NCBI RefSeq assembly: GCF_017312365.1
Contig: NZ_BLJI01000009.1
Span: 1-64,000 of the forward strand
Direction: 5' to 3'
Origin: Chroococcus sp. FPU101
Lineage (GTDB): Bacteria > Cyanobacteriota > Cyanobacteriia > Cyanobacteriales > Microcystaceae
DNA: 64,000 nt
Part shown: positions 1 to 64,000 of the stretch, piece after piece
Layout of the letters: each line of letters starts with the position of its first letter
Numbering within the stretch: the stretch's first letter is position 1
Notes under the pieces: generated by a model
The model's input: the letters and a program-made list of their open reading frames with translations, nothing else
What the model was told of the DNA's origin: nothing
Databases searched by the model: none
Position numbers and translations under genes: made by a program

Positions 1-1
1 G

Positions 2-598
2 CTACAATTCGCAACTTGGTATAATGTGCCAATGGACATCATTCTCGTTCAAAGAAAAGGGAAAAAGTTGAGTGCTGATGCAGCTCAACCGATTTGGCTA
101 GCTTGTTTGATTGAAAAAATGCCATTACTCGAAAAAATTTGGCCGTTCTATCAACGACGCTTTGCCGTTGACCATTGGAATCGGTTTGCCAAACAAAGGC
201 TACACTGGACTCTGCCAAAACTCTCGACTCCTGAACAAAGCCAACGATGGAGTGATTTAATGCCTTTGTTAACTTGGTCGTGCCGCTCGCTGACTTTGAA
301 AGTCAGCGATACGGCGCACGACTGCCTTCCGCAGCAATTATGGCTGGCTCGTGAGATAGTAATTGATAACCCCCTACCTTGGCAAAAACCTCAGCACTCA
401 GAGCAGTTAACTCCTGGAAGGGTTGCTCAATCTTTTGTCGGAATTTTAGTGGCGATTGGTACACCAGCCTGTGAACCCAAACCCAGAGGAAAGTCTTCAG
501 GCTGGCCTAAAGGTCAGAAACGGCAGAAGAAAATCCGTTATCCTGTTGTCAAAAAACGCTATTCTCCCACAACTAAATCGAAAGAAACCGCCTCTTAA
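2..598 (+). CDS. Transposase, C-terminal part (cut by window edge)
   Basis: An open frame runs in from the left edge with no stop, so the gene begins outside the window; the GTG at 26 is only the first internal start. The visible 198 residues contain a segment of the type YQRRFAVDHWNRFAKQRLHW followed by WLAREIVI and a basic Gly/Lys/Arg-rich tail ending near YPVVKKRYSPTTKS. This layout matches the C-terminal end of a family of cyanobacterial DDE transposases related to IS4/IS701-type enzymes, where the E of the catalytic triad lies in the DLEHFFRF-like region; here that position reads DHWNRF. No terminal inverted repeat could be paired because the left end is missing. Whether the element is intact cannot be judged. 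Confidence 0.6.
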   Translation, partial: LQFATWYNVPMDIILVQRKGKKLSADAAQPIWLACLIEKMPLLEKIWPFYQRRFAVDHWNRFAKQRLHWTLPKLSTPEQSQRWSDLMPLLTWSCRSLTLKVSDTAHDCLPQQLWLAREIVIDNPLPWQKPQHSEQLTPGRVAQSFVGILVAIGTPACEPKPRGKSSGWPKGQKRQKKIRYPVVKKRYSPTTKSKETAS

Positions 599-1255
599 TC
601 CCTCATCATTCTTTTTTCTCTCTTTCTCAGCTTTTCCCCTTGTCTGAGTCACTTTTTGTGGCAAATTAGTCTAAACTCCAGATACAAGATGTTGATACAA
701 AAGATACAAGATGTTGATACAAAAATTCACCAGACTACGATGGCGAGAATGCTCGAGAAAGAGAAATATTTTTGAGTTTGTCGATGATTGTCCAGACAAT
801 AGAGCGTGTACGCGATTACAAGCTCTAAGACGAATATGATCGAGTCTGAGTGCATTCCACCTTGTTGTAGGCAGTGTAAGTGAGCGTATTTAAACAAATA
901 CTGTGGCAATCTAAGCAATTATGAATATAATAGTGAATTTCTGGGTTAATTTGATTCAAGTTAACTGATGAATCATGATTTTTTCCTTAATTGTTTGGAA
1001 TACAAGCAAAGTCTTTAACTTTGTATTTTTATCTTAGTTAACCCCTCACTTCTTCACTCCTGTCTTTTGCAGTAATTCAACATTTCAACTATTGATACTT
1101 TTAATTTCATCCTAATTTCATTTTTAGCTGTAACAATTTGTTATTAAAGTCTTCGTTACGATTTCTGAGCAAAAAATTATGGCTTTTCGCTTAACACACC
1201 AGTTAGCTAAACCTTTTAACATAAAGTTAGTTACTTAAAAAAGGAGTTCAAAGAT
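599..1255. other. Intergenic region upstream of copper genes
   Basis: A 657-base AT-rich stretch with no convincing gene. It contains a perfect 22-base tandem duplication at 681-724. A 63-codon open frame on the minus strand (727-918) has no recognisable domain and is probably chance or the worn remnant of a mobile element. The segment 1000-1240 should carry the promoter for the copper chaperone; I saw no clear operator there. Confidence 0.5.
681..724. repeat. 22-bp tandem duplication
   Basis: The 22-base unit starting GATACAAGATGTTGATACAA occurs twice, head to tail and without mismatch, at 681-702 and 703-724. It lies about 80 bases past the transposase stop codon, so it may mark the outer end of the mobile element or a slippage event. 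Confidence 0.85.
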
Positions 1256-1450
1256 ATGTCCCTTCAACTAACTGTACCTAATATGGCTTGTTCTGCTTGT
1301 GGAGATACTATCACTAAAGCGATTCAAAAAATTGATGCCAACGCAACAGTAAAAGCAGATCCAAAAACCAAATTAGTCAGTGTTGACACCTCAGCATCTC
1401 CTACCGAAATTAAACAAGCGATTCAAAATGCGGGCTATACCATTACATAA
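1256..1450 (+). CDS. atx1: Copper metallochaperone (Atx1/CopZ type)
   Basis: A 64-residue heavy-metal-associated (HMA) domain protein. The metal site is NMACSAC near residues 9-15 (MxCxxC), which binds Cu(I) through its two cysteines. The family has a ferredoxin-like beta-alpha-beta fold, and the length is that of a free chaperone. Its partner should be the P-type ATPase encoded 11 bases downstream, whose N-terminal HMA domain would receive the copper for thylakoid delivery to plastocyanin and cytochrome oxidase. A good ribosome binding site, AAGGAG at 1241-1246, fixes the ATG start. Co-transcription with the ATPase is very likely. The pairing of Atx1 with PacS is known from Synechocystis, although there the genes are not always adjacent. 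Confidence 0.88.
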
Positions 1451-1461
1451 AGGAGGCTAAA

Positions 1462-3723
1462 GTGGAAAATGCTACCCTCAAACTGCGTGGGATGAGTTGT
1501 GCTTCCTGTGCGAGTAATATCGAAAATGTTATTCGTTCTGTTGCGGGTGTTGAAAGGTGTTACGTTAATTTTGGAGCCGAACAAGCAACGGTTACTTATG
1601 ACTCTAATCAAACTAGCGTAGCAGATATTCAAAGTGCAGTGGATGAAGCGGGTTACTCTGCACAACCGATCCAAGATGATCGACTGGATATAGAAGATGA
1701 TAGCGAAAAACGGACACGACAAGCTGAAAATCGTGATCTAACCCGTAAAGTTTGGCTGAGTGGCATGATTAGTAGCATCCTCTTCATTGGTTCACTTTCT
1801 GCAATGACAGGTTTACCAATTCCTCTCATCCCAATGTGGCTACATCATCCATTGTTACAGCTTATCTTAACTGTACCTGTGCTGTTTTGGGCGGGTCGTT
1901 CTTTTTTTATTAATGCTTGGAAGTCTTTGAAACGTCGTACCGCAACGATGGATACTCTTGTTGCACTCGGTACTGGTGTAGCATTTTTATATTCACTTTT
2001 TCCGACTTTCTTTCCTCAATGGTTTATTACTCAAAATATCGAACCAGATGTCTATTTTGAGGCAGCATCAGTCATTATTACTCTCATCTTATTAGGAAAA
2101 CTCCTAGAAAATCGTGCTAGGGGACAAACGTCAGAAGCAATTCGTCAATTAATCGGTTTACAAGCAAAAACGGCTAGAATCATTCGCAATGGACAAGAAT
2201 ATGATGTACCGATCGCTGATGTTATTTTAAATGATCTGATCCTAGTTCGTCCAGGTGAAAAGATTCCTGTAGATGGGGAAATTGTTGAAGGTTCATCCAC
2301 CATTGATGAAGCGATGGTAACAGGTGAAAGTCTTCCAGTAAAAAAACAAGCAGGTGATGAGGTGATCGGTGCGACACTGAATAAAACGGGTAGTTTTAAA
2401 TTTCGAGCAACACGAATCGGAAAAAATACATTTTTAGCGCAAATTGTCAAGCTCGTCCAACAAGCCCAAAGATCAAAAGCACCCATTCAAAGATTAGCGG
2501 ATCAAGTAACAGGTTGGTTTGTCCCTGTTGTGATTACTATTGCTCTTGTGACGTTTATCTTTTGGTTTGTTTTCATGGGTAATTTAACAATCGCTTTAAT
2601 CACCACAGTCGATGTTTTAATTATTGCTTGTCCCTGTGCGTTGGGTTTGGCGACACCTACATCCATCATGGTAGGAACGGGAAAGGGTGCAGAGAATGGA
2701 ATCCTGATTAAAGGTGCAGAAAGTCTAGAATTAGCCCATAAAATCCAAACGATCGTATTTGATAAAACAGGCACGATTACCCAAGGTAAACCGACTGTGA
2801 CCGATTTTATTACACTTAAAGGTATAGCTAATCACAATGAGTTAAATCTTCTACGTCTAGCGGCTTCAGTCGAACACGATTCAGAACATCCTTTAGCAGA
2901 AGCGATCGTACAATATGCCCAATCCCAAGGCGTTGAGTTAGCGAATGTTCAGTCTTTTGAAGCGGTTACAGGAAGTGGTGTACAAGGATTTGTCCGAAAT
3001 AAATTAGTACAAATTGGCACACAGAGATGGTTTAAAGAATTAGGAATCAATACAAACGAATTACAACAGGATTGGGAACGTTTGGAATTTCTCGGTAAAA
3101 CGGTTGTCGGGATGGCTGTCGATGGACAAATTGAAGCCATTATGGGAATTGCCGACGCGGTTAAACCCTCCTCCGCTAGTGCCATTCGGAATTTACAACG
3201 GATGGGTTTCAAGGTGGTGATGCTGACAGGTGATAACTATCGAACTGCCGAAGCGATCGCATCATTAGTCGGTATTAGAAAGATTATCGCAGAAGTACGA
3301 CCCGATCAAAAAGCCGCACAAATCGAAAAACTACAGAAAAAAAGAAAGATCGTGGCAATGGTGGGAGATGGCATTAATGATGCACCAGCCTTAGCTCAAG
3401 CCGATGTCGGTATTGCGATTGGAACTGGAACCGATGTCGCTATTGCTGCTAGTGATCTTACTTTAATTTCAGGTGATCTACAAGGGATTGTGACAGCGAT
3501 TCAGTTATCTAAGGCTACAATCTCCAATATCCGACAAAATCTATTTTTTGCTTTTATTTATAATGTAATCGGTATTCCGATCGCTGCTGGTGTTCTAATT
3601 CCTTTTTTTGGATGGTCATTGAGTCCTATGATCGCAGGAACAGCAATGGCGTTTAGTTCTGTATCGGTTGTTACTAATGCTCTACGACTACGGAATTTTC
3701 GACCCAAAATTATCTTGAATTGA
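1462..3723 (+). CDS. pacS: Copper-transporting P1B-type ATPase PacS
   Basis: A 753-residue P1B ATPase that moves Cu(I) across a membrane using ATP. The order is N-terminal HMA domain with GMSCASC at residues 10-16, transmembrane helices from about residue 90, actuator motif TGES, the ion-site motif CPC at 390-392, the phosphorylated Asp in DKTGT at 434, the SEHPLA nucleotide motif, TGDN at 589 and GDGIND at 635-640. All catalytic motifs are intact. The sequence after the HMA domain (VNFGAEQA) and the region [11 protein letters not shown] resemble PacS, the thylakoid enzyme, more than CtaA. The start is GTG with AGGAGG at 1451-1456. It sits directly behind the chaperone gene, so the two form a copper delivery operon. 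CtaA remains the alternative. Confidence 0.9.
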
Positions 3724-3781
3724 TTCTTTACCTCACCCCGCCTTCGGCACCCCTCAACTAATAAAATTAATTCCACTTATC

Positions 3782-3799
3782 CCCCTCCTTCAGGAGGGG
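3782..3799. terminator. GC-rich hairpin between convergent genes
   Basis: CCCCTCCT at 3782-3789 pairs with AGGAGGGG at 3792-3799 in otherwise AT-rich DNA. It lies between the 3' ends of the ATPase and the clp operon and is followed by further GGGGAGG runs up to about 3830. It may end transcription from either side, but there is no T-run, and it looks like a dispersed cyanobacterial repeat rather than a standard terminator. Confidence 0.45.
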
Positions 3800-3847
3800 C
3801 TAGGGGAGGTGGAGAGGGGGAGAGGAGAGGTCATCACCCCTATTGAT

Positions 3848-4444
3848 TTAGATTGCGCTTTCGATCACCTTATCAATCAAACCGTATGCCACTGCTTCAT
3901 CTGCAGACATGAAATAATCACGATCGGTATCTTTTTCGATCTTCGATAAAGGTTGTCCAGTGTGTTTGGCTAACAATTCATTTAATTCACTACGCACCCG
4001 TAGTATTTGTTTAGCCTCAATTTCGATATCAGTAGCTTGACGACGACCTGTCCCGCCGAGGGGTTGGTGAATCATAATACGACTATGGGGTAACGCCAGA
4101 CGTTTTCCTTTAGTCCCTGCGGCAAGGAGAAAAGAACCCATCGAAGCGGCTAAACCAACACAGATCGTAATCACTTCACACTTGATATACTGCATCGTGT
4201 CATAGATCGCCATTCCAGCAGTGACTGAACCCCCAGGAGAGTTGATATAAAGATAAATGGGTTTGTTAGGATCGTCAGAATTGAGGAATAACATATAAGC
4301 AACGATCGCATTAGCAATACCATCATCGACTTCTTCAGTTAAAAAGATAATCCGTTCCCTAAATAGACGATCTTCAAGGTCGATCCACTGTTCATAGGAA
4401 CCACCAGGCAGACGATAAGGAACTTTTGGAACACCGATAGGCAT
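3848..4444 (-). CDS. clpP: ClpP protease subunit, catalytically complete
   Basis: A 198-residue proteolytic subunit of the ATP-dependent Clp protease. The Ser-His-Asp triad is visible: Ser101 in AASMGS, His126 in MIHQP and Asp172 in KDTDRDYF. The PGGSVTAG loop that forms the oxyanion hole is also present. It is the last gene of a minus-strand operon behind two related subunits that lack the Ser and His, 24 bases after the second. In cyanobacteria ClpP3 and ClpR form a mixed core that works with the ClpC chaperone and is essential in Synechococcus elongatus. By this context the gene is probably clpP3, although the number is inferred from position and not proved. Confidence 0.9.
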
Positions 4445-4468
4445 AGTTTTTTCCCTTGTGGTAGACGT

Positions 4469-5113
4469 TTACAGTTTGGTTGTTTCTAAAACGCGATCAA
4501 TTATTCCGTATTCTTGGGCTTGAGATGGGGTTAAATAGAACGTACGATCAGAATCTTTTTTAATCCGTTCGACGCTTTGCCCCGTTTCTTTGGCCAAAAT
4601 CTCTAAAATCGTGGCACGTTTATCAATTACTTCTTCTGCATTAACTTGGATATCACTCGCTTGTCCTTGGGTGCCTGTTTTCGCTGAGGTTAGGACGATT
4701 TCGGCGTGAGGTAAACTAACTCGTTTGCCTTTGCTTCCTGCGGCGAGTAGCAATGCTGCCATTCCCACCGCTTGCCCTAAGCAAATGGTTGTCACCTCAG
4801 ATTTAATGTGTTGCATAGTGTCGTAGATAGCTAAACCTGCGATCACTGAAACCATTCCCGCACTAATATCGCCCATCCCTAGATCAAGAGGATCACCAAT
4901 GGAATTGATATACAAATTAATTGGCTTACGATTATCTTCCGATTCGAGGTAGAGTAACGCCGAAATAACAGAATTAGCCACACCATCGCTTAACGGTTGA
5001 TTAAGAAAAATAATCCGTTCTTGGCTTAAACGAGTATAAATACTTACCCACTGCCAATAAGGACTTCCAGGAATGTTATAAGGAACACGGCGGATATCAT
5101 TGGTAATCAACAT
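4469..5113 (-). CDS. ClpP-like subunit lacking catalytic Ser and His (ClpR type)
   Basis: A 214-residue ClpP-fold protein. Aligned with the active paralogue next door, the catalytic Ser is Gly (CLGQAVGMAALLL in place of [13 protein letters not shown]) and the catalytic His is Thr (EIVLTSA in place of RIMIHQP). The Asp region KDSDRTFY is kept. It should therefore be structural and not proteolytic. An insertion around residues 75-90 (PLDLGMGDISAG) replaces the PGGSVTAG oxyanion loop. It lies 12 bases after clpR and 24 bases before clpP. Many cyanobacteria have only a clpR-clpP3 pair here, so this middle gene is either an extra ClpR or a diverged copy. A function within the ClpP/R ring is inferred. 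Confidence 0.82.
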   Translation of the reverse strand: MLITNDIRRVPYNIPGSPYWQWVSIYTRLSQERIIFLNQPLSDGVANSVISALLYLESEDNRKPINLYINSIGDPLDLGMGDISAGMVSVIAGLAIYDTMQHIKSEVTTICLGQAVGMAALLLAAGSKGKRVSLPHAEIVLTSAKTGTQGQASDIQVNAEEVIDKRATILEILAKETGQSVERIKKDSDRTFYLTPSQAQEYGIIDRVLETTKL

Positions 5114-5125
5114 AAAAGCCTCAAC

Positions 5126-5812
5126 TTAGACCAAAGCAGGAATCGGTTTAGGCAGATCTTTAACGCTTTCTAAGACTCGATCAATTAACCCGTATTCTTT
5201 AGCTTGTGGTGGAGTTAGATAAAACATCCGATCAGTATCTTTAGCAATTTTTTCGGGGGGTTGTCCCGTATTTTTGGAAAGAATATCTAGCATCGATGTT
5301 TTATTCGCTAGAACTTCTTTAGCGCGAATTTGAATATCGGTAGCTTGGCCTCTAGCACCTGTTCGGGGTTGGTTGAGAACGATCGTCGCATGGGGTAAAC
5401 TAGCTCTAAAGCCTTTTGTCCCTGCTGAAAGAATCATCGCGGCAGTTCCCATCGCTTGACCTAAACAGATCGTATGAACAGGCGGTTTAATATAATTAAT
5501 CGTATCGCAGATAGCAAAAGCTTCAGTTTCAAAGCCGATCGCATCTCCTGTATACCACGATGTCCCTGTAGAGTTGATATAGAAATAAATCGGTTTTTCA
5601 GGATCATCGAACTGTAGATACAATAACTCAGCAATAATCAGTTTAGTGACATCTACACCGATTTGACGCTTATACTGATCATCACTAAAAAGGGGCGTTC
5701 CTAAGTAGACAATCCGTTCCTTAAGGAGTAAGGAAGGTAAGTCTGGCGGTGGTGTACGGTAAGCTGCGTCCCCATAATATGCAGTTTGTACTGCTTTGAT
5801 TGGTGATTCCAT
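5126..5812 (-). CDS. clpR: ClpR, inactive Clp protease subunit
   Basis: A 228-residue ClpP homologue without a working active site: the Ser position reads Gly in CLGQAMGTAAMI and the His position reads Asn in ATIVLNQP. The N-terminus MESPIKAVQTAYYGDAAYRT and the segment YFYINSTGTSWYTGDAIG are characteristic of cyanobacterial ClpR, the Synechocystis Slr0164 type. Known ClpR subunits mix with ClpP3 in the heptameric rings. It is the first gene of a three-gene minus-strand operon, so its promoter should lie in 5813-6100, shared divergently with psbU. The ATG start leaves a normal N-terminus. Confidence 0.88.
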   Translation of the reverse strand: MESPIKAVQTAYYGDAAYRTPPPDLPSLLLKERIVYLGTPLFSDDQYKRQIGVDVTKLIIAELLYLQFDDPEKPIYFYINSTGTSWYTGDAIGFETEAFAICDTINYIKPPVHTICLGQAMGTAAMILSAGTKGFRASLPHATIVLNQPRTGARGQATDIQIRAKEVLANKTSMLDILSKNTGQPPEKIAKDTDRMFYLTPPQAKEYGLIDRVLESVKDLPKPIPALV

Positions 5813-6175
5813 CTTAGTGTGTCTACTTATTCTTCAGTTGTCTTGAATTTGATTCTAACTTACTTCTGTAAGGGTTTTTCCAATCCTAAAGGTGGGCATT
5901 ACCCCCCATAACTTTAAAACGACTCAAACCCTATCCAAAATTTACAGTCAAATCGCTCAAGCTAAGATATGATGTAATATGCAGCCTATCTGTTGAAGCT
6001 AATTTTAGAAAAATGCTTGCGTCTAATCAATCAGACGGAAGAAAATTTTTTTAAGATTCGAGCGATAAAAATACATTTGGCATGATATAACATTTTTTAA
6101 TCCGATCTGTTGTCGCGTAATTTATAACTCACGCAAGTGCTGTTGCATGGTTCTGTCAGGAGGAATCAACCCAAA
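5813..6175. other. Divergent promoter region between clpR and psbU
   Basis: About 360 AT-rich bases that must hold the promoters for the clp operon (minus) and psbU (plus). No operator with a known consensus could be read. TATGATGTAATATG near 5967-5980 and CATGATATAACAT near 6080 are candidate -10 regions, with no clear -35 partner. Confidence 0.4.
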
Positions 6176-6553
6176 ATGAAAAATCTATTTCGTGTTTGTG
6201 CTATTCTGCTAGTTTTGATCAGTGGACTATGGTTTAGTTCTCCCGCTAATGCGGTAATCTCCAGCCGTACTAATGAGGCTGATGCTAAACTCTCTACCGA
6301 ATATGGTCAAAAAATTGACTTAAATAATAGTCATATTCGTGAATTTCGTGAACTACGTGGCTTTTATCCTACATTAGCAGGTGTCATCATTAAAAACGCA
6401 CCTTATGATAATGTCGATGATGTTCTAAAAATTGCTGGATTAACCGAAACCCAAAAAGAACGTTTACAAGCTAACCTTGATAAATTCACCGTGACCGAAC
6501 CTTCTAAAGAATTAATCGAAGGTGACGATCGGATTAATCCAGGTGTTTACTAA
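6176..6553 (+). CDS. psbU: Photosystem II extrinsic 12 kDa protein PsbU
   Basis: A 125-residue lumenal subunit that caps the oxygen-evolving complex beside PsbO and PsbV. I place the start at ATG 6176, behind CAGGAGG at 6158-6164, rather than the GTG at 6137, because this gives a standard signal peptide (KNLFRVCAILLVLISGLWF) ending at SPANA. The mature part has the two helix-hairpin-helix elements of PsbU, IDLNNSHIREFRELRGFYP and VDDVLKIAGLTETQKERL, and the family tail GDDRINPGVY. A strong hairpin terminator follows directly, so the gene is probably a single transcript. Nothing suggests loss of function. Confidence 0.95.
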   Translation: MKNLFRVCAILLVLISGLWFSSPANAVISSRTNEADAKLSTEYGQKIDLNNSHIREFRELRGFYPTLAGVIIKNAPYDNVDDVLKIAGLTETQKERLQANLDKFTVTEPSKELIEGDDRINPGVY

Positions 6554-6573
6554 ATCGATATTCTAAAAAAAAT

Positions 6574-6610
6574 AACCCATCTCTATTTATTTAGAAATGG
6601 GTTGTTTTTT
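6574..6610. terminator. Bidirectional terminator between psbU and htrA
   Basis: AACCCAT at 6574-6580 pairs with ATGGGTT at 6597-6603. The stem is followed by GTTTTTT on the plus strand and preceded by an A-run that gives a T-run on the minus strand. It can stop both convergent transcripts. Confidence 0.8.
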
Positions 6611-6627
6611 AACCGTTAATAAAAAGA

Positions 6628-7830
6628 TTATTGATTTTGTGCTTGGGATAAGGTACCAACTGGAATATCTAAATTAACTGTTCTGCCTTGTCGATCTAAC
6701 TGTAAAGAAAGACGTTGACCAATAGGTGTTTGCTCAACCAAATCCTGAACTTTACTCGGTTGTACAACTGCTTCACCATTAATATTAGTAATCACATCTC
6801 CCGCTTTAATTCCACCATTATCCGCAGGGGAATTCGGCATCACTCTGACAATCAACACGCCTTCATTTTTGTTGACCGTGAATTGTTGTTGACTGGCTTG
6901 TAATTGCTCTTTAAGTTCTGGGGTTAATTGTACCATTTGTACACCCAAATAAGGATGATCAACCTTGCCATTAGCAATCAGTTGTTCGGCAATAGTTTGA
7001 GCTTTAGAAATCGGAATCGCAAAACCTAAACCTTGAGCATTCCGAATAATCGCTGTATTAATGCCAACGACTTCACCTCTTTCATTGAGTAAAGGCCCAC
7101 CCGAATTACCAGGGTTAATTGCCGCGTCGGTTTGAATAAAATCAACCCGTCTATCAGCGACTCCAATTTGTGAACCACTTCGTCCTGTTGCACTGATAAT
7201 TCCAGTAGTGACGGTATTATCTAATCCTAATGGGTTACCAATTGCGATCGCCCATTCACCCACTTCTAAATTATCAGAATTACCCAATTTAGCAACAGGT
7301 AAGTTATTTGCTTCGATTTTAACGACTGCAACATCAGTTAAGGGGTCAGTTCCTAATACTCTTCCTTGATAGGTGCGACCATCTTTGAGAATAACAGAAA
7401 CTTTATCTGCTCCGTCAATGACATGAGCATTGGTTAAAATCTTACCATCGGTACTAATAATAAAACCTGAACCCGTCCCGCGCTGTACCTCTTTATCTGG
7501 AAAAGCAGGCATTTGAGAACCAAAAAAGCGACGGAAAAAAGGATCATTAAACATCTCTGGTTGCTTGACAGAAACGGTTCGAGATGCGTTAATCTGAACT
7601 ACAGCAGGCCCAACTTCTTTGACGACTTGGGTCACAAAATTGGTCGGTACTGCGATCGAGGTTTGGGGTTGAGTCGAGGGATTTTTTTGAGTTTGAGCAA
7701 TCGCCGCAGGATTTACTATCTGCGGATTATTTAAAATATATGATCCGCCAATCCCCACACCTGCGCCCGTTAGCAACAATGCACCATAACCTATTACTTT
7801 ATTTAAAGGGGAAGCCACAGTTTTAGTCAT
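6628..7830 (-). CDS. HtrA/Deg-family serine protease with PDZ domain
   Basis: A periplasmic or lumenal Deg protease of 400 residues, of the HhoA/HhoB/HtrA group. The order is N-terminal membrane anchor (VIGYGALLLTGAGVGIGGSY), trypsin-like domain, and one PDZ domain from about residue 280 (YLGVQMVQL, MPNSPADNGGIKAGDVI). The triad is His136 in TNAHV, Asp166 in DPLTDVAVV and Ser243 in GNSGGP. The frame extends upstream to a TTG at 7869, but I prefer ATG 7830 because no ribosome site precedes the TTG. The single PDZ domain and the length fit the three cyanobacterial paralogues, and I cannot tell which one this is. Role: degradation or refolding of damaged exported proteins under light or heat stress. 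Confidence 0.88.
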   Translation of the reverse strand: MTKTVASPLNKVIGYGALLLTGAGVGIGGSYILNNPQIVNPAAIAQTQKNPSTQPQTSIAVPTNFVTQVVKEVGPAVVQINASRTVSVKQPEMFNDPFFRRFFGSQMPAFPDKEVQRGTGSGFIISTDGKILTNAHVIDGADKVSVILKDGRTYQGRVLGTDPLTDVAVVKIEANNLPVAKLGNSDNLEVGEWAIAIGNPLGLDNTVTTGIISATGRSGSQIGVADRRVDFIQTDAAINPGNSGGPLLNERGEVVGINTAIIRNAQGLGFAIPISKAQTIAEQLIANGKVDHPYLGVQMVQLTPELKEQLQASQQQFTVNKNEGVLIVRVMPNSPADNGGIKAGDVITNINGEAVVQPSKVQDLVEQTPIGQRLSLQLDRQGRTVNLDIPVGTLSQAQNQ

Positions 7831-8390
7831 CTCTAGTCGATTATTTCTATTTTTTTCTATTTTAAACAATAATGAAAGTCAGCCAATCGGTGTAAGGAGC
7901 GTTCGGGAAAACGGCATTCGGCTGACACTTTCTAATATAGGCAACAGATGTGGCGTTTCAATGTCAATCGTATGAAATTTTGATTGCACGAAGATTTTGG
8001 CTTAGTTCAAAGTCTTTTAAACGTTTAGACTGCAACGCCTCTAGGTTAGATAAACATCAATACATTGGATTGAAATTAGGCTTTTTTAGCCGACAAAAGA
8101 CCTCATAATTAAAAGCTTGTCTTTTTGGCACGCTCAGACTCAATATTGTATCCTAACTGCTTTAAGATATTTATTAAAAAAATATTAAATTTTATAATTA
8201 AAAACTTTTTTATAGATTGGTTGTCTTTTGAGGAAGATGTTATATTATCTAAAAAAAGAAACTGAAAACTAATCTGTGTGTTTACTGAAAAAATTCGCAA
8301 ACTTTTCCGAGCAATGGCTTGACCGACAGGATATAATCGGAAATAGTTTAAAAATTTAATTTAAAAATATAAAATTTAGTTAATCAACTT
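7831..8390. other. Intergenic region between htrA and the toxin-antitoxin pair
   Basis: About 560 very AT-rich bases. A 63-codon minus frame at 8109-8300 is low-complexity (Ile, Phe, Lys, Asn rich) and is not convincing. The 5' end of htrA and the promoter of the antitoxin gene must lie here. Nothing else was identified. Confidence 0.4.
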
Positions 8391-8579
8391 ATGAATAGTA
8401 TTAAACAAAAAATTGAATCGATATTACATCAGTTGCCCGACGATTGTTCCGTAGAAGATATTCAATATCATTTGTATGTATTAGAAAAAGTGCGTCAAAG
8501 CTTAAATCTCACAGGAATTGAGAACACATTAAAGCAGGAGGATGTTGAGGGGATTCTCAGTAAATGGCTTATCGAGTAA
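8391..8579 (+). CDS. Putative antitoxin of a type II pair
   Basis: A 62-residue acidic protein with predicted helices. The sequence LPDDCSVEDIQYHLYVLEKV is typical of small cyanobacterial antitoxins that precede a RelE/ParE toxin. It overlaps the toxin gene by 16 bases (8564-8579), which is the usual sign of translational coupling and keeps antitoxin in excess. Known family members bind and neutralise the toxin and repress their own promoter. No DNA-binding motif is obvious here beyond the short helical segments. The function rests mainly on gene order. Confidence 0.72.
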   Translation: MNSIKQKIESILHQLPDDCSVEDIQYHLYVLEKVRQSLNLTGIENTLKQEDVEGILSKWLIE

Positions 8580-8857
8580 TTTGGTCATCAAAAGCAGTTG
8601 AAGACGTTGATGCAATTGCGACTTATATCGCCCGTGATTCCCCTTCCTATGCGGCTGCGGTGGTTCGTCGGATCTTAGACACCACCCGCCAACTTCAAGA
8701 AGAACCCATGACAGGTAAAATTCCACCCGAATTTACTACAGAAACGATTCGAGAAAAAAATGCTTACACCTATCGAATTATTTATCAGGTGAAAGATGAT
8801 TTAGTATTTGTCGCTGCGATCGTTCATACTAAAGCTTTAATTGTCATGGAAGTATAA
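8564..8857 (+). CDS. ParE/RelE-superfamily toxin
   Basis: A 97-residue protein with the ParE/RelE fold signature: an N-terminal strand (YRVIWSSKAVEDVDAIATYI), two helices, and a C-terminal sheet with REKNAYTYRIIYQV and FVAAIVHTKA. RelE toxins cut mRNA on the ribosome while ParE toxins poison gyrase. The present sequence looks more ParE-like (AVEDVDAIATYIARDSP), but the target cannot be decided from sequence. Its start lies inside the antitoxin gene. The reading frame is complete, so the module may be functional. Confidence 0.82.
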   Translation: MAYRVIWSSKAVEDVDAIATYIARDSPSYAAAVVRRILDTTRQLQEEPMTGKIPPEFTTETIREKNAYTYRIIYQVKDDLVFVAAIVHTKALIVMEV

Positions 8858-8874
8858 AATAGTATTTATTTAAG

Positions 8875-9534
8875 ATGATCATGCAAACTTCCCTTTTGTC
8901 TTCAGTTAATGCCGATCGCATTTTACTAAATGATGTCAGTTGGGAAACGTATGAAAAATTACGAGAAATTTTTGCTGACTATTCATCAATTCGTCTAAAT
9001 TATTACAAAGGTTTACTAGAGTTAATGACTCCGCTTCTGGGACATGAAATCTATAGTTGGACTCTTGGACGTTTAGTAACGATTTTATCTGAGGAATTGG
9101 ATTTAGAGATTAAAGGCTTAAAATCCACAACTTGGCGTTCTCAAACTCAAGAAGTAGGAAAAGAGGCTGATGAGTGCTTTTATATTCAAAATGAACCTTT
9201 AGTTAGAAATAAATTAAAGATAGATTTACAAGCCGATCCACCTCCTGATCTAGTCATAGAAGTCGATTTAACCCATTCAGCCATTAATAAGTTTTTAATT
9301 TATGCAGGATTGAAAGTCCCAGAAATTTGGTGTTATCAAGACGGAAAGCTACAGATTTATTTATTAACAGCGACAGGCTATCAAGAATCTCAAACCAGTT
9401 TAGCTTTTAAATCTTTTCCAGTAAAGCAGATCGTTCAATTTATGCAGCTAGATCTGAATAAGGGAGAAAATGCCAGAATGAAAGAGTTTAGAAAATGGGT
9501 CAGAGAAATATTAAGTAACCAGAGTTTTGATTAA
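8875..9534 (+). CDS. Uma2-family (DUF820) putative nuclease
   Basis: A 219-residue member of the Uma2/DUF820 family, which has a PD-(D/E)XK restriction-endonuclease-like fold and is greatly expanded in cyanobacteria. The core is visible as KEADECFYI, PPDLVIEVDLTHSAINKFLIY and VPEIWCYQDGKLQIY, containing the Asp-(Glu-x-Asp) metal-site residues. The biological role of the family is not established. It follows the toxin gene by 17 bases, and these may be co-transcribed. A second in-frame ATG at 8881 is an alternative start. Confidence 0.82.
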   Translation: MIMQTSLLSSVNADRILLNDVSWETYEKLREIFADYSSIRLNYYKGLLELMTPLLGHEIYSWTLGRLVTILSEELDLEIKGLKSTTWRSQTQEVGKEADECFYIQNEPLVRNKLKIDLQADPPPDLVIEVDLTHSAINKFLIYAGLKVPEIWCYQDGKLQIYLLTATGYQESQTSLAFKSFPVKQIVQFMQLDLNKGENARMKEFRKWVREILSNQSFD

Positions 9535-9927
9535 GCACAAAGTCTTAAGTTTAAAAAACAATCATTTCAACCAGTTGAAAATTCTCTTGAATATTGATTA
9601 ATTTATCAATTTTTGATATTTTCGACTCAAAACTAGACGACAATTTCTACTATATCAGTTAGGGAATTTACTTATTAATTGAGGTAAATATTAACTCATA
9701 TCAAGGATTAATGCAACAAAATTAATTTTTCTATGAATGACACCGTATTTCAATTTTAAGATTTTAAATTAGATTTACTTTTTTTCATACTTGTTTAAAC
9801 AAAACTCAGGTTAAGTAGCTAACGCTTCACTATTTCGGTTATCACTCCCTGATCTAGTCTTTCATCTGAGGGATTCTTTGCGTTAATCTAGGCTATAAAT
9901 ATAAGTCCGCAAATGGAAAGAAGAGAT
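9535..9927. other. Intergenic region upstream of oligopeptidase A
   Basis: About 390 AT-rich bases without a supported gene. CCCTGAT near 9847 and ATCTGAGGG near 9865 can form an imperfect hairpin about 55 bases before the oligopeptidase start. The promoter for that gene should be in this stretch. Confidence 0.35.
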
Positions 9928-12009
9928 ATGACTGCAACGGTAATCGAAAATCCTCTCCTCATTGGTCAAGGACTACCGCCTTTTGAAAAAATTAAATCAG
10001 AACACGTTATCCCTGCGATGACGCAACTTCTCGAAGAACTCGATAGTGAATTAACCCAGTTAGAAACTAACTTAACCTCCACATGGTCGGGTTTAGTCGA
10101 ACCTCTGACCCGTCTTGAAGAACGTTTAAACTGGAGTTGGGGAATTGTTGCCCATTTAATGAGTGTTAAAAATAGCCCAGAACTTCGTCAAGCTTACGAA
10201 ACTATTCAACCGCAAGTCGTCCAATTTTATACGAAACTCAGTCAAAGCCAAGCCATTTATCAAGCGTTTAAAAATCTTAGTGAAAGCGATACTTGGTCAA
10301 GCTTAGAACCCGCGCAACAACGCATTATAGAAGCAGCAATACGAGATGCAGAATTATCGGGTGTGGGACTCGAAGGTGAAAAAAAAGAACGCTTTAACGC
10401 CATTCAGCTAGAAATGGCAGAAATCACCACGAAGTTTTCTAATAATGTTTTAGATGCAACTAAAGCCTTTAAACTAAAATTAACCTCACCAGAAGACATT
10501 GCAGGTTTACCCGATAGTTTACTGAGTCTAGCCGCCCAAACCGCCCGTACTGAAGGGGAAGAAAACGCGACACCGACTGATGGGCCTTGGGTGATTACTT
10601 TAGATTATCCGAGTTATATTCCCTTCATGAAATATAGCGCGAATCGGGAATTAAGAGAAAAAATCTATAAAGCATCGATTAGTCGGGCATCTAGCGGAGA
10701 ATGGGACAATAATCCTCTGATTGTTCGAATTCTTGAACTTAGAAAAGAACAAGCACAACTACTCGGCTATGATAATTACGCTGAAGTCAGTCTAGTGCGA
10801 AAAATGGCGGGTAGTGTTGCAGAAATCGAAAAACTATTAGAAGAACTCCGTCAAGTCAGCTATGATGCAGCTAAACAAGATTTAGATAATCTAAAAGAGT
10901 TTGCCCAAACCGATGATTTAGCCCCTTGGGATATTGCATATTGGTCTGAAAAACAGCGAGAAGCTAAGTTTAGCTTTACTGCCGAAGAATTACGCCCTTA
11001 TTTCCCACTCCCTCGCGTTTTAGATGGGTTATTTGGTTTGGCTAAACGAATTTTTGGTGTAACGATTACTTCTGCTGATGGACAGGCTCCCGTTTGGCAA
11101 GAGGATGTAAAATATTTTCAGATAGCCGACGAAACTGGTGAAGTAATTGCACATTTCTATCTCGACTCCTACAGTCGTCCTGCTGAAAAACGCGGTGGCG
11201 CATGGATGAATGACTGCATTGGACGGGCAACCATAAAAGTAGATAATCATGTGACAACCCGTTTACCTGTAGCCTATCTCATCTGTAACCAAACGCCACC
11301 CGTAGACGGAAAACCCAGTCTAATGACCTTTGATGAAGTGAATACGCTTTATCATGAATTCGGTCACGGTTTACAACATATGTTAACCAAAGTCGATTAT
11401 TCTGGGGCGGCGGGTATTAATAATGTCGAATGGGATGCGGTTGAATTGCCGAGTCAATTTATGGAAAACTGGTGTTATGATCGCCCGACGTTGTTTAATA
11501 TGGCCAAACACTACGAAACAGGCGAAACGCTACCCGAACACTATTATCAAAAGTTACTAGATGCACGTAATTATATGAGTGGTTCGGCCATGTTGCGTCA
11601 GTTACACTTTAGTTTAGTCGATCTAGAATTACATTCGCGCTATCAACCAGGTGGCAGTGAAACCCCCAACCAAGTTCGAGAACGCATCGCTAAGAATACA
11701 ACTGTACTGGCTTCTTTACCCGAAGATGCTTTCTTATGTTCCTTCTCTCATATCTTTGCAGGTGGTTATGCGTCGGGATACTATAGCTACAAATGGGCTG
11801 AGGTCTTGAGTGCTGATGCTTTTTCCGCATTTGAAGAAGCTGGCTTAGACGATGAAAAAGCCGTGGCAGAAGTGGGACATCGTTTTCGTGATACGGTTTT
11901 AGCATTAGGTGGGAGTCAGCATCCGATGGAAGTGTTTAAAGAATTCCGAGGACGTGAACCCTCTACCGAACCGTTACTGAGACACAATGGTTTATTGCAA
12001 ACCGCATAA
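9928..12009 (+). CDS. prlC: Oligopeptidase A (M3 metallopeptidase)
   Basis: A 693-residue zinc metallopeptidase of the thimet/M3 family that cleaves short peptides in the cytoplasm, including degradation products and released signal peptides. The zinc-binding motif HEFGHGLQH starts at residue 476 in this numbering, with the third ligand in the downstream helix (NNVEWDAVELPSQFMENW). The N-terminal helical half and overall length match bacterial OpdA/PrlC. I choose ATG 9928, which has AAGAAGAGAT just before it, over the ATG at 9913 with no such site. Transcription probably ends at the hairpin at 12017-12043. Confidence 0.93.
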   Translation: MTATVIENPLLIGQGLPPFEKIKSEHVIPAMTQLLEELDSELTQLETNLTSTWSGLVEPLTRLEERLNWSWGIVAHLMSVKNSPELRQAYETIQPQVVQFYTKLSQSQAIYQAFKNLSESDTWSSLEPAQQRIIEAAIRDAELSGVGLEGEKKERFNAIQLEMAEITTKFSNNVLDATKAFKLKLTSPEDIAGLPDSLLSLAAQTARTEGEENATPTDGPWVITLDYPSYIPFMKYSANRELREKIYKASISRASSGEWDNNPLIVRILELRKEQAQLLGYDNYAEVSLVRKMAGSVAEIEKLLEELRQVSYDAAKQDLDNLKEFAQTDDLAPWDIAYWSEKQREAKFSFTAEELRPYFPLPRVLDGLFGLAKRIFGVTITSADGQAPVWQEDVKYFQIADETGEVIAHFYLDSYSRPAEKRGGAWMNDCIGRATIKVDNHVTTRLPVAYLICNQTPPVDGKPSLMTFDEVNTLYHEFGHGLQHMLTKVDYSGAAGINNVEWDAVELPSQFMENWCYDRPTLFNMAKHYETGETLPEHYYQKLLDARNYMSGSAMLRQLHFSLVDLELHSRYQPGGSETPNQVRERIAKNTTVLASLPEDAFLCSFSHIFAGGYASGYYSYKWAEVLSADAFSAFEEAGLDDEKAVAEVGHRFRDTVLALGGSQHPMEVFKEFRGREPSTEPLLRHNGLLQTA

Positions 12010-12016
12010 TAAATAT

Positions 12017-12043
12017 AGGTGGGTCATTCCCCACCTTTCTCTT
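12017..12043 (+). terminator. Terminator after prlC
   Basis: GGTGGG at 12018-12023 pairs with CCCACC at 12030-12035, followed by TTTCTCTTT. It begins nine bases after the oligopeptidase stop codon. Confidence 0.7.
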
Positions 12044-12051
12044 TAACACTT

Positions 12052-12201
12052 ATGTCTCAATCTACTCCAGAACGAATTGTACGCCGAGGTCGCATTTTCG
12101 GTGAAATTCAATTGACAGAAGCAGAAAAAGTGTAACATCAAGTCAAACAAGAGGCTTTTTATTTACTACAGTCGCTCAATATAGTACAAACTGGAGAACT
12201 C
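12052..12201 (+). pseudogene. Probable truncated remnant of a small cyanobacterial protein
   Basis: ATG 12052 opens a frame MSQSTPERIVRRGRIFGEIQ followed by LTEAEKV, a TAA at 12133, and then a readable continuation (HQVKQEAFYLLQSLNIVQTGELL) in the same frame up to the next gene. The N-terminal wording resembles a conserved cyanobacterial protein of about 100 residues that I recall only by appearance. Its C-terminal two thirds are missing. The frame continues directly into ygfZ at 12208. It could instead be a real 27-codon gene. Confidence 0.4.
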
Positions 12202-12207
12202 TTGAAT

Positions 12208-13173
12208 ATGTCTACTGTTGAGATTTACGATCGCTCTTTTTGCGGTATCCTTGAACTGACAGGCAAGGATCGAGTACGTTTTCTGCACAATCAAACAACC
12301 AACCAAATTAATTTATTAAACTCTGGACAAGGGTGTGATGTCGTTTTTGTCAACTCAACTGGACGAACTTTAGAGTTAGCGACAGCCTATGTCACTGAAG
12401 AAAGCATTTTAATTGTAGTTTCTCCGAACCGTCGTCAATTTTTACTAGACTGGATGGATCGTTATATTTTTCCCATGGATAAGGTCACTGTATCAGATCT
12501 ATCCCCAGAATTAGCGATTTTTACTTTACTAGGTTCTGAAAGTCGTGATTTTCTAGAACAATTCGGCATTAGTAGTAATATATTAGACCAAAGTGAAGCC
12601 AGTCACGAATTAGTCGCTCTAGCAGGCATTCAAGTCAGAATTGCGGTAGGAACAGATTTAGGACTATCGGGCTATACTTTAATTCTGCCCATTGCTCAAG
12701 CGGCAAAACTATGGAAAGAGCTAACCGAAAAAGGTGCCATACCAATGAGCGATCGCCAATGGGAGGAATTACGCATCTCCCAAGGTAGACCCATGAGCGA
12801 ACAAGAACTAACAGAAGACTATAATGCTTTAGAGGCTGGATTATGGCGAGCCATTTCTTTTGATAAAGGCTGTTATATTGGTCAAGAAACGATCGCACGT
12901 TTAAATACCTACAAAGGCGTTAAACAGAGATTATGGGGACTTAAACTCAATCAAAGCGTCGAACCCTTGACCCCCATTAGTTTAGATGACGAAAAAATTG
13001 GTGTTTTAACTAGCTGTCTGGAAACAGATGAAGGTGCAATCGGACTAGGGTATATTCGTACTAAAGCGGGTGGGGCTGGAATGACTGTTAAAATTGGTGA
13101 AGCGATCGCACAAGTAATTGCAGTGCCTTTTTTAAGTCATGATTATTATGATCCGTCGTCGGAAACAAAATAA
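12208..13173 (+). CDS. ygfZ: YgfZ/GcvT-like folate-binding protein
   Basis: A 321-residue protein of the COG0354 family, related to the aminomethyltransferase GcvT but acting in iron-sulfur cluster assembly or repair with tetrahydrofolate. The family fingerprint K-G-C-Y-x-G-Q-E is present as KGCYIGQET near residues 225-233, with its conserved cysteine. The N-terminal region LTGKDRVRFLHNQTTNQI is also typical. The start is ATG 12208, with GGAG 12 bases upstream; the in-frame TTG at 12202 is less likely. It stands alone between oligopeptidase A and the thioredoxin. No defect is visible. Confidence 0.88.
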   Translation: MSTVEIYDRSFCGILELTGKDRVRFLHNQTTNQINLLNSGQGCDVVFVNSTGRTLELATAYVTEESILIVVSPNRRQFLLDWMDRYIFPMDKVTVSDLSPELAIFTLLGSESRDFLEQFGISSNILDQSEASHELVALAGIQVRIAVGTDLGLSGYTLILPIAQAAKLWKELTEKGAIPMSDRQWEELRISQGRPMSEQELTEDYNALEAGLWRAISFDKGCYIGQETIARLNTYKGVKQRLWGLKLNQSVEPLTPISLDDEKIGVLTSCLETDEGAIGLGYIRTKAGGAGMTVKIGEAIAQVIAVPFLSHDYYDPSSETK

Positions 13174-13321
13174 AAGTAATTAATAGATAGTTACTTCTCT
13201 ATTGATCCCTGATAGAATTAATCCAATGATGTTTTTGCAAATACCCTTTGCTTCTTGATCCCAATTGTTGTAGCATAATCGACAAGTCATAAAAAATTTA
13301 ATATTAACTGCCTAAGTAATA

Positions 13322-13660
13322 ATGCTTTCAATTAATGAAAACAATTTTTCCAAGCTTGTTCTAGAATGTCCATATCCTGTACTGGTTCATTTTTGGGCCC
13401 CTTGGTGTGGACTGTGTCGGCTGATTCAACCTAATCTTTTAGCATTTCAAGCACAATGGGAAGGTCAAATACATTTAGTGGGAGTAAATGCCGATGAGAA
13501 TTTTCGTTTAGCCAATAAGTATCAACTCCGCAATTTACCTACATTAATTCTCTTTGATGGCGGAAAGCCCATACAACGCATTGAAGGAATGACGAGTCGA
13601 GATGAACTACAAAAGATTTTAAACACTATAGCGATTCATTCTCTGGTTAGATCAGCTTAA
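13322..13660 (+). CDS. Thioredoxin-fold protein with atypical WCGLC site
   Basis: A 112-residue thioredoxin. The active site reads WAPWCGLC near residues 24-31 instead of the standard WCGPC, so the central Pro is Leu, which should change the redox potential. The cis-Pro region RNLPTLILF and the central strand VNADEN are normal. As I recall, cyanobacteria have a TrxC class with a non-proline active site, and this gene fits that description; I am not sure of the class. Its stop codon overlaps the convergent plsC stop by four bases (13657-13660), leaving no room for a terminator. Confidence 0.85.
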   Translation: MLSINENNFSKLVLECPYPVLVHFWAPWCGLCRLIQPNLLAFQAQWEGQIHLVGVNADENFRLANKYQLRNLPTLILFDGGKPIQRIEGMTSRDELQKILNTIAIHSLVRSA

Positions 13661-14313
13661 CGCCCTAAACTGTGAAGTTGATTGATGAGTAACGCACATT
13701 GAGCAGTAGTCTGTTCCAAATCTTCTCGTTTAGTCGAATGAGGTGGCTCGATCAAGTTTCCGATACGAACGGTTACTGGAACCGAACGAGGATAAGAAGA
13801 ACCTTTGAGCAAGATTTTCTCAGTTCCCCATAGACTGACGGGTAATAGGGGAACATTTGCCTTAGCTGCGATTAATGCTGCCCCTAATTTCGGTTCAATA
13901 ATTCGTGCATCTGGTGTACGGGTACCATCTAAAAAAATTCCTGCCGCCCAACCCTGTTCTAAGACCTTTAAAGCGGCTCGAATGGCATTATGATCGCTGA
14001 TCCCTCGTTTAACTGGATAAGCCCCATAAAGGCGCATTCCTTGGTTAAGAAGAGGAATTTTAAATAATTCTTCTTTAGCCATATAAGCGACGGGACGACA
14101 GACTGCACAAGACAACAGCAAAGGATCAAAATAACTAGCATGGTTACTGACTAGAACAAAAGGCCCTTTTTGGGGAACATTTTCCACCCCATCGACTTTC
14201 CCTCGAAAATAAATATTGATGACTGGACTGACGATCGACCATTTGAATAGATAATACAGAACGAGACTCGATAAAGGTTCACGTTTTCTAATTAAGGACG
14301 TTTGGGCCATCAT
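13657..14313 (-). CDS. plsC: 1-acylglycerol-3-phosphate acyltransferase
   Basis: A 218-residue membrane-associated acyltransferase that makes phosphatidic acid from lysophosphatidic acid. Motif I is NHASYFDP (HX4D), motif III is LDGTRTP in place of the usual EGTRS, and motif IV is VPLLPVSLWG. The N-terminus begins with a hydrophobic segment after SLIRKREPLSS. The frame could start at TTG 14331, but ATG 14313 sits nine bases after GAGGAAA, so I prefer it. It is convergent with the thioredoxin gene and divergent from the thioesterase at 14390. Confidence 0.88.
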   Translation of the reverse strand: MMAQTSLIRKREPLSSLVLYYLFKWSIVSPVINIYFRGKVDGVENVPQKGPFVLVSNHASYFDPLLLSCAVCRPVAYMAKEELFKIPLLNQGMRLYGAYPVKRGISDHNAIRAALKVLEQGWAAGIFLDGTRTPDARIIEPKLGAALIAAKANVPLLPVSLWGTEKILLKGSSYPRSVPVTVRIGNLIEPPHSTKREDLEQTTAQCALLINQLHSLGR

Positions 14314-14389
14314 TAAGATTGATTTCCTCAAATATGTATATCAATACACAATATTAATATCTTGTCGAAACCCATACATAGATGATTTT

Positions 14390-14797
14390 ATGTTTTATGA
14401 GCGAACTATCCGTTTAGCCGATACCGATGCAGCAGGTGTTATTTATTTTGCCTCGCTTCTGTCAATTTGTCATGAAGCTTATGAAGCCTCGCTAGAAGAA
14501 ACAGGGATCAGTTTACAATTATTTTTGAAAGATACGTCAGTGGCTATTCCTATCGTTCATGCTGAGATTGATTTTTTCCGTCCCCTCTACTGTAACGACA
14601 AGATTAAAATTACCCTTAAACCCCAATGGCTGAACGAACATGAATTCGAGATTGAATATTTGATTGCAGGCATCTTACAACCCGAAAAATCAATAGCTAA
14701 GGCTAAAACACGCCATGTCTGTATTGACCCCCAGAAAAGATGTAAGATTACTTTACCTGATTCTTTCAGGGCTTGGTTTGGTGCAAAGAATTACTAA
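14390..14797 (+). CDS. Hotdog thioesterase, probable DHNA-CoA hydrolase
   Basis: A 135-residue 4HBT-type hotdog protein. The catalytic Asp lies in RLADTDAAGVIYFASLL, the classic D-x-x-G-[VI]-x-[YF] signature, followed by CHEAYEASL. The size and sequence fit cyanobacterial 1,4-dihydroxy-2-naphthoyl-CoA hydrolase (the Slr0204 type), which releases DHNA in phylloquinone synthesis for photosystem I. The substrate is inferred from similarity; another acyl-CoA is possible. It starts 76 bases from the divergent plsC and ends about 120 bases before glnB. Confidence 0.78.
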   Translation: MFYERTIRLADTDAAGVIYFASLLSICHEAYEASLEETGISLQLFLKDTSVAIPIVHAEIDFFRPLYCNDKIKITLKPQWLNEHEFEIEYLIAGILQPEKSIAKAKTRHVCIDPQKRCKITLPDSFRAWFGAKNY

Positions 14798-14811
14798 AAA
14801 ATAGAGAAACT

Positions 14812-14825
14812 GTAGGAATGTTTAC
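14812..14825 (+). promoter_or_regulatory. NtcA-binding box upstream of glnB
   Basis: GTA at 14812-14814, eight bases, then TAC at 14823-14825 exactly match the NtcA consensus GTAN8TAC. A near-consensus -10 element, TAGAAA at 14849, follows 23 bases later, the spacing seen in class II NtcA promoters. The box lies about 90 bases before the glnB start, as expected for a nitrogen-controlled P-II gene. Confidence 0.75.
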
Positions 14826-14904
14826 AAAAATTTCCATTTCTTAGATGGTAGAAAGTGTCAGGCTAGATTTATAAATAAATAGACGAAGACTAGCAATTTA
14901 ATGA

Positions 14905-15255
<351 letters not shown>

Positions 15256-15261
15256 AAAAAC

Positions 15262-15290
15262 AAGGGTGGGAATATTAATCCCCCACCCTT
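15262..15290. terminator. Shared terminator of glnB and gltA
   Basis: AAGGGTGGG at 15262-15270 pairs with CCCACCCTT at 15282-15290, a nine-base perfect stem. On the minus strand it is followed by a run of T, so it is a good terminator for gltA. On the plus strand only a weak T-rich tail follows. Confidence 0.8.
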
Positions 15291-15301
15291 TAATTATAAA
15301 A

Positions 15302-16465
15302 TCAATGCCCATTGAATTCGGCTTTAGAGATGCGTTCAGAGATCGGAATATAGGGCATATCGTGAAAGCCTGTATAAACCTGTGTCGGGCGAAAAATACG
15401 GTTAACTGATAATTGTTCTTTCCAGTGGGCTAACCATCCCGCGACACGTGCGATCGCAAAAATCGGTGTAAACAAATCATCTGGAATTCCCAATTTTCTA
15501 TACACTAAACCTGAGTAAAAGTCAACATTTGGATAAATTCCTTTACCTCCTAATTTTTCTTCGACGACTTTTTCGACCTCCAAAGCAATATCGTAATATT
15601 TGTCTGACCCTAACTCAGAAAATAACTGTTCAGCCATACTCTGTAGGATGATAGCGCGAGGATCTTTAACCTTGTAGACTCGATGTCCAAAGCCCATAAT
15701 TTTCTTTTTCTGTTCAATGAGAGATTCAATATAAGGGCGGACATTCGCAACCGACCCAATTTCCTCTAACATAATTAGTACTTCTTCATTCGCACCACCA
15801 TGCAGAGGCCCCGCCAACGTTCCGACAGCAGAAGCGACTACCGCATAAGGATCAGTGAGAGTCGAAGCCGTCACTAAAGCGGAAAAAGTCGAGGCATTGA
15901 TCGTATGTTCTGCATGAAGCGTTAAACAAACGTCAAAGACTTTAGCCGCATAGGGAGTAGGAATTTTTTCGGTCAGCATATAAAGAAAATTCGTTGCATA
16001 GTCTAGCTCGTCTTTGGGCATGACTGCATAATTTCCCTTGCGTACCATCTGAAAAGCGGCGACCATCGTTGGAATTTTGGCTAATAGTCGGACAACAGCT
16101 TGACGAATATAAGCAGGATCATCGAGGGCGCGACGGGCATAAAATAAACCTAATGCTGCTGCTGAAGTTTGCAAGGCATCCATCGGGTGACCATCATTGG
16201 GAAAAAGTTTGAGCATATCCCCAATTTGGTATTTCATCCGTCGATGGTAGCGAATTTCTGTTTCAAAAGATTCTAATTCGTCTTGGGTGGGAAGTTCTCC
16301 CCAAATCAGTAGATAGGCGACTTCAATAAAGCTACTATGAGTAGCTAATTCTTGAATAGGAATGCCACGATATTCGAGAATACCTTCTAGTCCATTGACA
16401 TAGCTAATGCTTGATTGTGCCGCAGGAATTCCCTCTAAGCCGGGCTTATATTCGCAGACTGTCAT
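15302..16465 (-). CDS. gltA: Citrate synthase
   Basis: A 387-residue citrate synthase, the first step of the oxidative branch that supplies 2-oxoglutarate for nitrogen assimilation. Catalytic regions are visible: LHAEHTINASTFSA with the first His, GPLHGGANEEV with the second, and GFGHRVYKVKDPRA with the Asp following the Arg-binding loop. The N-terminus MTVCEYKPGLEGIPAAQSS is standard for cyanobacteria. It is convergent with glnB, a fitting neighbour because P-II senses the product of this pathway, although that may be chance. Confidence 0.95.
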   Translation of the reverse strand: MTVCEYKPGLEGIPAAQSSISYVNGLEGILEYRGIPIQELATHSSFIEVAYLLIWGELPTQDELESFETEIRYHRRMKYQIGDMLKLFPNDGHPMDALQTSAAALGLFYARRALDDPAYIRQAVVRLLAKIPTMVAAFQMVRKGNYAVMPKDELDYATNFLYMLTEKIPTPYAAKVFDVCLTLHAEHTINASTFSALVTASTLTDPYAVVASAVGTLAGPLHGGANEEVLIMLEEIGSVANVRPYIESLIEQKKKIMGFGHRVYKVKDPRAIILQSMAEQLFSELGSDKYYDIALEVEKVVEEKLGGKGIYPNVDFYSGLVYRKLGIPDDLFTPIFAIARVAGWLAHWKEQLSVNRIFRPTQVYTGFHDMPYIPISERISKAEFNGH

Positions 16466-16570
16466 AGTTTGTTTACCTGTAACGTTAAACTTAATCTAAA
16501 ATTTTTTGATCTTAACACCCTCTCAACGCCTCTCATTCTACAAAAGAAGCTTTGATCTGCTCAAGCTTTT

Positions 16571-17065
16571 CTAAAATAACCATTTAGGTGAGGAGAGCAA
16601 AAATAAATTACTTTTACCAATGGGGTCACTTCCTACAGGTAATTCTAATCCAATTACACCCGATTTTTTGAGAACAAGTTTATCTTGTGGTTGTCCCCAA
16701 ATCAATGTTTCTGCCCAATGTCCTAAGTTAGGCTCGTGTCCAACGAGGGCAAGACTTGACTCTTCTAACTTGTAGCGAGATTCTAGCCACCAGTTAACCC
16801 ATTCTTGAATATGACCATTGGGGGCTAGGGCGGAAAATTCTTCTAATTCGTCACTTAAACCGTGTTTTTGTAAGATTTCTGCTGTCTGTTTGGCTCTCAC
16901 TAAAGGACTGGTTAGGAGCAAATCAAAGTGAATGCCGATTTCTAAAAAACGTTGAGCAACTTTTTCGGTTTTCTGACGACCTTTGTCAATTAATGGACGT
17001 TCTTCATCATTTTTGTATTCTGTCTTTTCTGCGGCAATACCATGACGAATAATGTACAGTTGCAT
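16571..17065 (-). CDS. sixA: Phosphohistidine phosphatase SixA
   Basis: A 164-residue member of the histidine-phosphatase superfamily. The catalytic RHG triad occurs in MQLYIIRHGIAAE at residues 7-9, and the second His in LALVGHEPNLG. SixA removes phosphate from histidine in phosphotransfer domains; in cyanobacteria the true substrate is not settled. It stands alone, between citrate synthase and the Nudix gene, with about 100-140 bases on either side. Two phosphorelay clusters occur elsewhere in the window, but no direct link is shown. Confidence 0.85.
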   Translation of the reverse strand: MQLYIIRHGIAAEKTEYKNDEERPLIDKGRQKTEKVAQRFLEIGIHFDLLLTSPLVRAKQTAEILQKHGLSDELEEFSALAPNGHIQEWVNWWLESRYKLEESSLALVGHEPNLGHWAETLIWGQPQDKLVLKKSGVIGLELPVGSDPIGKSNLFLLSSPKWLF

Positions 17066-17202
17066 AGGTTTAATGGTGACAACAATTACGTCTAATTTTT
17101 ATTCTAAATTTATTTTAGATAACTTAGATCAAGAAAAAATTCTTCCTGAGAAGTAATTGTTTTAGTGTTTTCTCAGATATTTACAAAAATTAACTTTTGC
17201 AA

Positions 17203-17658
17203 TTAAGCTAAAACCGTTAAGCCCTGCAAATAATCGGTTAATTGTTGCTCATGATCGTGACTCAAATTTCCTAATGGTAAATCACTAGGTGAAAAGGCTT
17301 TGACTTCTGTAACTTCTAAAACATCTTGAATATTAAAAGTTCCATCAACATCGGCTTCAATTAAAATCGAAATTGAATGAATTCTCGGATCTCGATGAGG
17401 AGAGGAATAAACCCCCACCAAACGACGAATTTTTAATAATTTCAATCCTGTTTCTTCTTTAAGTTCCCGATGGGCGGCAGTTGAAATATCTTCACCCCAA
17501 TCAATAATCCCACCAGGTAAGCCCCATTGTCCCGTATCTTGGCGACGGACTAAAACAATTTGACCATTAGGTAAGATCGGAATAATGGTCGTCCCCGTAA
17601 TGGGATGTCGAAAAATTATTCCGAGTACCGTTTGAAAAATTTGCCAAAGACGACCCAT
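17203..17658 (-). CDS. Nudix hydrolase
   Basis: A 151-residue Nudix protein that hydrolyses a nucleoside-diphosphate-linked substrate. The Nudix box GX5EX7REUXEEXGU is present: GGIIDWGEDISTAAHRELKE followed by ETGLKL. The N-terminus starts with a hydrophobic stretch (LWQIFQTVLGIIF). I use ATG 17658; a TTG six bases upstream is possible. It begins 17 bases behind argH and should be its co-transcribed partner. The substrate cannot be told from sequence; NADH, ADP-ribose or oxidised nucleotides are all possible. Confidence 0.82.
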   Translation of the reverse strand: MGRLWQIFQTVLGIIFRHPITGTTIIPILPNGQIVLVRRQDTGQWGLPGGIIDWGEDISTAAHRELKEETGLKLLKIRRLVGVYSSPHRDPRIHSISILIEADVDGTFNIQDVLEVTEVKAFSPSDLPLGNLSHDHEQQLTDYLQGLTVLA

Positions 17659-17675
17659 AAACAATGTTAAAAAAC

Positions 17676-19073
17676 TTAGATGGTTGCCTCAGAGTTTAGC
17701 AGAGTTTTGGCTTTGGTGATGGCCTGTTTTATCTGATCAAATCCCGTACCTCCGTAACTATTTCGTGCCGATACGACTTGTTTTGGTGCGATCGCATCAT
17801 AAATATCGGCTTCAAACCCTGGGTGGAGTTCTTGCCACTCGTCTAAGGTTAAGTCTTTCAATAACTTACCCGATGCGAGACTGGTTTTAACCACTTTCCC
17901 CACCAAGTTATAAGCTTCTCGAAAAGGTACCCCTTTTGCGGCTAAATAGTCGGCGACATCTGTGGCATTAGAAAAGTCTTCGGCGACAGCTTGGGCAAGG
18001 CGTTCGGTACGAAAAACTAATCCTTCACTTAACAAAATTGTGGCGGCTTCTAAACAAATCTTAACAGTTTGCACACTATCAAAAATGGCTTCTTTGTCTT
18101 CTTGCAAATCCTTATTATAAGCTAGGGGTAAGCCTTTCATCAGTGTCAGCAAACCTTGTAAATGTCCAAAAACTCGACCCGTTTTGCCGCGAATGAGTTC
18201 GGGTACATCAGGGTTTTTCTTTTGGGGCATAATACTCGATCCAGTGGCACAGCGATCGGTCAGTGAAATAAAACTAAACTCTTGGGATGCCCACAAAATC
18301 ACCTCTTCACTCAACCGACTTAGATGCACCATAATTAGACTAGCAGCACCAAGAAACTCAATGGCAAAATCACGATCGCTCACCCCATCAAGGCTATTAT
18401 CATAGGGTTTATCGAAATGAAGCAAAGTCGCGCTGTAGTGACGATCTATCGGAAATGTTGTACCCGCTAAAGCTCCAGAACCGAGAGGAGAAATATTCGT
18501 CCGTTTGCGAATTTCTCCTAAGCGTTCCCAGTCGCGTTGTGCCATCTGAAAATAAGCCATCAAGTGATGAGCTAAACTAATGGGTTGAGCGCGTTGTAGG
18601 TGGGTATAACCAGGGATCAAGGTTTCTAGATGCTCATCAGCTAAAGACAACAGGACTTTTTGAAACTCTCGTAAAAGAGAACGAATTTGATCGATTTGAT
18701 CTCGTAAATAAAGACGGATATCGGTTCCGACTTGATCATTACGAGAACGTGCGGTATGAAGTTTTTTCCCCACATCGCCAATTAGTTCAGTCAGTCGTCT
18801 TTCTACAGCAAAATGAACATCCTCTTGATCAATGCCTGGGTTAAATTTTCCGTCTCGATATTCAGCGCGTATTTGTTCTAAACCCGCTACGATCTGTTGA
18901 CCTTCTTCGGGGGAAATAATACCCGTATGGGCTAACATTTGAGCATGAGCCACAGAACCCGTGAGATCATATTCAATCAGTGCGATATCAAAACCGATAC
19001 TGGCATTGAATAATACAATTGACGGATGTAGGGTACCTTCAAAGCGATCGCTCCACGTTTTTTTCTCAGTCAC
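17676..19073 (-). CDS. argH: Argininosuccinate lyase
   Basis: A 465-residue enzyme of the fumarase/aspartase superfamily that splits argininosuccinate to arginine and fumarate, the last step of arginine synthesis. The signature [12 protein letters not shown] holds the catalytic Ser in the mobile loop, and [15 protein letters not shown] and [12 protein letters not shown] are also present. It is the third gene of a probable minus-strand operon after the PP2C phosphatase and a small membrane protein, ahead of the Nudix gene. The preceding enzyme, argG, is also in the window at 35991 but on its own. Confidence 0.96.
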
Positions 19074-19100
19074 AGCTTTTTGGGGGTAGTCAATAATAAG

Positions 19101-19328
19101 TTAGTAGGACGTAAAGCCTTTAAACATATATCCCACCACAATACCAATAATTAAAGCCCAAACTTGTCCAGTGACAACAAATTTATGAAAAGCTGTTTGC
19201 ACATTACCGATAATATCGACATCTTTGTCACTAATGGTGGCTAAAAAGTTAATCATCGCAGGATGATAGAGCCAAGTTTGTGATCCCGTCATTAAACTTA
19301 AAAGATATTGTTCGGCCAAGTGAATCAT
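19101..19328 (-). CDS. Small membrane protein, conserved in cyanobacteria by appearance
   Basis: A protein of 75 residues with one clear transmembrane segment near the C-terminus (VWALIIGIVVGYMFKGF) and a soluble N-terminal half that includes an ISDKDVDIIGNVQTAFHKF helix. I do not recognise a family with certainty. The ATG at 19328 follows AAGGAG by about ten bases; a TTG at 19334 is the other option. It is placed 27 bases before argH and about 20 bases behind the phosphatase gene, so it should belong to that transcript. Its function is unknown. Confidence 0.7.
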   Translation of the reverse strand: MIHLAEQYLLSLMTGSQTWLYHPAMINFLATISDKDVDIIGNVQTAFHKFVVTGQVWALIIGIVVGYMFKGFTSY

Positions 19329-19349
19329 AATCAAGTTACTCCTTGTGAC

Positions 19350-20756
19350 TTATGCGATCTTCATCACAATCAAAGTCATATCGTCACTGTTATTATTCCC
19401 AACTCCGATAAATTGTTGAACTTGGTTGAACAAATAATCTAAAATTTCTTGTGGATTTTGCTCCATCTTACAGGCTTGATGTACTGCTTGTTGCCAACGT
19501 TCCTCCCCAAAGCGTTCCCCATTTTGGTTCATCGCATCCGTAAAGCCATCGGTATAGTAAACGATCGTATCATTTGATTGTAGTTGGATCTGAGCGTCTT
19601 CATAGTCTGAGTCTGGATCTAAACCGATTAACATTCCTTTGGTATCTAAAGCAAAAATTTGATGATTTGCTGTTTGCCAGATCAACGGTGGGTTATGGGC
19701 TGCATTACTATAAGACAAGATCCGCGTTTTGGGATTGTATTCAGCATAAAACAATGTCACAAAACGATGAGAATTATCTAAATCTGCATACATGACTCGA
19801 TTGAGATGCTGCAAAATATGGGAAGGGGTGTGACGGTTTAAGACTTCTGCTCGTAACATTCCTCGCGTCATGGTCATGATTAAACCAGCTGGAACTCCTT
19901 TACCCATCACATCACCAATTACGATACTCCAAGGAACCGAAGTCGAAACGGTTTCCTCTGAATGATTAGAGCGTAGTTGATCATAATTGGTGGGAATGAA
20001 ATCATAATAATCGCCACCGACTCGATTGGCTGTTTTACATTTTGCCGCTAAAATGACTCCTTGAATGTTGGGGCATTTTCTCGGTAAGAGACGTAATTGG
20101 ATATCTGAAGCAATTTCAAGTTCTCGATCTTGACGTTCTTTGGATCGCAGTTCTAGGGTTAATTCATTATTGGCGATCGCTACAGCCGTTTGATCTGCTA
20201 CCAATTGTAAGAGTTTGCGTCGGGTTGGAGTCCACACATATTGAGGAGGGCGGCTAAATACATAAAGCCTTCCTCGTTCGATATTTTTAACTAAAATTGG
20301 GGTGCAGTATGATTTCAGGGTGGGATTGAGAATTTGTCTAATTTGATAGTCTAGATAATCAGGCAAAGAAGCGTTCGCTTGAGGCGGTTGTTGAGTTAGC
20401 TCAGATGTATTAACTTGAGCGATGACACTTTCTAGTTTTTGACGAATTTCTTGACTGACTTGAGCATCTTGGAAATGAAGATGAGCCAGTGTAATTTGTT
20501 CATTGGGTTTGTATAAAATCAGTGCGCCGCCATCCGCATCAGTAACGCGGGCTGCCATTAGAGGAGTTAATTCTAAAAACTGATTTAAGTTATTAAAACT
20601 CCGTAGCGCAAACCCAAGAGAACTTAACAAGTTTTGCACCTTGGTTTGTTCCCGATATACACTCGCCACCAGTTCCTTAAGAGCTAAAACTGATGTCGTC
20701 TCTGGGGGAAATTCTCTGGGGGATGATGGCTGGTGAGGGAAGGGAAGGGCAGTCAT
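19350..20756 (-). CDS. GAF-domain PP2C (SpoIIE/RsbU-type) phosphatase
   Basis: A 468-residue protein with an N-terminal GAF-like sensor (about residues 40-200, with VTDADGGALILY) and a C-terminal PP2C/SpoIIE phosphatase from about 225. Metal-binding motifs are RVGGDYYDF, IGDVMGKGVPAGL, SNAAHNPPL and YTDGFTDAM. Such enzymes dephosphorylate anti-sigma-factor antagonists in partner-switching systems. No antagonist or anti-sigma gene lies nearby, so the target is unknown. It is the first gene of the argH transcription unit. The junction of a stress phosphatase with arginine synthesis may be accidental. Confidence 0.88.
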   Translation of the reverse strand: MTALPFPHQPSSPREFPPETTSVLALKELVASVYREQTKVQNLLSSLGFALRSFNNLNQFLELTPLMAARVTDADGGALILYKPNEQITLAHLHFQDAQVSQEIRQKLESVIAQVNTSELTQQPPQANASLPDYLDYQIRQILNPTLKSYCTPILVKNIERGRLYVFSRPPQYVWTPTRRKLLQLVADQTAVAIANNELTLELRSKERQDRELEIASDIQLRLLPRKCPNIQGVILAAKCKTANRVGGDYYDFIPTNYDQLRSNHSEETVSTSVPWSIVIGDVMGKGVPAGLIMTMTRGMLRAEVLNRHTPSHILQHLNRVMYADLDNSHRFVTLFYAEYNPKTRILSYSNAAHNPPLIWQTANHQIFALDTKGMLIGLDPDSDYEDAQIQLQSNDTIVYYTDGFTDAMNQNGERFGEERWQQAVHQACKMEQNPQEILDYLFNQVQQFIGVGNNNSDDMTLIVMKIA

Positions 20757-20970
20757 GAATGATTAAAGGATTTATATTTAAAGAAAGTATATCGATTTTT
20801 GCGTAAAGATCTTGACAACTAGACGCTGATCTGGGCTAATGTGCTTAGTTAGACATAATAGTATAGTTGATTCGTTAGACAAATTGGCGAAATAATCACA
20901 TTATTTTTTTAATGATTAAGAAGACCCAACTTGCTTTTCATCTAAGATTAGGTTGATCTACTTATTAATA

Positions 20971-21366
20971 ATGTTGATGATGACTCGATTGACCCAGACT
21001 TTTTTTCTAGCCATCTTCTTATTGTTCGTTTACACCATGAACAGTACTGTTAAGGCTAATCCAGTTCCGAAGCTCAGTGACAGCCAAATTCAACAACAGC
21101 TAATACGTTTACCCGATTGGACGCAACAAAATCAGCAATTACAACGAACCTTTATTTTGAAAAATTTTGTTGAAGCGATTGCCTTTGTTAATCAATTAGT
21201 CGAACCGTCTGAACAACTGCAACATCATCCTGATCTTTTAATAAACTATAACAGAGTGACCGTTACTCTATCGACTCACGATGCGGGAGGAATTACACAA
21301 AAAGATTTTGATTTAGCTAATATAATTTCTCAAATTGCCGAAACTAGGACAGGCACTCAAAAATAA
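20971..21366 (+). CDS. Pterin-4a-carbinolamine dehydratase with signal peptide
   Basis: A 131-residue protein. Residues 45-131 are the PCD/DCoH fold, with the active-site pattern EQLQHHPDLLINYNRVTV and the third His in STHDAGG followed by Asp. Unusually, the N-terminus (LTQTFFLAIFLLFVYTM) is a strong export signal ending near TVKA. The start is uncertain: TTG 20953, ATG 20971 and ATG 20980 are all in frame, and I take ATG 20971. The enzyme normally recycles tetrahydrobiopterin in the cytoplasm. An exported form needs a different explanation. It is a lone gene between two minus-strand genes. Confidence 0.8.
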   Translation: MLMMTRLTQTFFLAIFLLFVYTMNSTVKANPVPKLSDSQIQQQLIRLPDWTQQNQQLQRTFILKNFVEAIAFVNQLVEPSEQLQHHPDLLINYNRVTVTLSTHDAGGITQKDFDLANIISQIAETRTGTQK

Positions 21367-21426
21367 ACACCGAATTAAATTAATAACCCATTTTCTTTGT
21401 GAGCTACCTATCCTAATTAAGAGAGT

Positions 21427-23250
21427 CTAGTTTTTTGGGCTAGATTCCTTTTCAGAATGAAACAGATCTTCACTAAATAAATCTTCAAGGTTGACTTGAG
21501 CGTCAAGTTCTAAAGATTCTGTTGATTCGGAATGATTTTCGTCTAACATTTTGAAGAAATCGAGGTCAGCATCAGGTTGATAAGTCTCAAATTCACTTTT
21601 AAAATGACCATTAGAGCCATTGGTGTAACCATTATGTGACATTTCTGCATCTAGATTTAATTCTTCATCTTTTGACGAATCAAATAAATCGAATATATCT
21701 AAATCAAGGCTTTGTTTGTCCTCTTTGATTTCTTCTGCTGATAGCACTAAGTCGGAATTTTCTTCATGTGTAAAATCATTGCTAACAAAAAAGTCTTCCG
21801 AAATGTTAGTCAAATCTCCCAGTTCAAACTCATTATTGTGAGCATCTATTTTGAAGGACTCTAAAAAGTCCATTTCATCAACTAGAGTTTGACTGTGAGA
21901 AAATTCGCCTTCAACCTTATATAAGTCTTCAAGTACGAGATTAGCTGGTTCGTTTTCTTCTGTCTGTGAGGTTGATTCAGTTTCTAATTGCATCGAATCT
22001 AAAAAGTCAATATCACCAATCAGAGTTTGACTAGCTAGGAATTCGGCTTGCTGACGAGCATCCATCATCTCGACTTCGTCGTCGTTGACTTCTTCTAAGT
22101 GCATTGAATCTAAAAAGTCAATATCACCAATCAGAGTTTGACTAGCTAGGAATTCGGCTTGCTGACGAGCATCCATCATCTCGGCTTCGTCGTCGTTGAC
22201 TTCTTCTGAGTGCATTGAATCTAAAAAGTCAATATCACCAATCAGAGTTTGACTAGCTAGGAATTCGGCTTGCTGACGAGCATCCATCGCCACTTCTTCA
22301 GGTTCATCTGAAAGCTGACTGGTTAAATCTGCTAATTCTTCTAAACTAGAAATCTTTGCAATATTTTCTTCTTGAGCTTCAGTAAAAGACGTATCTAACA
22401 ATGTATTTTTAGAGAAATCTTCATCCCAAGGTTCAGTAAACTGAGCAGGTAGCCTCATTTCGTCAGGACTTTGTGACATTCGACTGACTGATGAATCATA
22501 TTCAGCCTCAGCCTGTTGTAGTTCAAGCATTTGAGATTGATAAGCTTGCTCTAGTTCCCGAATTTGATGTTGATGAGTTTTTTCTAATTCTACAATTTGA
22601 TTTTGATAAGCTTGCTCGATCTCTTGGAATTGAATGTAATAGGTTTGCTGTTGTTCGGCAAGTTCAGCTTGATGGGCTGATTCAATTTCTTGAAGTTGAG
22701 TAGAATAAGTTTGTTGTAACTCCTCGATGTACGCTTGATGATGTTGCTCGATTTCTTGAATCCGTATTGGAATTTGTTCAGGTTCAGGTTCGGCAGAAGG
22801 CGTAACTGCTTTTTCTAACTCTAGGATTTGAGTTTGATAAGCCTTAATTTCATCTTGATAATCGAGTAATTGAGCTTTGGCTTGTTCTAATTCGGCTTCT
22901 AGTTTAGGAGAAACATTAAGCGGGCGTTGGATGTCCTCTAACTGTTCTTGGTAAGAACGTTCGATTTGCTCTAGATGGCTCCGATAGCTGACTTCTAAAT
23001 TTTGCAATTCTGATTTAGCTTGGGCTTCATCTGATTTAGCTCGGGCTTCAGATTGACTTAAAGCTAATAGTTGCGCTTTTTTCTCTTTTAATTCGGCTTC
23101 TGCGTTCTCAAGATCTTGACGCGTCTGTGAATATTTTTGATCATATCGTTGAGCGACTTCTGAGATTCTCCCTTTTTGTAGGAAGTATGATACGCCTCCG
23201 CCCACACCACCGCCTATCAGCAAGGGTAATAAAATTTCTCCTATATTCAT
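21427..23250 (-). CDS. Membrane-anchored coiled-coil protein with internal repeats
   Basis: A 607-residue protein that I do not recognise as a named family. A short N-terminal membrane helix (ILLPLLIGGGVGGGVSYFLQ) is followed by a long coiled coil at about 25-270, rich in Gln and Glu, with a repeated EQAYQNQIVELE-like unit. An acidic C-terminal half contains a 37-residue unit starting DARQQAEFLASQTLIGDIDF that occurs three times, with one more degenerate copy (SQTLVDEMDFLESF). The start is ATG 23250 behind TTGGAG; the frame continues upstream to a TTG at 23265. A scaffolding or cell-envelope role is only a guess. Confidence 0.7.
   Translation of the reverse strand: MNIGEILLPLLIGGGVGGGVSYFLQKGRISEVAQRYDQKYSQTRQDLENAEAELKEKKAQLLALSQSEARAKSDEAQAKSELQNLEVSYRSHLEQIERSYQEQLEDIQRPLNVSPKLEAELEQAKAQLLDYQDEIKAYQTQILELEKAVTPSAEPEPEQIPIRIQEIEQHHQAYIEELQQTYSTQLQEIESAHQAELAEQQQTYYIQFQEIEQAYQNQIVELEKTHQHQIRELEQAYQSQMLELQQAEAEYDSSVSRMSQSPDEMRLPAQFTEPWDEDFSKNTLLDTSFTEAQEENIAKISSLEELADLTSQLSDEPEEVAMDARQQAEFLASQTLIGDIDFLDSMHSEEVNDDEAEMMDARQQAEFLASQTLIGDIDFLDSMHLEEVNDDEVEMMDARQQAEFLASQTLIGDIDFLDSMQLETESTSQTEENEPANLVLEDLYKVEGEFSHSQTLVDEMDFLESFKIDAHNNEFELGDLTNISEDFFVSNDFTHEENSDLVLSAEEIKEDKQSLDLDIFDLFDSSKDEELNLDAEMSHNGYTNGSNGHFKSEFETYQPDADLDFFKMLDENHSESTESLELDAQVNLEDLFSEDLFHSEKESSPKN
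21991..22287. repeat. 111-bp intragenic tandem repeats
   Basis: Units starting CAT(C/T)GAATCTAAAAAGTCAA at 21991, 22102 and 22213 have an exact 111-base period, with the third truncated near 22287. Each encodes 37 residues, so the frame is preserved whatever the copy number. Confidence 0.92.
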
Positions 23251-23613
23251 TTTGAATGACTCCAATTAGAAATTTACCTTTAATATGCCCAATATAGTCC
23301 CAGCAATTATCAAAAATGTTAAGAAGCTATGATTTTGGCTGAAAACCTACGTGCAACCGTGATCGAAGTGTTAAGATGCCTGAGACCAAGTTCTGTCAAT
23401 CAGAGTTTCAAGAACACTTAGCTTTCTTTTAGTGTATCGCTGTAGGCATTTTTCCCATTAATTTTGATCTCTAGCAAAAAACATTCTTAAAAAAATGTGA
23501 ATTTGTCCTCTATTGCTAAGACCAACGAAGACGGAGAATCACCCACAGGAATCGCGTGGCAATTAGTGGCATGAGTATGTCAAAATTGATCAAGGAATAT
23601 TTTTGGCTGGAGT
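23251..23613. other. Intergenic region upstream of rpsP with possible structured RNA
   Basis: No gene was found in these 360 bases. ATGCCT at 23376-23381 can pair with AGGCAT at 23444-23449, which is followed by five T. Inside, GTTC at 23390-23393 pairs with GAAC at 23412-23415. This could be a terminator, an attenuator or a small RNA. The rpsP promoter should be downstream of it. Confidence 0.4.
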
Positions 23614-23862
23614 ATGATTAAATTACGCTTAAAACGTTTTGGTAAAAAAAGAGAAGTGAGCTACCGAATTGTAGCAATGAGAGGGACTAGCCGTCGCGAC
23701 GGTCGTCCTTTAGAAGAACTAGGCTTTTATAATCCTAGAACCGATGAAACTCGTTTAGATGTTCCTGCGATCGTAAAACGTTTACAAGAAGGCGCACAGC
23801 CTACAGAAACCGTTCGTAGCATACTACAAAAAGCTAAAGTATTTGAACAAGTCAATGTCTAA
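23614..23862 (+). CDS. rpsP: 30S ribosomal protein S16
   Basis: An 82-residue S16 protein of the small ribosomal subunit. The N-terminal [20 protein letters not shown] with the following [17 protein letters not shown] is diagnostic. The gene starts at ATG and ends eight bases into the next gene, so S16 and the KH protein are translationally coupled. The pairing of rpsP with a KH-domain protein is a widely conserved bacterial arrangement. A rho-independent terminator follows the pair. Confidence 0.97.
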
Positions 23863-24271
23863 TGTGACCACATTACCAGCTTATGCCACTGCTGCTAGTC
23901 CCGATTATTCTGGACTAGTTAGATTTCTCGTAGAACCGTTTTTAGAATCTCCAAGATCTATCAGTGTAGATTGTGAACAAATCAAACACAATCGACGAGT
24001 CTGGGTTCGTGTGGCGATTGAAGGTGGCGATAAAGGAAAAGTCTATGGGAGAGGTGGACGAAATCTGCAAGCAATTCGGACTGTTTTAGAAACAGCAGCA
24101 ACCGCAGCCGGTCAATCTCTGCACATCGAAATTTACGAAAGCAGCGATGAAGACCAATTTCGACCTGAACCCCCTAGACGTAAACCTAGTATCAACAATG
24201 AACGACGACCACCGATTAATTCAATGAATCGTAAACAGCGTTCTCGTCGTCCTGAACCTCCAAGATTCTAA
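23855..24271 (+). CDS. KH-domain RNA-binding protein (KhpA/YlqC type)
   Basis: A 138-residue protein. A single KH domain lies at about 20-95, with the RNA-gripping G-x-x-G loop in [17 protein letters not shown]. The C-terminal 45 residues are rich in Arg and Pro and add a disordered basic tail that is absent from the short KhpA of Firmicutes. KhpA with KhpB binds RNA and influences division and envelope genes in other bacteria. ATG 23855 overlaps the end of rpsP by eight bases; the upstream TTG at 23843 is less likely. No KhpB/Jag gene is in the window. Confidence 0.88.
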
Positions 24272-24277
24272 TTGTCC

Positions 24278-24309
24278 AGAGACGTTGCGATTGCGCGTCT
24301 CTCATTTTT
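24278..24309 (+). terminator. Terminator after the rpsP-KH operon (GAGACG hairpin)
   Basis: AGAGACG at 24278-24284 pairs with CGTCTCT at 24296-24302, followed by CATTTTTT. It resembles hairpins found at 43551 and 62283. Confidence 0.8.
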
Positions 24310-24427
24310 TAGGTAAAAATTCGCTTCAATCACCTAAATTTACAGAATTACATCGATTCGTGTCTTTCAAAATGGATTACTATAACTTTGAGAGTCACTA
24401 TAATCTTACTTTACAGGGATTTTAATT

Positions 24428-25432
24428 ATGATTCGTGCTTACGCTGCCTCTGAACCAGGGGGCGAGTTAACTCCTTTTGAATATGATCCAGGGCCACTAG
24501 GGGATGAAGATGTAGAAATTCAAGTCGAGTACTGTGGCATTTGTCATAGCGATCTGAGTATGCTCGATAATGAATGGGGTATAACTCAATACCCTTTTGT
24601 CCCTGGTCATGAAGTCGTCGGAACAATTACAGCAACGGGAACTAGAGTTAAAGATCGACAAATCGGACAGCGCGTCGGTTTAGGTTGGTTTTCCAGTTCT
24701 TGTATGGGGTGTGAGTGGTGTATGTCAGGAAACCACAACCTTTGTTTGACCGCAGAAGGTACAATTGTTGGTCGCCATGGGGGTTTTGCGGATCGAGTTC
24801 GCGCCCATCACAGTTGGACAACTCCTTTAAATGATGGCATTGATCCAGCCAAAGCTGGCCCTCTATTCTGTGGCGGAATTACGGTTTTTAATCCGATTGT
24901 ACAGTTTGATATTAAACCAACCGATCATGTGGGTGTTATTGGAATTGGTGGTTTAGGTCACATGGCGTTACGGTTCTTAAAAGCTTGGGGATGTGAGGTA
25001 ACTGCTTTTTCGGGTAGTCCAGATAAAGAAGTCGAAGCTAAGGAATTAGGCGCAACTCATTTTGTAAATTCCCGTGATCCAGAAGCCCTCAAAGCGATCG
25101 CTAGTTCTTTAGATATGATTCTTTCTACGGTTAGCGCGGATCTTTCTTGGGCTGACTATTTAGCTACCCTACGTCCTAAAGGTCGTTTACACGTTGTTGG
25201 TGTTGCCCCCAATCCTCTTTCATTTCAGGTTTTTCCGATGATTTTAGGTCAAAAATCGATTTCGGGTAGTCCCCTGGGCAGTCCTACAACCGTTGGTAAA
25301 ATGTTAGACTTTGCGGCTAGACATGGTGTAGAACCGATTACAGAAATGTTTCCTATTTCTCAGGTAAATGAAGCTCTCAATAAACTCCGCCATGGTAGCC
25401 CTCGATATCGCCTTGTTTTAAAAGTTTCCTAA
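24428..25432 (+). CDS. adhA: Zinc-dependent NADP(H) alcohol dehydrogenase
   Basis: A 334-residue medium-chain dehydrogenase of the cinnamyl-alcohol/YahK group. The catalytic zinc ligands are Cys in YCGICHSDLS and His-Glu in PGHEVVG. The structural zinc Cys residues are in CMGCEWCMSGNHNLC, and the nucleotide-binding loop is GIGGLGHMA. The sequence resembles Synechocystis Slr1192, the enzyme reported to reduce aldehydes to alcohols. The gene is preceded by a terminator and stands alone. The natural substrate is not known; aldehyde detoxification is the usual suggestion. Confidence 0.88.
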   Translation: MIRAYAASEPGGELTPFEYDPGPLGDEDVEIQVEYCGICHSDLSMLDNEWGITQYPFVPGHEVVGTITATGTRVKDRQIGQRVGLGWFSSSCMGCEWCMSGNHNLCLTAEGTIVGRHGGFADRVRAHHSWTTPLNDGIDPAKAGPLFCGGITVFNPIVQFDIKPTDHVGVIGIGGLGHMALRFLKAWGCEVTAFSGSPDKEVEAKELGATHFVNSRDPEALKAIASSLDMILSTVSADLSWADYLATLRPKGRLHVVGVAPNPLSFQVFPMILGQKSISGSPLGSPTTVGKMLDFAARHGVEPITEMFPISQVNEALNKLRHGSPRYRLVLKVS

Positions 25433-25435
25433 TGA

Positions 25436-26380
25436 CTAGCGACTTTTGGCCACTTCTTTTGCTCTTGTGGCCGAAGGTGCGCTTAAACTGCGAGAATAGA
25501 AAGCCCACGCTGTCCCCAAAAAACCGAGATAAGCAGCAATCTGTACTAAATATAAGCGATCGGTATATCCAAATAAACTACTTAAAAGAAACCCTGGAAA
25601 TCGATCAACTGGTAATACTTTTTCTAAATTCCAAACCATCGGGCCTAATACACAAGAATGCACTTTTGTAAAGCGTCCATAGAAAAAACAAAGGCTTTCT
25701 GAGTTTCGATCAATCTGCGATAGTGTTGACATTGCCGAATCAAATAAACCTAAAGCAGTTACGACTAAGCCCGCAACAATAAACAGTAGGATAATGCCCA
25801 TAATCTGGAAAAAACGGCGTAAATTAATCCGAATTCCCCATTTAAAGAGAGCCACACCTACGCCTGATGCTGTCAGTAAACCACCAATTGCACCTAAAGC
25901 AGCAGGGATACTTTCGCTTAATTTTGCTGTGATAAAAAGAACCGTTTCAAATCCTTCTCTAAGGACGGCAATAAAAATCAGACTGAAAATACCCCATTTA
26001 GAACTATTTTCCGATTTTAAGGATTGATTGACGGCTCCTTCAATTTGCCCTTTGAGGTGCCGACTCTGTTTTGTCATCCAAATCAGCATCCAACTGAGTA
26101 AAATAATCGCCAAGACGCTGAAACTTGCTTCTAACAAAGGTTCAACGACGGGGGCATAGGTTTTGTTAGCCGATTGCAAGGCATACATCAACTGACTCAA
26201 AAGTACGCCAAGCATCGCACTCGCCGTGATCGCAGTTCCTACTGCTGTCCAAACCCAGATATTAAGCTGACTACGATCTGATTTTTTGAGATAAGCAAGG
26301 ACAATACCAACAACGAGAGCCGCTTCTACACCTTCTCGAAGGGTAATAACAAAAGTGGGTAATGCAGAACTCCAATTCAT
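25436..26380 (-). CDS. FTR1-family iron permease
   Basis: A 314-residue membrane protein with about seven transmembrane helices. Two copies of the iron-binding REXXE motif are seen: TLREGVEAALVVGI near residue 15 and VLREGFETVLFI near 140. FTR1/EfeU permeases import iron, in yeast after a multicopper oxidase makes Fe(III). Here the gene is the last of three on the minus strand, 45 bases behind the HhH lipoprotein and downstream of a multicopper oxidase, so oxidase-coupled iron uptake is a natural reading. The stop lies three bases from the convergent adhA stop. Lead or other divalent metals are an alternative cargo in the family. Confidence 0.9.
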   Translation of the reverse strand: MNWSSALPTFVITLREGVEAALVVGIVLAYLKKSDRSQLNIWVWTAVGTAITASAMLGVLLSQLMYALQSANKTYAPVVEPLLEASFSVLAIILLSWMLIWMTKQSRHLKGQIEGAVNQSLKSENSSKWGIFSLIFIAVLREGFETVLFITAKLSESIPAALGAIGGLLTASGVGVALFKWGIRINLRRFFQIMGIILLFIVAGLVVTALGLFDSAMSTLSQIDRNSESLCFFYGRFTKVHSCVLGPMVWNLEKVLPVDRFPGFLLSSLFGYTDRLYLVQIAAYLGFLGTAWAFYSRSLSAPSATRAKEVAKSR

Positions 26381-26425
26381 GTTTTTTAGTCGTCAAATTA
26401 GGAAAAATACGGGTAAATAAGGATT

Positions 26426-27472
26426 CTAAGACGGAGGGATAACCACACTTTGGCTATTTTGCTCAATTTTTTTAACTAATTGAGTGACTTCATCAGGTGT
26501 TTTGACAGGGGCGGCAGGTGCAACCACTTCTGGCCATGCTTTAGCTAATTCTGCCATTGTTGTCATCATGGTTTGATGCGCTTCGGGGTGTTCTTTTTCC
26601 ATTTGAGGGGCGATCGTTTTATATAGGTCTTGTGCGTAAATGACGAAGCCTCGTGAATCTTGATATTCAATGATTTGAGAAATTTTACCATCGGCTATAG
26701 CCGCAGTATATTCAGCGTTGGCGGTTTCTAAAAGACCGTTAATCACTTGTAAAACAAAACTTGGTGACTGACGTTGTGTTTCGGGTAAAGCAGCGATCGC
26801 AGTTTGAATACTGGATATTGAGCCTTTAAACTCGGTTCCGACTTTTGTTGTGTCTTTTGCTCCCGCTTTGACTAAATCTTGTAATGCGATTAAGCTTCCT
26901 TTAAATTCTGGTACATTGCGTTCGTTAAGTTGATCTTCGACATCTGCATAAATTTCTTCTACGGGATGTCCGATATGAGGTTCAGCTTGATCGGGTTTTT
27001 TCAAATCTAAAAGTTCTTTAGCCACTATCATATGACCTTTCATTAAACCGAGTTTGGTCATATAATCTACGTCTTTAGCTTCTCCTGTCAGAACAATATC
27101 TTGAATTGTGACCATCTCTTTGATTTGATCGTATTGTTCTTGTGTGATCACATTTTTAGAAACCAGTTCCTCAGTATTTCCATAGGGGCGACTGGCTTGT
27201 ATTTTATTGGATAATGCAGGAACACCTAATTTTGCTTCTAACTTATCTAACTCAGATAAAATCGCGCTATTAATATTAATTTTTTTGCCCCCGTGCATCG
27301 AATGATCCATCTCAGTCGGAGAACTAGTAGTCGTCGGAGCCGATGAGGTGGTTGAGTTATTCGATGTATTGTTACTACAGCCCGTGAAAGCCATCAAACT
27401 GGTAACAAGAGTTATTGCAGATATGGAGCGTAAATACTTTTGAGAAATCATCATCATAACAGTTAGAGTCAT
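26426..27472 (-). CDS. Lipoprotein with HhH module and Met/His-rich segment, iron uptake partner
   Basis: A predicted lipoprotein of about 348 residues. A hydrophobic signal (AITLVTSLMAFTGC) is followed by a Ser/Thr linker, the Met/His-rich DHSMHGGKK, and a helix-hairpin-helix module (ININSAILSELDKLEAKLG to TQEQYDQIKEMV) like that of ComEA or PsbU. The remaining 230 residues are helical with conserved His and Glu (KGHMIVAKELL, HIGHPVEEIY) and recall the imelysin/EfeO-type metal-binding domain. It lies between a multicopper oxidase and an FTR1 permease, so a metal-delivery role is inferred. ComEA-like DNA binding is unlikely for this context. Several starts are possible (27484 TTG, 27472, 27457). 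Confidence 0.72.
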   Translation of the reverse strand: MTLTVMMMISQKYLRSISAITLVTSLMAFTGCSNNTSNNSTTSSAPTTTSSPTEMDHSMHGGKKININSAILSELDKLEAKLGVPALSNKIQASRPYGNTEELVSKNVITQEQYDQIKEMVTIQDIVLTGEAKDVDYMTKLGLMKGHMIVAKELLDLKKPDQAEPHIGHPVEEIYADVEDQLNERNVPEFKGSLIALQDLVKAGAKDTTKVGTEFKGSISSIQTAIAALPETQRQSPSFVLQVINGLLETANAEYTAAIADGKISQIIEYQDSRGFVIYAQDLYKTIAPQMEKEHPEAHQTMMTTMAELAKAWPEVVAPAAPVKTPDEVTQLVKKIEQNSQSVVIPPS

Positions 27473-27574
27473 AAAAATTTTCAATAGGAAGAATAGTATA
27501 TCCTAAAATACACTTTAATTTTTTGAGAAGCTTTATCAATTAAACAAAATTTTATCTTTTTTGCCTTAAGTTGT

Positions 27575-28579
27575 TTACTCTCGAACGTCAAAATAACCCA
27601 TACAACCTTCTTCAGCAATTAGATCTTGATGGGGGTGGAACATAAACTTACCAGTGTAGGGATAGCTCAATTCTAAGATATGCCGTTCAGCAGTTCCCAT
27701 GGTAATCACATCCGTTTCTTCAGTGGGGGTTAAGGTACGTCCTGTACGATACACTTGGAACATATTGGCATGAACATGAAATGTTGCTACAGGGTCAAAT
27801 TCAATCATATTCAAGACATACAACCGAATCAGTTGATCTTTCCAAACGGGGATCGGATGGTGCATATAATAATCGGGTAACCCATTAAACGCATAGAGTT
27901 CATTTTTTTGATCATCATCAATGTCATAACCTGCCATGATTAAAACCATCTCATCGGCTGGGGGTCTGGGTTCTGGCGGATCGATAATAAACATTCCATA
28001 AAGACCTTTGCTGATATGGCGCGTTACAGGTGCAATATGACAGTGATACAAATGAACGCCATAGGGCTTGGCATCAAATTCGTAGATAAAAACTGAACCA
28101 TTTCTGACGGGGCGCACTCCATCCATATTCGCCTCATGGATGCCGTGAAAGTGCAGAGAGTGGGAGTGTCCACCCGCTTTATTATAGAAAATGACCCGAA
28201 TGCGATCGCCTTCTGTTGCCCTAAAAGTTGGGCCAGGTACTTGTCCATTGAGGTTCCAAGTAATAAACGTCACAGCTTCATTCAGTTTGACAGGGGTTGT
28301 ACGGGCTTCTACCCTAAATTCTCGAATTTTACGACCATTTTCTTCAATAATCTTGCCATAATCGAAATGACGAGCGAAAGCTAGGGGATTAATCCCAATT
28401 GATTCGATTTTGGTCGTGTCGGATATTTCGGGAATCGGTACTATTTTACGTTGAGTCGGTTGTAAAGCCTTAAGTCCAACGGCTGTGCCGACTGCACCTA
28501 CTCCTGTAACAAGTCCCCATTTGAGAAACTGGCGACGATTTCCTTTAATTAACTTGGTGAGATCTTGAGAATTAAACAT
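27575..28579 (-). CDS. Two-domain multicopper oxidase (putative ferroxidase)
   Basis: A 334-residue exported oxidase with two cupredoxin domains. A twin-arginine-like signal, NRRQFLKWGLVTGVGAVG, begins at residue 14. Domain 1 has HFH at 143-145 and the type 1/type 3 cluster H179-C180-H181 with His188 and Met196. Domain 2 has H268-V-H270 and H315-P-H317 but no Cys in HCH, so the type 1 copper is in domain 1 only. This matches the two-domain type that assembles into trimers. As the first gene of an operon with an HhH lipoprotein and FTR1, it is probably an Fe(II) oxidase. Nitrite reductase or laccase activity is the alternative. Confidence 0.85.
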   Translation of the reverse strand: MFNSQDLTKLIKGNRRQFLKWGLVTGVGAVGTAVGLKALQPTQRKIVPIPEISDTTKIESIGINPLAFARHFDYGKIIEENGRKIREFRVEARTTPVKLNEAVTFITWNLNGQVPGPTFRATEGDRIRVIFYNKAGGHSHSLHFHGIHEANMDGVRPVRNGSVFIYEFDAKPYGVHLYHCHIAPVTRHISKGLYGMFIIDPPEPRPPADEMVLIMAGYDIDDDQKNELYAFNGLPDYYMHHPIPVWKDQLIRLYVLNMIEFDPVATFHVHANMFQVYRTGRTLTPTEETDVITMGTAERHILELSYPYTGKFMFHPHQDLIAEEGCMGYFDVRE

Positions 28580-28857
28580 CAGCAGAGAAGATTAATCACC
28601 AGTTGCGTTTTAGGTCAACTAGCAATAATTAAAATCAATAAACTTGTGAAAATTACAAATCATTTTTATCGTAACGTTTTTTTTAATAACTACTAATATT
28701 TCTCAACAATATCTTTAACTCTTAAAGCTCAAAAATTAACACATGGTTAAGCACAGTCTAATATTGTATGTATAATATGTGATTTGGCAAAAATTTACTT
28801 TTTTTGTTAATTAACCTGAATTTATGTTAATTGCGGGGGAAAGAAACAGATAAAGCT

Positions 28858-29322
28858 TTAATTGGGTAACTTTTTCTTTAGCAGCCATGACATCTCCTCC
28901 ATAAGCTCGATATCAACTCTAGCAATGGAGCGAGGTTGTACATCAAAGTGGCAAATTGTGCCAAAGACTTGACCATATTGATCGACAAGCGGCACTCCAC
29001 AGTAAGATTGTACCTCTTGTTGAGCGGGATGATTATGTACTCGTTCGTCGTTTAAAGAATTCTCCATCGTAAACTTTTGCCCAGAATTACGGACAAAAAC
29101 GCAATAGGAAGTCATCGCGGGAACGTCGGGGGATGACTCTACCGTTGGATTTTCACGATCGTAAAAATAAATATTTTTTAACGCTTCATCATCAAACCGA
29201 TAAAGACCACTGAATCGATGCTCGGTTAGACTATTAAGAAAAATTAATGCGGCTCGAATTCCTTTGCTAAACAGAATATTTTTTAGTAAAGGCAATGTTT
29301 CTTTATTTGACAGACGATTCAT
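28858..29322 (-). CDS. GAF-domain protein
   Basis: A 154-residue protein made of a single GAF domain, with the motifs SYCVFVRNSGQKFTMENS and YCGVPLVDQYGQVFGTICHF. No output domain or catalytic motif is present. It sits at the downstream end of a sensory cluster on the minus strand (solute-binding lipoprotein, hybrid kinase, REC-PAS protein), after a gap of 126 bases. It may be a stand-alone sensor or regulator of the kinase, but this is inference. No Cys of the bilin-binding type (CH at the chromophore site) is seen, so it is not an obvious cyanobacteriochrome. Confidence 0.82.
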   Translation of the reverse strand: MNRLSNKETLPLLKNILFSKGIRAALIFLNSLTEHRFSGLYRFDDEALKNIYFYDRENPTVESSPDVPAMTSYCVFVRNSGQKFTMENSLNDERVHNHPAQQEVQSYCGVPLVDQYGQVFGTICHFDVQPRSIARVDIELMEEMSWLLKKKLPN

Positions 29323-29448
29323 GAATAAAATACGAGGAACAATTAAACGCTCTATAACTATTGTAATCTTGATACAAGATAAAGTTTTTGTTAGCTTTAA
29401 GAATCAAAGTAAAATTTTAAAATACTATTAAGCTAGAAAGCAATAACT

Positions 29449-30249
29449 CTAGATGTTGGCAACTGGAATAATTATTCCTTCATAGTAAAATGAGTCGGTC
29501 GATAAACTTCTAGCAAGCCAAATGGATTCGGAAACCGTAATAATTGAGCCATCTGCACGATAAATTTGAGACTCTAAATTTGTAATTTTTTCTTGAGTTT
29601 TTAAAAGCTTTAAAATTTCATCCCAACGATTTGATTGAATATATAGATTATTTTCTGGACTGACTAAATGAGTGATCATTTGTTCAGGTGAATCATAGCC
29701 ATACAGTTTAGCTAAATAATCATTAACACTTTGATATATTCCTTGTGATGATAATTCAAAAATACCGAGATCAGAATATTGAAAAAAACGATGGTACTTT
29801 TCTTGTGTATAAATCGCTTTTTGAGATTGTTCTTCTAGCTGTTGTTGCAAAAAACGAATTGTGAGTTGAGTTTCAACACGAGCAATTACTTCTTCAAATT
29901 GAAATGGCTTAGTAATATAATCAATTCCACCCACCGCAAAAGCTTTAACTTTATCTAAAACTTCATCTAAAGCACTAATAAAAATTACTGGAATATGGCT
30001 AGTCAAAGAATTAGCTTTTAGTTGTTGACACACTTCATAGCCATTGATTTGAGGCATATTAATATCTAGTAAAATCAAATCAGGTGGTGCAGATTGAGCC
30101 GCCGTTAAAGCCATTTGACCATTGAGGACTTTACGGACTTGATAACCTTGATCTGTTAGCATATTCGCAATTAGACGCAGACTATCAATCGTATCATCAA
30201 CAACCAGAATTTTGAAACTTGGTTTATCAATTTTTTGAGCTAAAAACAT
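29449..30249 (-). CDS. Response regulator, REC-PAS
   Basis: A 266-residue protein. The receiver domain at 15-130 has the acidic pair VVDDT, the phosphoacceptor Asp in LILLDINMP and the Lys in DYITKPFQ. A PAS domain with a short C-terminal extension follows at 150-260 (YHRFFQYSDLGIFELSSQGIY). There is no kinase or DNA-binding output. It lies 55 bases behind the hybrid kinase gene and its receiver is very similar to that of the REC-kinase at 48287. It may transfer signal to another protein through the PAS domain, or the cluster may have lost its output. The ATG start has no strong ribosome site. Confidence 0.85.
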   Translation of the reverse strand: MFLAQKIDKPSFKILVVDDTIDSLRLIANMLTDQGYQVRKVLNGQMALTAAQSAPPDLILLDINMPQINGYEVCQQLKANSLTSHIPVIFISALDEVLDKVKAFAVGGIDYITKPFQFEEVIARVETQLTIRFLQQQLEEQSQKAIYTQEKYHRFFQYSDLGIFELSSQGIYQSVNDYLAKLYGYDSPEQMITHLVSPENNLYIQSNRWDEILKLLKTQEKITNLESQIYRADGSIITVSESIWLARSLSTDSFYYEGIIIPVANI

Positions 30250-30304
30250 TTAATTTAAACAATAAATTCATTAATTTATGTATATATCTTGAACATTTAA
30301 TATT

Positions 30305-33171
30305 TTATTTTAATGTGTTTTGTGCTTTTTCCATGATCTGCTCAAACTGAAGATTTTCAACCAATGAAGTTAGAGTTTGAGATAAAAAAGCTTCAGATGA
30401 CGGAATTTGTTGAATTAGCGTCAAAATTTGAGATTCATCGGCTTCACTTGCTGCTTGATAAAGTTGTTGTCGCCATGAGATAGGCATCACATTAAGATCT
30501 TGTATCATTGTATCATCGTTGAAAATAGAGTCAGTAAGCATTGTTGAATCTTGAGCAAAAACATATTGAATTCCAAGATGTTTAGCCATTTTTTCAAATA
30601 TTTCTGCTGTTTGAAAAGGTTTACTAACAAAATCGTCACATCCTGCTGATAAAACGAGCGATCGCTTTTCTTCAAATGCACTCGCCGTTAATGCAATAAT
30701 TACTGTAGCCTGTCCCATTGTGGTCTTCTTGATGCGTTGTGTTGCTTCATATCCATCCATCACAGGCATTCTCATATCCATCCAAATTAAATGAGGTTGC
30801 CAATTTTGCCAAATTTCTATTCCTTGTTGTCCATTTTCTGCTTCCTGAATTTCAAAGCTCAGGGGTTCAAGAATTCGGCGTAAAAGTTGACGATTTTCCC
30901 ATTTATCCTCAACAATTAAAATACGATATTGAGGTTGTTCTGAAGCCAAACCGATCACTTTTTGAAAAGTTGTTAGTGGCTGTATATTAATGTCTTCAGC
31001 AATTTTTAAAGGAATTTCAAAGCGAAATAAACTGCCTCTTGCCAATTGGCTAGTAACCGTTATTTCACCACCCATTAGATTAATAAACTGACGACTAATA
31101 GGTAAACCTAAGCCTGTTCCTTGATTAGAATGTTGCTCTGCTTCGCTTTGAATAAAGGCTTCAAAAATACTGTTTAAATCATCATGAGCGATTCCTTTTC
31201 CAGTATCTTCAACTTCAAAAACCAGAGTTTTTTCTTGAGAGGTTTTAACTCTTAAAATAACTTGTCCATTTTCAGTGAATTTAATTGCATTTCCCAATAA
31301 ATTGATTAAAACTTGTCGTAGCTTACTTTCATCCGTATAGATATATTGTGGTAAATCTGAGGCAATTTCAAACCGAAGTTGTAAACCTTTAGATGTAGCT
31401 TTAAGATATAACATTTCTTCAAGGGTTTTCAACAGATACAAAAAATCAAAGCTACTTTCTTGAAGTGTGATTTTTCCTGCTTCGATTTTTGCCATTGATA
31501 GAACATCATTAATTAATGCTAACAGATGTTCACCACTTCTACCAATAATTTCTAAGGTTTGCTCATGACTTTGTAATAAAAGTAAAGGATTACGAATTAA
31601 ATCGCGATTCATCACTTGAGTAAAGCCAAGAATTGCATTAAGAGGCGTTCTCAATTCATGACTCATATTCGCTAGAAATTCGCTTTTTGCTCGGTTTGCT
31701 TTCTCAGCCGTTTCTTTCGCTTGTTGCATCGCTTCTTCGGCTTGTTTTCGTTGGGTAATATCTCGAACCACAGCCATCACTGAATCAAGAGAAATTGGCG
31801 AAATACTACAATCAAACCAGGTTAATTTTTGACTTAGCGATAAACTATATTCAAAATGTGTTGTTTGTCGAGTGTTTAAAGCGGTTTGAATATAACTTAA
31901 AAAAAGATCCGCTTGTTCAATGGAAAAAACTTCATGTAGGGTTTTTCCTAAAATTAATTCAGTAGATTGAATTAAGGTTTGATTATTCGTTGGTGCAATT
32001 TTTAAATACTTTCCTTGAGCATCCAAAACAAAAATCAGTTCCGTCATCGCTGCGAATAAAGCGCGTAACTCAGCCTCAGACTTAGCTTGAGCCGATTCAG
32101 CCGTAATGCGATCGGCTATTTCTTGTTGTAAAGCTTGTGCTTGTTCTTCGAGTTCGTGACTATAGTTTTCTAGCTGTTCACGTGACAAGGTTAACTGACG
32201 CGATAACCAATAAACTCCCATCATCAGAGTTGCAACAGACACTAAACCGACTAAAACAATCGTTGTAGCAAGACGACGTGCAGGTGCAAACGCTTCATCT
32301 TGTTCCATTTCCACCAACAACGCTAAATCTTGATATTTCAGCCAACGATAGACACCCAAAACTGGAATATCTGAATAGTTGCGATATAAACCTGAACCAT
32401 TGATCCCCTGTATAGCGGCATCAATACCAACACTATTGACACCATTGGGAAACGCATTCATATTATTTAATTTATCCATCGAAATTAAAGTGTTTTTGGT
32501 AACAATTGAACCAACCAAATAAGTTTCGCCACTCTCACCTAAACCCGTACTTTCTCGGACTATTTGATCGATACGATCTAAGCTAAGATTTGCAAGTAAT
32601 ACACCTTGACGTGTTCCTTGTTTATCCCGTATTGGAGTTGATAAAGTAACCGATGGTTTCCAGTTACTGGAGAAACATAAAAAATTGGTGTAAAAGGCTC
32701 ATTATAATTAACTTGATCGATATAAGTTATATTGGCTAAAATCTCATAGTTTCCTTCACGTTGTGGGTTAGTTGAGAGAATAATACGGTTACTCCGATCT
32801 AAAATAAAAACTTCTTTAAAAGGGAGTTTAATTTTTACTATATCTTTAAGATATTGGCTGAGTAATTGCTTGGCTTTTGGATAAGAAGGATCGCTGGGAG
32901 AATTATTTAATAATATTTGTAAATTGAATTGAACATCAGGAAACTTGATGAGTAATAAAAAATCTTCTTTTTGATCATCAAACCAACGGGTAATTTCCTC
33001 TTCTTTTAAAGTTGCTGTTACTTGTAAACGGTCAAATGCAGCTTGTTTTAAGGCTTCTCTCGCTCGTAAAAAAGCCACTCCACCAACGACCCCAAGCGTT
33101 AACAAGGATAAAAATAAAAATGCTCCTGCTACCTTTTTGGTTAAGTTCTGTTGCCAGAAATTCATTGCCAT
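30305..33171 (-). pseudogene. Hybrid sensor kinase split by a one-base frameshift
   Basis: Two open frames, 33171 to 32578 and 32518 to 30305, encode one protein. The first has a transmembrane helix (VAGAFLFLSLLTLGVVGGVAFL) and the start of an extracellular dCache sensor. The second has the end of dCache, a second membrane helix, PAS, HisKA ([15 protein letters not shown]), HATPase ([10 protein letters not shown]) and a REC domain ([13 protein letters not shown]). Around 32657-32659, adding one A to GGAAACC (minus strand) restores [19 protein letters not shown] and an open frame of about 955 residues. It may be an error in a homopolymer or a true null. The gene overlaps the solute-binding protein gene by ten bases. 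Confidence 0.85.
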
Positions 33172-34580
33172 TCATCAAATATTTCTTTTATTCTCGCAAT
33201 TGCTTCATCGGCTGCTTGTTCGGGAGGCACTTTTTCAATGATGACTCTAGAAAGAGCTTTTCCCCAAACATTTTCTTTAAGAACCATACTGTAAGCAGGA
33301 TTATCAAAAGTGTAGAATAATCGTGAAGGATGCGTCACAAAAGTATGAGTTGCTTTAGAAACATGAGGATCTTTTGGGTTTGTCCAAAATGGATCTTTCC
33401 AAACTGATTTTAAGACAGGTGAATGACGACCTCCTGATGCTTTTAAATAAGTATCAATTGTGTTAGGTTTAATTAAATAAGCTAGAAAACTTTTAGCGTC
33501 TTTTTGATGTTCAGAGTCAGCAAATAAAATCACTTGCTGTACAGTTACCAAATAGCGCATTGGTTGACCATTGGGTTTATTAGGTAATTCCAAAAGACCT
33601 AATCTATTTTGATATGTATCAGGATCAGTTCGGACTGCTGTTGCAATTGAAAGAGTATCATTAGTCGTCATTAAAACTTCTCGATTGAGCATACTTCTGT
33701 TATTATCAGGATTGAGCCAGTGCAATGCTTTAGGAGAAAAATAGCCTTTTTGATAGGTTTGACTATACCAGTTTAAGAGTTTAATCATACCTTGACGCAC
33801 TTGAGGATCATCAATTTGTAAGCGTCCTTGAGCATCTAAAATTTTAACATTATAAGCTTCTAATAGTTGCTCAAAAGTTTGATATGTATCACCTGCTTCT
33901 ACAGATAAAGGTAAGCCTAAACCATACATATCAATATTTTCTTTTGCTTTTAATTGTTTTTGTGCTTTTTCCCAAAATAACCAAAATTGCTCCCAATCTT
34001 TGGGGATATCTTCTTCTTTATAACCAATTTTTTTTAGAATACCTTTCCAGTAGTAAACGTGTATGGTTGCTTGATGTATTGGAAGCGCATAATAACTTCT
34101 TTTTTTCTCAACATTATTATACAAATTAACAGATTTTAGAGCTAATTCTTCATAATCGTTTTGATGAGGTTTGATCACATCTGAAACATCTGCTAGTTTT
34201 CCGTCCCACGCTAAACGAGAGGTGAGGGATTTTTCACTTTTAAACATAGCAATAATATCAGGAAGCTCCCCTGATCTTAATTGGCGTTCAACTTTTTGGG
34301 AAAGTTCATCTGTCGTATAAAAAGACAGCTTAATTTTTTTACCACTTTGCTTTTCCCACTCTTGAACAAGTTTCTGTAATGCTTCGTCTTCTTCAAGTGT
34401 AAAACCTTTATCCCACCAAATTTCTAGCGTTTCTCTATCGAGTGTAGTTCCTTGTTCTGGAGTCCGACTCGCTTCTGTTGTCCCTGAACAACTCGCCAAA
34501 ATTAATAAAAGCGGTAGAGTAACGACTGTTAAACCGTTTTTTAAGGAATTAAGAGTTAGGGGAGAACGCAGAGCAAACAT
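33162..34580 (-). CDS. Extracellular solute-binding lipoprotein (ABC type)
   Basis: A 472-residue binding protein of the family 1 sugar-binding type (MalE-like). The signal ends in the lipobox LLILASC, so it should be a lipoprotein on the outer face of the cytoplasmic membrane. Typical segments are LEIWWDKGFTLEEDEALQKL, SGELPDIIAMF and AKSFLAYLIKP. No permease or ATPase gene is next to it. Its stop overlaps the sensor-kinase start by ten bases, so the two are translationally coupled. The likely role is to load a ligand for the kinase's dCache domain rather than for import; a distant permease cannot be excluded. Confidence 0.88.
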   Translation of the reverse strand: MFALRSPLTLNSLKNGLTVVTLPLLLILASCSGTTEASRTPEQGTTLDRETLEIWWDKGFTLEEDEALQKLVQEWEKQSGKKIKLSFYTTDELSQKVERQLRSGELPDIIAMFKSEKSLTSRLAWDGKLADVSDVIKPHQNDYEELALKSVNLYNNVEKKRSYYALPIHQATIHVYYWKGILKKIGYKEEDIPKDWEQFWLFWEKAQKQLKAKENIDMYGLGLPLSVEAGDTYQTFEQLLEAYNVKILDAQGRLQIDDPQVRQGMIKLLNWYSQTYQKGYFSPKALHWLNPDNNRSMLNREVLMTTNDTLSIATAVRTDPDTYQNRLGLLELPNKPNGQPMRYLVTVQQVILFADSEHQKDAKSFLAYLIKPNTIDTYLKASGGRHSPVLKSVWKDPFWTNPKDPHVSKATHTFVTHPSRLFYTFDNPAYSMVLKENVWGKALSRVIIEKVPPEQAADEAIARIKEIFDEWQ

Positions 34581-34734
34581 AATATTTTACACTTTTCATA
34601 ACTATCTCTGTTTGAATACTACACACAGACGATCAACGATTTCCGTAATGGAGTGTAAAGATTTGTAAGCAATTTTTTACAATTCAATTGTTATCTACAG
34701 TTTATAATTACATAGATTACTTAATCTGCTTGTC

Positions 34735-35659
34735 ATGACACGATTTATTCACGACCTCTTCGCGAAAGATTATTGAGAAGAATTGTTATCGCTTTATGGA
34801 CAAGTTAAACCTGATCAAAAAGTGGCAGGAGAAAAAAGAGAAATTGATGTTTTGTTTATTCCTAATACCACTTCAGAAATTATTACTCAAAATCTAGGTT
34901 TATTGGGGAAACTAGCGCAAAATGATGCAATTTTTGAGCCATTTCGCAATCCTGTGACAATTAATGAAATTTGTACCTGTCTATTAAAAGCTTTAGAAGT
35001 ACGAGAAAGCATTCAGCGTTAGATCAAAAGAAAAAATGTACCTTCTGAAACGCTCAATTCTCCCTACTTATGGATTTTAACCCCTACGGCTTCAGAATCG
35101 ATTCTAGAAAGCTTCCGCGCTATACTAGATGACTATGAGTTATCAGGTGTTTATTTTCTTGCCAAAGCTCTAAAAACTGCTATTGTCGTCATTCATCAGT
35201 TACCCAAAACACCTGATACACTATGGTTAAGAATCTTAGGAAGGGGTAATGTACAAAAACAAGCCATTGATGAACTAGAATCATTACCAAGCAATAATCA
35301 ACAAAGATTAAGAATCTTAGAACTTTTTTATCAATTACAGGAAAACTTGAAAATTAATCAACGTTTGGAAGAAGACGATCGGGAGTTAATTATTGAGATT
35401 AAAACCACTATATCAAGAAAAACTAGCTGATGTTGAACAAAAAGCAATTGAGCGCGGTCTAAAAACTGGTCTCCAGCAAGGTCTCCAGCAGGGAGAACGC
35501 CTAGTTGTAGAAAATATGCTTAAAGTTCGCTTTGGTGAACTAGATGCTGAATTATCTGGAGTAATTGAAGCAATTTTAGCTTTACCTCCTGAAGAATTTA
35601 CACCTTTATTAATGCACCTATCTCGTGAAGAGTTGGTCGCTAGGTTTAGAAGTACTTAA
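34735..35659 (+). pseudogene. Rpn/DUF4351-type nuclease-family gene, decayed
   Basis: Starting at MTRFIHDLFAKDY, the frame is broken by TGA at 34774-34776 and TAG at 35020-35022, then shifts frame near 35390 into RLKPLYQEKLADVEQ. With these repaired the product is about 300 residues long. The middle (EKREIDVLFIPNT, DDYELSGVYFLAK) and the C-terminal coiled part plus LLMHLSREELVAR match a cyanobacterial family with an Rpn-like PD-(D/E)XK core and a DUF4351-like tail. These proteins are often called transposases, but their function is unproved. At least three lesions make a functional product unlikely. Confidence 0.75.
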
Positions 35660-35990
35660 TTTAGATTAAAAGTAGCAGGGTGAGTAAAGCCCGCTCTCAA
35701 TACTACTCACTGCGCTGCAATTTTTGGTTTTGTTTTTCTTTGTGCTAAGAGCAAATAATCCTCAACTGGATTTCAAGATAATTAGAGCAAGTCGATGAAA
35801 ATCAAGCTTAATTGTTTAAATTTACTTTTGAAAACCAAACCTTTTGTATCTACAACAACCAAAAATAAAATTAGTATTGTCTTGTTTGTCTTGTAAAGTA
35901 TCCGAATATCGGGTTTTGATAACAAATGCTTCATTCAGCCAGGGATGAACCTGATACAATAGCCCTTTAGTCGTTTTTGAATAAAAGTTT
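35660..35990. other. Promoter region of argG
   Basis: About 330 bases with no supported gene; a 60-codon minus frame at 35822-36004 overlaps the argG start and is rejected. TACAAT at 35955-35960 is a candidate -10 for argG, about 30 bases before its ATG, without a clear -35. Confidence 0.4.
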
Positions 35991-37193
35991 ATGGGTCGCG
36001 CCAACAGAGTTGTATTAGCTTATTCGGGTGGAGTGGATACTACCGTTTGTATCCCCTACCTTAAGCAAGAATGGGGAGTAAACGAAGTTATTACTCTTGC
36101 TGCTGACTTAGGTCAAGGTGATGAACTAGGGCCAATTCAAGAGAAAGCCCTGAGAAGTGGTGCAATTGAATCTTTAGTAGCAGATGCTAAAGATACTTTT
36201 GTTAAAGATTATGCTTTTCCTGCAATTCGAGCTAATGCTTTATATGAAAATCGTTATCCTCTCTCTACTGCCTTGGCTCGTCCGTTGATTGCTAAATTGT
36301 TAGTTGATGCCGCCGAAAAATATGGTGCTGATGCGGTGGCTCACGGTTGTACTGGAAAAGGAAATGATCAAGTGCGCTTTGATGTAGGGATTATGGCACT
36401 CAATCCTAAAATTAAAGTATTAGCCCCTGCTCGTGAATGGGGGATGAGCCGAGAACAAACGATCGCTTATGGTGAACGATTTGGCTTAGAATCACCAGTC
36501 AAAAAATCTTCCCCTTTTAGTATTGATCGAAATCTTTTAGGCAGAAGTATCGAAGCGGGGCCACTCGAAGATCCGATGACGGAACCTCCTGAAGAAATCT
36601 ATCTGATGACCAAAGCGATCGCAGATACTCCCAATGAACCTGAATACGTCGATATCGGCTTCGAGAAAGGCTATCCTGTTAGTCTTAATGGTCAAACTCT
36701 TGATCCTGTTTCTCTGATTTCTCAACTTAATGAAATTACAGGGAAACATGGAGTAGGGCGACTGGATATGATTGAAAACCGTGTGGTAGGCATTAAATCA
36801 CGAGAAATTTACGAAGCACCTGCTTTACTCGTTCTCATTGATGCTCACCGTGACTTAGAAAGCTTAACTCTTATCGGTGATGTTACTCACTATAAACGAG
36901 GAATTGAGGAAACCTACGGACAATTAATTTATCAAGGACTTTGGTATAGTCCACTCAAAGAAGCTCTTGACGCTTTTATTGATAAAACCCAAGAACGAGT
37001 TACTGGAACCGTTCGCGTGAAGTTATTTAAAGGAACTTCTAAAGTAGTCGGACGTAAATCTGATTATTCAATTTATGAACCCGACTTAGCAACTTACGGT
37101 GAAGATGATCAATTTGATCACAGAGCAGCAGAAGGTTTTATCTATGTTTGGGGACTACCAACTAAGGTTTGGGCTTCCAAAACAAGAGGATAA
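35991..37193 (+). CDS. argG: Argininosuccinate synthase
   Basis: A 400-residue enzyme that joins citrulline and aspartate with ATP in arginine synthesis, feeding ArgH. The ATP-binding P-loop is [15 protein letters not shown] at residues 9-23, and the citrulline/aspartate sites [13 protein letters not shown] and [18 protein letters not shown] are present. The length is normal. The gene is alone between a decayed gene and a convergent acetyltransferase, and ends at a strong terminator. argH is 17 kb away on the opposite strand. P-II, also in the window, controls arginine synthesis through N-acetylglutamate kinase. Confidence 0.96.
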
Positions 37194-37284
37194 TACAGTA
37201 AACAAGTAATTAGTCTAAAAAACTCAAAACTCTTAAATGGTTTACAACTTAAAAACATCAAATACTGATGACTGATAAGTGTAT

Positions 37285-37310
37285 GGGTTTGGTCGCCAAA
37301 CCCTTTTTTA
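37285..37310 (+). terminator. Terminator after argG
   Basis: GGGTTTGG at 37285-37292 pairs with CCAAACCC at 37296-37303 around a three-base loop, followed by TTTTTTA. This is a classic rho-independent terminator for argG. Its T-run merges with the end of the convergent GNAT gene, whose stop codon is at 37308. Confidence 0.85.
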
Positions 37311-37817
37311 TACTTTTTGGTCAATTCTAAAAAAAAGTAATGGTTTTTCATTAACATCTCTTCTTTCAACCAATTTCATGCCAAGTCTTTCAGCTAGTTT
37401 TCGAGATTCAAAGTTTGGTTCATCACAACTAGCCATCAAATATTTGTACCCAAGCTGCTTAAAACCATACTGAATTAAGTAACTGACTGCTTCTGTCGCG
37501 TATCCTTTTTTGGTCGCATTTGGTAACAGTGCATACAGTAATTGTGGCTGTGGTTCATCAAAAAAATACCAAAAACCGACAAAACCAATCAATTCATGTG
37601 TTGATTTCGTGTACATCAACCACAAGCCAAATTGCTGCTCATCAAAGTTTTTTTGACTAACATTTATAAATTCTTGAGCCTGTGCAAGTGATAAAATCTT
37701 GTCATCACAAAGGTACTTTCTCACAAATGGATCAACTAAAACCTCATGAAAAACATAAAGCTCGTTTTCTGTAACCGCTTTTAGTTGTAGTCTCTCAGTA
37801 TTTAAAGACAGATACAT
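37308..37817 (-). CDS. GNAT-family N-acetyltransferase (RimJ/RimL-like)
   Basis: A 169-residue acetyltransferase with the N-terminal strand TERLQLKAVTENELY and the acetyl-CoA pyrophosphate-binding region ATKKGYATEAVSYLIQY. The closing NFESRKLAERLGMK is typical of the RimJ/RimL group, which acetylates ribosomal protein N-termini or small amines. The substrate cannot be read from sequence. It lies between argG and pebA and follows pebA on the same strand after 65 bases, so a shared transcript is possible. Nothing links it to bilin synthesis. Confidence 0.85.
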   Translation of the reverse strand: MYLSLNTERLQLKAVTENELYVFHEVLVDPFVRKYLCDDKILSLAQAQEFINVSQKNFDEQQFGLWLMYTKSTHELIGFVGFWYFFDEPQPQLLYALLPNATKKGYATEAVSYLIQYGFKQLGYKYLMASCDEPNFESRKLAERLGMKLVERRDVNEKPLLFFRIDQKV

Positions 37818-37882
37818 TTCAAAGCATTCCTATTTTTGGGTTAATAGGTTAGTTCTTCTACAAGATTATCTTTATTTAATGC

Positions 37883-38620
37883 TTATTTTTTGCTTCCAGC
37901 AGGAACTGCTAAAGGTACAGCATCTTCAAACAAGAATTCATATAAGAATTTTTCTGACCATTCATGACCAAAATAGCTACTAAATAAGCCAGATGCGGGA
38001 TCGCGATCAGCACTATATTGATCGTAATCTTTTTGTGCTTTAACAATCCGTTGGATATCTTCAGGATCAGTATAAGGCGTTGCGTTTGCTAAAGTTTCCC
38101 AGTACAAACGTATGTATTCTTGATAGGCGGGAAATAAACGAGTAACTACTGTTTCAGCATCGGTTTTCGCAAAAAGGATATTTTTAGAGAAGTACTGATT
38201 AGCGTCATAGAACTTCATTTCTAAGTTTTGTGCTAATTCATTGTATTTATCTCGAATTACTCGCATTGGTTCGATATATTTTTCTAGATAAGCTTCATCC
38301 CTAAACAACGGCTGAAAATCGAGAACGACTAGAATTTTTTTCTGTCCGAAGGCTAAAAAGTCAATTCCCAAAAGAGGGATATCATACTGATGACTCGGAT
38401 AAATGACACTATTAAAAATTTGGGACATTTCCCCCGCATCAATATAGGTGTAGCGAATCTTGCGAAGTTCAGGACATTGATAACACCAACTTTTGATTGT
38501 TGCAGGGTTTCTACCGCGCTCACTGACTTGGTACTCTAATCCTGGGGGAATCGGACTACTTTGTAAATCAAAACGACCGAACAGTTCTTGCTCTAAAAAT
38601 TCCTGAAACGGCTGAAACAT
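37883..38620 (-). CDS. pebA: 15,16-dihydrobiliverdin:ferredoxin oxidoreductase
   Basis: A 245-residue ferredoxin-dependent bilin reductase (HY2 family) that reduces biliverdin to 15,16-dihydrobiliverdin, the first step to phycoerythrobilin. PebA features are IKSWCYQCPELRKIRYTYID, AGEMSQIFNSVIYPSHQYD with the active-site Asp, LLGIDFLAFGQKKILVVLDF, FYDANQYFS and DPASGLFSSYFGHEWSE. PcyA would have a different central region. The next enzyme, PebB, is normally encoded directly after pebA, but here an acetyltransferase gene follows instead. The promoter is shared divergently with proA. Confidence 0.82.
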   Translation of the reverse strand: MFQPFQEFLEQELFGRFDLQSSPIPPGLEYQVSERGRNPATIKSWCYQCPELRKIRYTYIDAGEMSQIFNSVIYPSHQYDIPLLGIDFLAFGQKKILVVLDFQPLFRDEAYLEKYIEPMRVIRDKYNELAQNLEMKFYDANQYFSKNILFAKTDAETVVTRLFPAYQEYIRLYWETLANATPYTDPEDIQRIVKAQKDYDQYSADRDPASGLFSSYFGHEWSEKFLYEFLFEDAVPLAVPAGSKK

Positions 38621-38833
38621 AGACTAAGCTGGGATACTAAAACTCTAGAACGAGGATAGATGAGAGCCTTTTACATCGTCTCATTTATGAGAAACTAATT
38701 AACATTTTGTAAAGTTGTCGGCGTTGCTTGATTCAGTCAAGACAATTGTAACTTTGGGATTGACAGAAACTTAGATAACGATCGCGCTCTATCTCCCTTA
38801 AAATAGAAAAGGCGATTGTTTACTTATCTTTAT

Positions 38834-40132
38834 ATGGTTACTACCTCCTTATCTTTAACTGAAATTGCTCGAAATACTCGGACTGCAGCACGTCAGTTAG
38901 CGACACTATCGACTGATGAATGCAATGCAGCTATAGAAGCGATCGCACAAGCTTTAGAATCCGCTACACCCGAAATTTTGATGGCAAATGAAGCCGATTG
39001 TCAAGCCGCACAACAAGAAAGTATTTCCCAAGCGTTATATGCTCGTTTGAAATTAAGTGCAACGAAACTCAAAGCAGGAATTGAAGGGGTCAGAGATGTT
39101 AAAAAACTGAGTGATCCAGTTGGAACAGTTCAAATACACCGAGAATTAGATACAGGATTGGTTTTAAAGCGAATTACTTGCTCTTTAGGTGTTTTAGGGG
39201 TTATTTTCGAGGCGCGTCCCGATGCACTGATTCAGATTACCAGTTTGGCAATTAAATCAGGTAATGGTGTGATTCTCAAAGCAGGAAAAGAAGCGACGAA
39301 AACGTGTCAAGCACTTGTATCAATTATTCATAAAGCGTTAGCCGAAACGAAAGTTCATCCTGATGTAGTGCAGTTACTCACCACACGGGAAGAAATACGA
39401 GCATTATTAGATTTAGATGAATATGTTGATTTGATTATTCCGAGAGGTTCTAATGCTTTTGTTCGCTATATTCAAAACAATACAAAAATACCAGTGTTAG
39501 GTCACGCCGATGGAATTTGTCACCTGTATATCGATCGCTCTGCTAATTTAGAAAAGGCTATTTCGATTACAGTCGATTCTAAAACACAATATCCCGCCGC
39601 GTGCAATGCTATTGAAACCTTACTGGTTCATCAAGATATTGCACCTGAGTTTTTACCCCTTGTTGCAGAAGCATTATTCTCGAAACAGGTAGAATTAAGA
39701 GGGGATGCAATGACACAAAAATTGATTCAAGTTTCAGCAGCAACCGAGGAAGATTGGTTAACCGAATATAGTGATCTGATTTTGTCGGTTAAGGTTGTAG
39801 AGTCATTAAACGAAGCGATCGCACATATCAATACTTACGGTTCAAAGCATACGGAAGCTATTGTTACAGAAGACGAACAAGCAGCAGAAATCTTTTGTAG
39901 TCAAGTCGATGCAGCAGGAGTTTTTCAAAATTGTTCGACACGCTTTGCAGATGGGTTTCGTTATGGGTTTGGTGCAGAAGTTGGTATTAGTACCCAAAAA
40001 ATGCCGCCGCGTGGCCCTGTTGGTTTAGAAGGTTTGGTAACGTACAAATATCAGCTTATCGGTGATGGGCATATTGTAGCGACCTATGCGGGTGATGATG
40101 CAAAACCGTTTACACATAAAGATTTAGGGTAA
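38834..40132 (+). CDS. proA: Gamma-glutamyl phosphate reductase
   Basis: A 432-residue enzyme of the aldehyde-dehydrogenase superfamily that makes glutamate-5-semialdehyde for proline synthesis. The catalytic Cys is in [18 protein letters not shown]; other signatures are [15 protein letters not shown] and [16 protein letters not shown] place the start at ATG 38834, as the TTG at 38816 adds six residues with no support. The gene is divergent from pebA and followed by about 500 bases without a gene. proB is not in the window. Confidence 0.94.
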
Positions 40133-40659
40133 ATCAGTATTTAGAAAAATAATACTTTTGCAAAATAGTATATTTTTACTGAGATAAACTACAGTAATTT
40201 GAAATAGCGATACGCTAGTTGAAAATATTATAAAAAAGTTGTTGATTTTAAAATAAACTGCTATTCTTGATCAAGTTGATTGTTTTAAAATCCTAACTTT
40301 GTTGAAGTAATCTAGTCTTACTAAAAGTATGTTTTATTAGATATTACTTCTCAAACACGCTTGCTTGATATGGTTTGTAGAAATTTAACGGAAAATAATT
40401 CGATATTTTTCAAATGAGTATTGAGTTAATAGAATTACTTAGATTTGGAAAAATTAATTATTTTCTTTCCAATGAAAACTTTGTTGTTCATTTTCAAGTG
40501 TTTTTCATCATGTTTTCTTTGGAATTCCTACAAATATTTTATCCAAAACCATTCAAAAAGCATTATTTACTTGTGTAAATAGTGTGTTAGTAACGTGTTA
40601 GTAACGTGTGTGGAACCTTGCTTGCCCCATCAATTAATCTAAACATAGGAGATGAAATA
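40133..40659. other. Intergenic region upstream of the FG-GAP gene
   Basis: About 530 very AT-rich bases with no gene. Near its end is a perfect tandem copy of GTGTTAGTAAC at 40584-40594 and 40595-40605, partly repeated again (GTGTG), 55 bases before the next start codon. The region should hold the promoter of the large repeat protein. Confidence 0.55.
40584..40605. repeat. 11-bp direct repeat, possible operator
   Basis: Two identical 11-base units GTGTTAGTAAC stand head to tail, so they lie on the same face of the helix, one turn apart. They lie 55-76 bases before the start of the FG-GAP protein. A regulatory role is inferred from position only. Confidence 0.7.
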
Positions 40660-43536
40660 ATGACTTTTCCAGCAGTTTTTCAACTGTCGAGCCTTAATGG
40701 AACAAACGGCTTTATTATTAATGGAATTAATCCAAATGACGAGTCGGGCTTTTCCGTGAGCAATGCAGGGGATGTCAACGGTGATGGATTTGATGACCTT
40801 CTCATCGGCGCACCAGAATCCAATGTCAACGGCGGTAATTCTGGACAAAGCTATGTGATATTTGGTAAGAGTGGCGGTTTTGGTACTAATTTTAACCTTT
40901 CAAGTCTCAACGGTAGCAACGGCTTTGCGATTAATGGGATTGATTTTGGTGACTATTCAGGTCGGTCGGTGAGCAGTGCAGGAGATGTTAACGGCGATGG
41001 TTTCGATGACATCATTATCGGCGCACATCGTGCTAGCTCCACTAACGTTGATGCGGGACAAAGCTATGTGGTTTTTGGTAAGAGTGGCGGCTTTACGGCT
41101 AATTTTAACCTGTCGGGTCTTAACGGTAGCAACGGTTTTGCCATTAATGGGATTAATATAGGTGACATTTCAGGCTATTCTGTGAGTGGCGCGGGAGATG
41201 TCAACGGCGATGGCTTTGATGACCTGATTATTGGTGCATTTGACTCAAACGTCAATGGCACTGAAACGGGACAAAGCTATGTGGTGTTTGGTAAGAGTGG
41301 CGGTTTTAGTGCTAATCTTAACCTTTCAAGTCTCAACGGTAGCAACGGCTTTGCCATTAATGGGATTAATCCTAATGACTATTCAGGCGTTTCTGTTAGT
41401 AATGCAGGGGATGTCAACGGCGATGGCTTTGATGACCTCATTATTGGTGCTGATGGTGCTGACCCCAATAGTAGTCGTTCGGGACAAAGCTATGTAGTGT
41501 TTGGTAAAAGTGGCGGTTTTAGTGCCAGTCTTAATCTTTCGACTCTAAACGGAACCAACGGCTTTGCTATTAATGGAATTGGTCAAAATGACTTTTCAGG
41601 CGGTTCTGTCAGCAGTGCAGGGGATGTCAACGGTGATGGGTTTGATGACATTATCATCGGTGCCTATTCGGCAGATCCCAATAGCGTTACTGGTGCAGGT
41701 CAAAGCTATGTGGTGTTTGGCAAAAGTGGCGGTTTTGGGGCCAGTCTGAACCTTTCAACTCTTAACGGAACAAATGGCTTTGCGATTAATGGAATTAATT
41801 CTTTAGACCGTTCTGGCGTTTCTGTGAGCAGTGCGGGTGATGTTAATGGCGATGGGTTTGATGACCTAATTATTGGTGCACTTCGTGCCGACCCCAATGG
41901 TGCCAGTTCAGGACAGAGTTATGTGGTTTTTGGTAAGAGTGGTGGCTTTAGTGCGAGTCTGAATCTTTCAAGTCTTAACGGAACAAATGGCTTTGCGATT
42001 AATGGGATTAATGGGACTGACTATTCAGGTAGGTCTGTGAGCAGTGCGGGTGATGTTAACGGTGATGGTTTTGATGACCTGATTATTGGCGCTTGGTCTG
42101 CCGACCCTAATGGCACTCAATCTGGACAAAGTTATGTCATTTTTGGACGGAGTACGGGAACAACTTTACCAAGTATTACTCTTGCGGTTTCTCCTACAAG
42201 TGTGACCGAAAATGGTACCGCTAATCTGATTTATACTTTTACTCGTAACGGTTCTCTGACTTCACCTTTAACGGTCAATTATACGATTTCTGGAACAGCC
42301 ACTAGAGGAACTGACTACGCTAATATTGGGACAAGCGTCACTTTTGCTGCTAACTCTAGCACCACGACGGTTACCGTTAACCCAACAGGCGATACAACGG
42401 TTGAACCCAATGAGACTGTTATTTTGACTTTAGCTAATGGGACTGGATACACGATCGGTACTACAACACCAGTAACGGGAACCATTCTTAATGATGATAC
42501 GCGCATTGCTCTGGCTGTATCTCCTGCTTCTGTTACCGAAGATGGTACAGCTAACCTCATTTATACCTTTACCCGTACAGGTGTTCTCACCAATCCTCTG
42601 ACTGTAAACTATGGGATTACAGGAACAGCCACTAGAGGCACCGACTACGCTAATATTGGCACCAGTGTAACTTTTGCCGCTAATTCTAGTACTGCTAGAG
42701 TGACTGTTAATCCGACAGCCGATACAACGGTTGAATCTAATGAGACTGTTATTTTGACTCTAGCCAATGGCACAGGATACACCATCGGTACCACAACACC
42801 AGTAACGGGAACAATTCTTAATGATGATTCGACAACCTTACCGCGTATTACTTTAGCTGTCTCTCCTGCAAGTGTTACAGAAAATGGTACCGCTAACCTG
42901 ATTTATACCTTTACTCGTACTGGTTCTCTGACTAATTCACTAACGGTGAACTACACTATTGGGGGAACAGCAACTAGAGGAACCGACTACGCTAATATTG
43001 GGACAAGCGTCACCTTTGCGGCTAATAGTGCAACGGCTAGAGTTACCGTTAACCCGACTGGCGATACAATTGTAGAAGCCAATGAAACGGTAGCCCTTAC
43101 TCTTGCTAGTAGTACTAGATATACTATTGGTACTACAGGTGCAGTTAGAGGAACCATTCTTAATGATGATCCTGCATCTAGTTTCATAGCAACTAACAGT
43201 AATGATGTTCTAACAGGTAGCACAAGTGCTGATTCTTTAATTTTCTCTAATCCCTATGATAGAAACGCTCGTATTACTGATTTTACGCCAGATGATGATC
43301 TAATTGTCGTTTCTGCTTCGGGTTTTGGTGGTGGACTAACGCAAGGTGAGCTTTTTTCCTCTGAAGAATTTATCATTGGTACATCGGCTACTACTGCTAC
43401 TCAGCGTTTTATCTATAATGATGCGACGGGTGCTTTGTTGTTTGACGCAGAGGGAACGGGTATGGCAGCAGCGATACAGTTTGCGACTCTAAGTGCGGGT
43501 TTAGCTTTGACTCACGAAGATATTTTCGTCAGTTAA
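40660..43536 (+). CDS. FG-GAP/Calx-beta repeat protein, probable type I secreted
   Basis: A 958-residue protein of three parts. Seven FG-GAP (integrin-alpha beta-propeller) repeats of 71 residues fill 1-500, each with a calcium loop of the form DVNGDGFDD. Three Calx-beta domains (SVTENGTANLIYTFTR) follow at about 505-840. The C-terminal 120 residues (DVLTGSTSADSLIFS, DDDLIVVSASGFG, ending LTHEDIFVS) resemble the type I secretion end domain of cyanobacterial haemolysin-like proteins, and there is no N-terminal signal. The start is ATG 40660 behind TAGGAG; the frame could extend to 40606. A cell-surface or adhesion role is likely but unproved. It ends at a hairpin. Confidence 0.88.
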   Translation: MTFPAVFQLSSLNGTNGFIINGINPNDESGFSVSNAGDVNGDGFDDLLIGAPESNVNGGNSGQSYVIFGKSGGFGTNFNLSSLNGSNGFAINGIDFGDYSGRSVSSAGDVNGDGFDDIIIGAHRASSTNVDAGQSYVVFGKSGGFTANFNLSGLNGSNGFAINGINIGDISGYSVSGAGDVNGDGFDDLIIGAFDSNVNGTETGQSYVVFGKSGGFSANLNLSSLNGSNGFAINGINPNDYSGVSVSNAGDVNGDGFDDLIIGADGADPNSSRSGQSYVVFGKSGGFSASLNLSTLNGTNGFAINGIGQNDFSGGSVSSAGDVNGDGFDDIIIGAYSADPNSVTGAGQSYVVFGKSGGFGASLNLSTLNGTNGFAINGINSLDRSGVSVSSAGDVNGDGFDDLIIGALRADPNGASSGQSYVVFGKSGGFSASLNLSSLNGTNGFAINGINGTDYSGRSVSSAGDVNGDGFDDLIIGAWSADPNGTQSGQSYVIFGRSTGTTLPSITLAVSPTSVTENGTANLIYTFTRNGSLTSPLTVNYTISGTATRGTDYANIGTSVTFAANSSTTTVTVNPTGDTTVEPNETVILTLANGTGYTIGTTTPVTGTILNDDTRIALAVSPASVTEDGTANLIYTFTRTGVLTNPLTVNYGITGTATRGTDYANIGTSVTFAANSSTARVTVNPTADTTVESNETVILTLANGTGYTIGTTTPVTGTILNDDSTTLPRITLAVSPASVTENGTANLIYTFTRTGSLTNSLTVNYTIGGTATRGTDYANIGTSVTFAANSATARVTVNPTGDTIVEANETVALTLASSTRYTIGTTGAVRGTILNDDPASSFIATNSNDVLTGSTSADSLIFSNPYDRNARITDFTPDDDLIVVSASGFGGGLTQGELFSSEEFIIGTSATTATQRFIYNDATGALLFDAEGTGMAAAIQFATLSAGLALTHEDIFVS
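40690..42140. repeat. 213-bp tandem repeats (FG-GAP coding)
   Basis: The codon for the first Asp of DVNGDGFDD falls at 40771, 40984, 41197, 41410, 41623, 41839 and 42052, giving a period of 213 bases with one 216-base unit. Neighbouring units are close to identical in parts, suggesting recent duplication or gene conversion. Confidence 0.9.
42175..43165. repeat. About 330-bp tandem repeats (Calx-beta coding)
   Basis: Three units encode Calx-beta domains, each beginning near LAVSP(T/A)SVTE at about 42180, 42505 and 42850. Their DNA is strongly similar throughout, including the run TATACGATTT-type and GCTAATATTGG segments, and the unit size is about 330 bases. Confidence 0.75.
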
Positions 43537-43550
43537 TTGTGTGATGGATG

Positions 43551-43579
43551 GTAGAGACGCAATATAAACTCGTCTCTAC
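43551..43579. terminator. GAGACG hairpin after the FG-GAP gene
   Basis: GTAGAGACG at 43551-43559 pairs with CGTCTCTAC at 43571-43579, a nine-base perfect stem between two convergent genes. It lacks a long T-run and belongs to the same family as the hairpins at 24278 and 62283. Confidence 0.7.
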
Positions 43580-43606
43580 ATTCATTTCACGGTAGAAAAC
43601 CATTGA

Positions 43607-45316
43607 TTATTTATTTTTCTTGGCTTTGGCTTTTTCTTGCTCTTTAGCTTTTTTCGCGGTGGCTTTAGCTTGTTGTTCGGCGATTAATTTGGCTTGACGG
43701 GCTTTTTCTTTTTCTTCCTCGATTTTTCTTAAGTAATAATCATAATCTCCGTTATACACTCGTAATTCACCATCTCGAATTTCAACAATTTTATTAGCGA
43801 CCTGGGAGATAAAATAGCGATCGTGTGAAACAATTAACACCGTACCATCATAGTTTTGCAAAGCTTCCTCTAACATCTCTTTAGCAGGAATATCTAGATG
43901 ATTCGTCGGTTCATCGAGTATTAAAAGATTAGCAGGTTGAAGAAGCATTTTAGCCAAAGCAAGACGGGCTTTTTCTCCACCACTCAAGGCAGCTACGTTT
44001 TTAAATGCGGTATCCCCACTAAATAAAAATTGTCCGAGAAGGGTACGAACTTCTTCATTTTTCCAGTCGGGTACTTCATCATGTATTGTATCCATAACCG
44101 ATTTATCGAGATCGAGAGCTTCGGCTTGATTTTGCTCAAAATAAGCAGGAATAACGTTATGGTTCCCTAATTTGACCTTTCCTTCTGTGGGGTTCTCCAT
44201 GCCCATAATAAAGCGTAGTAAAGTCGATTTACCTGCTCCGTTGGGCCCAAGAAAGGCAATACGATCGCCCCGTTCAATTAATAATTCTGCACCTAAGAAT
44301 AAAATTTTGTCTTCGTAGGTATGAGTTAAATCTTTGATGATTACTACTTCTCTGCCGCTACGAGGTGCGGGAAGAAACTGAAAGCGGAGGGCCTTCAAAT
44401 TATTGACTGGAGCCTCGATACGCTCAATTTTCTCCAGTTGTTTTTCGCGACTTTTGGCTTGAGTACTACGAGTCGCACTGGCACGGAAACGATCTACAAA
44501 TTGCTGTTGACGTTCAATTTCTAGCTGTTGACGTTCGTAGGCACTCAGTTGCATCTCGCGGTTGAGGGCTTTTTGTTCTAGATATGAGGAATAGTTACCC
44601 AGATAAGTTGTTGATACTCCGCGTTCTGTTTCAACAATTTGGGTACACAGACGATCTAAAAATTCTCGATCGTGTGACACTATAACCATTGGTGTCGTTA
44701 AACTTTTCAGATAGTTTTCGAGCCATTCAATGGTTTCTAAGTCTAGATGGTTAGTGGGTTCGTCGAGTAATAATAAATCTGGTGCTTGTAGTAAGATTTT
44801 TCCTAAACTCATTCGCATTTGCCAACCACCGCTAAAGGCACTCACCAAAGCGTCGCCGTCTTCTGGTGTAAATCCCATTACTGGTAAAATCTTTTCTATA
44901 CGCGCTTCTAAATTATAGCCGTCTAGTGCTTCAAACTGACGTTGTAGTTTATCGAGTTGGTGAATGAGTTGATCTAATTCATCCCCTGTCGCGTTTTCCA
45001 TTTGGTGATGTACAAAGGATAATTTTTGCTGAATTTCGTTGGCTTCCGTAAAAACTGTCCAAAATTCCTCTCTAACAGTGCGAGTCTGTTCGACTTCAAA
45101 TTCTTGGGTTAAGTAACCGATATGAAGGGATGCGGGGCGAATGACTTCTCCTGTTGTGGGGTTTTCTTTACCCATAATGATCTTAAGTTGGGTGGTTTTG
45201 CCTGCACCATTAACTCCAACTAAGCCAATGCGATCGCCTGATTTCACTTCCCATGTTACATTTTTAAGAAGCTCACCTGTAGAATACGTTTTACTAATTT
45301 GTTCGAGTCGTAGCAT
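43607..45316 (-). CDS. ABC-F family ATPase
   Basis: A 569-residue soluble protein with two ATP-binding domains and no membrane segments. Walker A motifs are GVNGAGKTT and GPNGAGKST, signatures SGGWQMR and LSGGEKARLALAKML, with Walker B in LLDEPTNHLD twice. A charged coiled linker lies between, and a Lys/Ala-rich coiled coil closes the chain. ABC-F proteins act on the ribosome in translation or antibiotic protection; this one looks like the Uup/EttA/YdiF kind. It begins one base after the M28 peptidase gene, so the two are probably co-transcribed. It is convergent with the FG-GAP gene. Confidence 0.92.
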   Translation of the reverse strand: MLRLEQISKTYSTGELLKNVTWEVKSGDRIGLVGVNGAGKTTQLKIIMGKENPTTGEVIRPASLHIGYLTQEFEVEQTRTVREEFWTVFTEANEIQQKLSFVHHQMENATGDELDQLIHQLDKLQRQFEALDGYNLEARIEKILPVMGFTPEDGDALVSAFSGGWQMRMSLGKILLQAPDLLLLDEPTNHLDLETIEWLENYLKSLTTPMVIVSHDREFLDRLCTQIVETERGVSTTYLGNYSSYLEQKALNREMQLSAYERQQLEIERQQQFVDRFRASATRSTQAKSREKQLEKIERIEAPVNNLKALRFQFLPAPRSGREVVIIKDLTHTYEDKILFLGAELLIERGDRIAFLGPNGAGKSTLLRFIMGMENPTEGKVKLGNHNVIPAYFEQNQAEALDLDKSVMDTIHDEVPDWKNEEVRTLLGQFLFSGDTAFKNVAALSGGEKARLALAKMLLQPANLLILDEPTNHLDIPAKEMLEEALQNYDGTVLIVSHDRYFISQVANKIVEIRDGELRVYNGDYDYYLRKIEEEKEKARQAKLIAEQQAKATAKKAKEQEKAKAKKNK

Positions 45317-45317
45317 A

Positions 45318-46157
45318 TTATAAAGACTGAATGGCTAGGGCTAAACCTTGACAAACCTGAGTCAAAAAATCTAAGTCTAAGGTGTCTAAAGTATCTTGGG
45401 CTGAATGATAATAAGGATTTCGCATATTTGCTGTATCCGTGACCATGATAGCATTGTATCCAACATCCCAAAAAGGTACATGATCACTGCGTCTGGTATC
45501 AGGAATGGGATAACCTTTTAATGGGACGGGTAACCATTCACAGGGTACGGTTTGACGTATATTTTGACTGAGTTTTCTTAAATCTGGCGTGGCTTCGATA
45601 TTGCCAACGAGTGCGATAAAATTTCCTGTAGAGGGGTAAAAGTATTTTAATCCTGCGGGATATCGTTGAGAATTCGGGCGATGATCACAGTAACCGAGCA
45701 TTTCTAGGGAAAACATCAGACGTATGGCTTGTTTTTGTTCTTTAATTTGTTTAGCATAGGCTTTACTGCCTAAAAGTCCATATTCTTCTAGATCAAAAGC
45801 GATAAACTGAAGAGGATATTTTTGAAGAGGATGTTCACTAAAAATTCTGGCTAGTTCTAATAATACTGCAACCCCCGAACCATTATCATCGGCACCCACA
45901 GAACCAGGTACGGTGTCATAATGTGCGCCAATTATAATCGTAGGCTCAGACAGGTTAGGATTTAATTTTAAGACAATATTTTCAAATGATTTCCCTTTGA
46001 TTTCAAATGGATGACTTTCGACTTGTCCAAGATGGCTCAATTCTTGACGGATATATTCTTTAATAAAGAAATGTCCGCCATTCGCTAGATAAGGATCTCT
46101 TTCTCGGATAATTTGATTTAAGTGATTAATTAGATTTTGTTTAATGATTTCTGACAT
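45318..46157 (-). CDS. M28-family zinc peptidase
   Basis: A 279-residue aminopeptidase-like protein of the M28 family with no signal peptide. The zinc ligands are visible: His-Asp in IGAHYDTVPGSVGADDNGSG, the following Asp, the Glu pair in FDLEEYGLLGSKAYAK, the third Asp in RRSDHVPFW and the final His in YYHSAQDT. Substrate unknown; the family includes aminopeptidases and glutaminyl cyclases. It is tightly linked to the ABC-F gene (one-base gap) and 54 bases behind a coiled-coil protein gene. Confidence 0.9.
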   Translation of the reverse strand: MSEIIKQNLINHLNQIIRERDPYLANGGHFFIKEYIRQELSHLGQVESHPFEIKGKSFENIVLKLNPNLSEPTIIIGAHYDTVPGSVGADDNGSGVAVLLELARIFSEHPLQKYPLQFIAFDLEEYGLLGSKAYAKQIKEQKQAIRLMFSLEMLGYCDHRPNSQRYPAGLKYFYPSTGNFIALVGNIEATPDLRKLSQNIRQTVPCEWLPVPLKGYPIPDTRRSDHVPFWDVGYNAIMVTDTANMRNPYYHSAQDTLDTLDLDFLTQVCQGLALAIQSL

Positions 46158-46211
46158 AATGAATTTTTGGCAAACGTACCATCATTCAAAAAAAGATTAA
46201 TACAAGTGTAT

Positions 46212-46775
46212 TTATTTTTTAAGTTCTTTTTTTAATCGTTCTAATTCTTCATCCATATCCCACTGCTGGAACTCTTTTTCTAAAGGATCAGTTTCTTTTT
46301 GATAACGATTGGTTGAATAACTTTGTTCTGCCCATGCTCTAGTATTAGAATTAGCGGTTGTTTGAGTATTTGCTTGTTTTGTTTTAAGTTCTTTTTTCTG
46401 TAGCTGTATTTGCTTAAATAATTCTTGTGCTTCTGTAAGACGTTTTTTGGTTCCTTCCATGCGTCCCCAAAGCTGATTACCCTGACGTAATAAAGCAGCT
46501 TCTCGTTCCTGTGCGGCTTGTGCTAGATCTAACCGATTAGCGTTTTGTGCTTTATTAATTCTAGTGTGCCATTTCTGAATGTCTTCGGCAATGGCTAGTA
46601 TTTCTGTTTCTAAGCGTTGTTGCTCATTTTGCAAAGAACTGATTAATTGTGTGGTGTCCCGTTCTTGTTCTTCAACTTGATCGAGTAATGCTTGTAATTC
46701 CAGATGAGGATTATTTTTTAGGAATTCGTCGAGTTGCTGTTCCAGTAAGCGGCTGACATCATCGAATAGTCCCAT
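46212..46775 (-). CDS. Coiled-coil protein (cyanobacterial TIGR04376 type)
   Basis: A 187-residue cytoplasmic protein that is almost all helical coiled coil. The opening MGLFDDVSRLLEQQLDEFLK and the later GRMEGTKKRLTEAQELF recall the cyanobacterial family TIGR04376, which I name from memory with moderate certainty. Function unknown. It stands 54 bases before the peptidase gene and 49 bases after the REC-GGDEF gene, so the minus-strand run of genes from 51557 to 43607 may be a long transcript. The disordered region around residues 145-170 is rich in Thr, Asn and Gln. Confidence 0.72.
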   Translation of the reverse strand: MGLFDDVSRLLEQQLDEFLKNNPHLELQALLDQVEEQERDTTQLISSLQNEQQRLETEILAIAEDIQKWHTRINKAQNANRLDLAQAAQEREAALLRQGNQLWGRMEGTKKRLTEAQELFKQIQLQKKELKTKQANTQTTANSNTRAWAEQSYSTNRYQKETDPLEKEFQQWDMDEELERLKKELKK

Positions 46776-46824
46776 AATGACACAATTTAAGTTTTTTTTA
46801 CTTTAGCACTATTCTAGAGATAGT

Positions 46825-47892
46825 TTAAACCTCGATGATGGCTTTACTTTCTTCATTGTATATGACCGTTTGATTGCGTCCTCGTTTTTTAGCTTGGTAT
46901 AATGACTTATCAGCCGCATTGATTAGGGCTAATGCCGATAAATGACGAGAAGGAATAAAAGTCGCCACCCCCAAACTAATCGTAATATAGGGTAAGGGTT
47001 GTGCGGTGTAATTAGGAATTAATAACTGTTGAACCGCGTTTCTAACTTCTTCAGCGACGGTAAAAGCCCCTTCTATAGAAGTATAGGGTAAAACTATCAC
47101 AAATTCTTCGCCACCATATCGTGCCACTAGGTCAGCAGGACGTTTGACTGAGTGTGCGATCGTTTGTGCTACTTTTTTTAAACAATCATCACCCTGTAAA
47201 TGGCCATATTGATCATTATAACTTTTGAAATTATCAACATCGCACAGAATCAGGGATAAAGGTTGTTTCTCACGACACATTCTCAGCCATTCAGTTGATA
47301 TACATTTATCAAATTGGCGACGGTTAGCGACTTCTGTTAAACCGTCCAAATGGGCTAAACGATCTAATTCTCGATTTAGTTTTTCTAGTTCTGATGTTCT
47401 TTGTGAGATAATTTTTGATTGTTCTTTGGTTAATCTTTCTAATTCTTCGTTAAGTTGTTTAAGTTTAAAAGTTTGTTCTTTTAATTTTTTATCTTGTAAA
47501 TAACTATGAACAGCTTCAACGACTGTTAGCTTTAGGTCTTCTATTTGCCAAGGCTTTGGAAGATACCGATAAAGTTTAGCATATTTGATCGCACGACCAA
47601 CGGCTTCTAAATCGGCTTGTCCTGTTAGCATAATTGTGAGAGTATTAGGTGACATTGAATGGATTTTTTTTAAAACCTCATCCCCCTTCAAGTCTGGCAT
47701 GATATAATCTGATAAAACCACCGCTACTTCTGAACCTTCTGCTAATAATTCGTTGACTAATTCGATGGCATCGGTTCCTCCTTCTGCAGTTTCAATAATA
47801 CATTCTTCACCAATTGCTTTTTTAAGTTCAATTTTTAAACTATTAATAACAGTTGCTTCGTCATCAATACAGATAATTACAGGTTTACCCAT
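46825..47892 (-). CDS. Response regulator with GGDEF domain
   Basis: A 355-residue protein with receiver domain (DDEATVINSL, phosphoacceptor Asp in VVLSDYIMPD, LTGQADLEAVG), a helical signalling linker and a GGDEF domain. The active motif reads RYGGEEF, so it should be a working diguanylate cyclase, and the FLICDVDNFKSYNDQYGH-like substrate region (LCDVDNFKSYND) is intact. An RxxD-type inhibition site is not evident. It is the last gene of the four-gene signalling unit, overlapping the preceding REC gene by eight bases. Phosphorylation probably drives c-di-GMP production. Confidence 0.92.
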   Translation of the reverse strand: MGKPVIICIDDEATVINSLKIELKKAIGEECIIETAEGGTDAIELVNELLAEGSEVAVVLSDYIMPDLKGDEVLKKIHSMSPNTLTIMLTGQADLEAVGRAIKYAKLYRYLPKPWQIEDLKLTVVEAVHSYLQDKKLKEQTFKLKQLNEELERLTKEQSKIISQRTSELEKLNRELDRLAHLDGLTEVANRRQFDKCISTEWLRMCREKQPLSLILCDVDNFKSYNDQYGHLQGDDCLKKVAQTIAHSVKRPADLVARYGGEEFVIVLPYTSIEGAFTVAEEVRNAVQQLLIPNYTAQPLPYITISLGVATFIPSRHLSALALINAADKSLYQAKKRGRNQTVIYNEESKAIIEV

Positions 47893-48286
47893 GATTTGTT
47901 AATCCAGATTTTATAATGGTAATCAATTGCTCAAAATTCCAAGGTTTTGGTAGACATTCATATAGGTTAGCTTCTTCTTTCGCTCTAGAAATTGCTTCAT
48001 CATCAGCTTGACCTGTTAACATGATTTTAACTATTTTTGGGTATTTTTCATGAACTTTTATTAAAAATTCATCTCCTTTAGTCCCAGGCATTAGCCAATC
48101 TGAAACAATGACTAAAATTGGGATTTTATCACTTTGTAATTCGTCGATAATCTCAATAGCTTCCTCGGCACTTTCGGCGGTTTCATAACTATAATTGTTT
48201 TGAAAGGCGTTCTTAAGCTGTATCTTTAAACTATCTAAAATTACTTTTTCATCATCTACACACAGAATAATCGGTTTATTCATCAT
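47885..48286 (-). CDS. Single-domain response regulator
   Basis: A 133-residue receiver domain alone, with acidic pair CVDDEKV, Asp in VIVSDWLMPG and Lys in CLPKPWNF. It is closely similar to the receiver of the next gene (SDYIMPD, YLPKPWQ), suggesting duplication. It lies directly between the REC-kinase (no gap) and the REC-GGDEF (eight-base overlap), so it may shuttle phosphate within the cluster. No DNA-binding output. Confidence 0.9.
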   Translation of the reverse strand: MMNKPIILCVDDEKVILDSLKIQLKNAFQNNYSYETAESAEEAIEIIDELQSDKIPILVIVSDWLMPGTKGDEFLIKVHEKYPKIVKIMLTGQADDEAISRAKEEANLYECLPKPWNFEQLITIIKSGLTNHG

Positions 48287-49723
48287 TTAAGTTTCCTGAT
48301 TTTGTTCAATAGGTAATGAGATAGTAAATGTTGTTTTTCCAGATCTAGAATGAAGTTCAATTATTCCATGATGTTTGTTAATAATTTTTTTGACTATATC
48401 TAATCCTAACCCGCTTCCTTCTCCTTGCGTTTTTGTAGTAAAAAATGGTTCAAATATTTTTTCTTGTATTGCTAAAGGAATTCCATGACCATTATCAGTA
48501 ATACTCACTTTTACCAGTTGTTCTTCTTGCCAAACATCAATCATTAGAATGCCTTGATTATTCATGGCATGAATCGCATTATTAATTAAATTTGTCCAAA
48601 CTTGATTGAGTTGATCGGGATAACAGGCTATCAAGGGTAGACGACGATAATTTTTAATAACTTCTATTCCTCTTTTTAACTGATTATGATAAAGAGTTAA
48701 TATTGTTTCTATACCTTCAATCACATTCGCTTTTAAGACAGTCTCTTTAGATTCAAAGTAAGCATAGCTTTTGAGAGCATAAACAATTTTAGAAGCTCTC
48801 TCGGTTGCTGTGTGAATGGTTTTGGTACTGGTTTCTAATGTAGTTAGTTTATAAGTTTTTTCTAAAACTTGATATCCTTCGGGTTGTTTGAGTAGCGGTA
48901 AAAATTTTTCTAAGACTTCACTGGTATAAACTCCTAAATCTACTAATGTATCAGCTATTTCATCAGCTTGAGTAATCTGATGTGTTTCTAATATGTTTAC
49001 TAATTGTTTTCTAATTTGTCTTTTTTCTCGACTAGAAAGATGTTCGGTTTGCTGTTGAAAAATTTGAATGATTTGTTTCATCTGTTCATGAAATTCTAAA
49101 CTAATTTCAGGGTAAATCTTCGGAAGATTCATTAATTGTGATTCAAAAAAATTAGCAATATTTTCAATTGAGGAACGAATTGCCCCCATTGGGGTATTGA
49201 TTTCATGAGCAATACCTGCAATTAAATTACCTAAAGCTGCCATTTTTTCGGTTTGAATAAGTTGCTCTTGAGTTCGGGTTAATTGCTCTATTATTTCCAT
49301 TAAATATTCATTTTTTTGAGTCAATTTTTTTTGTAAGGAACAGAGATTAAGATGGGTTGCCACTCTTATTAAAACTTCCTCAACTTGAAAGGGTTTAGTA
49401 ATATAATCAACTCCCCCTACTTGAAACGCTTTTACTTTATCAATTACTTCATTAGCCGCACTAATAAAAATAATGGGAATGTCCTTCGTTTTTTCTAGAC
49501 TTTTAAGCTGTTGACAAACCTGATAGCCGTCAAGTTCTGGCATACAAATATCAAGTAAAATGAGATCAGGGGGTAATCCTTGGGCTGCCGATAATGCTAA
49601 TTTGCCATTATTGACAGGTCTCACTAAATAGCCCTGTTGTTGTAAAATTTCAACTAAAAGTCGTAAATTAGCTGAAGTATCATCGACTACTAAGATATTT
49701 CCCTGTGGATTGAATTGATTCAT
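48287..49723 (-). CDS. REC-histidine kinase
   Basis: A 478-residue protein with an N-terminal receiver (VVDDT, LILLDICMP, DYITKPFQ), a coiled linker and a kinase core. The H-box is AGIAHEINTPMGAIRSS and the ATP-binding N box, WTNLINNAIHAMN, DNGHGIP and GSGLGLDIVKK are intact. It lacks membrane helices, so it is a cytoplasmic kinase activated by its receiver or by another partner. The gene ends where the REC gene begins and starts one base after the hybrid kinase gene, so all four are one unit. The receiver is a close match to that of the REC-PAS protein at 29449. Confidence 0.92.
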   Translation of the reverse strand: MNQFNPQGNILVVDDTSANLRLLVEILQQQGYLVRPVNNGKLALSAAQGLPPDLILLDICMPELDGYQVCQQLKSLEKTKDIPIIFISAANEVIDKVKAFQVGGVDYITKPFQVEEVLIRVATHLNLCSLQKKLTQKNEYLMEIIEQLTRTQEQLIQTEKMAALGNLIAGIAHEINTPMGAIRSSIENIANFFESQLMNLPKIYPEISLEFHEQMKQIIQIFQQQTEHLSSREKRQIRKQLVNILETHQITQADEIADTLVDLGVYTSEVLEKFLPLLKQPEGYQVLEKTYKLTTLETSTKTIHTATERASKIVYALKSYAYFESKETVLKANVIEGIETILTLYHNQLKRGIEVIKNYRRLPLIACYPDQLNQVWTNLINNAIHAMNNQGILMIDVWQEEQLVKVSITDNGHGIPLAIQEKIFEPFFTTKTQGEGSGLGLDIVKKIINKHHGIIELHSRSGKTTFTISLPIEQNQET

Positions 49724-49724
49724 T

Positions 49725-51557
49725 TTAGTTAAGATCGTCTGGAATTAATAAAAGTATTTTTTCATATTCAAAGTTATCTACATCAATTTGAATTGACTTA
49801 GCTAACTCTTCATCTTGAGTGCGAATCATGGCTATTATTTGATTAAGCTTAATTAAATCCACATACAACAAAGCTTGTTTTAATTCTACTAACCATTGGG
49901 GGGTTAAAGATGTGATTCTAGTCACGCTTGTTCTGTTATCTTTTTCTACAATAATGCTTGACTGTGGCTGAGATTGAGTATCATACACATAACTAACCCC
50001 TAAATGTTGACTCAACATTAAAAAAATTTCTTCTTCTCGAAAAGGTTTTCTTAAAAAATTGTCACATCCAGCAGAAAGAATGACGGCTTTTTCTTCTTCT
50101 AAAACACTGGCAGTCAGAGCAATAATAGCAGTTGCTTGACCTTTGGTGGTGATTTTAATCTGTCGGGTGGCTTCATATCCATCAAGTACAGGCATTCTCA
50201 TATCCATTAAAATGAGATGAGGTTGCCAGTCTTCCCAGATTTCTATTGCTTGTTGTCCATTGGCTGCTTCTTTGACTTCAAAACCGATAGGAGTCAGCAA
50301 TTTAACTAATAATTGACGATTGAGAGGTTGGTCATCGACTGCTAAAATACGGTAAGTCGGTTGATTGGGTGCTATAGCAATTACTCGTAAGGGGTGAATC
50401 TTATTTTCGATTTCATTAGCGGTAACAGTTTCGACTCGAATGGTAAAAGAAACCTTTGTCCCTTGATGGAGTACACTACTGACTTGAATATCTCCCCCCA
50501 TCAGTTGAATAAATTTTTGACTAATAATTAGACCTAATCCTGTGCCTTCTTGAGTATTTTTACCTGCTTGTGTCTGTACGAAAGTTTGAAAAAGATCCGA
50601 TAATTCGGTCTCTGCAATACCAACGCCTGTATCTTCGACTTCAATGCTTAGGATATAAGTAGTGTTTTGTTGCTGACTGACTTGTATTCTTAAAGCAATG
50701 CTACCAGAGGCAGTAAACTTAATAGCATTATTGAGGAGATTAATTAAGACTTGTCGTAACTTAGTTTCATCGGTGCAGACGTATCTAGGAATCTGCTCAG
50801 ATAGCTCGAAAATCAACTGCAAGCCCCTTTCAACCGCTTTTAGTCTAAACATTTCCTCCAAGTCATCTAACAAACGGTACAAGTCAAAATTTTTCGGATT
50901 AAGGTTAATACGTCCAGCTTCAATTTTAGATAAATCTAACACCTGATTAATCAAATTCAAAAGATGTTCACCACTTCGCAAAATAATTCCGACATTTTCT
51001 TGATGCTCAAGGGGTAAAGTGTCACTCCGTTGCATTAACTGGGCAAAACCCAAAATCGCATTAAGCGGGGTACGAAGTTCATGACTCATATTAGCAATAA
51101 AAGTACTTTTGGCTCGGTTTGCGGCTTCTGCGGCTTCTTTGGCTTGTTCTAAAGCAATTTCGGCTTGTTTGCGCGACGTGATATCTTCTACTAATCCTTC
51201 ATAGTATAATAACTTTCCTGCTTCGTCTCGAACGGCTCTTGCGTGTTCTGCAATCCAGATAATGCTACCATCGCACCGATAGACTTGAGCTTCAAAATTT
51301 TCGACAAAATCTTTTTTTTCTAGTAATACCTGAAACTGTCGTCGCCGATTTGGATCAACATACAGTTGTCCTTTAAGATTAGGTTGGGCTTGCATTAATG
51401 CTTCTGATGATGTGTACCCATACATCCTGACTAATGCGGGATTCACATTAATATATTGTCCATCAGGTGTGGTTTGAAAAATTCCTTCCAAAGCATTATC
51501 GTAAATACTGCGATACATTGCTTCTGTCGGTTGTTGTTGACTATTTTGGCTGTTCAT
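49725..51557 (-). CDS. Hybrid histidine kinase, PAS-HK-REC
   Basis: A 610-residue cytoplasmic kinase. A PAS/PAC sensor occupies about 15-135 (MYRSIYDNALEGIFQTTPDG), followed by HisKA ([16 protein letters not shown]), HATPase (LINLLNNAIKFTASG, GTGLGLIIS) and a C-terminal receiver (VDDQPLNRQLL, LMDMRMPVLDGYEA). There is no transmembrane region. It heads the four-gene phosphorelay operon. The kinase and receiver are very similar to those of the split kinase at 30305-33171, which adds an extracellular sensor. The PAS cofactor is unknown. Confidence 0.92.
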   Translation of the reverse strand: MNSQNSQQQPTEAMYRSIYDNALEGIFQTTPDGQYINVNPALVRMYGYTSSEALMQAQPNLKGQLYVDPNRRRQFQVLLEKKDFVENFEAQVYRCDGSIIWIAEHARAVRDEAGKLLYYEGLVEDITSRKQAEIALEQAKEAAEAANRAKSTFIANMSHELRTPLNAILGFAQLMQRSDTLPLEHQENVGIILRSGEHLLNLINQVLDLSKIEAGRINLNPKNFDLYRLLDDLEEMFRLKAVERGLQLIFELSEQIPRYVCTDETKLRQVLINLLNNAIKFTASGSIALRIQVSQQQNTTYILSIEVEDTGVGIAETELSDLFQTFVQTQAGKNTQEGTGLGLIISQKFIQLMGGDIQVSSVLHQGTKVSFTIRVETVTANEIENKIHPLRVIAIAPNQPTYRILAVDDQPLNRQLLVKLLTPIGFEVKEAANGQQAIEIWEDWQPHLILMDMRMPVLDGYEATRQIKITTKGQATAIIALTASVLEEEKAVILSAGCDNFLRKPFREEEIFLMLSQHLGVSYVYDTQSQPQSSIIVEKDNRTSVTRITSLTPQWLVELKQALLYVDLIKLNQIIAMIRTQDEELAKSIQIDVDNFEYEKILLLIPDDLN

Positions 51558-51687
51558 CTCATATTATCGTCGATAGTCTATCTCTTTTTCACGATAACTT
51601 ATTCATTTATCCAACCAAAAATAAATCCTCTAGCAATAGAGGATCAATACTTTACTGTTTAGTTTTATAACTGTTAACTAACTGAAG

Positions 51688-52542
51688 TTATTTTTTTTGT
51701 TTTTTAGCAGTTTGACGCTTGAAGAAAGCTCCCAAACCAGCCGCAGCACCAGCACCCAACATGGTTAGGGGTTCAGGAACCGCACCAACGTTATCAACGA
51801 ATAAAACCATGTCATTGAAATCTCTGTCACTAGGGTTATAAAGGTCTTCCCAAGCTAAAATCCAATCTTCCCCTGGCTCGAATATGGGTCTGTTGTTACC
51901 AGTTTCAGAACCACGTAGATTTAATTGTGAGCCAGTACCACCGTAAACTAGAGCTTGAGGAGATCCAGCAATATTCTCGTCATCTTCAGTGTAGAAGATT
52001 CCAGAGTTTGGTCGGGGGGGTTGACCTGGAGAAGGAGTACTATTTATATAGAAACCAAAGTTAGCACTACTGATAAAACCAGTCGTCGGTAAACCTTCAT
52101 TAGTACCAAGTTCTGTAACCGTAACATTATATCCACTACCGCTTGGAGTAAATGTAATTGTTGCACCTTCTTTTAAGTTCGCGTTACCTACATCATTGCC
52201 TTCAAAGATTTGGATAAGATTATTTCGGTTGTTAGCGTCGTAGATACCAAATCTGTTACTATTAGCCAAACCTGCTAGTTCAATAATCAGCGTAGTACCA
52301 GACTGTGCTGTATTAGGGCTTGCGGCACTCCACAAAGCGACATTAGATTGTTGAGTAGTGGCATTGGTAATACCAGAATTGATGTTATTTAAGATAGTCG
52401 TTATAGAATCAGGGTTGCCTTGATTTGTAAGATTAACGGGACGATTATTGAAAGCCGCCGCCGAAGCACTTTCTACACCGACTAGACTGCAAACTGTTCC
52501 TGCAGTAGCGATAACTGCGAGTTTTTTGAGTAATGTATTCAT
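51688..52542 (-). CDS. PEP-CTERM protein with DUF4114
   Basis: A 284-residue exported protein. The signal peptide (LAVIATAGTVCSLVGVESA) ends near SASA. A DUF4114-type segment lies near residues 230-250 (LAWEDLYNPSDRDFNDMVLF), a calcium-type acidic loop. The end carries a PEP-CTERM sorting tag: VPEPLTMLGAGAAAGLG followed by a basic tail. Exosortase should cut and anchor or release it in the envelope. The matching exosortase gene is not in the window. It is probably a cell-surface or extracellular-matrix protein. A 280-base AT-rich region precedes it. Confidence 0.88.
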   Translation of the reverse strand: MNTLLKKLAVIATAGTVCSLVGVESASAAAFNNRPVNLTNQGNPDSITTILNNINSGITNATTQQSNVALWSAASPNTAQSGTTLIIELAGLANSNRFGIYDANNRNNLIQIFEGNDVGNANLKEGATITFTPSGSGYNVTVTELGTNEGLPTTGFISSANFGFYINSTPSPGQPPRPNSGIFYTEDDENIAGSPQALVYGGTGSQLNLRGSETGNNRPIFEPGEDWILAWEDLYNPSDRDFNDMVLFVDNVGAVPEPLTMLGAGAAAGLGAFFKRQTAKKQKK

Positions 52543-52821
52543 TTTGCTAACCTCAAGAAAATAGTAAAACTGTGTTTATATCTATTTCATTTTTTGTCTT
52601 ACTATAAAAATTATTAGCTATCAATGTTAGAGATAGTGTATAGGTAATGTTAGACTTATGTATAACCTTAGAAATTAGCACGTATAACTTACTGTAAAAC
52701 AGATGATTTTTTACAAAGTTTGATTTAGCCTTTTTATAAACTTCATAAATCATGCTTTGTGAATTGCTTTTGTCTATCATTACTCTAGAGTCTAACCGTA
52801 ATTATACTTAGGCTGTTTACT

Positions 52822-53088
52822 ATGATTCCGTTGCCGCTAACCGCTAATTCTGTTTATCAGCACACTCTTTATCGACGCTGGCATCGTCATCAAGCTAAGT
52901 GTCAAATTTTACGATCGCAACTCGGATTTAATCAAATTGAGTCTTCGCGTCCGACGACTTGCCAAGGGTGCATTCACTATCATGGTAAAGCTTATGGACA
53001 AAATCGGGATACACGTTCTTTTTTAATTTGTGGCTTTCATCCCTATGGCTGGACTGAAGCGGAGAATTGTCCAGATTATACTACTTAA
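52822..53088 (+). CDS. Small Cys/His-rich protein (DUF6464-like)
   Basis: An 88-residue protein. The C-terminal half carries a Cys/His pattern C-x2-C-x-H-x-H (CQGCIHYHG), then CGFHPYGW and CPDY, likely to bind a metal. This matches a cyanobacterial small protein family that I associate with DUF6464. The N-terminal half is basic (LYRRWHRHQAKCQILR). No partner can be inferred: upstream is the divergent PEP-CTERM gene and downstream the convergent membrane protein at 53148. Function unknown. Confidence 0.72.
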   Translation: MIPLPLTANSVYQHTLYRRWHRHQAKCQILRSQLGFNQIESSRPTTCQGCIHYHGKAYGQNRDTRSFLICGFHPYGWTEAENCPDYTT

Positions 53089-53092
53089 AATA

Positions 53093-53114
53093 GGGGCTTG
53101 TTGATCAAACCCCC
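53093..53114. terminator. Possible weak terminator hairpin
   Basis: GGGG at 53093-53096 with TTG, and CAAA CCCC at 53106-53113, can form an imperfect stem between two convergent genes, followed by TGAAAAATATTATTA. It is weak. Confidence 0.35.
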
Positions 53115-53147
53115 TGAAAAATATTATTACTTACCAACAATTTTTAA

Positions 53148-53378
53148 TTAAGCAGTCGGTAGATTTTGACTCGCATAAGCGTCTACCGTGAATGCAGGCA
53201 CACGGTTACTAAAATCGGTTTCTTGTCCAGTGACAGATTGAGCAAGTTGTTCAAAAGAATCAGAACGCCAGTTACGTTCATGGATGGGTTTCGTTTGTTC
53301 GCCTAAAAAGTAGGCTTGTGTACCGATAACTGCTGCTGCAACCCAACCGACTAAAAGCACTGCGAATAGGATTAACAT
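53148..53378 (-). CDS. Small photosynthetic-type membrane protein (Psb35-like?)
   Basis: A 76-residue protein with one N-terminal transmembrane helix (LILFAVLLVGWVAAAVIGTQAYF) and a soluble tail with GEQTKPIHERNWRSDSFEQL. The size, one-helix layout and conserved tail look like a small thylakoid protein, and I suspect the Psb35 (Ssl2148) family, but this is from memory and unchecked. ATG 53378 follows AGAGG; the frame continues upstream to 53450 without a better site. It faces the 52822 gene and stands alone. Confidence 0.65.
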   Translation of the reverse strand: MLILFAVLLVGWVAAAVIGTQAYFLGEQTKPIHERNWRSDSFEQLAQSVTGQETDFSNRVPAFTVDAYASQNLPTA

Positions 53379-53492
53379 TTTTTTGACCTCTTTGTAAACT
53401 TTTCTTTCCTTATGTAAATTATTGTAAAGAAAAATTGCCAAAAAAAACAACCTATGATTAGGTAGTGAAAACCGAACCCATCAGTAACAGCC

Positions 53493-53930
53493 TTAAGGTA
53501 AATATTTTTGAACGACGCTCCAACCCGTCAAGGAAACAAAACAAAAGGCAAGAAAGAGAATTATATTCGTCTTTACGTGAATGCTACGCCAGGATGGATA
53601 GTAATTTGAAATCATTAAGCCACTGGTTGCCGAAACTAAAACCAGCACCACAACCATTAACCCTGCAATTAAATGAGAAGAATGACCTAAACTTCCATAA
53701 TGACCTAGAGTACCAACGATACCCACGAGTAGTAACAAAAAAACTAAACCGACCATAATTCCGCCAATGGTGTAATGTAGGGGTCTTAACCAAGTCGGAC
53801 GAGGACGCTTAGAAACACGACGATTAAGCATCCAAATGCCACTAATTGCTAATAAACTATAAGCAAAAAGTGATAAACCCATTGACCAAGCTGCAATCTT
53901 CCACAGCCAAAGAAAAGAAGGTAAATCCAA
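53493..53930 (-). CDS. DUF4079 membrane protein
   Basis: A 145-residue membrane protein with four predicted helices, typical of the cyanobacterial DUF4079 family related to cytochrome b561. The first segment is LPSFLWLWKIAAWSMGLSL, and conserved His residues stand at PLHYTIGG and LGHYGSLGHSSHLI. They could ligate haem, but this is not proved. The start is TTG with AAAGGA 9 bases upstream. It is divergent from lexA, with 190 bases between. Confidence 0.78.
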   Translation of the reverse strand: MDLPSFLWLWKIAAWSMGLSLFAYSLLAISGIWMLNRRVSKRPRPTWLRPLHYTIGGIMVGLVFLLLLVGIVGTLGHYGSLGHSSHLIAGLMVVVLVLVSATSGLMISNYYPSWRSIHVKTNIILFLAFCFVSLTGWSVVQKYLP

Positions 53931-54119
53931 GGGAAAACATCCTTTATTAATAAAGCCTATTGATTATTGTTGCTCGATTTATTTTTTATATGCTTAATTT
54001 CTATCAACAATTTACAAAAAAATTTGTATAAAATAGTACGAATGTCCTAAAATAAAAACAAGTTCAGTTAAACATTAATTCGCTGAATTCATTATTACAT
54101 TAAAAAAAGAGGAAATTCA

Positions 54120-54725
54120 ATGGAATCCCTCACCCAAGCTCAACAAGAGCTATATGATTGGTTGATTGAATACATTCGCTCAACACAACACGCTCCATCT
54201 ATTCGGCAGATGATGCGAGCCATGAATCTCAAATCTCCAGCACCGATTCAAAGTCGTTTAGAACGATTACGCTCAAAGGGCTATATTGATTGGACGGAAG
54301 GAAAAGCCCGAACAATCCGTATTTTACGCCCTCCTGCACAAGGTATCCCCGTCTTGGGTGCGATCGCAGCAGGTGGCTTAGTCGAAACCTTTACCGATGT
54401 TGAAGAAAAACTTGATTTATCCAATATGTTTGGACAGCGTAATTGTTTCGCTTTGCGAGTCAATGGTGATAGCATGATCGAGGATCTTATAGCAGATGGT
54501 GATCTAGTCATTATGCGTTCTCTGGCTGCCGATGAACCCCTGAATAATGGAGAAATCGTTGCTGCTAGAGTCGCAGGACATGGAACAACTCTGAAGCGTA
54601 TCTATCAACAAGGTGAAAAGATTACTCTAAAACCTTCTAATGCTAAATATCAGCCGATTAATATTATGGCTGATCAAGTAGAAGTACAAGGGATTTTAGT
54701 AGGCGTTTGGCGCGGCTACACTTAA
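54120..54725 (+). CDS. lexA: LexA repressor, self-cleavage residues intact
   Basis: A 201-residue LexA. The N-terminal winged helix (PSIRQMMRAMNLKSPAPIQS and RLERLRSKGYIDW) is followed by the protease domain. The cleavage bond Ala84-Gly85 lies in GAIAAGGL, the catalytic Ser118 in NGDSMIED and Lys159 in TTLKRIY. All three elements needed for RecA-triggered cleavage are therefore present. This contrasts with LexA of Synechocystis, which is reported to lack them. The start is ATG behind GAGGAAA. Roles in cyanobacteria include DNA repair and control of carbon or redox genes. It is followed by a palindromic repeat element and clpS. Confidence 0.92.
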   Translation: MESLTQAQQELYDWLIEYIRSTQHAPSIRQMMRAMNLKSPAPIQSRLERLRSKGYIDWTEGKARTIRILRPPAQGIPVLGAIAAGGLVETFTDVEEKLDLSNMFGQRNCFALRVNGDSMIEDLIADGDLVIMRSLAADEPLNNGEIVAARVAGHGTTLKRIYQQGEKITLKPSNAKYQPINIMADQVEVQGILVGVWRGYT

Positions 54726-54736
54726 AAACAAGTGAT

Positions 54737-54839
54737 CAGTTATCAGTGAGCAGTGATCAGGAAGCCTATTAATTTGTTAACTATTCACTGTAAACTGTTA
54801 ACTATTCACTGTTGACTGTAAACTGTTGACTGATAACTG
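54737..54839. repeat. Palindromic interspersed element between lexA and clpS
   Basis: CAGTTATCAGT at 54737-54747 and ACTGATAACTG at 54829-54839 form an 11-base perfect inverted repeat. Inside, the 15-base unit GTTAACTATTCACTG occurs at 54776-54790 and 54797-54811. The element ends three bases before the clpS ATG, so it occupies the clpS leader. Confidence 0.85.
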
Positions 54840-54842
54840 ACG

Positions 54843-55136
54843 ATGCCCAATCCTTCTACTGTAGCTCCTAGTCAATCAACGCAAGTTGTCCAAAAACCCT
54901 ACCCAAACTATAAAGTCATTGTTTTAAACGATGACTTTAATACCTTTGAACACGTCGCTAACTGTTTAATTAAATATATTCCAGGGATGACTCCTGATGT
55001 AGCTTGGAGTTTAACCAATCAAGTTCATTTTGACGGACAAGCGATCGTTTGGGTAGGGCCTCAAGAACAAGCAGAACTCTATCACCAACAATTAAGACGT
55101 GAAGGGTTGACGATGGCTCCTTTAGAAACCGCTTAA
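54843..55136 (+). CDS. clpS: ATP-dependent Clp protease adaptor ClpS
   Basis: A 97-residue adaptor that brings N-degron substrates to ClpC/ClpA. The N-terminal tail (residues 1-20) is disordered; the core has NYKVIVLNDDFNTFEHVANC and the substrate pocket residues around NDDFNTFEHV, and ends in VWVGPQEQAELYHQQL. Cyanobacteria have ClpS1 and ClpS2; I cannot be sure which this is. The translation start follows the repeat element with no visible ribosome site. It links functionally with the clp operon at 3848-5812. Confidence 0.9.
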   Translation: MPNPSTVAPSQSTQVVQKPYPNYKVIVLNDDFNTFEHVANCLIKYIPGMTPDVAWSLTNQVHFDGQAIVWVGPQEQAELYHQQLRREGLTMAPLETA

Positions 55137-55139
55137 TGA

Positions 55140-55349
55140 TTAATAACTTAATTTAAGTGCATTGACAGGAACCTCATCCCAAGATTCAACTGTTCTTAGT
55201 CGTGTGATCCAACCCTGCTGTTTTTGTTCTTCGGTTAGATTTTTTGTCCACGTTTGGTGACAATCTTGGGCCGCTTGTTCATCACGACAAGCAATACAGG
55301 AGTAAATCAAACCACAGGGATCAATCTGTTCATTTACCCAAATCGTCAT
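55140..55349 (-). CDS. Small conserved cyanobacterial protein
   Basis: A 69-residue protein beginning MTIWVNEQIDPCGLIYSCIA and ending RTVESWDEVPVNALKLSY. The Cys residues and the WDEVPVNALKLSY tail look like a protein conserved across cyanobacteria, but no function is known to me. It is convergent with clpS, three bases apart. Confidence 0.7.
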   Translation of the reverse strand: MTIWVNEQIDPCGLIYSCIACRDEQAAQDCHQTWTKNLTEEQKQQGWITRLRTVESWDEVPVNALKLSY

Positions 55350-55401
55350 CTTTTTAATCCTTACTGTCTAGTTATTATTTAGGATAACATTTGATCCGCT
55401 T

Positions 55402-55617
55402 CTAATCCTCTAGTTTTTTCAGTGATTCTGCTTTGTGGGCTGCCAATGAGCCAGTTTTGTCACTTTTAACCAAATATTGAGGATTTTCTTGACTAGCAGC
55501 AACATGATGACCTTTAATCTCAGTGGGTTCTGTTAGCTTTTTCTCCACTTTACCGACAATCTTCTTACCAGACGAGTTCCATTCTACATGATCGCCTTTT
55601 TTAAATGGTTCAGTCAT
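55402..55617 (-). CDS. DUF2945 (TUDOR-like) small protein
   Basis: A 71-residue protein of the DUF2945/HVA1 TUDOR family. The core GDHVEWNSSGKKIVGKV and NPQYLVKSDKTGSLAAHK are diagnostic. The fold is a small beta barrel; in bacteria its function is unknown. It is 52 bases upstream of the 55140 gene on the same strand and may be co-transcribed. Confidence 0.85.
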   Translation of the reverse strand: MTEPFKKGDHVEWNSSGKKIVGKVEKKLTEPTEIKGHHVAASQENPQYLVKSDKTGSLAAHKAESLKKLED

Positions 55618-55731
55618 TACTTTTTACCTTAAATCAAGAGTATTGTTTTTAAAGTAATGAATCTCTCAAGAGCGCGTCTTCTGTCTGAAGTTAGGTAAAC
55701 TTTTTTGTCTAACCTGAAAGTTGCTGATGAT

Positions 55732-56859
55732 TTAATAAAGTTCATACTTCAGAAGAGTACAGGGTAATGAACCGTTATAAACTGCAATTCGGCGAGAAGT
55801 TCGTAAACCGACTTGTTTTCCGAGTTCTTTGTTTCCTGTCAGAATATAAGCTGTCCAACCTTTAAAGCGTTGTTTAAAAACATCACCCAGTTGTTTATAA
55901 AGTAAAGCTAATTCTTGGTTGTTTCCTAAACGCTTACCATAGGGAGGGTTACAAAGAATTACACCACGATCGCTCGGTGCTTCTAAATCTGCAATCTGTT
56001 TTCGACTAAACTGAATATACTCCTCTATTTGACAAAATGCAGCATTTGATCTCGCTTCTTCTAACACGGTTCGATCTGCATCACTGCCGAAAATCGGTGC
56101 ATCTAAAGAGAATTTCTGTCGTTGATTTGCTTCATTTAAGAGCTTTTTCCACAGTTCGGGGTTAAAATCGTGCCATTTTTGAAACCCAAATTTAGAACGA
56201 TATAAACCAGGTGCAATATCTAATGATTTTAGCGTGGCTTCGATGGGTAAGGTTCCAGAACCACAACAAGGATCTAAAAAAGGTAAATCTGGTGTCCATT
56301 GTGCTAAGTCTAACAGAGCAGCAGCAAGAGTTTCTTTAAGAGGGGCAACACCCATTGCTCGATGATAACCCCTACGATGCAAACTTCCACCCGAACTATC
56401 TAGACTGAGTAAACAGCGATCGTTTTCGATATGTGCGTTAATCTGTAGATCTGGCTCATTAATATCGACTGAGGAACGTTGTCCTGTTTGTTCCCTTTGT
56501 TGGTCGATAATTGCGTTTTTAATGCCTAAAGCGGTGTAATGAGTGTGATTGAGATTGTAATTTGTTCCAGTACAATGAACTGCTAGAGTTTGTTCTGGTG
56601 TTAGATAATCTCGCCAGTCGATGTTTTGGATATTTTTAGACAACTGATCTGAATTTTGACATTGAATCTCTGCAATTGGTACTAGAACGCGAAAAATAAT
56701 TCTTGACCAAAGATTTACCCGATAGAGTAATTCTTGATCTCCTGTAAAGTGTACTCCAGTAAAAACAGTTTGGATGTCTTGTGCGCCGAATGTTTCTAAT
56801 TCTGTGGCGGCAATTTCTTCTAAACCTTTAGCAACAGTAGCAAAATAAGAATGGGTCAT
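55732..56859 (-). CDS. THUMP-domain RNA methyltransferase (RlmL/TrmN type)
   Basis: A 375-residue enzyme with an N-terminal THUMP domain (about 45-150) and a C-terminal Rossmann methyltransferase. The SAM site is FLDPCCGSGTLPIEA and the catalytic motif IV is ILCNPPYGKRL, the N-P-P-Y form of N-methylating enzymes. By size and order it resembles the N-terminal half of RlmL/RlmKL, which makes m2G2445 in 23S rRNA. tRNA guanosine methylation is the alternative. The gene is isolated and no neighbouring gene is clearly related. Confidence 0.88.
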   Translation of the reverse strand: MTHSYFATVAKGLEEIAATELETFGAQDIQTVFTGVHFTGDQELLYRVNLWSRIIFRVLVPIAEIQCQNSDQLSKNIQNIDWRDYLTPEQTLAVHCTGTNYNLNHTHYTALGIKNAIIDQQREQTGQRSSVDINEPDLQINAHIENDRCLLSLDSSGGSLHRRGYHRAMGVAPLKETLAAALLDLAQWTPDLPFLDPCCGSGTLPIEATLKSLDIAPGLYRSKFGFQKWHDFNPELWKKLLNEANQRQKFSLDAPIFGSDADRTVLEEARSNAAFCQIEEYIQFSRKQIADLEAPSDRGVILCNPPYGKRLGNNQELALLYKQLGDVFKQRFKGWTAYILTGNKELGKQVGLRTSRRIAVYNGSLPCTLLKYELY

Positions 56860-56940
56860 CTTTTCAAATTTATTTACAATTAGTTATTATAAAACAAAGA
56901 AATAATGAGTTAAATTTTAATATTTATGACTTAATTATGA

Positions 56941-57167
56941 GCCTATGAAGAAATAATCGATTTTATTGCAGCAGGTACAACATCCGATAGTGTTGCTGTT
57001 TTCAAACCATCAGAAGAAACAAAACAGCGTGTGGCTGATCTAATTTATCGTCAAAAGACAACTGATTAACAGCCGACGAATCTTCTGAATTAGACCATTA
57101 TATGCAATTAGAACATTTAATGCGTTTGGCTAAAGCTCGTGCGCGAAAAAATCTTTCTGTTAACTAA
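56941..57167 (+). pseudogene. Decayed small protein, partner of an HNH gene
   Basis: Reading from 56941 gives YEEIIDFIAAGTTSDSVAVF, PSEETKQRVADLIYRQKTT, then a one-base loss near 57062-57065 shifts the frame to LTADESSELDHYMQLEHLMR and ends KARARKNLSVN at TAA 57165. No start codon is in frame: a TGA comes right before position 56941. The sequence resembles a small conserved cyanobacterial protein often placed beside HNH endonucleases, known to me only by appearance. At least two lesions. Confidence 0.65.
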
Positions 57168-57169
57168 CC

Positions 57170-57633
57170 GTGAGTACCAGTTACATTAATGTAGAACTCC
57201 GTCGATTAGTTGTGACACGGGCTGATAGAGTGTGTGAATACTGTCTGCTACAAGAAGATGATGCTTATTTTGGTTGCGAGGTAGATCATAATTATTAGTG
57301 AAAAGCATTGCGGTTTAACCAATGCAGAAAATCTAGCATACGCTTGTATGACTTGTAACCGTAATAAAGGAAGTGACGTCGGTTTTATTGTAATGCCCCA
57401 TGATAGTAGTGTTTTTAGTCGATTTTATAACCCACGAATTGATTCATGGCACGAACACTTTATGTTTAACGATTCTGATCTGATTACTATCTTGCCTTTG
57501 AGTCCCATAGGTGAAGTTACAGTACGCATTCTAAAGTTTAACAGTGTTGAGTGTTTGCAAGGTGCGAAAAACTTTGCGTGATATCGGTCGATATCCGACA
57601 GCAGAAGCATTACGACGTATTAGACCAAACTAA
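57170..57633 (+). pseudogene. Decayed HNH endonuclease
   Basis: GTG 57170 starts MSTSYINVELRRLVVTRADR, then the HNH region CEYCLLQEDDAYFGCEVDH. A one-base insertion near 57290 shifts into IISEKHCGLTNAENLAYACM, then TCNRNKGSD and SWHEHF. A second insertion in an A-run near 57566-57570 shifts the tail to TLRDIGRYPTAEALRRIR. The HNH residues (Cys pairs, DH, the second His) are still readable. The original protein would be about 150 residues. Its stop overlaps that of the convergent gamma-glutamyltransferase gene. Confidence 0.8.
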
Positions 57634-59222
57634 TACCCTAATGCTAATCCATCAGCGCGAGATTCAGAAGCGGCTACTAAAACCCCATTTTGTCTGATAA
57701 TCATTTGACCTTTGCCAAACATCGTATGAGGACTCATCGAAATCTGATGACCGCGATTCACTAAATCTTGCACAATTTCAGGGGGTATACCTCTTTCTAA
57801 AAGTACTTTATTTTCACGCAAAAATCGCCATCGAGGAGCATCTAGACAAGCTTGGGGATTAAAATGGTAATCCACTAAATTTGAGGCGACTTGGAGGTGT
57901 CCTTGCGGTTGCATTGGCGCACCCATTACCCCAAATGGGCCGATCGCTTGTTGATTATAAGTCAGAAATCCAGGGATAATCGTATGGAATGGACGTTTAG
58001 AAGGTGCCACTTGATTCGGATGATTCGCTTGTAGGGTAAATCCTGCACCTCGGTTATGTAAAGCAATACCTGTATCTGGAACTAAAATTCCTCCCCCAAA
58101 TCCTTCATAATTAGATTGAATCAACGACACCATTAAATCTTGATCCGCAGTACACAGATAGACGGTTCCTCCAGTGGGTAAACCTGTATTAAATAAAGAA
58201 GTAGCAGTATCTTGGATCAGTTGTTGTCGTTGTTTTGCATAAGTTTTATTAAGTAATTGCTCACAAGTGACACTCATATGCTCTAAATCGCCAAGATGAT
58301 GATACACATCTGCAAACGCTAACTTCATTGCTTCTATTTGACGATGCAACCTTTCCCCACTCTCATATACACAGTTTTTCATATCGAATTCTTCTAAAAT
58401 ATTGAGTGCTATCAATGCAGCTATTCCCTGTGTATTCGGGGGTATTTCCCAAACATCTAGGTTTCGGTAAGTGATAGAAATAGGATCGACCCATAATGTT
58501 TGATGCGCGCTAAGATCATCTAGAGTAAGAATTCCTTTCGTCTCTGCGGCAAAATTTGCGATCGCTTCTGCTAATTTCCCGTGATAAAAGCTTTCTCCTC
58601 CTGTTGCTGCTATTTCCTTGAGAGTTTCTGCGTGTACTTGACTTCCCCAAATTTCCCCTGTTTTTGGTGCGCGTCCAGAGGGAAAAAAGATATCTTTAAA
58701 GGGTTGATATTCTTTTGCTTTGAGGGGTAAATAAATACTTTCTGCACGTTCCCAAGCTTCTGCTGTAAGTGGAGATACAGGAAACCCTTCTGTTGCGTGA
58801 CGAATTGCAGGTATAAATAATTCTTCAAAGGGTAACTTTCCCCATTTTTCCCACAAACTACGCCATAAAGCAACTGCACCAGGTACCGTTACAGCTAACC
58901 ATCCACGCAAAGGCATTTCCGAAAGTCCTGCAAAATGATCTAGACTAATATTCTGGGGACTTTTTCCAGATCCATTAATTCCGTGTAGTTTACCATCCCA
59001 CACAATTGCAAACGCATCACCCCCAATTCCGTTAGAAGTCGGTTCAACAACTGTTAGAGTAATAGCAGTTGCGATCGCAGCATCAACCGCATTCCCTCCT
59101 TTATTAAATATTTCTATCCCTGCTAAGGTTGCTAAATGTTGACTGGTAGCAACCGCGCAATGTTTTCCGAGAATTACACGACGTTGGGAAGGGAAGGGAT
59201 AATAGTTTAAATTAAATTGCAT
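57630..59222 (-). CDS. ggt: Gamma-glutamyltransferase
   Basis: A 530-residue member of the Ntn-hydrolase superfamily that degrades glutathione or transfers its gamma-glutamyl group. The nucleophile Thr is in TGLPTGGTVYLCTADQ, where self-cleavage makes two chains. The oxyanion and substrate region GGAGFTLQ-like motif (HNRGAGFTLQANHPN) and PTSNGIGGDAFAIVW are present. There is no export signal; the N-terminus begins QFNLNYYPFPSQRRVILGKH. Cytoplasmic or lipid-modified forms are known in bacteria, and acylase activity is possible. It is alone, convergent with a pseudogene. Confidence 0.9.
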   Translation of the reverse strand: MQFNLNYYPFPSQRRVILGKHCAVATSQHLATLAGIEIFNKGGNAVDAAIATAITLTVVEPTSNGIGGDAFAIVWDGKLHGINGSGKSPQNISLDHFAGLSEMPLRGWLAVTVPGAVALWRSLWEKWGKLPFEELFIPAIRHATEGFPVSPLTAEAWERAESIYLPLKAKEYQPFKDIFFPSGRAPKTGEIWGSQVHAETLKEIAATGGESFYHGKLAEAIANFAAETKGILTLDDLSAHQTLWVDPISITYRNLDVWEIPPNTQGIAALIALNILEEFDMKNCVYESGERLHRQIEAMKLAFADVYHHLGDLEHMSVTCEQLLNKTYAKQRQQLIQDTATSLFNTGLPTGGTVYLCTADQDLMVSLIQSNYEGFGGGILVPDTGIALHNRGAGFTLQANHPNQVAPSKRPFHTIIPGFLTYNQQAIGPFGVMGAPMQPQGHLQVASNLVDYHFNPQACLDAPRWRFLRENKVLLERGIPPEIVQDLVNRGHQISMSPHTMFGKGQMIIRQNGVLVAASESRADGLALGY

Positions 59223-59451
59223 TTTTTAATCATCAAATTAAAGATTTAGTTTGCTACAACACATTTTATCAGTAATTTTTTTTGAGAAGGTAATGTTTAT
59301 TTTTTCTTTTTTATGGTAATGGAAGATAAATAATTTAATTAAATTATCTGAAAAAATTTTACATCAAATTTGTAGGTCTAAAGGTGGACAGTTATTTTTT
59401 AATAATATAGTTTATACTGATAAATAGATTACACAAAACTAGGTAAAACAC

Positions 59452-59856
59452 TTGGCTAACATTATCGATACTGCTGTTAATGCAGGTTCTTTCAATACTC
59501 TAGTTGCTGCAATCAAAGCCGCTAATTTGGTAGATACTCTCAAAGGTGCTGGCCCATTTACTGTTTTTGCACCTACCGATGAAGCGTTTGCAAAACTTCC
59601 CGAAGGTACTGTTGATGCTTTGCTTAAAGACATTCCAAAGCTCACAAAAATTCTGACCTATCATGTTGTTTCTGGTAAAGTTCTTTCAGGAGATGTGGTT
59701 AAGCTAAAATCAGCAACCACTGTTGAAGGATCAGACGTTAAAATCGATGCTTCTAATGGTAGTGTCAAAATTAATGATTCTAAAGTTGTCACACCAGATG
59801 TTACTGCTGATAACGGTGTCATCCACATTATTGACACAGTCTTGCTTCCTGCATAA
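59452..59856 (+). CDS. Fasciclin (FAS1) domain protein
   Basis: A 134-residue protein formed of one FAS1 domain. The motifs are [15 protein letters not shown] (H1) and the [10 protein letters not shown] plus [11 protein letters not shown] (H2) boxes. It has no signal peptide, unlike many family members; the TTG start at 59452 gives [14 protein letters not shown], which is typical of cyanobacterial cytoplasmic or non-classical forms. Function: possibly adhesion or protein-protein contact. It stands alone with AT-rich DNA on both sides. Confidence 0.88.
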
Positions 59857-60000
59857 GCGATCGTTTAAATAGAGTCTAAAATTGTAGGACAGCGATTCTT
59901 GATAGATCGTTGTCCTATAAATGTTTAAATCTATTAATCTGTAATACTAATTGCTTAAACCGAGATTCTGGATTTTGTCTGCTGTTGATAATAAAATTAT

Positions 60001-60344
60001 TTAAACTAAAATATTAGTATCTAAAACGACTTTCATGGTTAACGTTGATTTCGTCTAATTTCTTTGAAGATTGCGCTAATTTCCTCTAAGCTTAATTCCT
60101 CTGGATCTTCTAAGCGTTTTTCTCATTTATCTCAGTTAAATTTCTTCGTTTTTTTTAAGTAATCGTATCTTCTGTCAGAGTGAGGATAAACTTTTCACCT
60201 ACTTTAACTTTTTCCCTAATTTCGGGAGGAAGTTCTAAATTATCGTTTGGTGTAACGGTAGCAATGAGTGTTGTTTGAATTTTAGCCTCTAATTTTTTTA
60301 ACTTTATTCGGTAACATAATCGCTTGATCATCAGGAATGATCAT
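60001..60344 (-). pseudogene. Decayed antitoxin-PIN toxin pair (VapBC-like)
   Basis: On the minus strand, 60344 opens MIIPDDQAIMLPNKVKKLEA, reads TVTPNDNLELPPEIREKV, an AbrB/VapB-like segment, and then breaks: TAA after EDTIT, and after a frame change FN*DK*EKRLEDPEELSLEE with two TGA codons where TGG is likely. The tail ends IFKEIRRNQR at 60039. Six bases later, MKVVLDTNILV (60036) looks like the first strand of a PIN-domain toxin, followed at once by TAA. The rest of the toxin is missing. Confidence 0.68.
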
Positions 60345-60459
60345 AATATACCCTTGTTTATCTGTAAGATCGCTGAGTAGACAAATTGTAATATCTGTAG
60401 TATTGTAGTATTGTAGAGAAATCGGTTAACTTTTGTTACAACAGTGACCGCATATCGTT

Positions 60460-62274
60460 ATGGCTTCTTTTAAAGATATTCTCAGTTACTATCGTCAATA
60501 TAAAACGATCGCTATTTTAAGCATCGTTGCATCCAGCATTTTTGAAATATTCGATCTTGTTGTTCCCTATGCAATTGGACAAATTTTAAATGTACTATCT
60601 AATCAACCCTTAGATAAACCTATTCATGTTTTAAGCACCCAGATCGCCAATATTACACCATTTACAGAAGGAAAACTGCTGACATTGGGTGTACTAATGG
60701 GATTAATTTTTCTCGTTACTGTGGTGCGTTCTCCTATTGAACCTTGGTTGGGAATATGGTTTCATTGGGAAATATCTTTGAGGGCGCGACGTGATAAACT
60801 CAAACAAATCTTGGAAAAAATTCTCACACTTCCCCTATCTTTCTATGATGAGAATAACCCAGGACGCATTGCAAACCGCATCGCTAAAGGGATAGAAAAC
60901 CACACTTATAGTTATCCAGAATTTGCAGGGGAATTAATTCCTAAACTCGCAAGAGTTCTCGGTATATTTGTGATTATTCTGTTTATTGAAAAATGGACAG
61001 CGATCGCTTTTCTATTTTCCTTTATCCTCATTCTATATTTTGGTCTGCGGGATCTGAAGGAATTAATTAGACAAGAAGGACTTTTCGACAGATATAGCGA
61101 AAATACCCAAAGTCGTGTCTCAGAAATTGTTACCAATATCAAAACGGTAAAAGCTTTTGCGACAGAAGGAATAGAACTCGAAAGACAACGACAACGACTC
61201 GAAAAAGAGTTTCAATATGTTGTATATCGTATCCATAAAGGTTATGTCGATCTGATCACTTGGCAAAAAACAGTGATTCATGTGTCTTTATTTGCAGTAA
61301 TGCTATTTACCCTCATTGCAACAGTACAGGGAAAAATGTCGATCGGACACTTTATTACAACCTATACTGTAGCATCGATGGCTTATGCAGAATTGACACC
61401 AATTAGTCAACTTGCAGAAGTATTTTCCCGTCGTTATTCTTCGATGGTTCGTTTACATGATTTTCTGAACCTTCCATCGGGTACAGATGCAGGAAGTTTA
61501 CACCTAAATACAAGTGATTATTCCTATCAGTTTACAGGTAAGGTTGAATTTTCTCATCTGACGTTTGGATATGATGCGAATCGTCCTGTACTCAAAGACA
61601 TTGATCTCTTGATTAAACCATATCAGACTATCGCCTTAGTGGGTAGGTCAGGTTCAGGAAAATCGACATTAGTTAAACTGTTGTTCCGTTATTTTGAACC
61701 TACTCAAGGAAAAATCTTAATTGATGGGGAAGATATACGCACTCTTGATGTATCATCCTATCGTCGTCGGTTAGCGATCGTGCATCAAGAAGTCGATGTT
61801 TTCAATGGAACAATTTTAGATAATCTCACCTATGGACATCCTGAAGTTAGTTTCGAGAAAGTTGAGGAAGCGTGTCGTATTGCTAGGGTAGATGAATTTA
61901 TTCATGAACTGCCTAGAGGATACTATACCATCGTCGGTGAACGGGGGGTACGTCTTTCAGGGGGACAAAGACAGCGTTTAGGGATTGCAAGAGCGTTAAT
62001 TGTCGAGCCAGATGTGTTAGTCTTTGATGAAGCGACTTCTAGCTTAGATTATGAGTCAGAACGTGCGATACAATTGGCAATGCGATCAATTTTAGGAACA
62101 CGTACTACCATTATTATCGCTCACCGTTTAAGTACCATTCGAGAAGCTGATCAAATTGTAGTTCTCGATGCAGGTAGAATTATTGAAGTCGGTAGTCATG
62201 ATGAGTTACTGAGTCAACAGGGTATCTATCAACGCTTACATTATTTGCAAGAAACAGGAGAATTATTAGCTTAG
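60460..62274 (+). CDS. ABC transporter, fused permease/ATPase
   Basis: A 604-residue half-transporter of the MsbA/multidrug type. Six transmembrane helices fill about 15-320, and the ATPase domain has Walker A GRSGSGKST, the Q-loop in IVHQEVDVF, signature LSGGQRQRLGIARAL, Walker B VLVFDEATSSLD and the switch His in IIAHRLST. It should form a homodimer and export lipids or small lipophilic compounds; the cargo cannot be read from sequence. It is monocistronic, with a hairpin after it. The region 59857-60459 before it holds a decayed toxin-antitoxin pair. Confidence 0.9.
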   Translation: MASFKDILSYYRQYKTIAILSIVASSIFEIFDLVVPYAIGQILNVLSNQPLDKPIHVLSTQIANITPFTEGKLLTLGVLMGLIFLVTVVRSPIEPWLGIWFHWEISLRARRDKLKQILEKILTLPLSFYDENNPGRIANRIAKGIENHTYSYPEFAGELIPKLARVLGIFVIILFIEKWTAIAFLFSFILILYFGLRDLKELIRQEGLFDRYSENTQSRVSEIVTNIKTVKAFATEGIELERQRQRLEKEFQYVVYRIHKGYVDLITWQKTVIHVSLFAVMLFTLIATVQGKMSIGHFITTYTVASMAYAELTPISQLAEVFSRRYSSMVRLHDFLNLPSGTDAGSLHLNTSDYSYQFTGKVEFSHLTFGYDANRPVLKDIDLLIKPYQTIALVGRSGSGKSTLVKLLFRYFEPTQGKILIDGEDIRTLDVSSYRRRLAIVHQEVDVFNGTILDNLTYGHPEVSFEKVEEACRIARVDEFIHELPRGYYTIVGERGVRLSGGQRQRLGIARALIVEPDVLVFDEATSSLDYESERAIQLAMRSILGTRTTIIIAHRLSTIREADQIVVLDAGRIIEVGSHDELLSQQGIYQRLHYLQETGELLA

Positions 62275-62282
62275 ATAGGAAT

Positions 62283-62308
62283 TGTAGAGATGATAACGCG
62301 TCTCTACA
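62283..62308. terminator. Hairpin between convergent genes
   Basis: TGTAGAGA at 62283-62290 pairs with TCTCTACA at 62301-62308, between the ABC transporter and the convergent DUF2157 gene. The sequence (GAGACG family) resembles 24278 and 43551. Confidence 0.7.
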
Positions 62309-62309
62309 T

Positions 62310-63371
62310 CTATCTTTCTTTGGGTAATAAATTTCTCAGTTCTAATGGAATGACTCTTTCTAAATAACGCTCAATATTGCGATAATGTCGTTGATACATA
62401 ACACCAATATAGATAATCGCTAAACCCAAAATCGTTAAACAAAAGGGAAATAAAATAGACTCTTCAAAAACTTGATAAGCTAAGTAACCTAAATAGTAAA
62501 ATACTCCAATTGCACCAAACACCATAAATAGACGACGTTTTAAGAGTAAAGATAAAACAATTAATCCTAGATTAGTCAGACAATACAAAAATCTTGACCA
62601 CTCGGTATCATCCCCCAAAAAAGGAAGGCTAAACCAAAAACTGAACAAACCAAATAAATATAACCAAAAAGCAAAATCACCTTCACTTCTTCTCGTTTTT
62701 AAATCAATTAAATAGGCAACAATAAGACAAACGATGCCGAACCACATTGAAATTAATGCGCGATTTTTCCAATCAAAATTATCTTCACCAAAAATTATTG
62801 GCGTTAAATCCATTGACATAAACCATAAACAAAAAGCAATAGGAGCAGTTAAAAAAGGAAAACGAACAAACTTTAAAGTAATCAGTGCAGCTATAATTGT
62901 TCCTAATTCCATCAAGACCCAACTACCTTTCACCCATTCATAGAAACCTCGATAAATGCCTGGCTCAGTTTGTATCCAAAATCCCGTCCAACGCTGTAAA
63001 CCATAAATGGCTAAAGGAATCATACAGACAGCCATTGTAAATAATAAACTGCCTGATATTTTTAGATTTTGCTGAAAATAAAGACTTTTACCGACTAAAC
63101 TAAAACTAATTGCATAAGCAACAGCAATAAAAAAGAGTCCCGCACCGCCAAAACTTTCCCAAGCTTTTGTCATAAACCATCCCATCGCTAGGATGACAAT
63201 TAATGCACCAAAATAGTAAGCAAAATTAGCAAAATTAAAACGAGGTCTATTTTGATAATCCTCAGAATGTTGATATCTTTGTGATAAAGCATCCCATAAA
63301 ATTTCGGCTTGTTCTGGGGTAATAATTTCTTCTCGTGCAGCCCAGTCTAAATCTTCTCTTTCTAACTTCAT
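62310..63371 (-). CDS. DUF2157 membrane protein
   Basis: A 353-residue membrane protein. The first 45 residues are soluble and recall the DUF2157 N-terminus (LEREDLDWAAREEIITPEQA), and eight to ten transmembrane helices follow (YYFGALIVILAMGWFM onward). The function of the family is unknown. It is isolated. A basic C-terminal segment (HYRNIERYLERVIPLELRNL) extends into the cytoplasm. No charged active-site residues stand out. Confidence 0.85.
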   Translation of the reverse strand: MKLEREDLDWAAREEIITPEQAEILWDALSQRYQHSEDYQNRPRFNFANFAYYFGALIVILAMGWFMTKAWESFGGAGLFFIAVAYAISFSLVGKSLYFQQNLKISGSLLFTMAVCMIPLAIYGLQRWTGFWIQTEPGIYRGFYEWVKGSWVLMELGTIIAALITLKFVRFPFLTAPIAFCLWFMSMDLTPIIFGEDNFDWKNRALISMWFGIVCLIVAYLIDLKTRRSEGDFAFWLYLFGLFSFWFSLPFLGDDTEWSRFLYCLTNLGLIVLSLLLKRRLFMVFGAIGVFYYLGYLAYQVFEESILFPFCLTILGLAIIYIGVMYQRHYRNIERYLERVIPLELRNLLPKER

Positions 63372-63570
63372 CTCTCAAATTCCTACTGATGCTATTTCTA
63401 TAATGCTTATAAACGAAGAAAAAAAGCTAAATTATATGACGGTTTAAGAATTGTCCTAAAATAATTTTTCTTTGAGTGAACATGACTATAGTAGTAAATT
63501 TGACAGATCATTTCATCTGAGGCAATAGCTTTCATAATAGAAGTAGTGCAAACATTGGAGTTTATCCAAG

Positions 63571-63831
63571 ATGTCAACCGTAACCGAGTCAGAATTAAAA
63601 GAACTAAAAGATTTAATTTTAGGAATAGACAAGAAACTAGATGTATATATCGCTCGTCCTGATGAAAAGTTTAAATCAGTAGATCAACGCTTTGATAAAA
63701 TTGAAAAAAGTATAGACTCAATAAATGTACATCTAAACATCTTTACCCTTGGCTTTTTGAGCATTGTTAGCATTTTAATCACAGTGTTATTAGGAATTGT
63801 AACAAAGGTCGTATTCTTTCCAAACCCTTAA
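63571..63831 (+). CDS. Small coiled-coil protein with C-terminal membrane anchor
   Basis: An 86-residue protein: a charged helix with heptads (ELKELKDLILGIDKKLD, RFDKIEKSIDSINVHL) followed by one transmembrane segment (IFTLGFLSIVSILITVLLGIV). Small tail-anchored coiled-coil proteins of this type are common in cyanobacteria; the function is not known. No operon partner: 740 bases separate its start from the ABC gene end and the DUF2157 gene faces away from it. The ATG start has no strong ribosome site. Confidence 0.7.
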   Translation: MSTVTESELKELKDLILGIDKKLDVYIARPDEKFKSVDQRFDKIEKSIDSINVHLNIFTLGFLSIVSILITVLLGIVTKVVFFPNP

Positions 63832-63968
63832 GCGCGAGTCATTAGATATCTAGATAAACTGTCTACTATAGATTGCAGACTACCCTCAAGATAAAATACA
63901 TTGAGTAATATAAGACTACCGCTAGTATTAAACTAGACACTGAATCACACTTGGGCAACGTAAAGATT

Positions 63969-64000
63969 ATGACTTCTCTTGTTGACTATTCTGCTATACA
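63969..64000 (+). CDS. Start of a gene cut by the right edge
   Basis: ATG at 63969 opens MTSLVDYSAI and runs off the window. Only ten codons are visible, so neither the product nor the reality of the gene can be confirmed. The 135 bases before it are AT-rich with candidate promoter sequence. Confidence 0.35.
   Translation, partial: MTSLVDYSAI

Follow-up and report, generated by a model that had tools for sequence, protein, structure and literature searches.

A multicopper oxidase gene, a lipoprotein gene and an FTR1 permease gene stand next to one another in Chroococcus sp. FPU101, raising the question of whether the three products import iron together and, if so, which step each of them would perform. 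The window analysed here is the whole stretch of 64,000 nucleotides at positions 1 to 64,000 of contig NZ_BLJI01000009.1. On its minus strand, the oxidase (MCO), the middle lipoprotein (MID) and the permease (FTR1) follow one another in this order and span 25436-28579:

27575..28579, minus strand: MCO, 334 aa, two-domain (type C layout), candidate ferroxidase
26426..27484, minus strand: MID lipoprotein, 352 aa, lipobox Cys36, putative iron-handling partner
25436..26380, minus strand: FTR1 iron permease, 314 aa, PF03239 (E 3.3e-60, 204 bits)
27287..27310, minus strand: Met/His stretch of MID, M59-D-H-S-M-H-G-G66, read from the sequence
27110..27286, minus strand: helix-hairpin-helix (HHH, PsbU-like) domain of MID, residues 67-125, from HHH_3 and Foldseek
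26429..27094, minus strand: C-terminal two-bundle domain of MID, residues 131-352, from AlphaFold2, Foldseek and conserved motif columns
27524..27538, minus strand: Fur-family-like 7-1-7 box between MCO and MID, TGATAAAGCTTCTCA within TTGATAAAGCTTCTCAA

The sequence-only reading had described three same-strand genes in one operon. The open reading frames and the gaps of 90 and 45 bases were confirmed, given a TTG start for MID, and a single operon is likely; however, the 90-base gap holds the Fur-like box and a -35-like TTGATA, which starts at 27539 and overlaps the box. Promoter-like matches in the region only slightly exceed the number expected by chance (14 vs. 9.3, sd 3.4).

The oxidase and the permease

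MCO matches the Pfam families Cu-oxidase_3 (77.9 bits) and Cu-oxidase_2 (86 bits), and its putative TAT signal, with RR15-16, scores 20 bits, below the cut-off of 22.7. The earlier claim of a two-domain oxidase with type 1 (T1) copper in domain 1 agrees with our results: H140, C180, H188 and the axial L193 all lie in domain 1, and domain 2 has HPH in place of the HCH of the T1 domain. These ligand roles, that of L193 included, were assigned by motif analogy. Among 19 aligned MCOs the copper ligands are invariant, L193 and the eight histidines of the trinuclear site (143, 145, 179, 181, 268, 270, 315 and 317) included. MCO thereby has two cupredoxin domains, T1 in domain 1 only and an eight-His trinuclear site, as do type C two-domain enzymes, which are homotrimers with the trinuclear site at the interfaces, and the three-domain layout of Fet3-type ferroxidases is absent from its 334 residues, which hold one Cu-oxidase_3 and one Cu-oxidase_2 domain. 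Its closest solved structures are 3gdc (E 1e-86) and 7rab (E 8.1e-75), and the match to Fet3p (1zpu, E 8.6e-12) is confined to residues 110-215 in domain 1. The possibility of a CuNiR was rejected because HCH lies in domain 1 and HPH in domain 2, with the trinuclear set complete. No other frame of the genome matches Cu-oxidase_2.

Multicopper oxidases are promiscuous enzymes, and MCO could instead be a copper-detoxifying cuprous oxidase or a general laccase resembling CueO, with FTR1 nearby through joint metal stress. This reading could draw on an Atx1/PacS-like pair within the window and on a weak match of MCO to the NCBIfam copper-resistance oxidase model (55 bits, cut-off 479). However, FTR1, ferritins, FeoA, FutA-like and PiuC-type genes recur beside MCO, no copper exporter was noticed in the loci read, most of whose neighbours are unannotated, and a Met-rich insert, which is a feature of CueO, was not seen by eye in the alignment of 19 MCOs. 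We regard such a role as quite unlikely. The suggestion that the Atx1/PacS pair of the window supplies the copper is not supported: the pair exists (1268-3723), about 22 kb from the cluster, but contig C6 carries a second such pair and C11 a third HMA frame.

The permease belongs clearly to the FTR1 family, scoring 204 bits for PF03239 against a cut-off of 25.3. Both REXXE motifs reported previously were recovered, REGVE (15-19) and REGFE (141-145), and their REG and final E are invariant in 11 aligned FTR1s. Assignment as the EfeU equivalog was rejected, the score (NF041756, 194.3 bits) being below the NCBIfam cut-off of 255; the TIGR00145 cut-off of NCBIfam was likewise not reached. A second FTR1 gene lies on contig C2, beside a ferritin-like gene. 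In the whole genome no match to M75 (EfeO), DyP (the haem peroxidase EfeB; Dyp_perox_N) or FeoB_C was found. With neither M75 nor DyP matched, MCO and MID are therefore the candidates at hand.

The domains of the lipoprotein

MID consists of a PsbU-like HHH domain and a two-bundle domain, an architecture that is new in this analysis; the HHH domain was absent from the sequence-only reading, which had described a lipoprotein with a Met/His-rich stretch. The lipobox at Cys36 bears out the lipoprotein, whereas the stretch is short: in the alignment of HHH-type relatives an HSxHGG-like core recurs and the Met mostly do not. The HHH_3 match (E 2.6e-5, 24.7 bits) is slightly below the Pfam cut-off of 27, and Foldseek placed PsbU chains of 4yuu at ranks 6 and 9, with probabilities of 0.98 and 0.96 but E about 1.

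The AlphaFold2 model of residues 131-352 has a mean pLDDT of 95.5 and a pTM of 0.92, and the motifs KGH151, EPH170IGH173PVEE177 and EYQDSRG (273-279) of this domain form conserved columns. In a Foldseek search of the PDB with the C-terminal domain, ranks 1-4 were EfeO, EfeM, EfeO and Algp7. EfeO/EfeM were the top three chains for both MID models, at E 0.02-0.09 and TM (query) 0.28-0.45, and no match reached E 0.001 or better. The 50 matches listed by VIA-align for either model contained generic helical bundles and no EfeO/EfeM. Pfam M75 was not among the matches of MID up to E 1, PHROGs gave nothing useful, and a profile search of PDB sequences returned designed helical repeats as best matches and no EfeO.

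Sequence comparison was also made with hhalign. Whole alignments of MID and EfeO gave a probability of 16.6 (E 0.0015), and proven homology of MID to M75/EfeO was rejected for now. The HHH-less MID set alone gave 4.7 against EfeO; MID against imelysins gave 0.6, compared with 98.2 for the control of EfeO against imelysin. When the alignments were trimmed to the helical domain, MID against EfeO scored 19.6, while 150 column shuffles had a mean of 13.8 and a maximum of 20.6, and the reversed comparison scored 16.5. Site III of EfeO/EfeM contains the motifs HXXE and GEEDRY (PMC9174327). The counterparts in MID would be H173-P-V-E176 and EYQDSRG, the profile alignment setting GKISQIIEYQD beside GKITGEEERYS at a probability of 16.6 only. 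The earlier proposal that MID takes the place of EfeO is plausible, EfeO/EfeM being the top three Foldseek chains for both models.

Gene order, neighbours and upstream boxes in relatives

A scan of 84,980 species genomes found 335 MID loci, of which the best 80 were kept for counts. FTR1 lies downstream in 78 of these 80, MCO upstream in 72, and both in 70; among the eight in which MCO was not found upstream, L145, L150 and L191 are at a contig edge. The cluster is not strain-specific, and many cyanobacteria carry it. Occurrence in this strain only had been named beforehand as an outcome that would speak against a joint system; the order is widely conserved in cyanobacteria, and this objection therefore falls. 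Across 292 genomes sampled from the phylum, 47 carry a close MCO (E 1e-100 or better), and 46 of these have a match to MID as well; MCO lies 2.4 Mb from MID in G191 and about 15 kb away on the other strand in G101. FTR1 was found within 8 kb of 32 of the 33 MIDs with the HHH domain, the one miss being at a contig end, and of none of the 14 HHH-less MIDs, 11 of which are accompanied by MCO without FTR1 nearby. The HHH form is one branch of the tree, and these locus counts are not independent, because the HHH-type MCO-MID-FTR1 arrangement may represent one evolutionary event.

The HHH domain, which in this analysis was confined to FTR1-linked MIDs, is probably what attaches MID, and the oxidase along with it, to the permease, and a testable rule follows: a MID with the HHH domain should have an FTR1 partner. 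A bolder reading, which we hold as possible but doubtful, is that MCO and MID form a movable ferroxidase cassette of cyanobacteria, an oxidase-plus-iron-carrier pair for different importers in which HHH is the adaptor for FTR1. The domain, which shares its fold with the PSII protein PsbU, would dock MCO and MID onto FTR1, and the resulting relay of oxidase, carrier and permease would pass nascent Fe(III) without release. HHH-less versions would serve Fut, Feo or porin routes, and the carrier family would extend to Alphaproteobacteria and Deinococcus, with a di-haem peroxidase-cupredoxin oxidase or with FTR1 without an adjoining MCO.

In other lineages, iron genes make up many of the neighbours, but cobalt- and zinc-type transporters occur too. 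HHH-less loci have FeoA, a FutA-like binding protein, an OprB porin and the PKHD/PiuC type as neighbours, and in Deinococcus a distant MID stands immediately before an FTR1 family protein, in Roseovarius before an Fe2+-dependent dioxygenase. A ferritin-like gene (PF00210) is present in 44 of the best 80 MID loci, and G058 and G211 each have two beside MCO-MID, one of them confirmed by Pfam. CbiM/CbiQ cobalt-type uptake genes also neighbour the cluster: a CbiM-type cobalt/nickel uptake gene occurs in 14 of the best 80 loci and, in the ones that were read, lies upstream of MCO in divergent orientation. In G211 a ZnuA/ABC-3 set lies near the MCO-MID pair.

In relatives, the regions before MCO and MID are enriched in Fur-family-like boxes. 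For the counts we used a 7-1-7 consensus. The box TGATAAAGCTTCTCA in the MCO-MID gap has three mismatches to TGATAATNATTATCA, and in L113, the nearest relative, TTGAAAATTATTGTCAA lies some 55 bases ahead of MID; the region upstream of MCO in the window has no good 7-1-7 box (best, four mismatches). In relatives, the box was found before MCO in 48/66, MID in 45/78, FTR1 in 0/82 and other genes in 39/444, counted in windows that run from 300 bases upstream to base 30 of the longest frame, in loci that are related and AT-rich, with coding DNA included in the control and FTR1 windows. At AT of at least 0.58, the counts were 43/52 for MCO, 43/67 for MID, 0/45 for FTR1, 2/34 for ferritin-like genes and 35/258 for others. 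A 24-base inverted-repeat motif guessed from k-mers misfitted most loci, and the 7-1-7 box and the published FurA 19-mer were used instead.

Two further readings bear on these data. MCO and MID might oxidise and hold surplus periplasmic Fe(II) against Fenton chemistry, with FTR1 passing the oxidised iron on towards ferritin; the ferritin-like neighbours and the HHH-less loci lacking FTR1 nearby would fit such protection. However, the boxes before MCO and MID suggest repression under ample metal, and FutA-like and porin neighbours point to import; we consider a protective system unlikely. Alternatively, the cluster could handle Co/Ni, Mn, Zn or Cu, or more than one metal, with a Zur- or PerR-type protein as regulator and an FTR1 that is not specific for iron. 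The Cbi and ZnuA/ABC-3 neighbours agree with this, Fur and Zur cannot be told apart by the 7-1-7 box, and the FurA 19-mer separates MCO (49/66) from other genes (160/444) less sharply than the 7-1-7 box. On the other side, the FTR1, FeoA, ferritin, FutA-like and PiuC-type neighbours belong to families known for iron, and the CbiM-type neighbour is found in a minority of the best 80 loci and FTR1 in 78; we judge this reading to be very unlikely. A 7-1-7 model was proposed for Anabaena FurB/Zur (PMC4005646).

Proposed mechanism and known systems

We consider it fairly probable that the cluster codes for an iron importer that is coupled to oxidation and presumably regulated by iron. A TAT-exported MCO, a putative ferroxidase with T1 copper and an axial Leu, would take an electron from periplasmic Fe(II) and reduce O2 at its trinuclear site. 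MID, tethered through Cys36 and probably docked by its HHH domain, may bind the metal and hold or relay it by its conserved cluster of His, Glu and Asp, taking the position of EfeO/EfeM in EfeUOB. FTR1 would then carry the fresh Fe(III) in the presumed inward direction via its REGxE sites.

According to PMC7676907 and PMC11221513, which cite Xu 2016, cFTR1 of Synechocystis belongs to an uptake route in which iron is reduced and re-oxidised. The available text of PMC7676907 names the permease and no re-oxidising enzyme, stating that iron 'may be re-oxidized by oxygen'; here, in contrast, MCO and MID adjoin FTR1. FtrABCD of Bordetella and Brucella likewise combines an FTR1-kind permease (FtrC) with a proposed copper-type ferrous oxidase (FtrB), the ferrous oxidase being called unknown in the passages available (PMC11966278). 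In contrast to that system, Pfam matches point to no P19-, FtrB- or FtrD-like gene in the trio, whose oxidase is a full MCO. The cluster is a concrete, widely conserved candidate for the re-oxidising enzyme, together with an uncharacterised partner, in cultivable cyanobacteria. MCO shares T1 in domain 1 with type C laccase-like MCOs, to which all eight cyanobacterial two-domain enzymes of a 2011 survey belong (PMC3192119). The accessible text of that survey does not contain the word 'iron' and makes no link to FTR1; one passage speaks of a ferrous ion transport protein and a laccase gene on a transferred fragment.

EfeUOB/EfeUOBM resembles the cluster in having an FTR1-family permease with extracytoplasmic partners, and the predicted fold of MID resembles EfeO/EfeM; however, MCO replaces EfeB, MID has an HHH domain, and the genome lacks a DyP or M75 match. 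Yeast Fet3p-Ftr1p likewise combines a multicopper oxidase with an axial Leu and an FTR1 permease with REGxE motifs. Fet3-type ferroxidases have an acidic Fe(II) site next to a T1 His. Fet3 is a three-domain, membrane-anchored protein, whereas MCO is two-domain with a putative TAT signal, and the cluster has MID as an extra lipoprotein. The axial Leu of the Fet3 T1 site is non-coordinating (PMC11817551). MCO-MID-FTR1 looks like a bacterial counterpart of the iron-uptake machine of yeast and, if it works in that way, would link copper to the iron nutrition of cyanobacteria.

Genes of the trio and structures of their products

The reading frames bear out the arrangement seen from the sequence alone, three genes on the same strand with gaps of 90 and 45 bases (25436-28579, minus).

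Trio in the window
27575-28579, minus strand: multicopper oxidase (MCO), two cupredoxin domains, twin-arginine motif (Pfam)
26426-27484, minus strand: lipoprotein (MID), all Pfam matches under the cut-off
25436-26380, minus strand: iron permease (FTR1), PF03239, 204 bits

The trio is flanked by a convergent zinc-type alcohol dehydrogenase gene on one side and a GAF-domain gene on the other. A distance of 3 bases separates the end of the dehydrogenase gene (24428-25432) from the FTR1 stop; similar genes adjoin FTR1 in L113, the nearest relative, and, by eye, MID in the G143 locus (L094:6544-7632), where MID lacks the helix-hairpin-helix domain described below.

The closest solved proteins to MCO are MCOs of like length (3gdc, E 1e-86; 7rab, E 8.1e-75). 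With ligand roles that we presume from MCO and nitrite-reductase motifs, the type 1 copper ligands H140, C180, H188 and axial L193, as well as the eight trinuclear-site His, are invariant across 19 aligned MCOs. In addition, domain 2 has no type 1 Cys; MCO thus shows the type C layout, and the type 1 copper lies in domain 1, as claimed earlier. A passage of one survey places all 8 of its cyanobacterial two-domain laccase-like enzymes in type C (PMC3192119), and part of another paper attributes an axial Leu to Fet3 (PMC11817551). The twin-arginine signal suggests folding or copper loading ahead of export. In the host genome, Cu-oxidase_2 was found in one frame only, MCO itself (two places within the frame), and no second MCO was matched with the MCO protein as query. 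The sequence-only reading proposed the window's Atx1/PacS-like pair as the source of the copper. The pair is real (1268-3723), but its nearness says little, since the genome carries another such pair on contig C6 and, on C11, a third HMA frame. Copper detoxification is a rival explanation of the trio.

MID gave no Pfam match above cut-off; the nearest was HHH_3 at residues 67-125 (24.7 bits, cut-off 27), and this helix-hairpin-helix (HHH) part was matched by PsbU in Foldseek. AlphaFold2 gave a mean pLDDT of 85.1 for the whole protein and 95.5 for residues 131-352 (pTM 0.92). In two Foldseek runs against the PDB, EfeO and EfeM chains held ranks 1-3 both times and Algp7 ranks 5 and 4, the top rows of all three being at E 0.02-0.4 and TM 0.26-0.45, with unrelated helical proteins following closely (8bw8_F, prob 0.94). 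The conserved candidate metal ligands are H151, H170, H173, E177, E258, E273 and D276. Site III of EfeM is described, in part of one report, as an HXXE motif plus a GEEDRY loop (PMC9174327). MID carries HPVE and EYQDSRG in a comparable order, but a profile alignment this weak cannot prove that the motifs correspond; MID may therefore work like an EfeM without necessarily being one. A GGEGGEGG repeat linker is common to MID, EfeO-type and imelysin-type proteins (L193:7764, L198:1024, L199:1183, L201:1222) and is also found in L093, L096, L098, L099 and L102. Several of these proteins share a KxKLWxGIGAxLL-like leader, and some adjoin a PiuC-type gene; linker and leader may be a sorting signal that periplasmic proteins involved with iron share.

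Distribution of the gene set and the HHH domain

Among the 292 genomes of the phylum sample, MID was matched in 52 and FTR1 in 89. MCO was matched in 71 at a threshold of E 1e-3; tightening this to E 1e-100 left 47, of which 46 also have a MID match (exception, G193). With the MID alignment as query, 335 relatives were confirmed in a collection of 84,980 species, and the locus counts refer to the best 80 of them. There, FTR1 lies downstream of MID on the same strand in 78/80, MCO upstream in 72/80, and both in 70/80, so the gene order that the sequence-only reading proposed to search for does recur across cyanobacteria. MCO is missing at L121, L128, L145, L146, L150, L169, L186 and L191 and FTR1 at L148 and L168; a contig edge lies within 2.1 kb at four of these gaps (L145, L148, L150, L191). 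A 144-aa ferritin-like gene (PF00210) occurs within 3.5 kb downstream in 44/80. All 80 are titled cyanobacterial except L176 (JACCVJ010000527.1), titled as a gammaproteobacterial Tatlockia sp. MAG; it carries a complete cyanobacterial-type MCO-MID-ferritin-FTR1 cluster and is probably mis-binned. Single in-frame stops interrupt some MID and MCO frames (G153:C91:11512-12501, G143:C3:1520686-1521330, G083:C1:2830017-2830658, others), which may be decaying or mis-sequenced copies, or read-through beyond the gene's end.

The HHH domain was assigned from match coordinates in the 292-genome sample (48 MID rows, six partial rows left out), with FTR1 sought within 8 kb downstream. Where the match extends into the HHH region, FTR1 was found in 32/33, the sole miss (G048) being 793 bases off a contig end; a 34th case, split across a circular join (G231), also has FTR1. 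Where MID is matched only from residue 127-138 on, FTR1 was found in 0/14: FTR1 was matched elsewhere in ten of these genomes and nowhere in the other four, and MCO lies within 500 bases upstream of MID in 11/14. The absence of HHH was read in the sequence for 10 of the 14 and judged by match range alone for G054, G083, G116 and G175; two of the contigs are short (G172, G116). In a 28-row tree, a branch with support 98/96 separates the HHH type from the rest, so that acquisition of the domain and linkage to FTR1 may have been a single event. The window's own family is divided, with the HHH/FTR1 type in the host (G000), G014 and G133 and the other type in G143 and G105.

Neighbouring genes and upstream boxes

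The neighbours of pairs of MCO and HHH-less MID were named by Pfam at some loci and by eye at others. PKHD/PiuC-type hydroxylases adjoin the pair in G172 (Pfam) and in G070, G058 and G211 (eye). G143 (Pfam) and G105 (eye) have FeoA, a FutA-like binding protein and an OprB-type porin there, and OprB-type porins also adjoin the pair in G175 (Pfam) and G181 (eye). Two ferritin-like genes accompany it in G058, one of them named by Pfam, and in G211 (eye). Distant MIDs lie immediately ahead of an FTR1 family protein on a Deinococcus taeanensis plasmid and ahead of an Fe2+-dependent dioxygenase on a Roseovarius indicus plasmid. On an Indioceanicola profundi plasmid, the gene after MID encodes a di-haem peroxidase of the MauG type, fused to a C-terminal cupredoxin domain (L193:8655-10004), an oxidase unlike MCO or DyP. 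G005 has no MID match; at its locus L196 (G005:C150:60935-63574), the genes for FTR1 and an imelysin-type M75 protein are divergently oriented, and a di-haem oxidoreductase gene comes after the latter. This may be a different way of pairing FTR1 with an oxidase. Iron protection is a second rival explanation of the trio.

A third is transport of another metal. CbiM/CbiQ-type cobalt uptake genes occur in 14 of the best 80 loci (a copy in L104 by Pfam). G211 has a ZnuA/ABC-3 set close to its MCO-MID pair, and one gene of L156 resembles a cation diffusion facilitator. These neighbours argue against a pure iron reading. In the Nostoc-type loci read, the CbiM/CbiQ/ATPase cobalt- or nickel-type genes are upstream of MCO and divergent, sometimes as two sets (L104:1656-4099, L165:590-5320). 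L106 (3942-5040), L107 (6040-7161) and other Nostoc-type loci also encode two conserved hydrophobic proteins of ~207 and ~166 aa with spaced His and no Pfam match, either in the MCO-MID interval or next to MCO; visual inspection suggests possible b-type membrane cytochromes, which would make them a reductase.

The best 80 loci were scanned on both strands, from 300 bases ahead of each frame to 30 bases into it, for TGATAATNATTATCA, which we take to be the 7-1-7 Fur-family consensus, at up to 3 mismatches. Boxes were found at MCO in 48/66, MID in 45/78 and FTR1 in 0/82, compared with 4/45 for ferritin-like and 39/444 for other genes. The Anabaena FurA 19-mer, taken from part of a published study (PMC4005646), gave at up to 6 mismatches 49/66, 58/78 and 10/82, compared with 32/45 and 160/444. 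The window's own MCO upstream region is unremarkable (best 7-1-7 at 4 mismatches); its MCO-MID gap contains TTGATAAAGCTTCTCAA, and L113 has TTGAAAATTATTGTCAA ahead of MID. The regulator acting at the candidate box could be Fur, Zur or PerR.

Proposed function and known iron uptake systems

In the proposed iron route, MCO probably oxidises periplasmic Fe(II), MID probably handles the iron after this step, and FTR1 probably carries it inward. The host genome gave no match to the EfeUOB components M75 (EfeO) and DyP (EfeB). FeoB_C was also silent there, which is weak evidence because the model matched only 7/14 control genomes and missed Synechococcus elongatus. The host also has a second FTR1 (C2:28768-29679, L001), with ~48% identity to the first and located behind a ferritin-like gene of 145 aa, an arrangement that Nostoc-type loci show inside the MCO-MID cluster.

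Among the open-licence PMC papers listed, titles and abstract openings yielded no description of an MCO-lipoprotein-FTR1 cluster in cyanobacteria. Passages of related papers state that oxygen may re-oxidise cyanobacterial iron, with cFTR1 as its carrier (PMC7676907, a review), that Synechocystis ftr1, which the paper equates once with slr0964 and once with slr0696, is induced under iron deficiency (PMC11221513), and that the ferrous oxidase of FtrABCD is unknown (PMC11966278). The oxidase-permease principle is thus already known, and what is new is its MCO-lipoprotein-FTR1 form in cyanobacteria.
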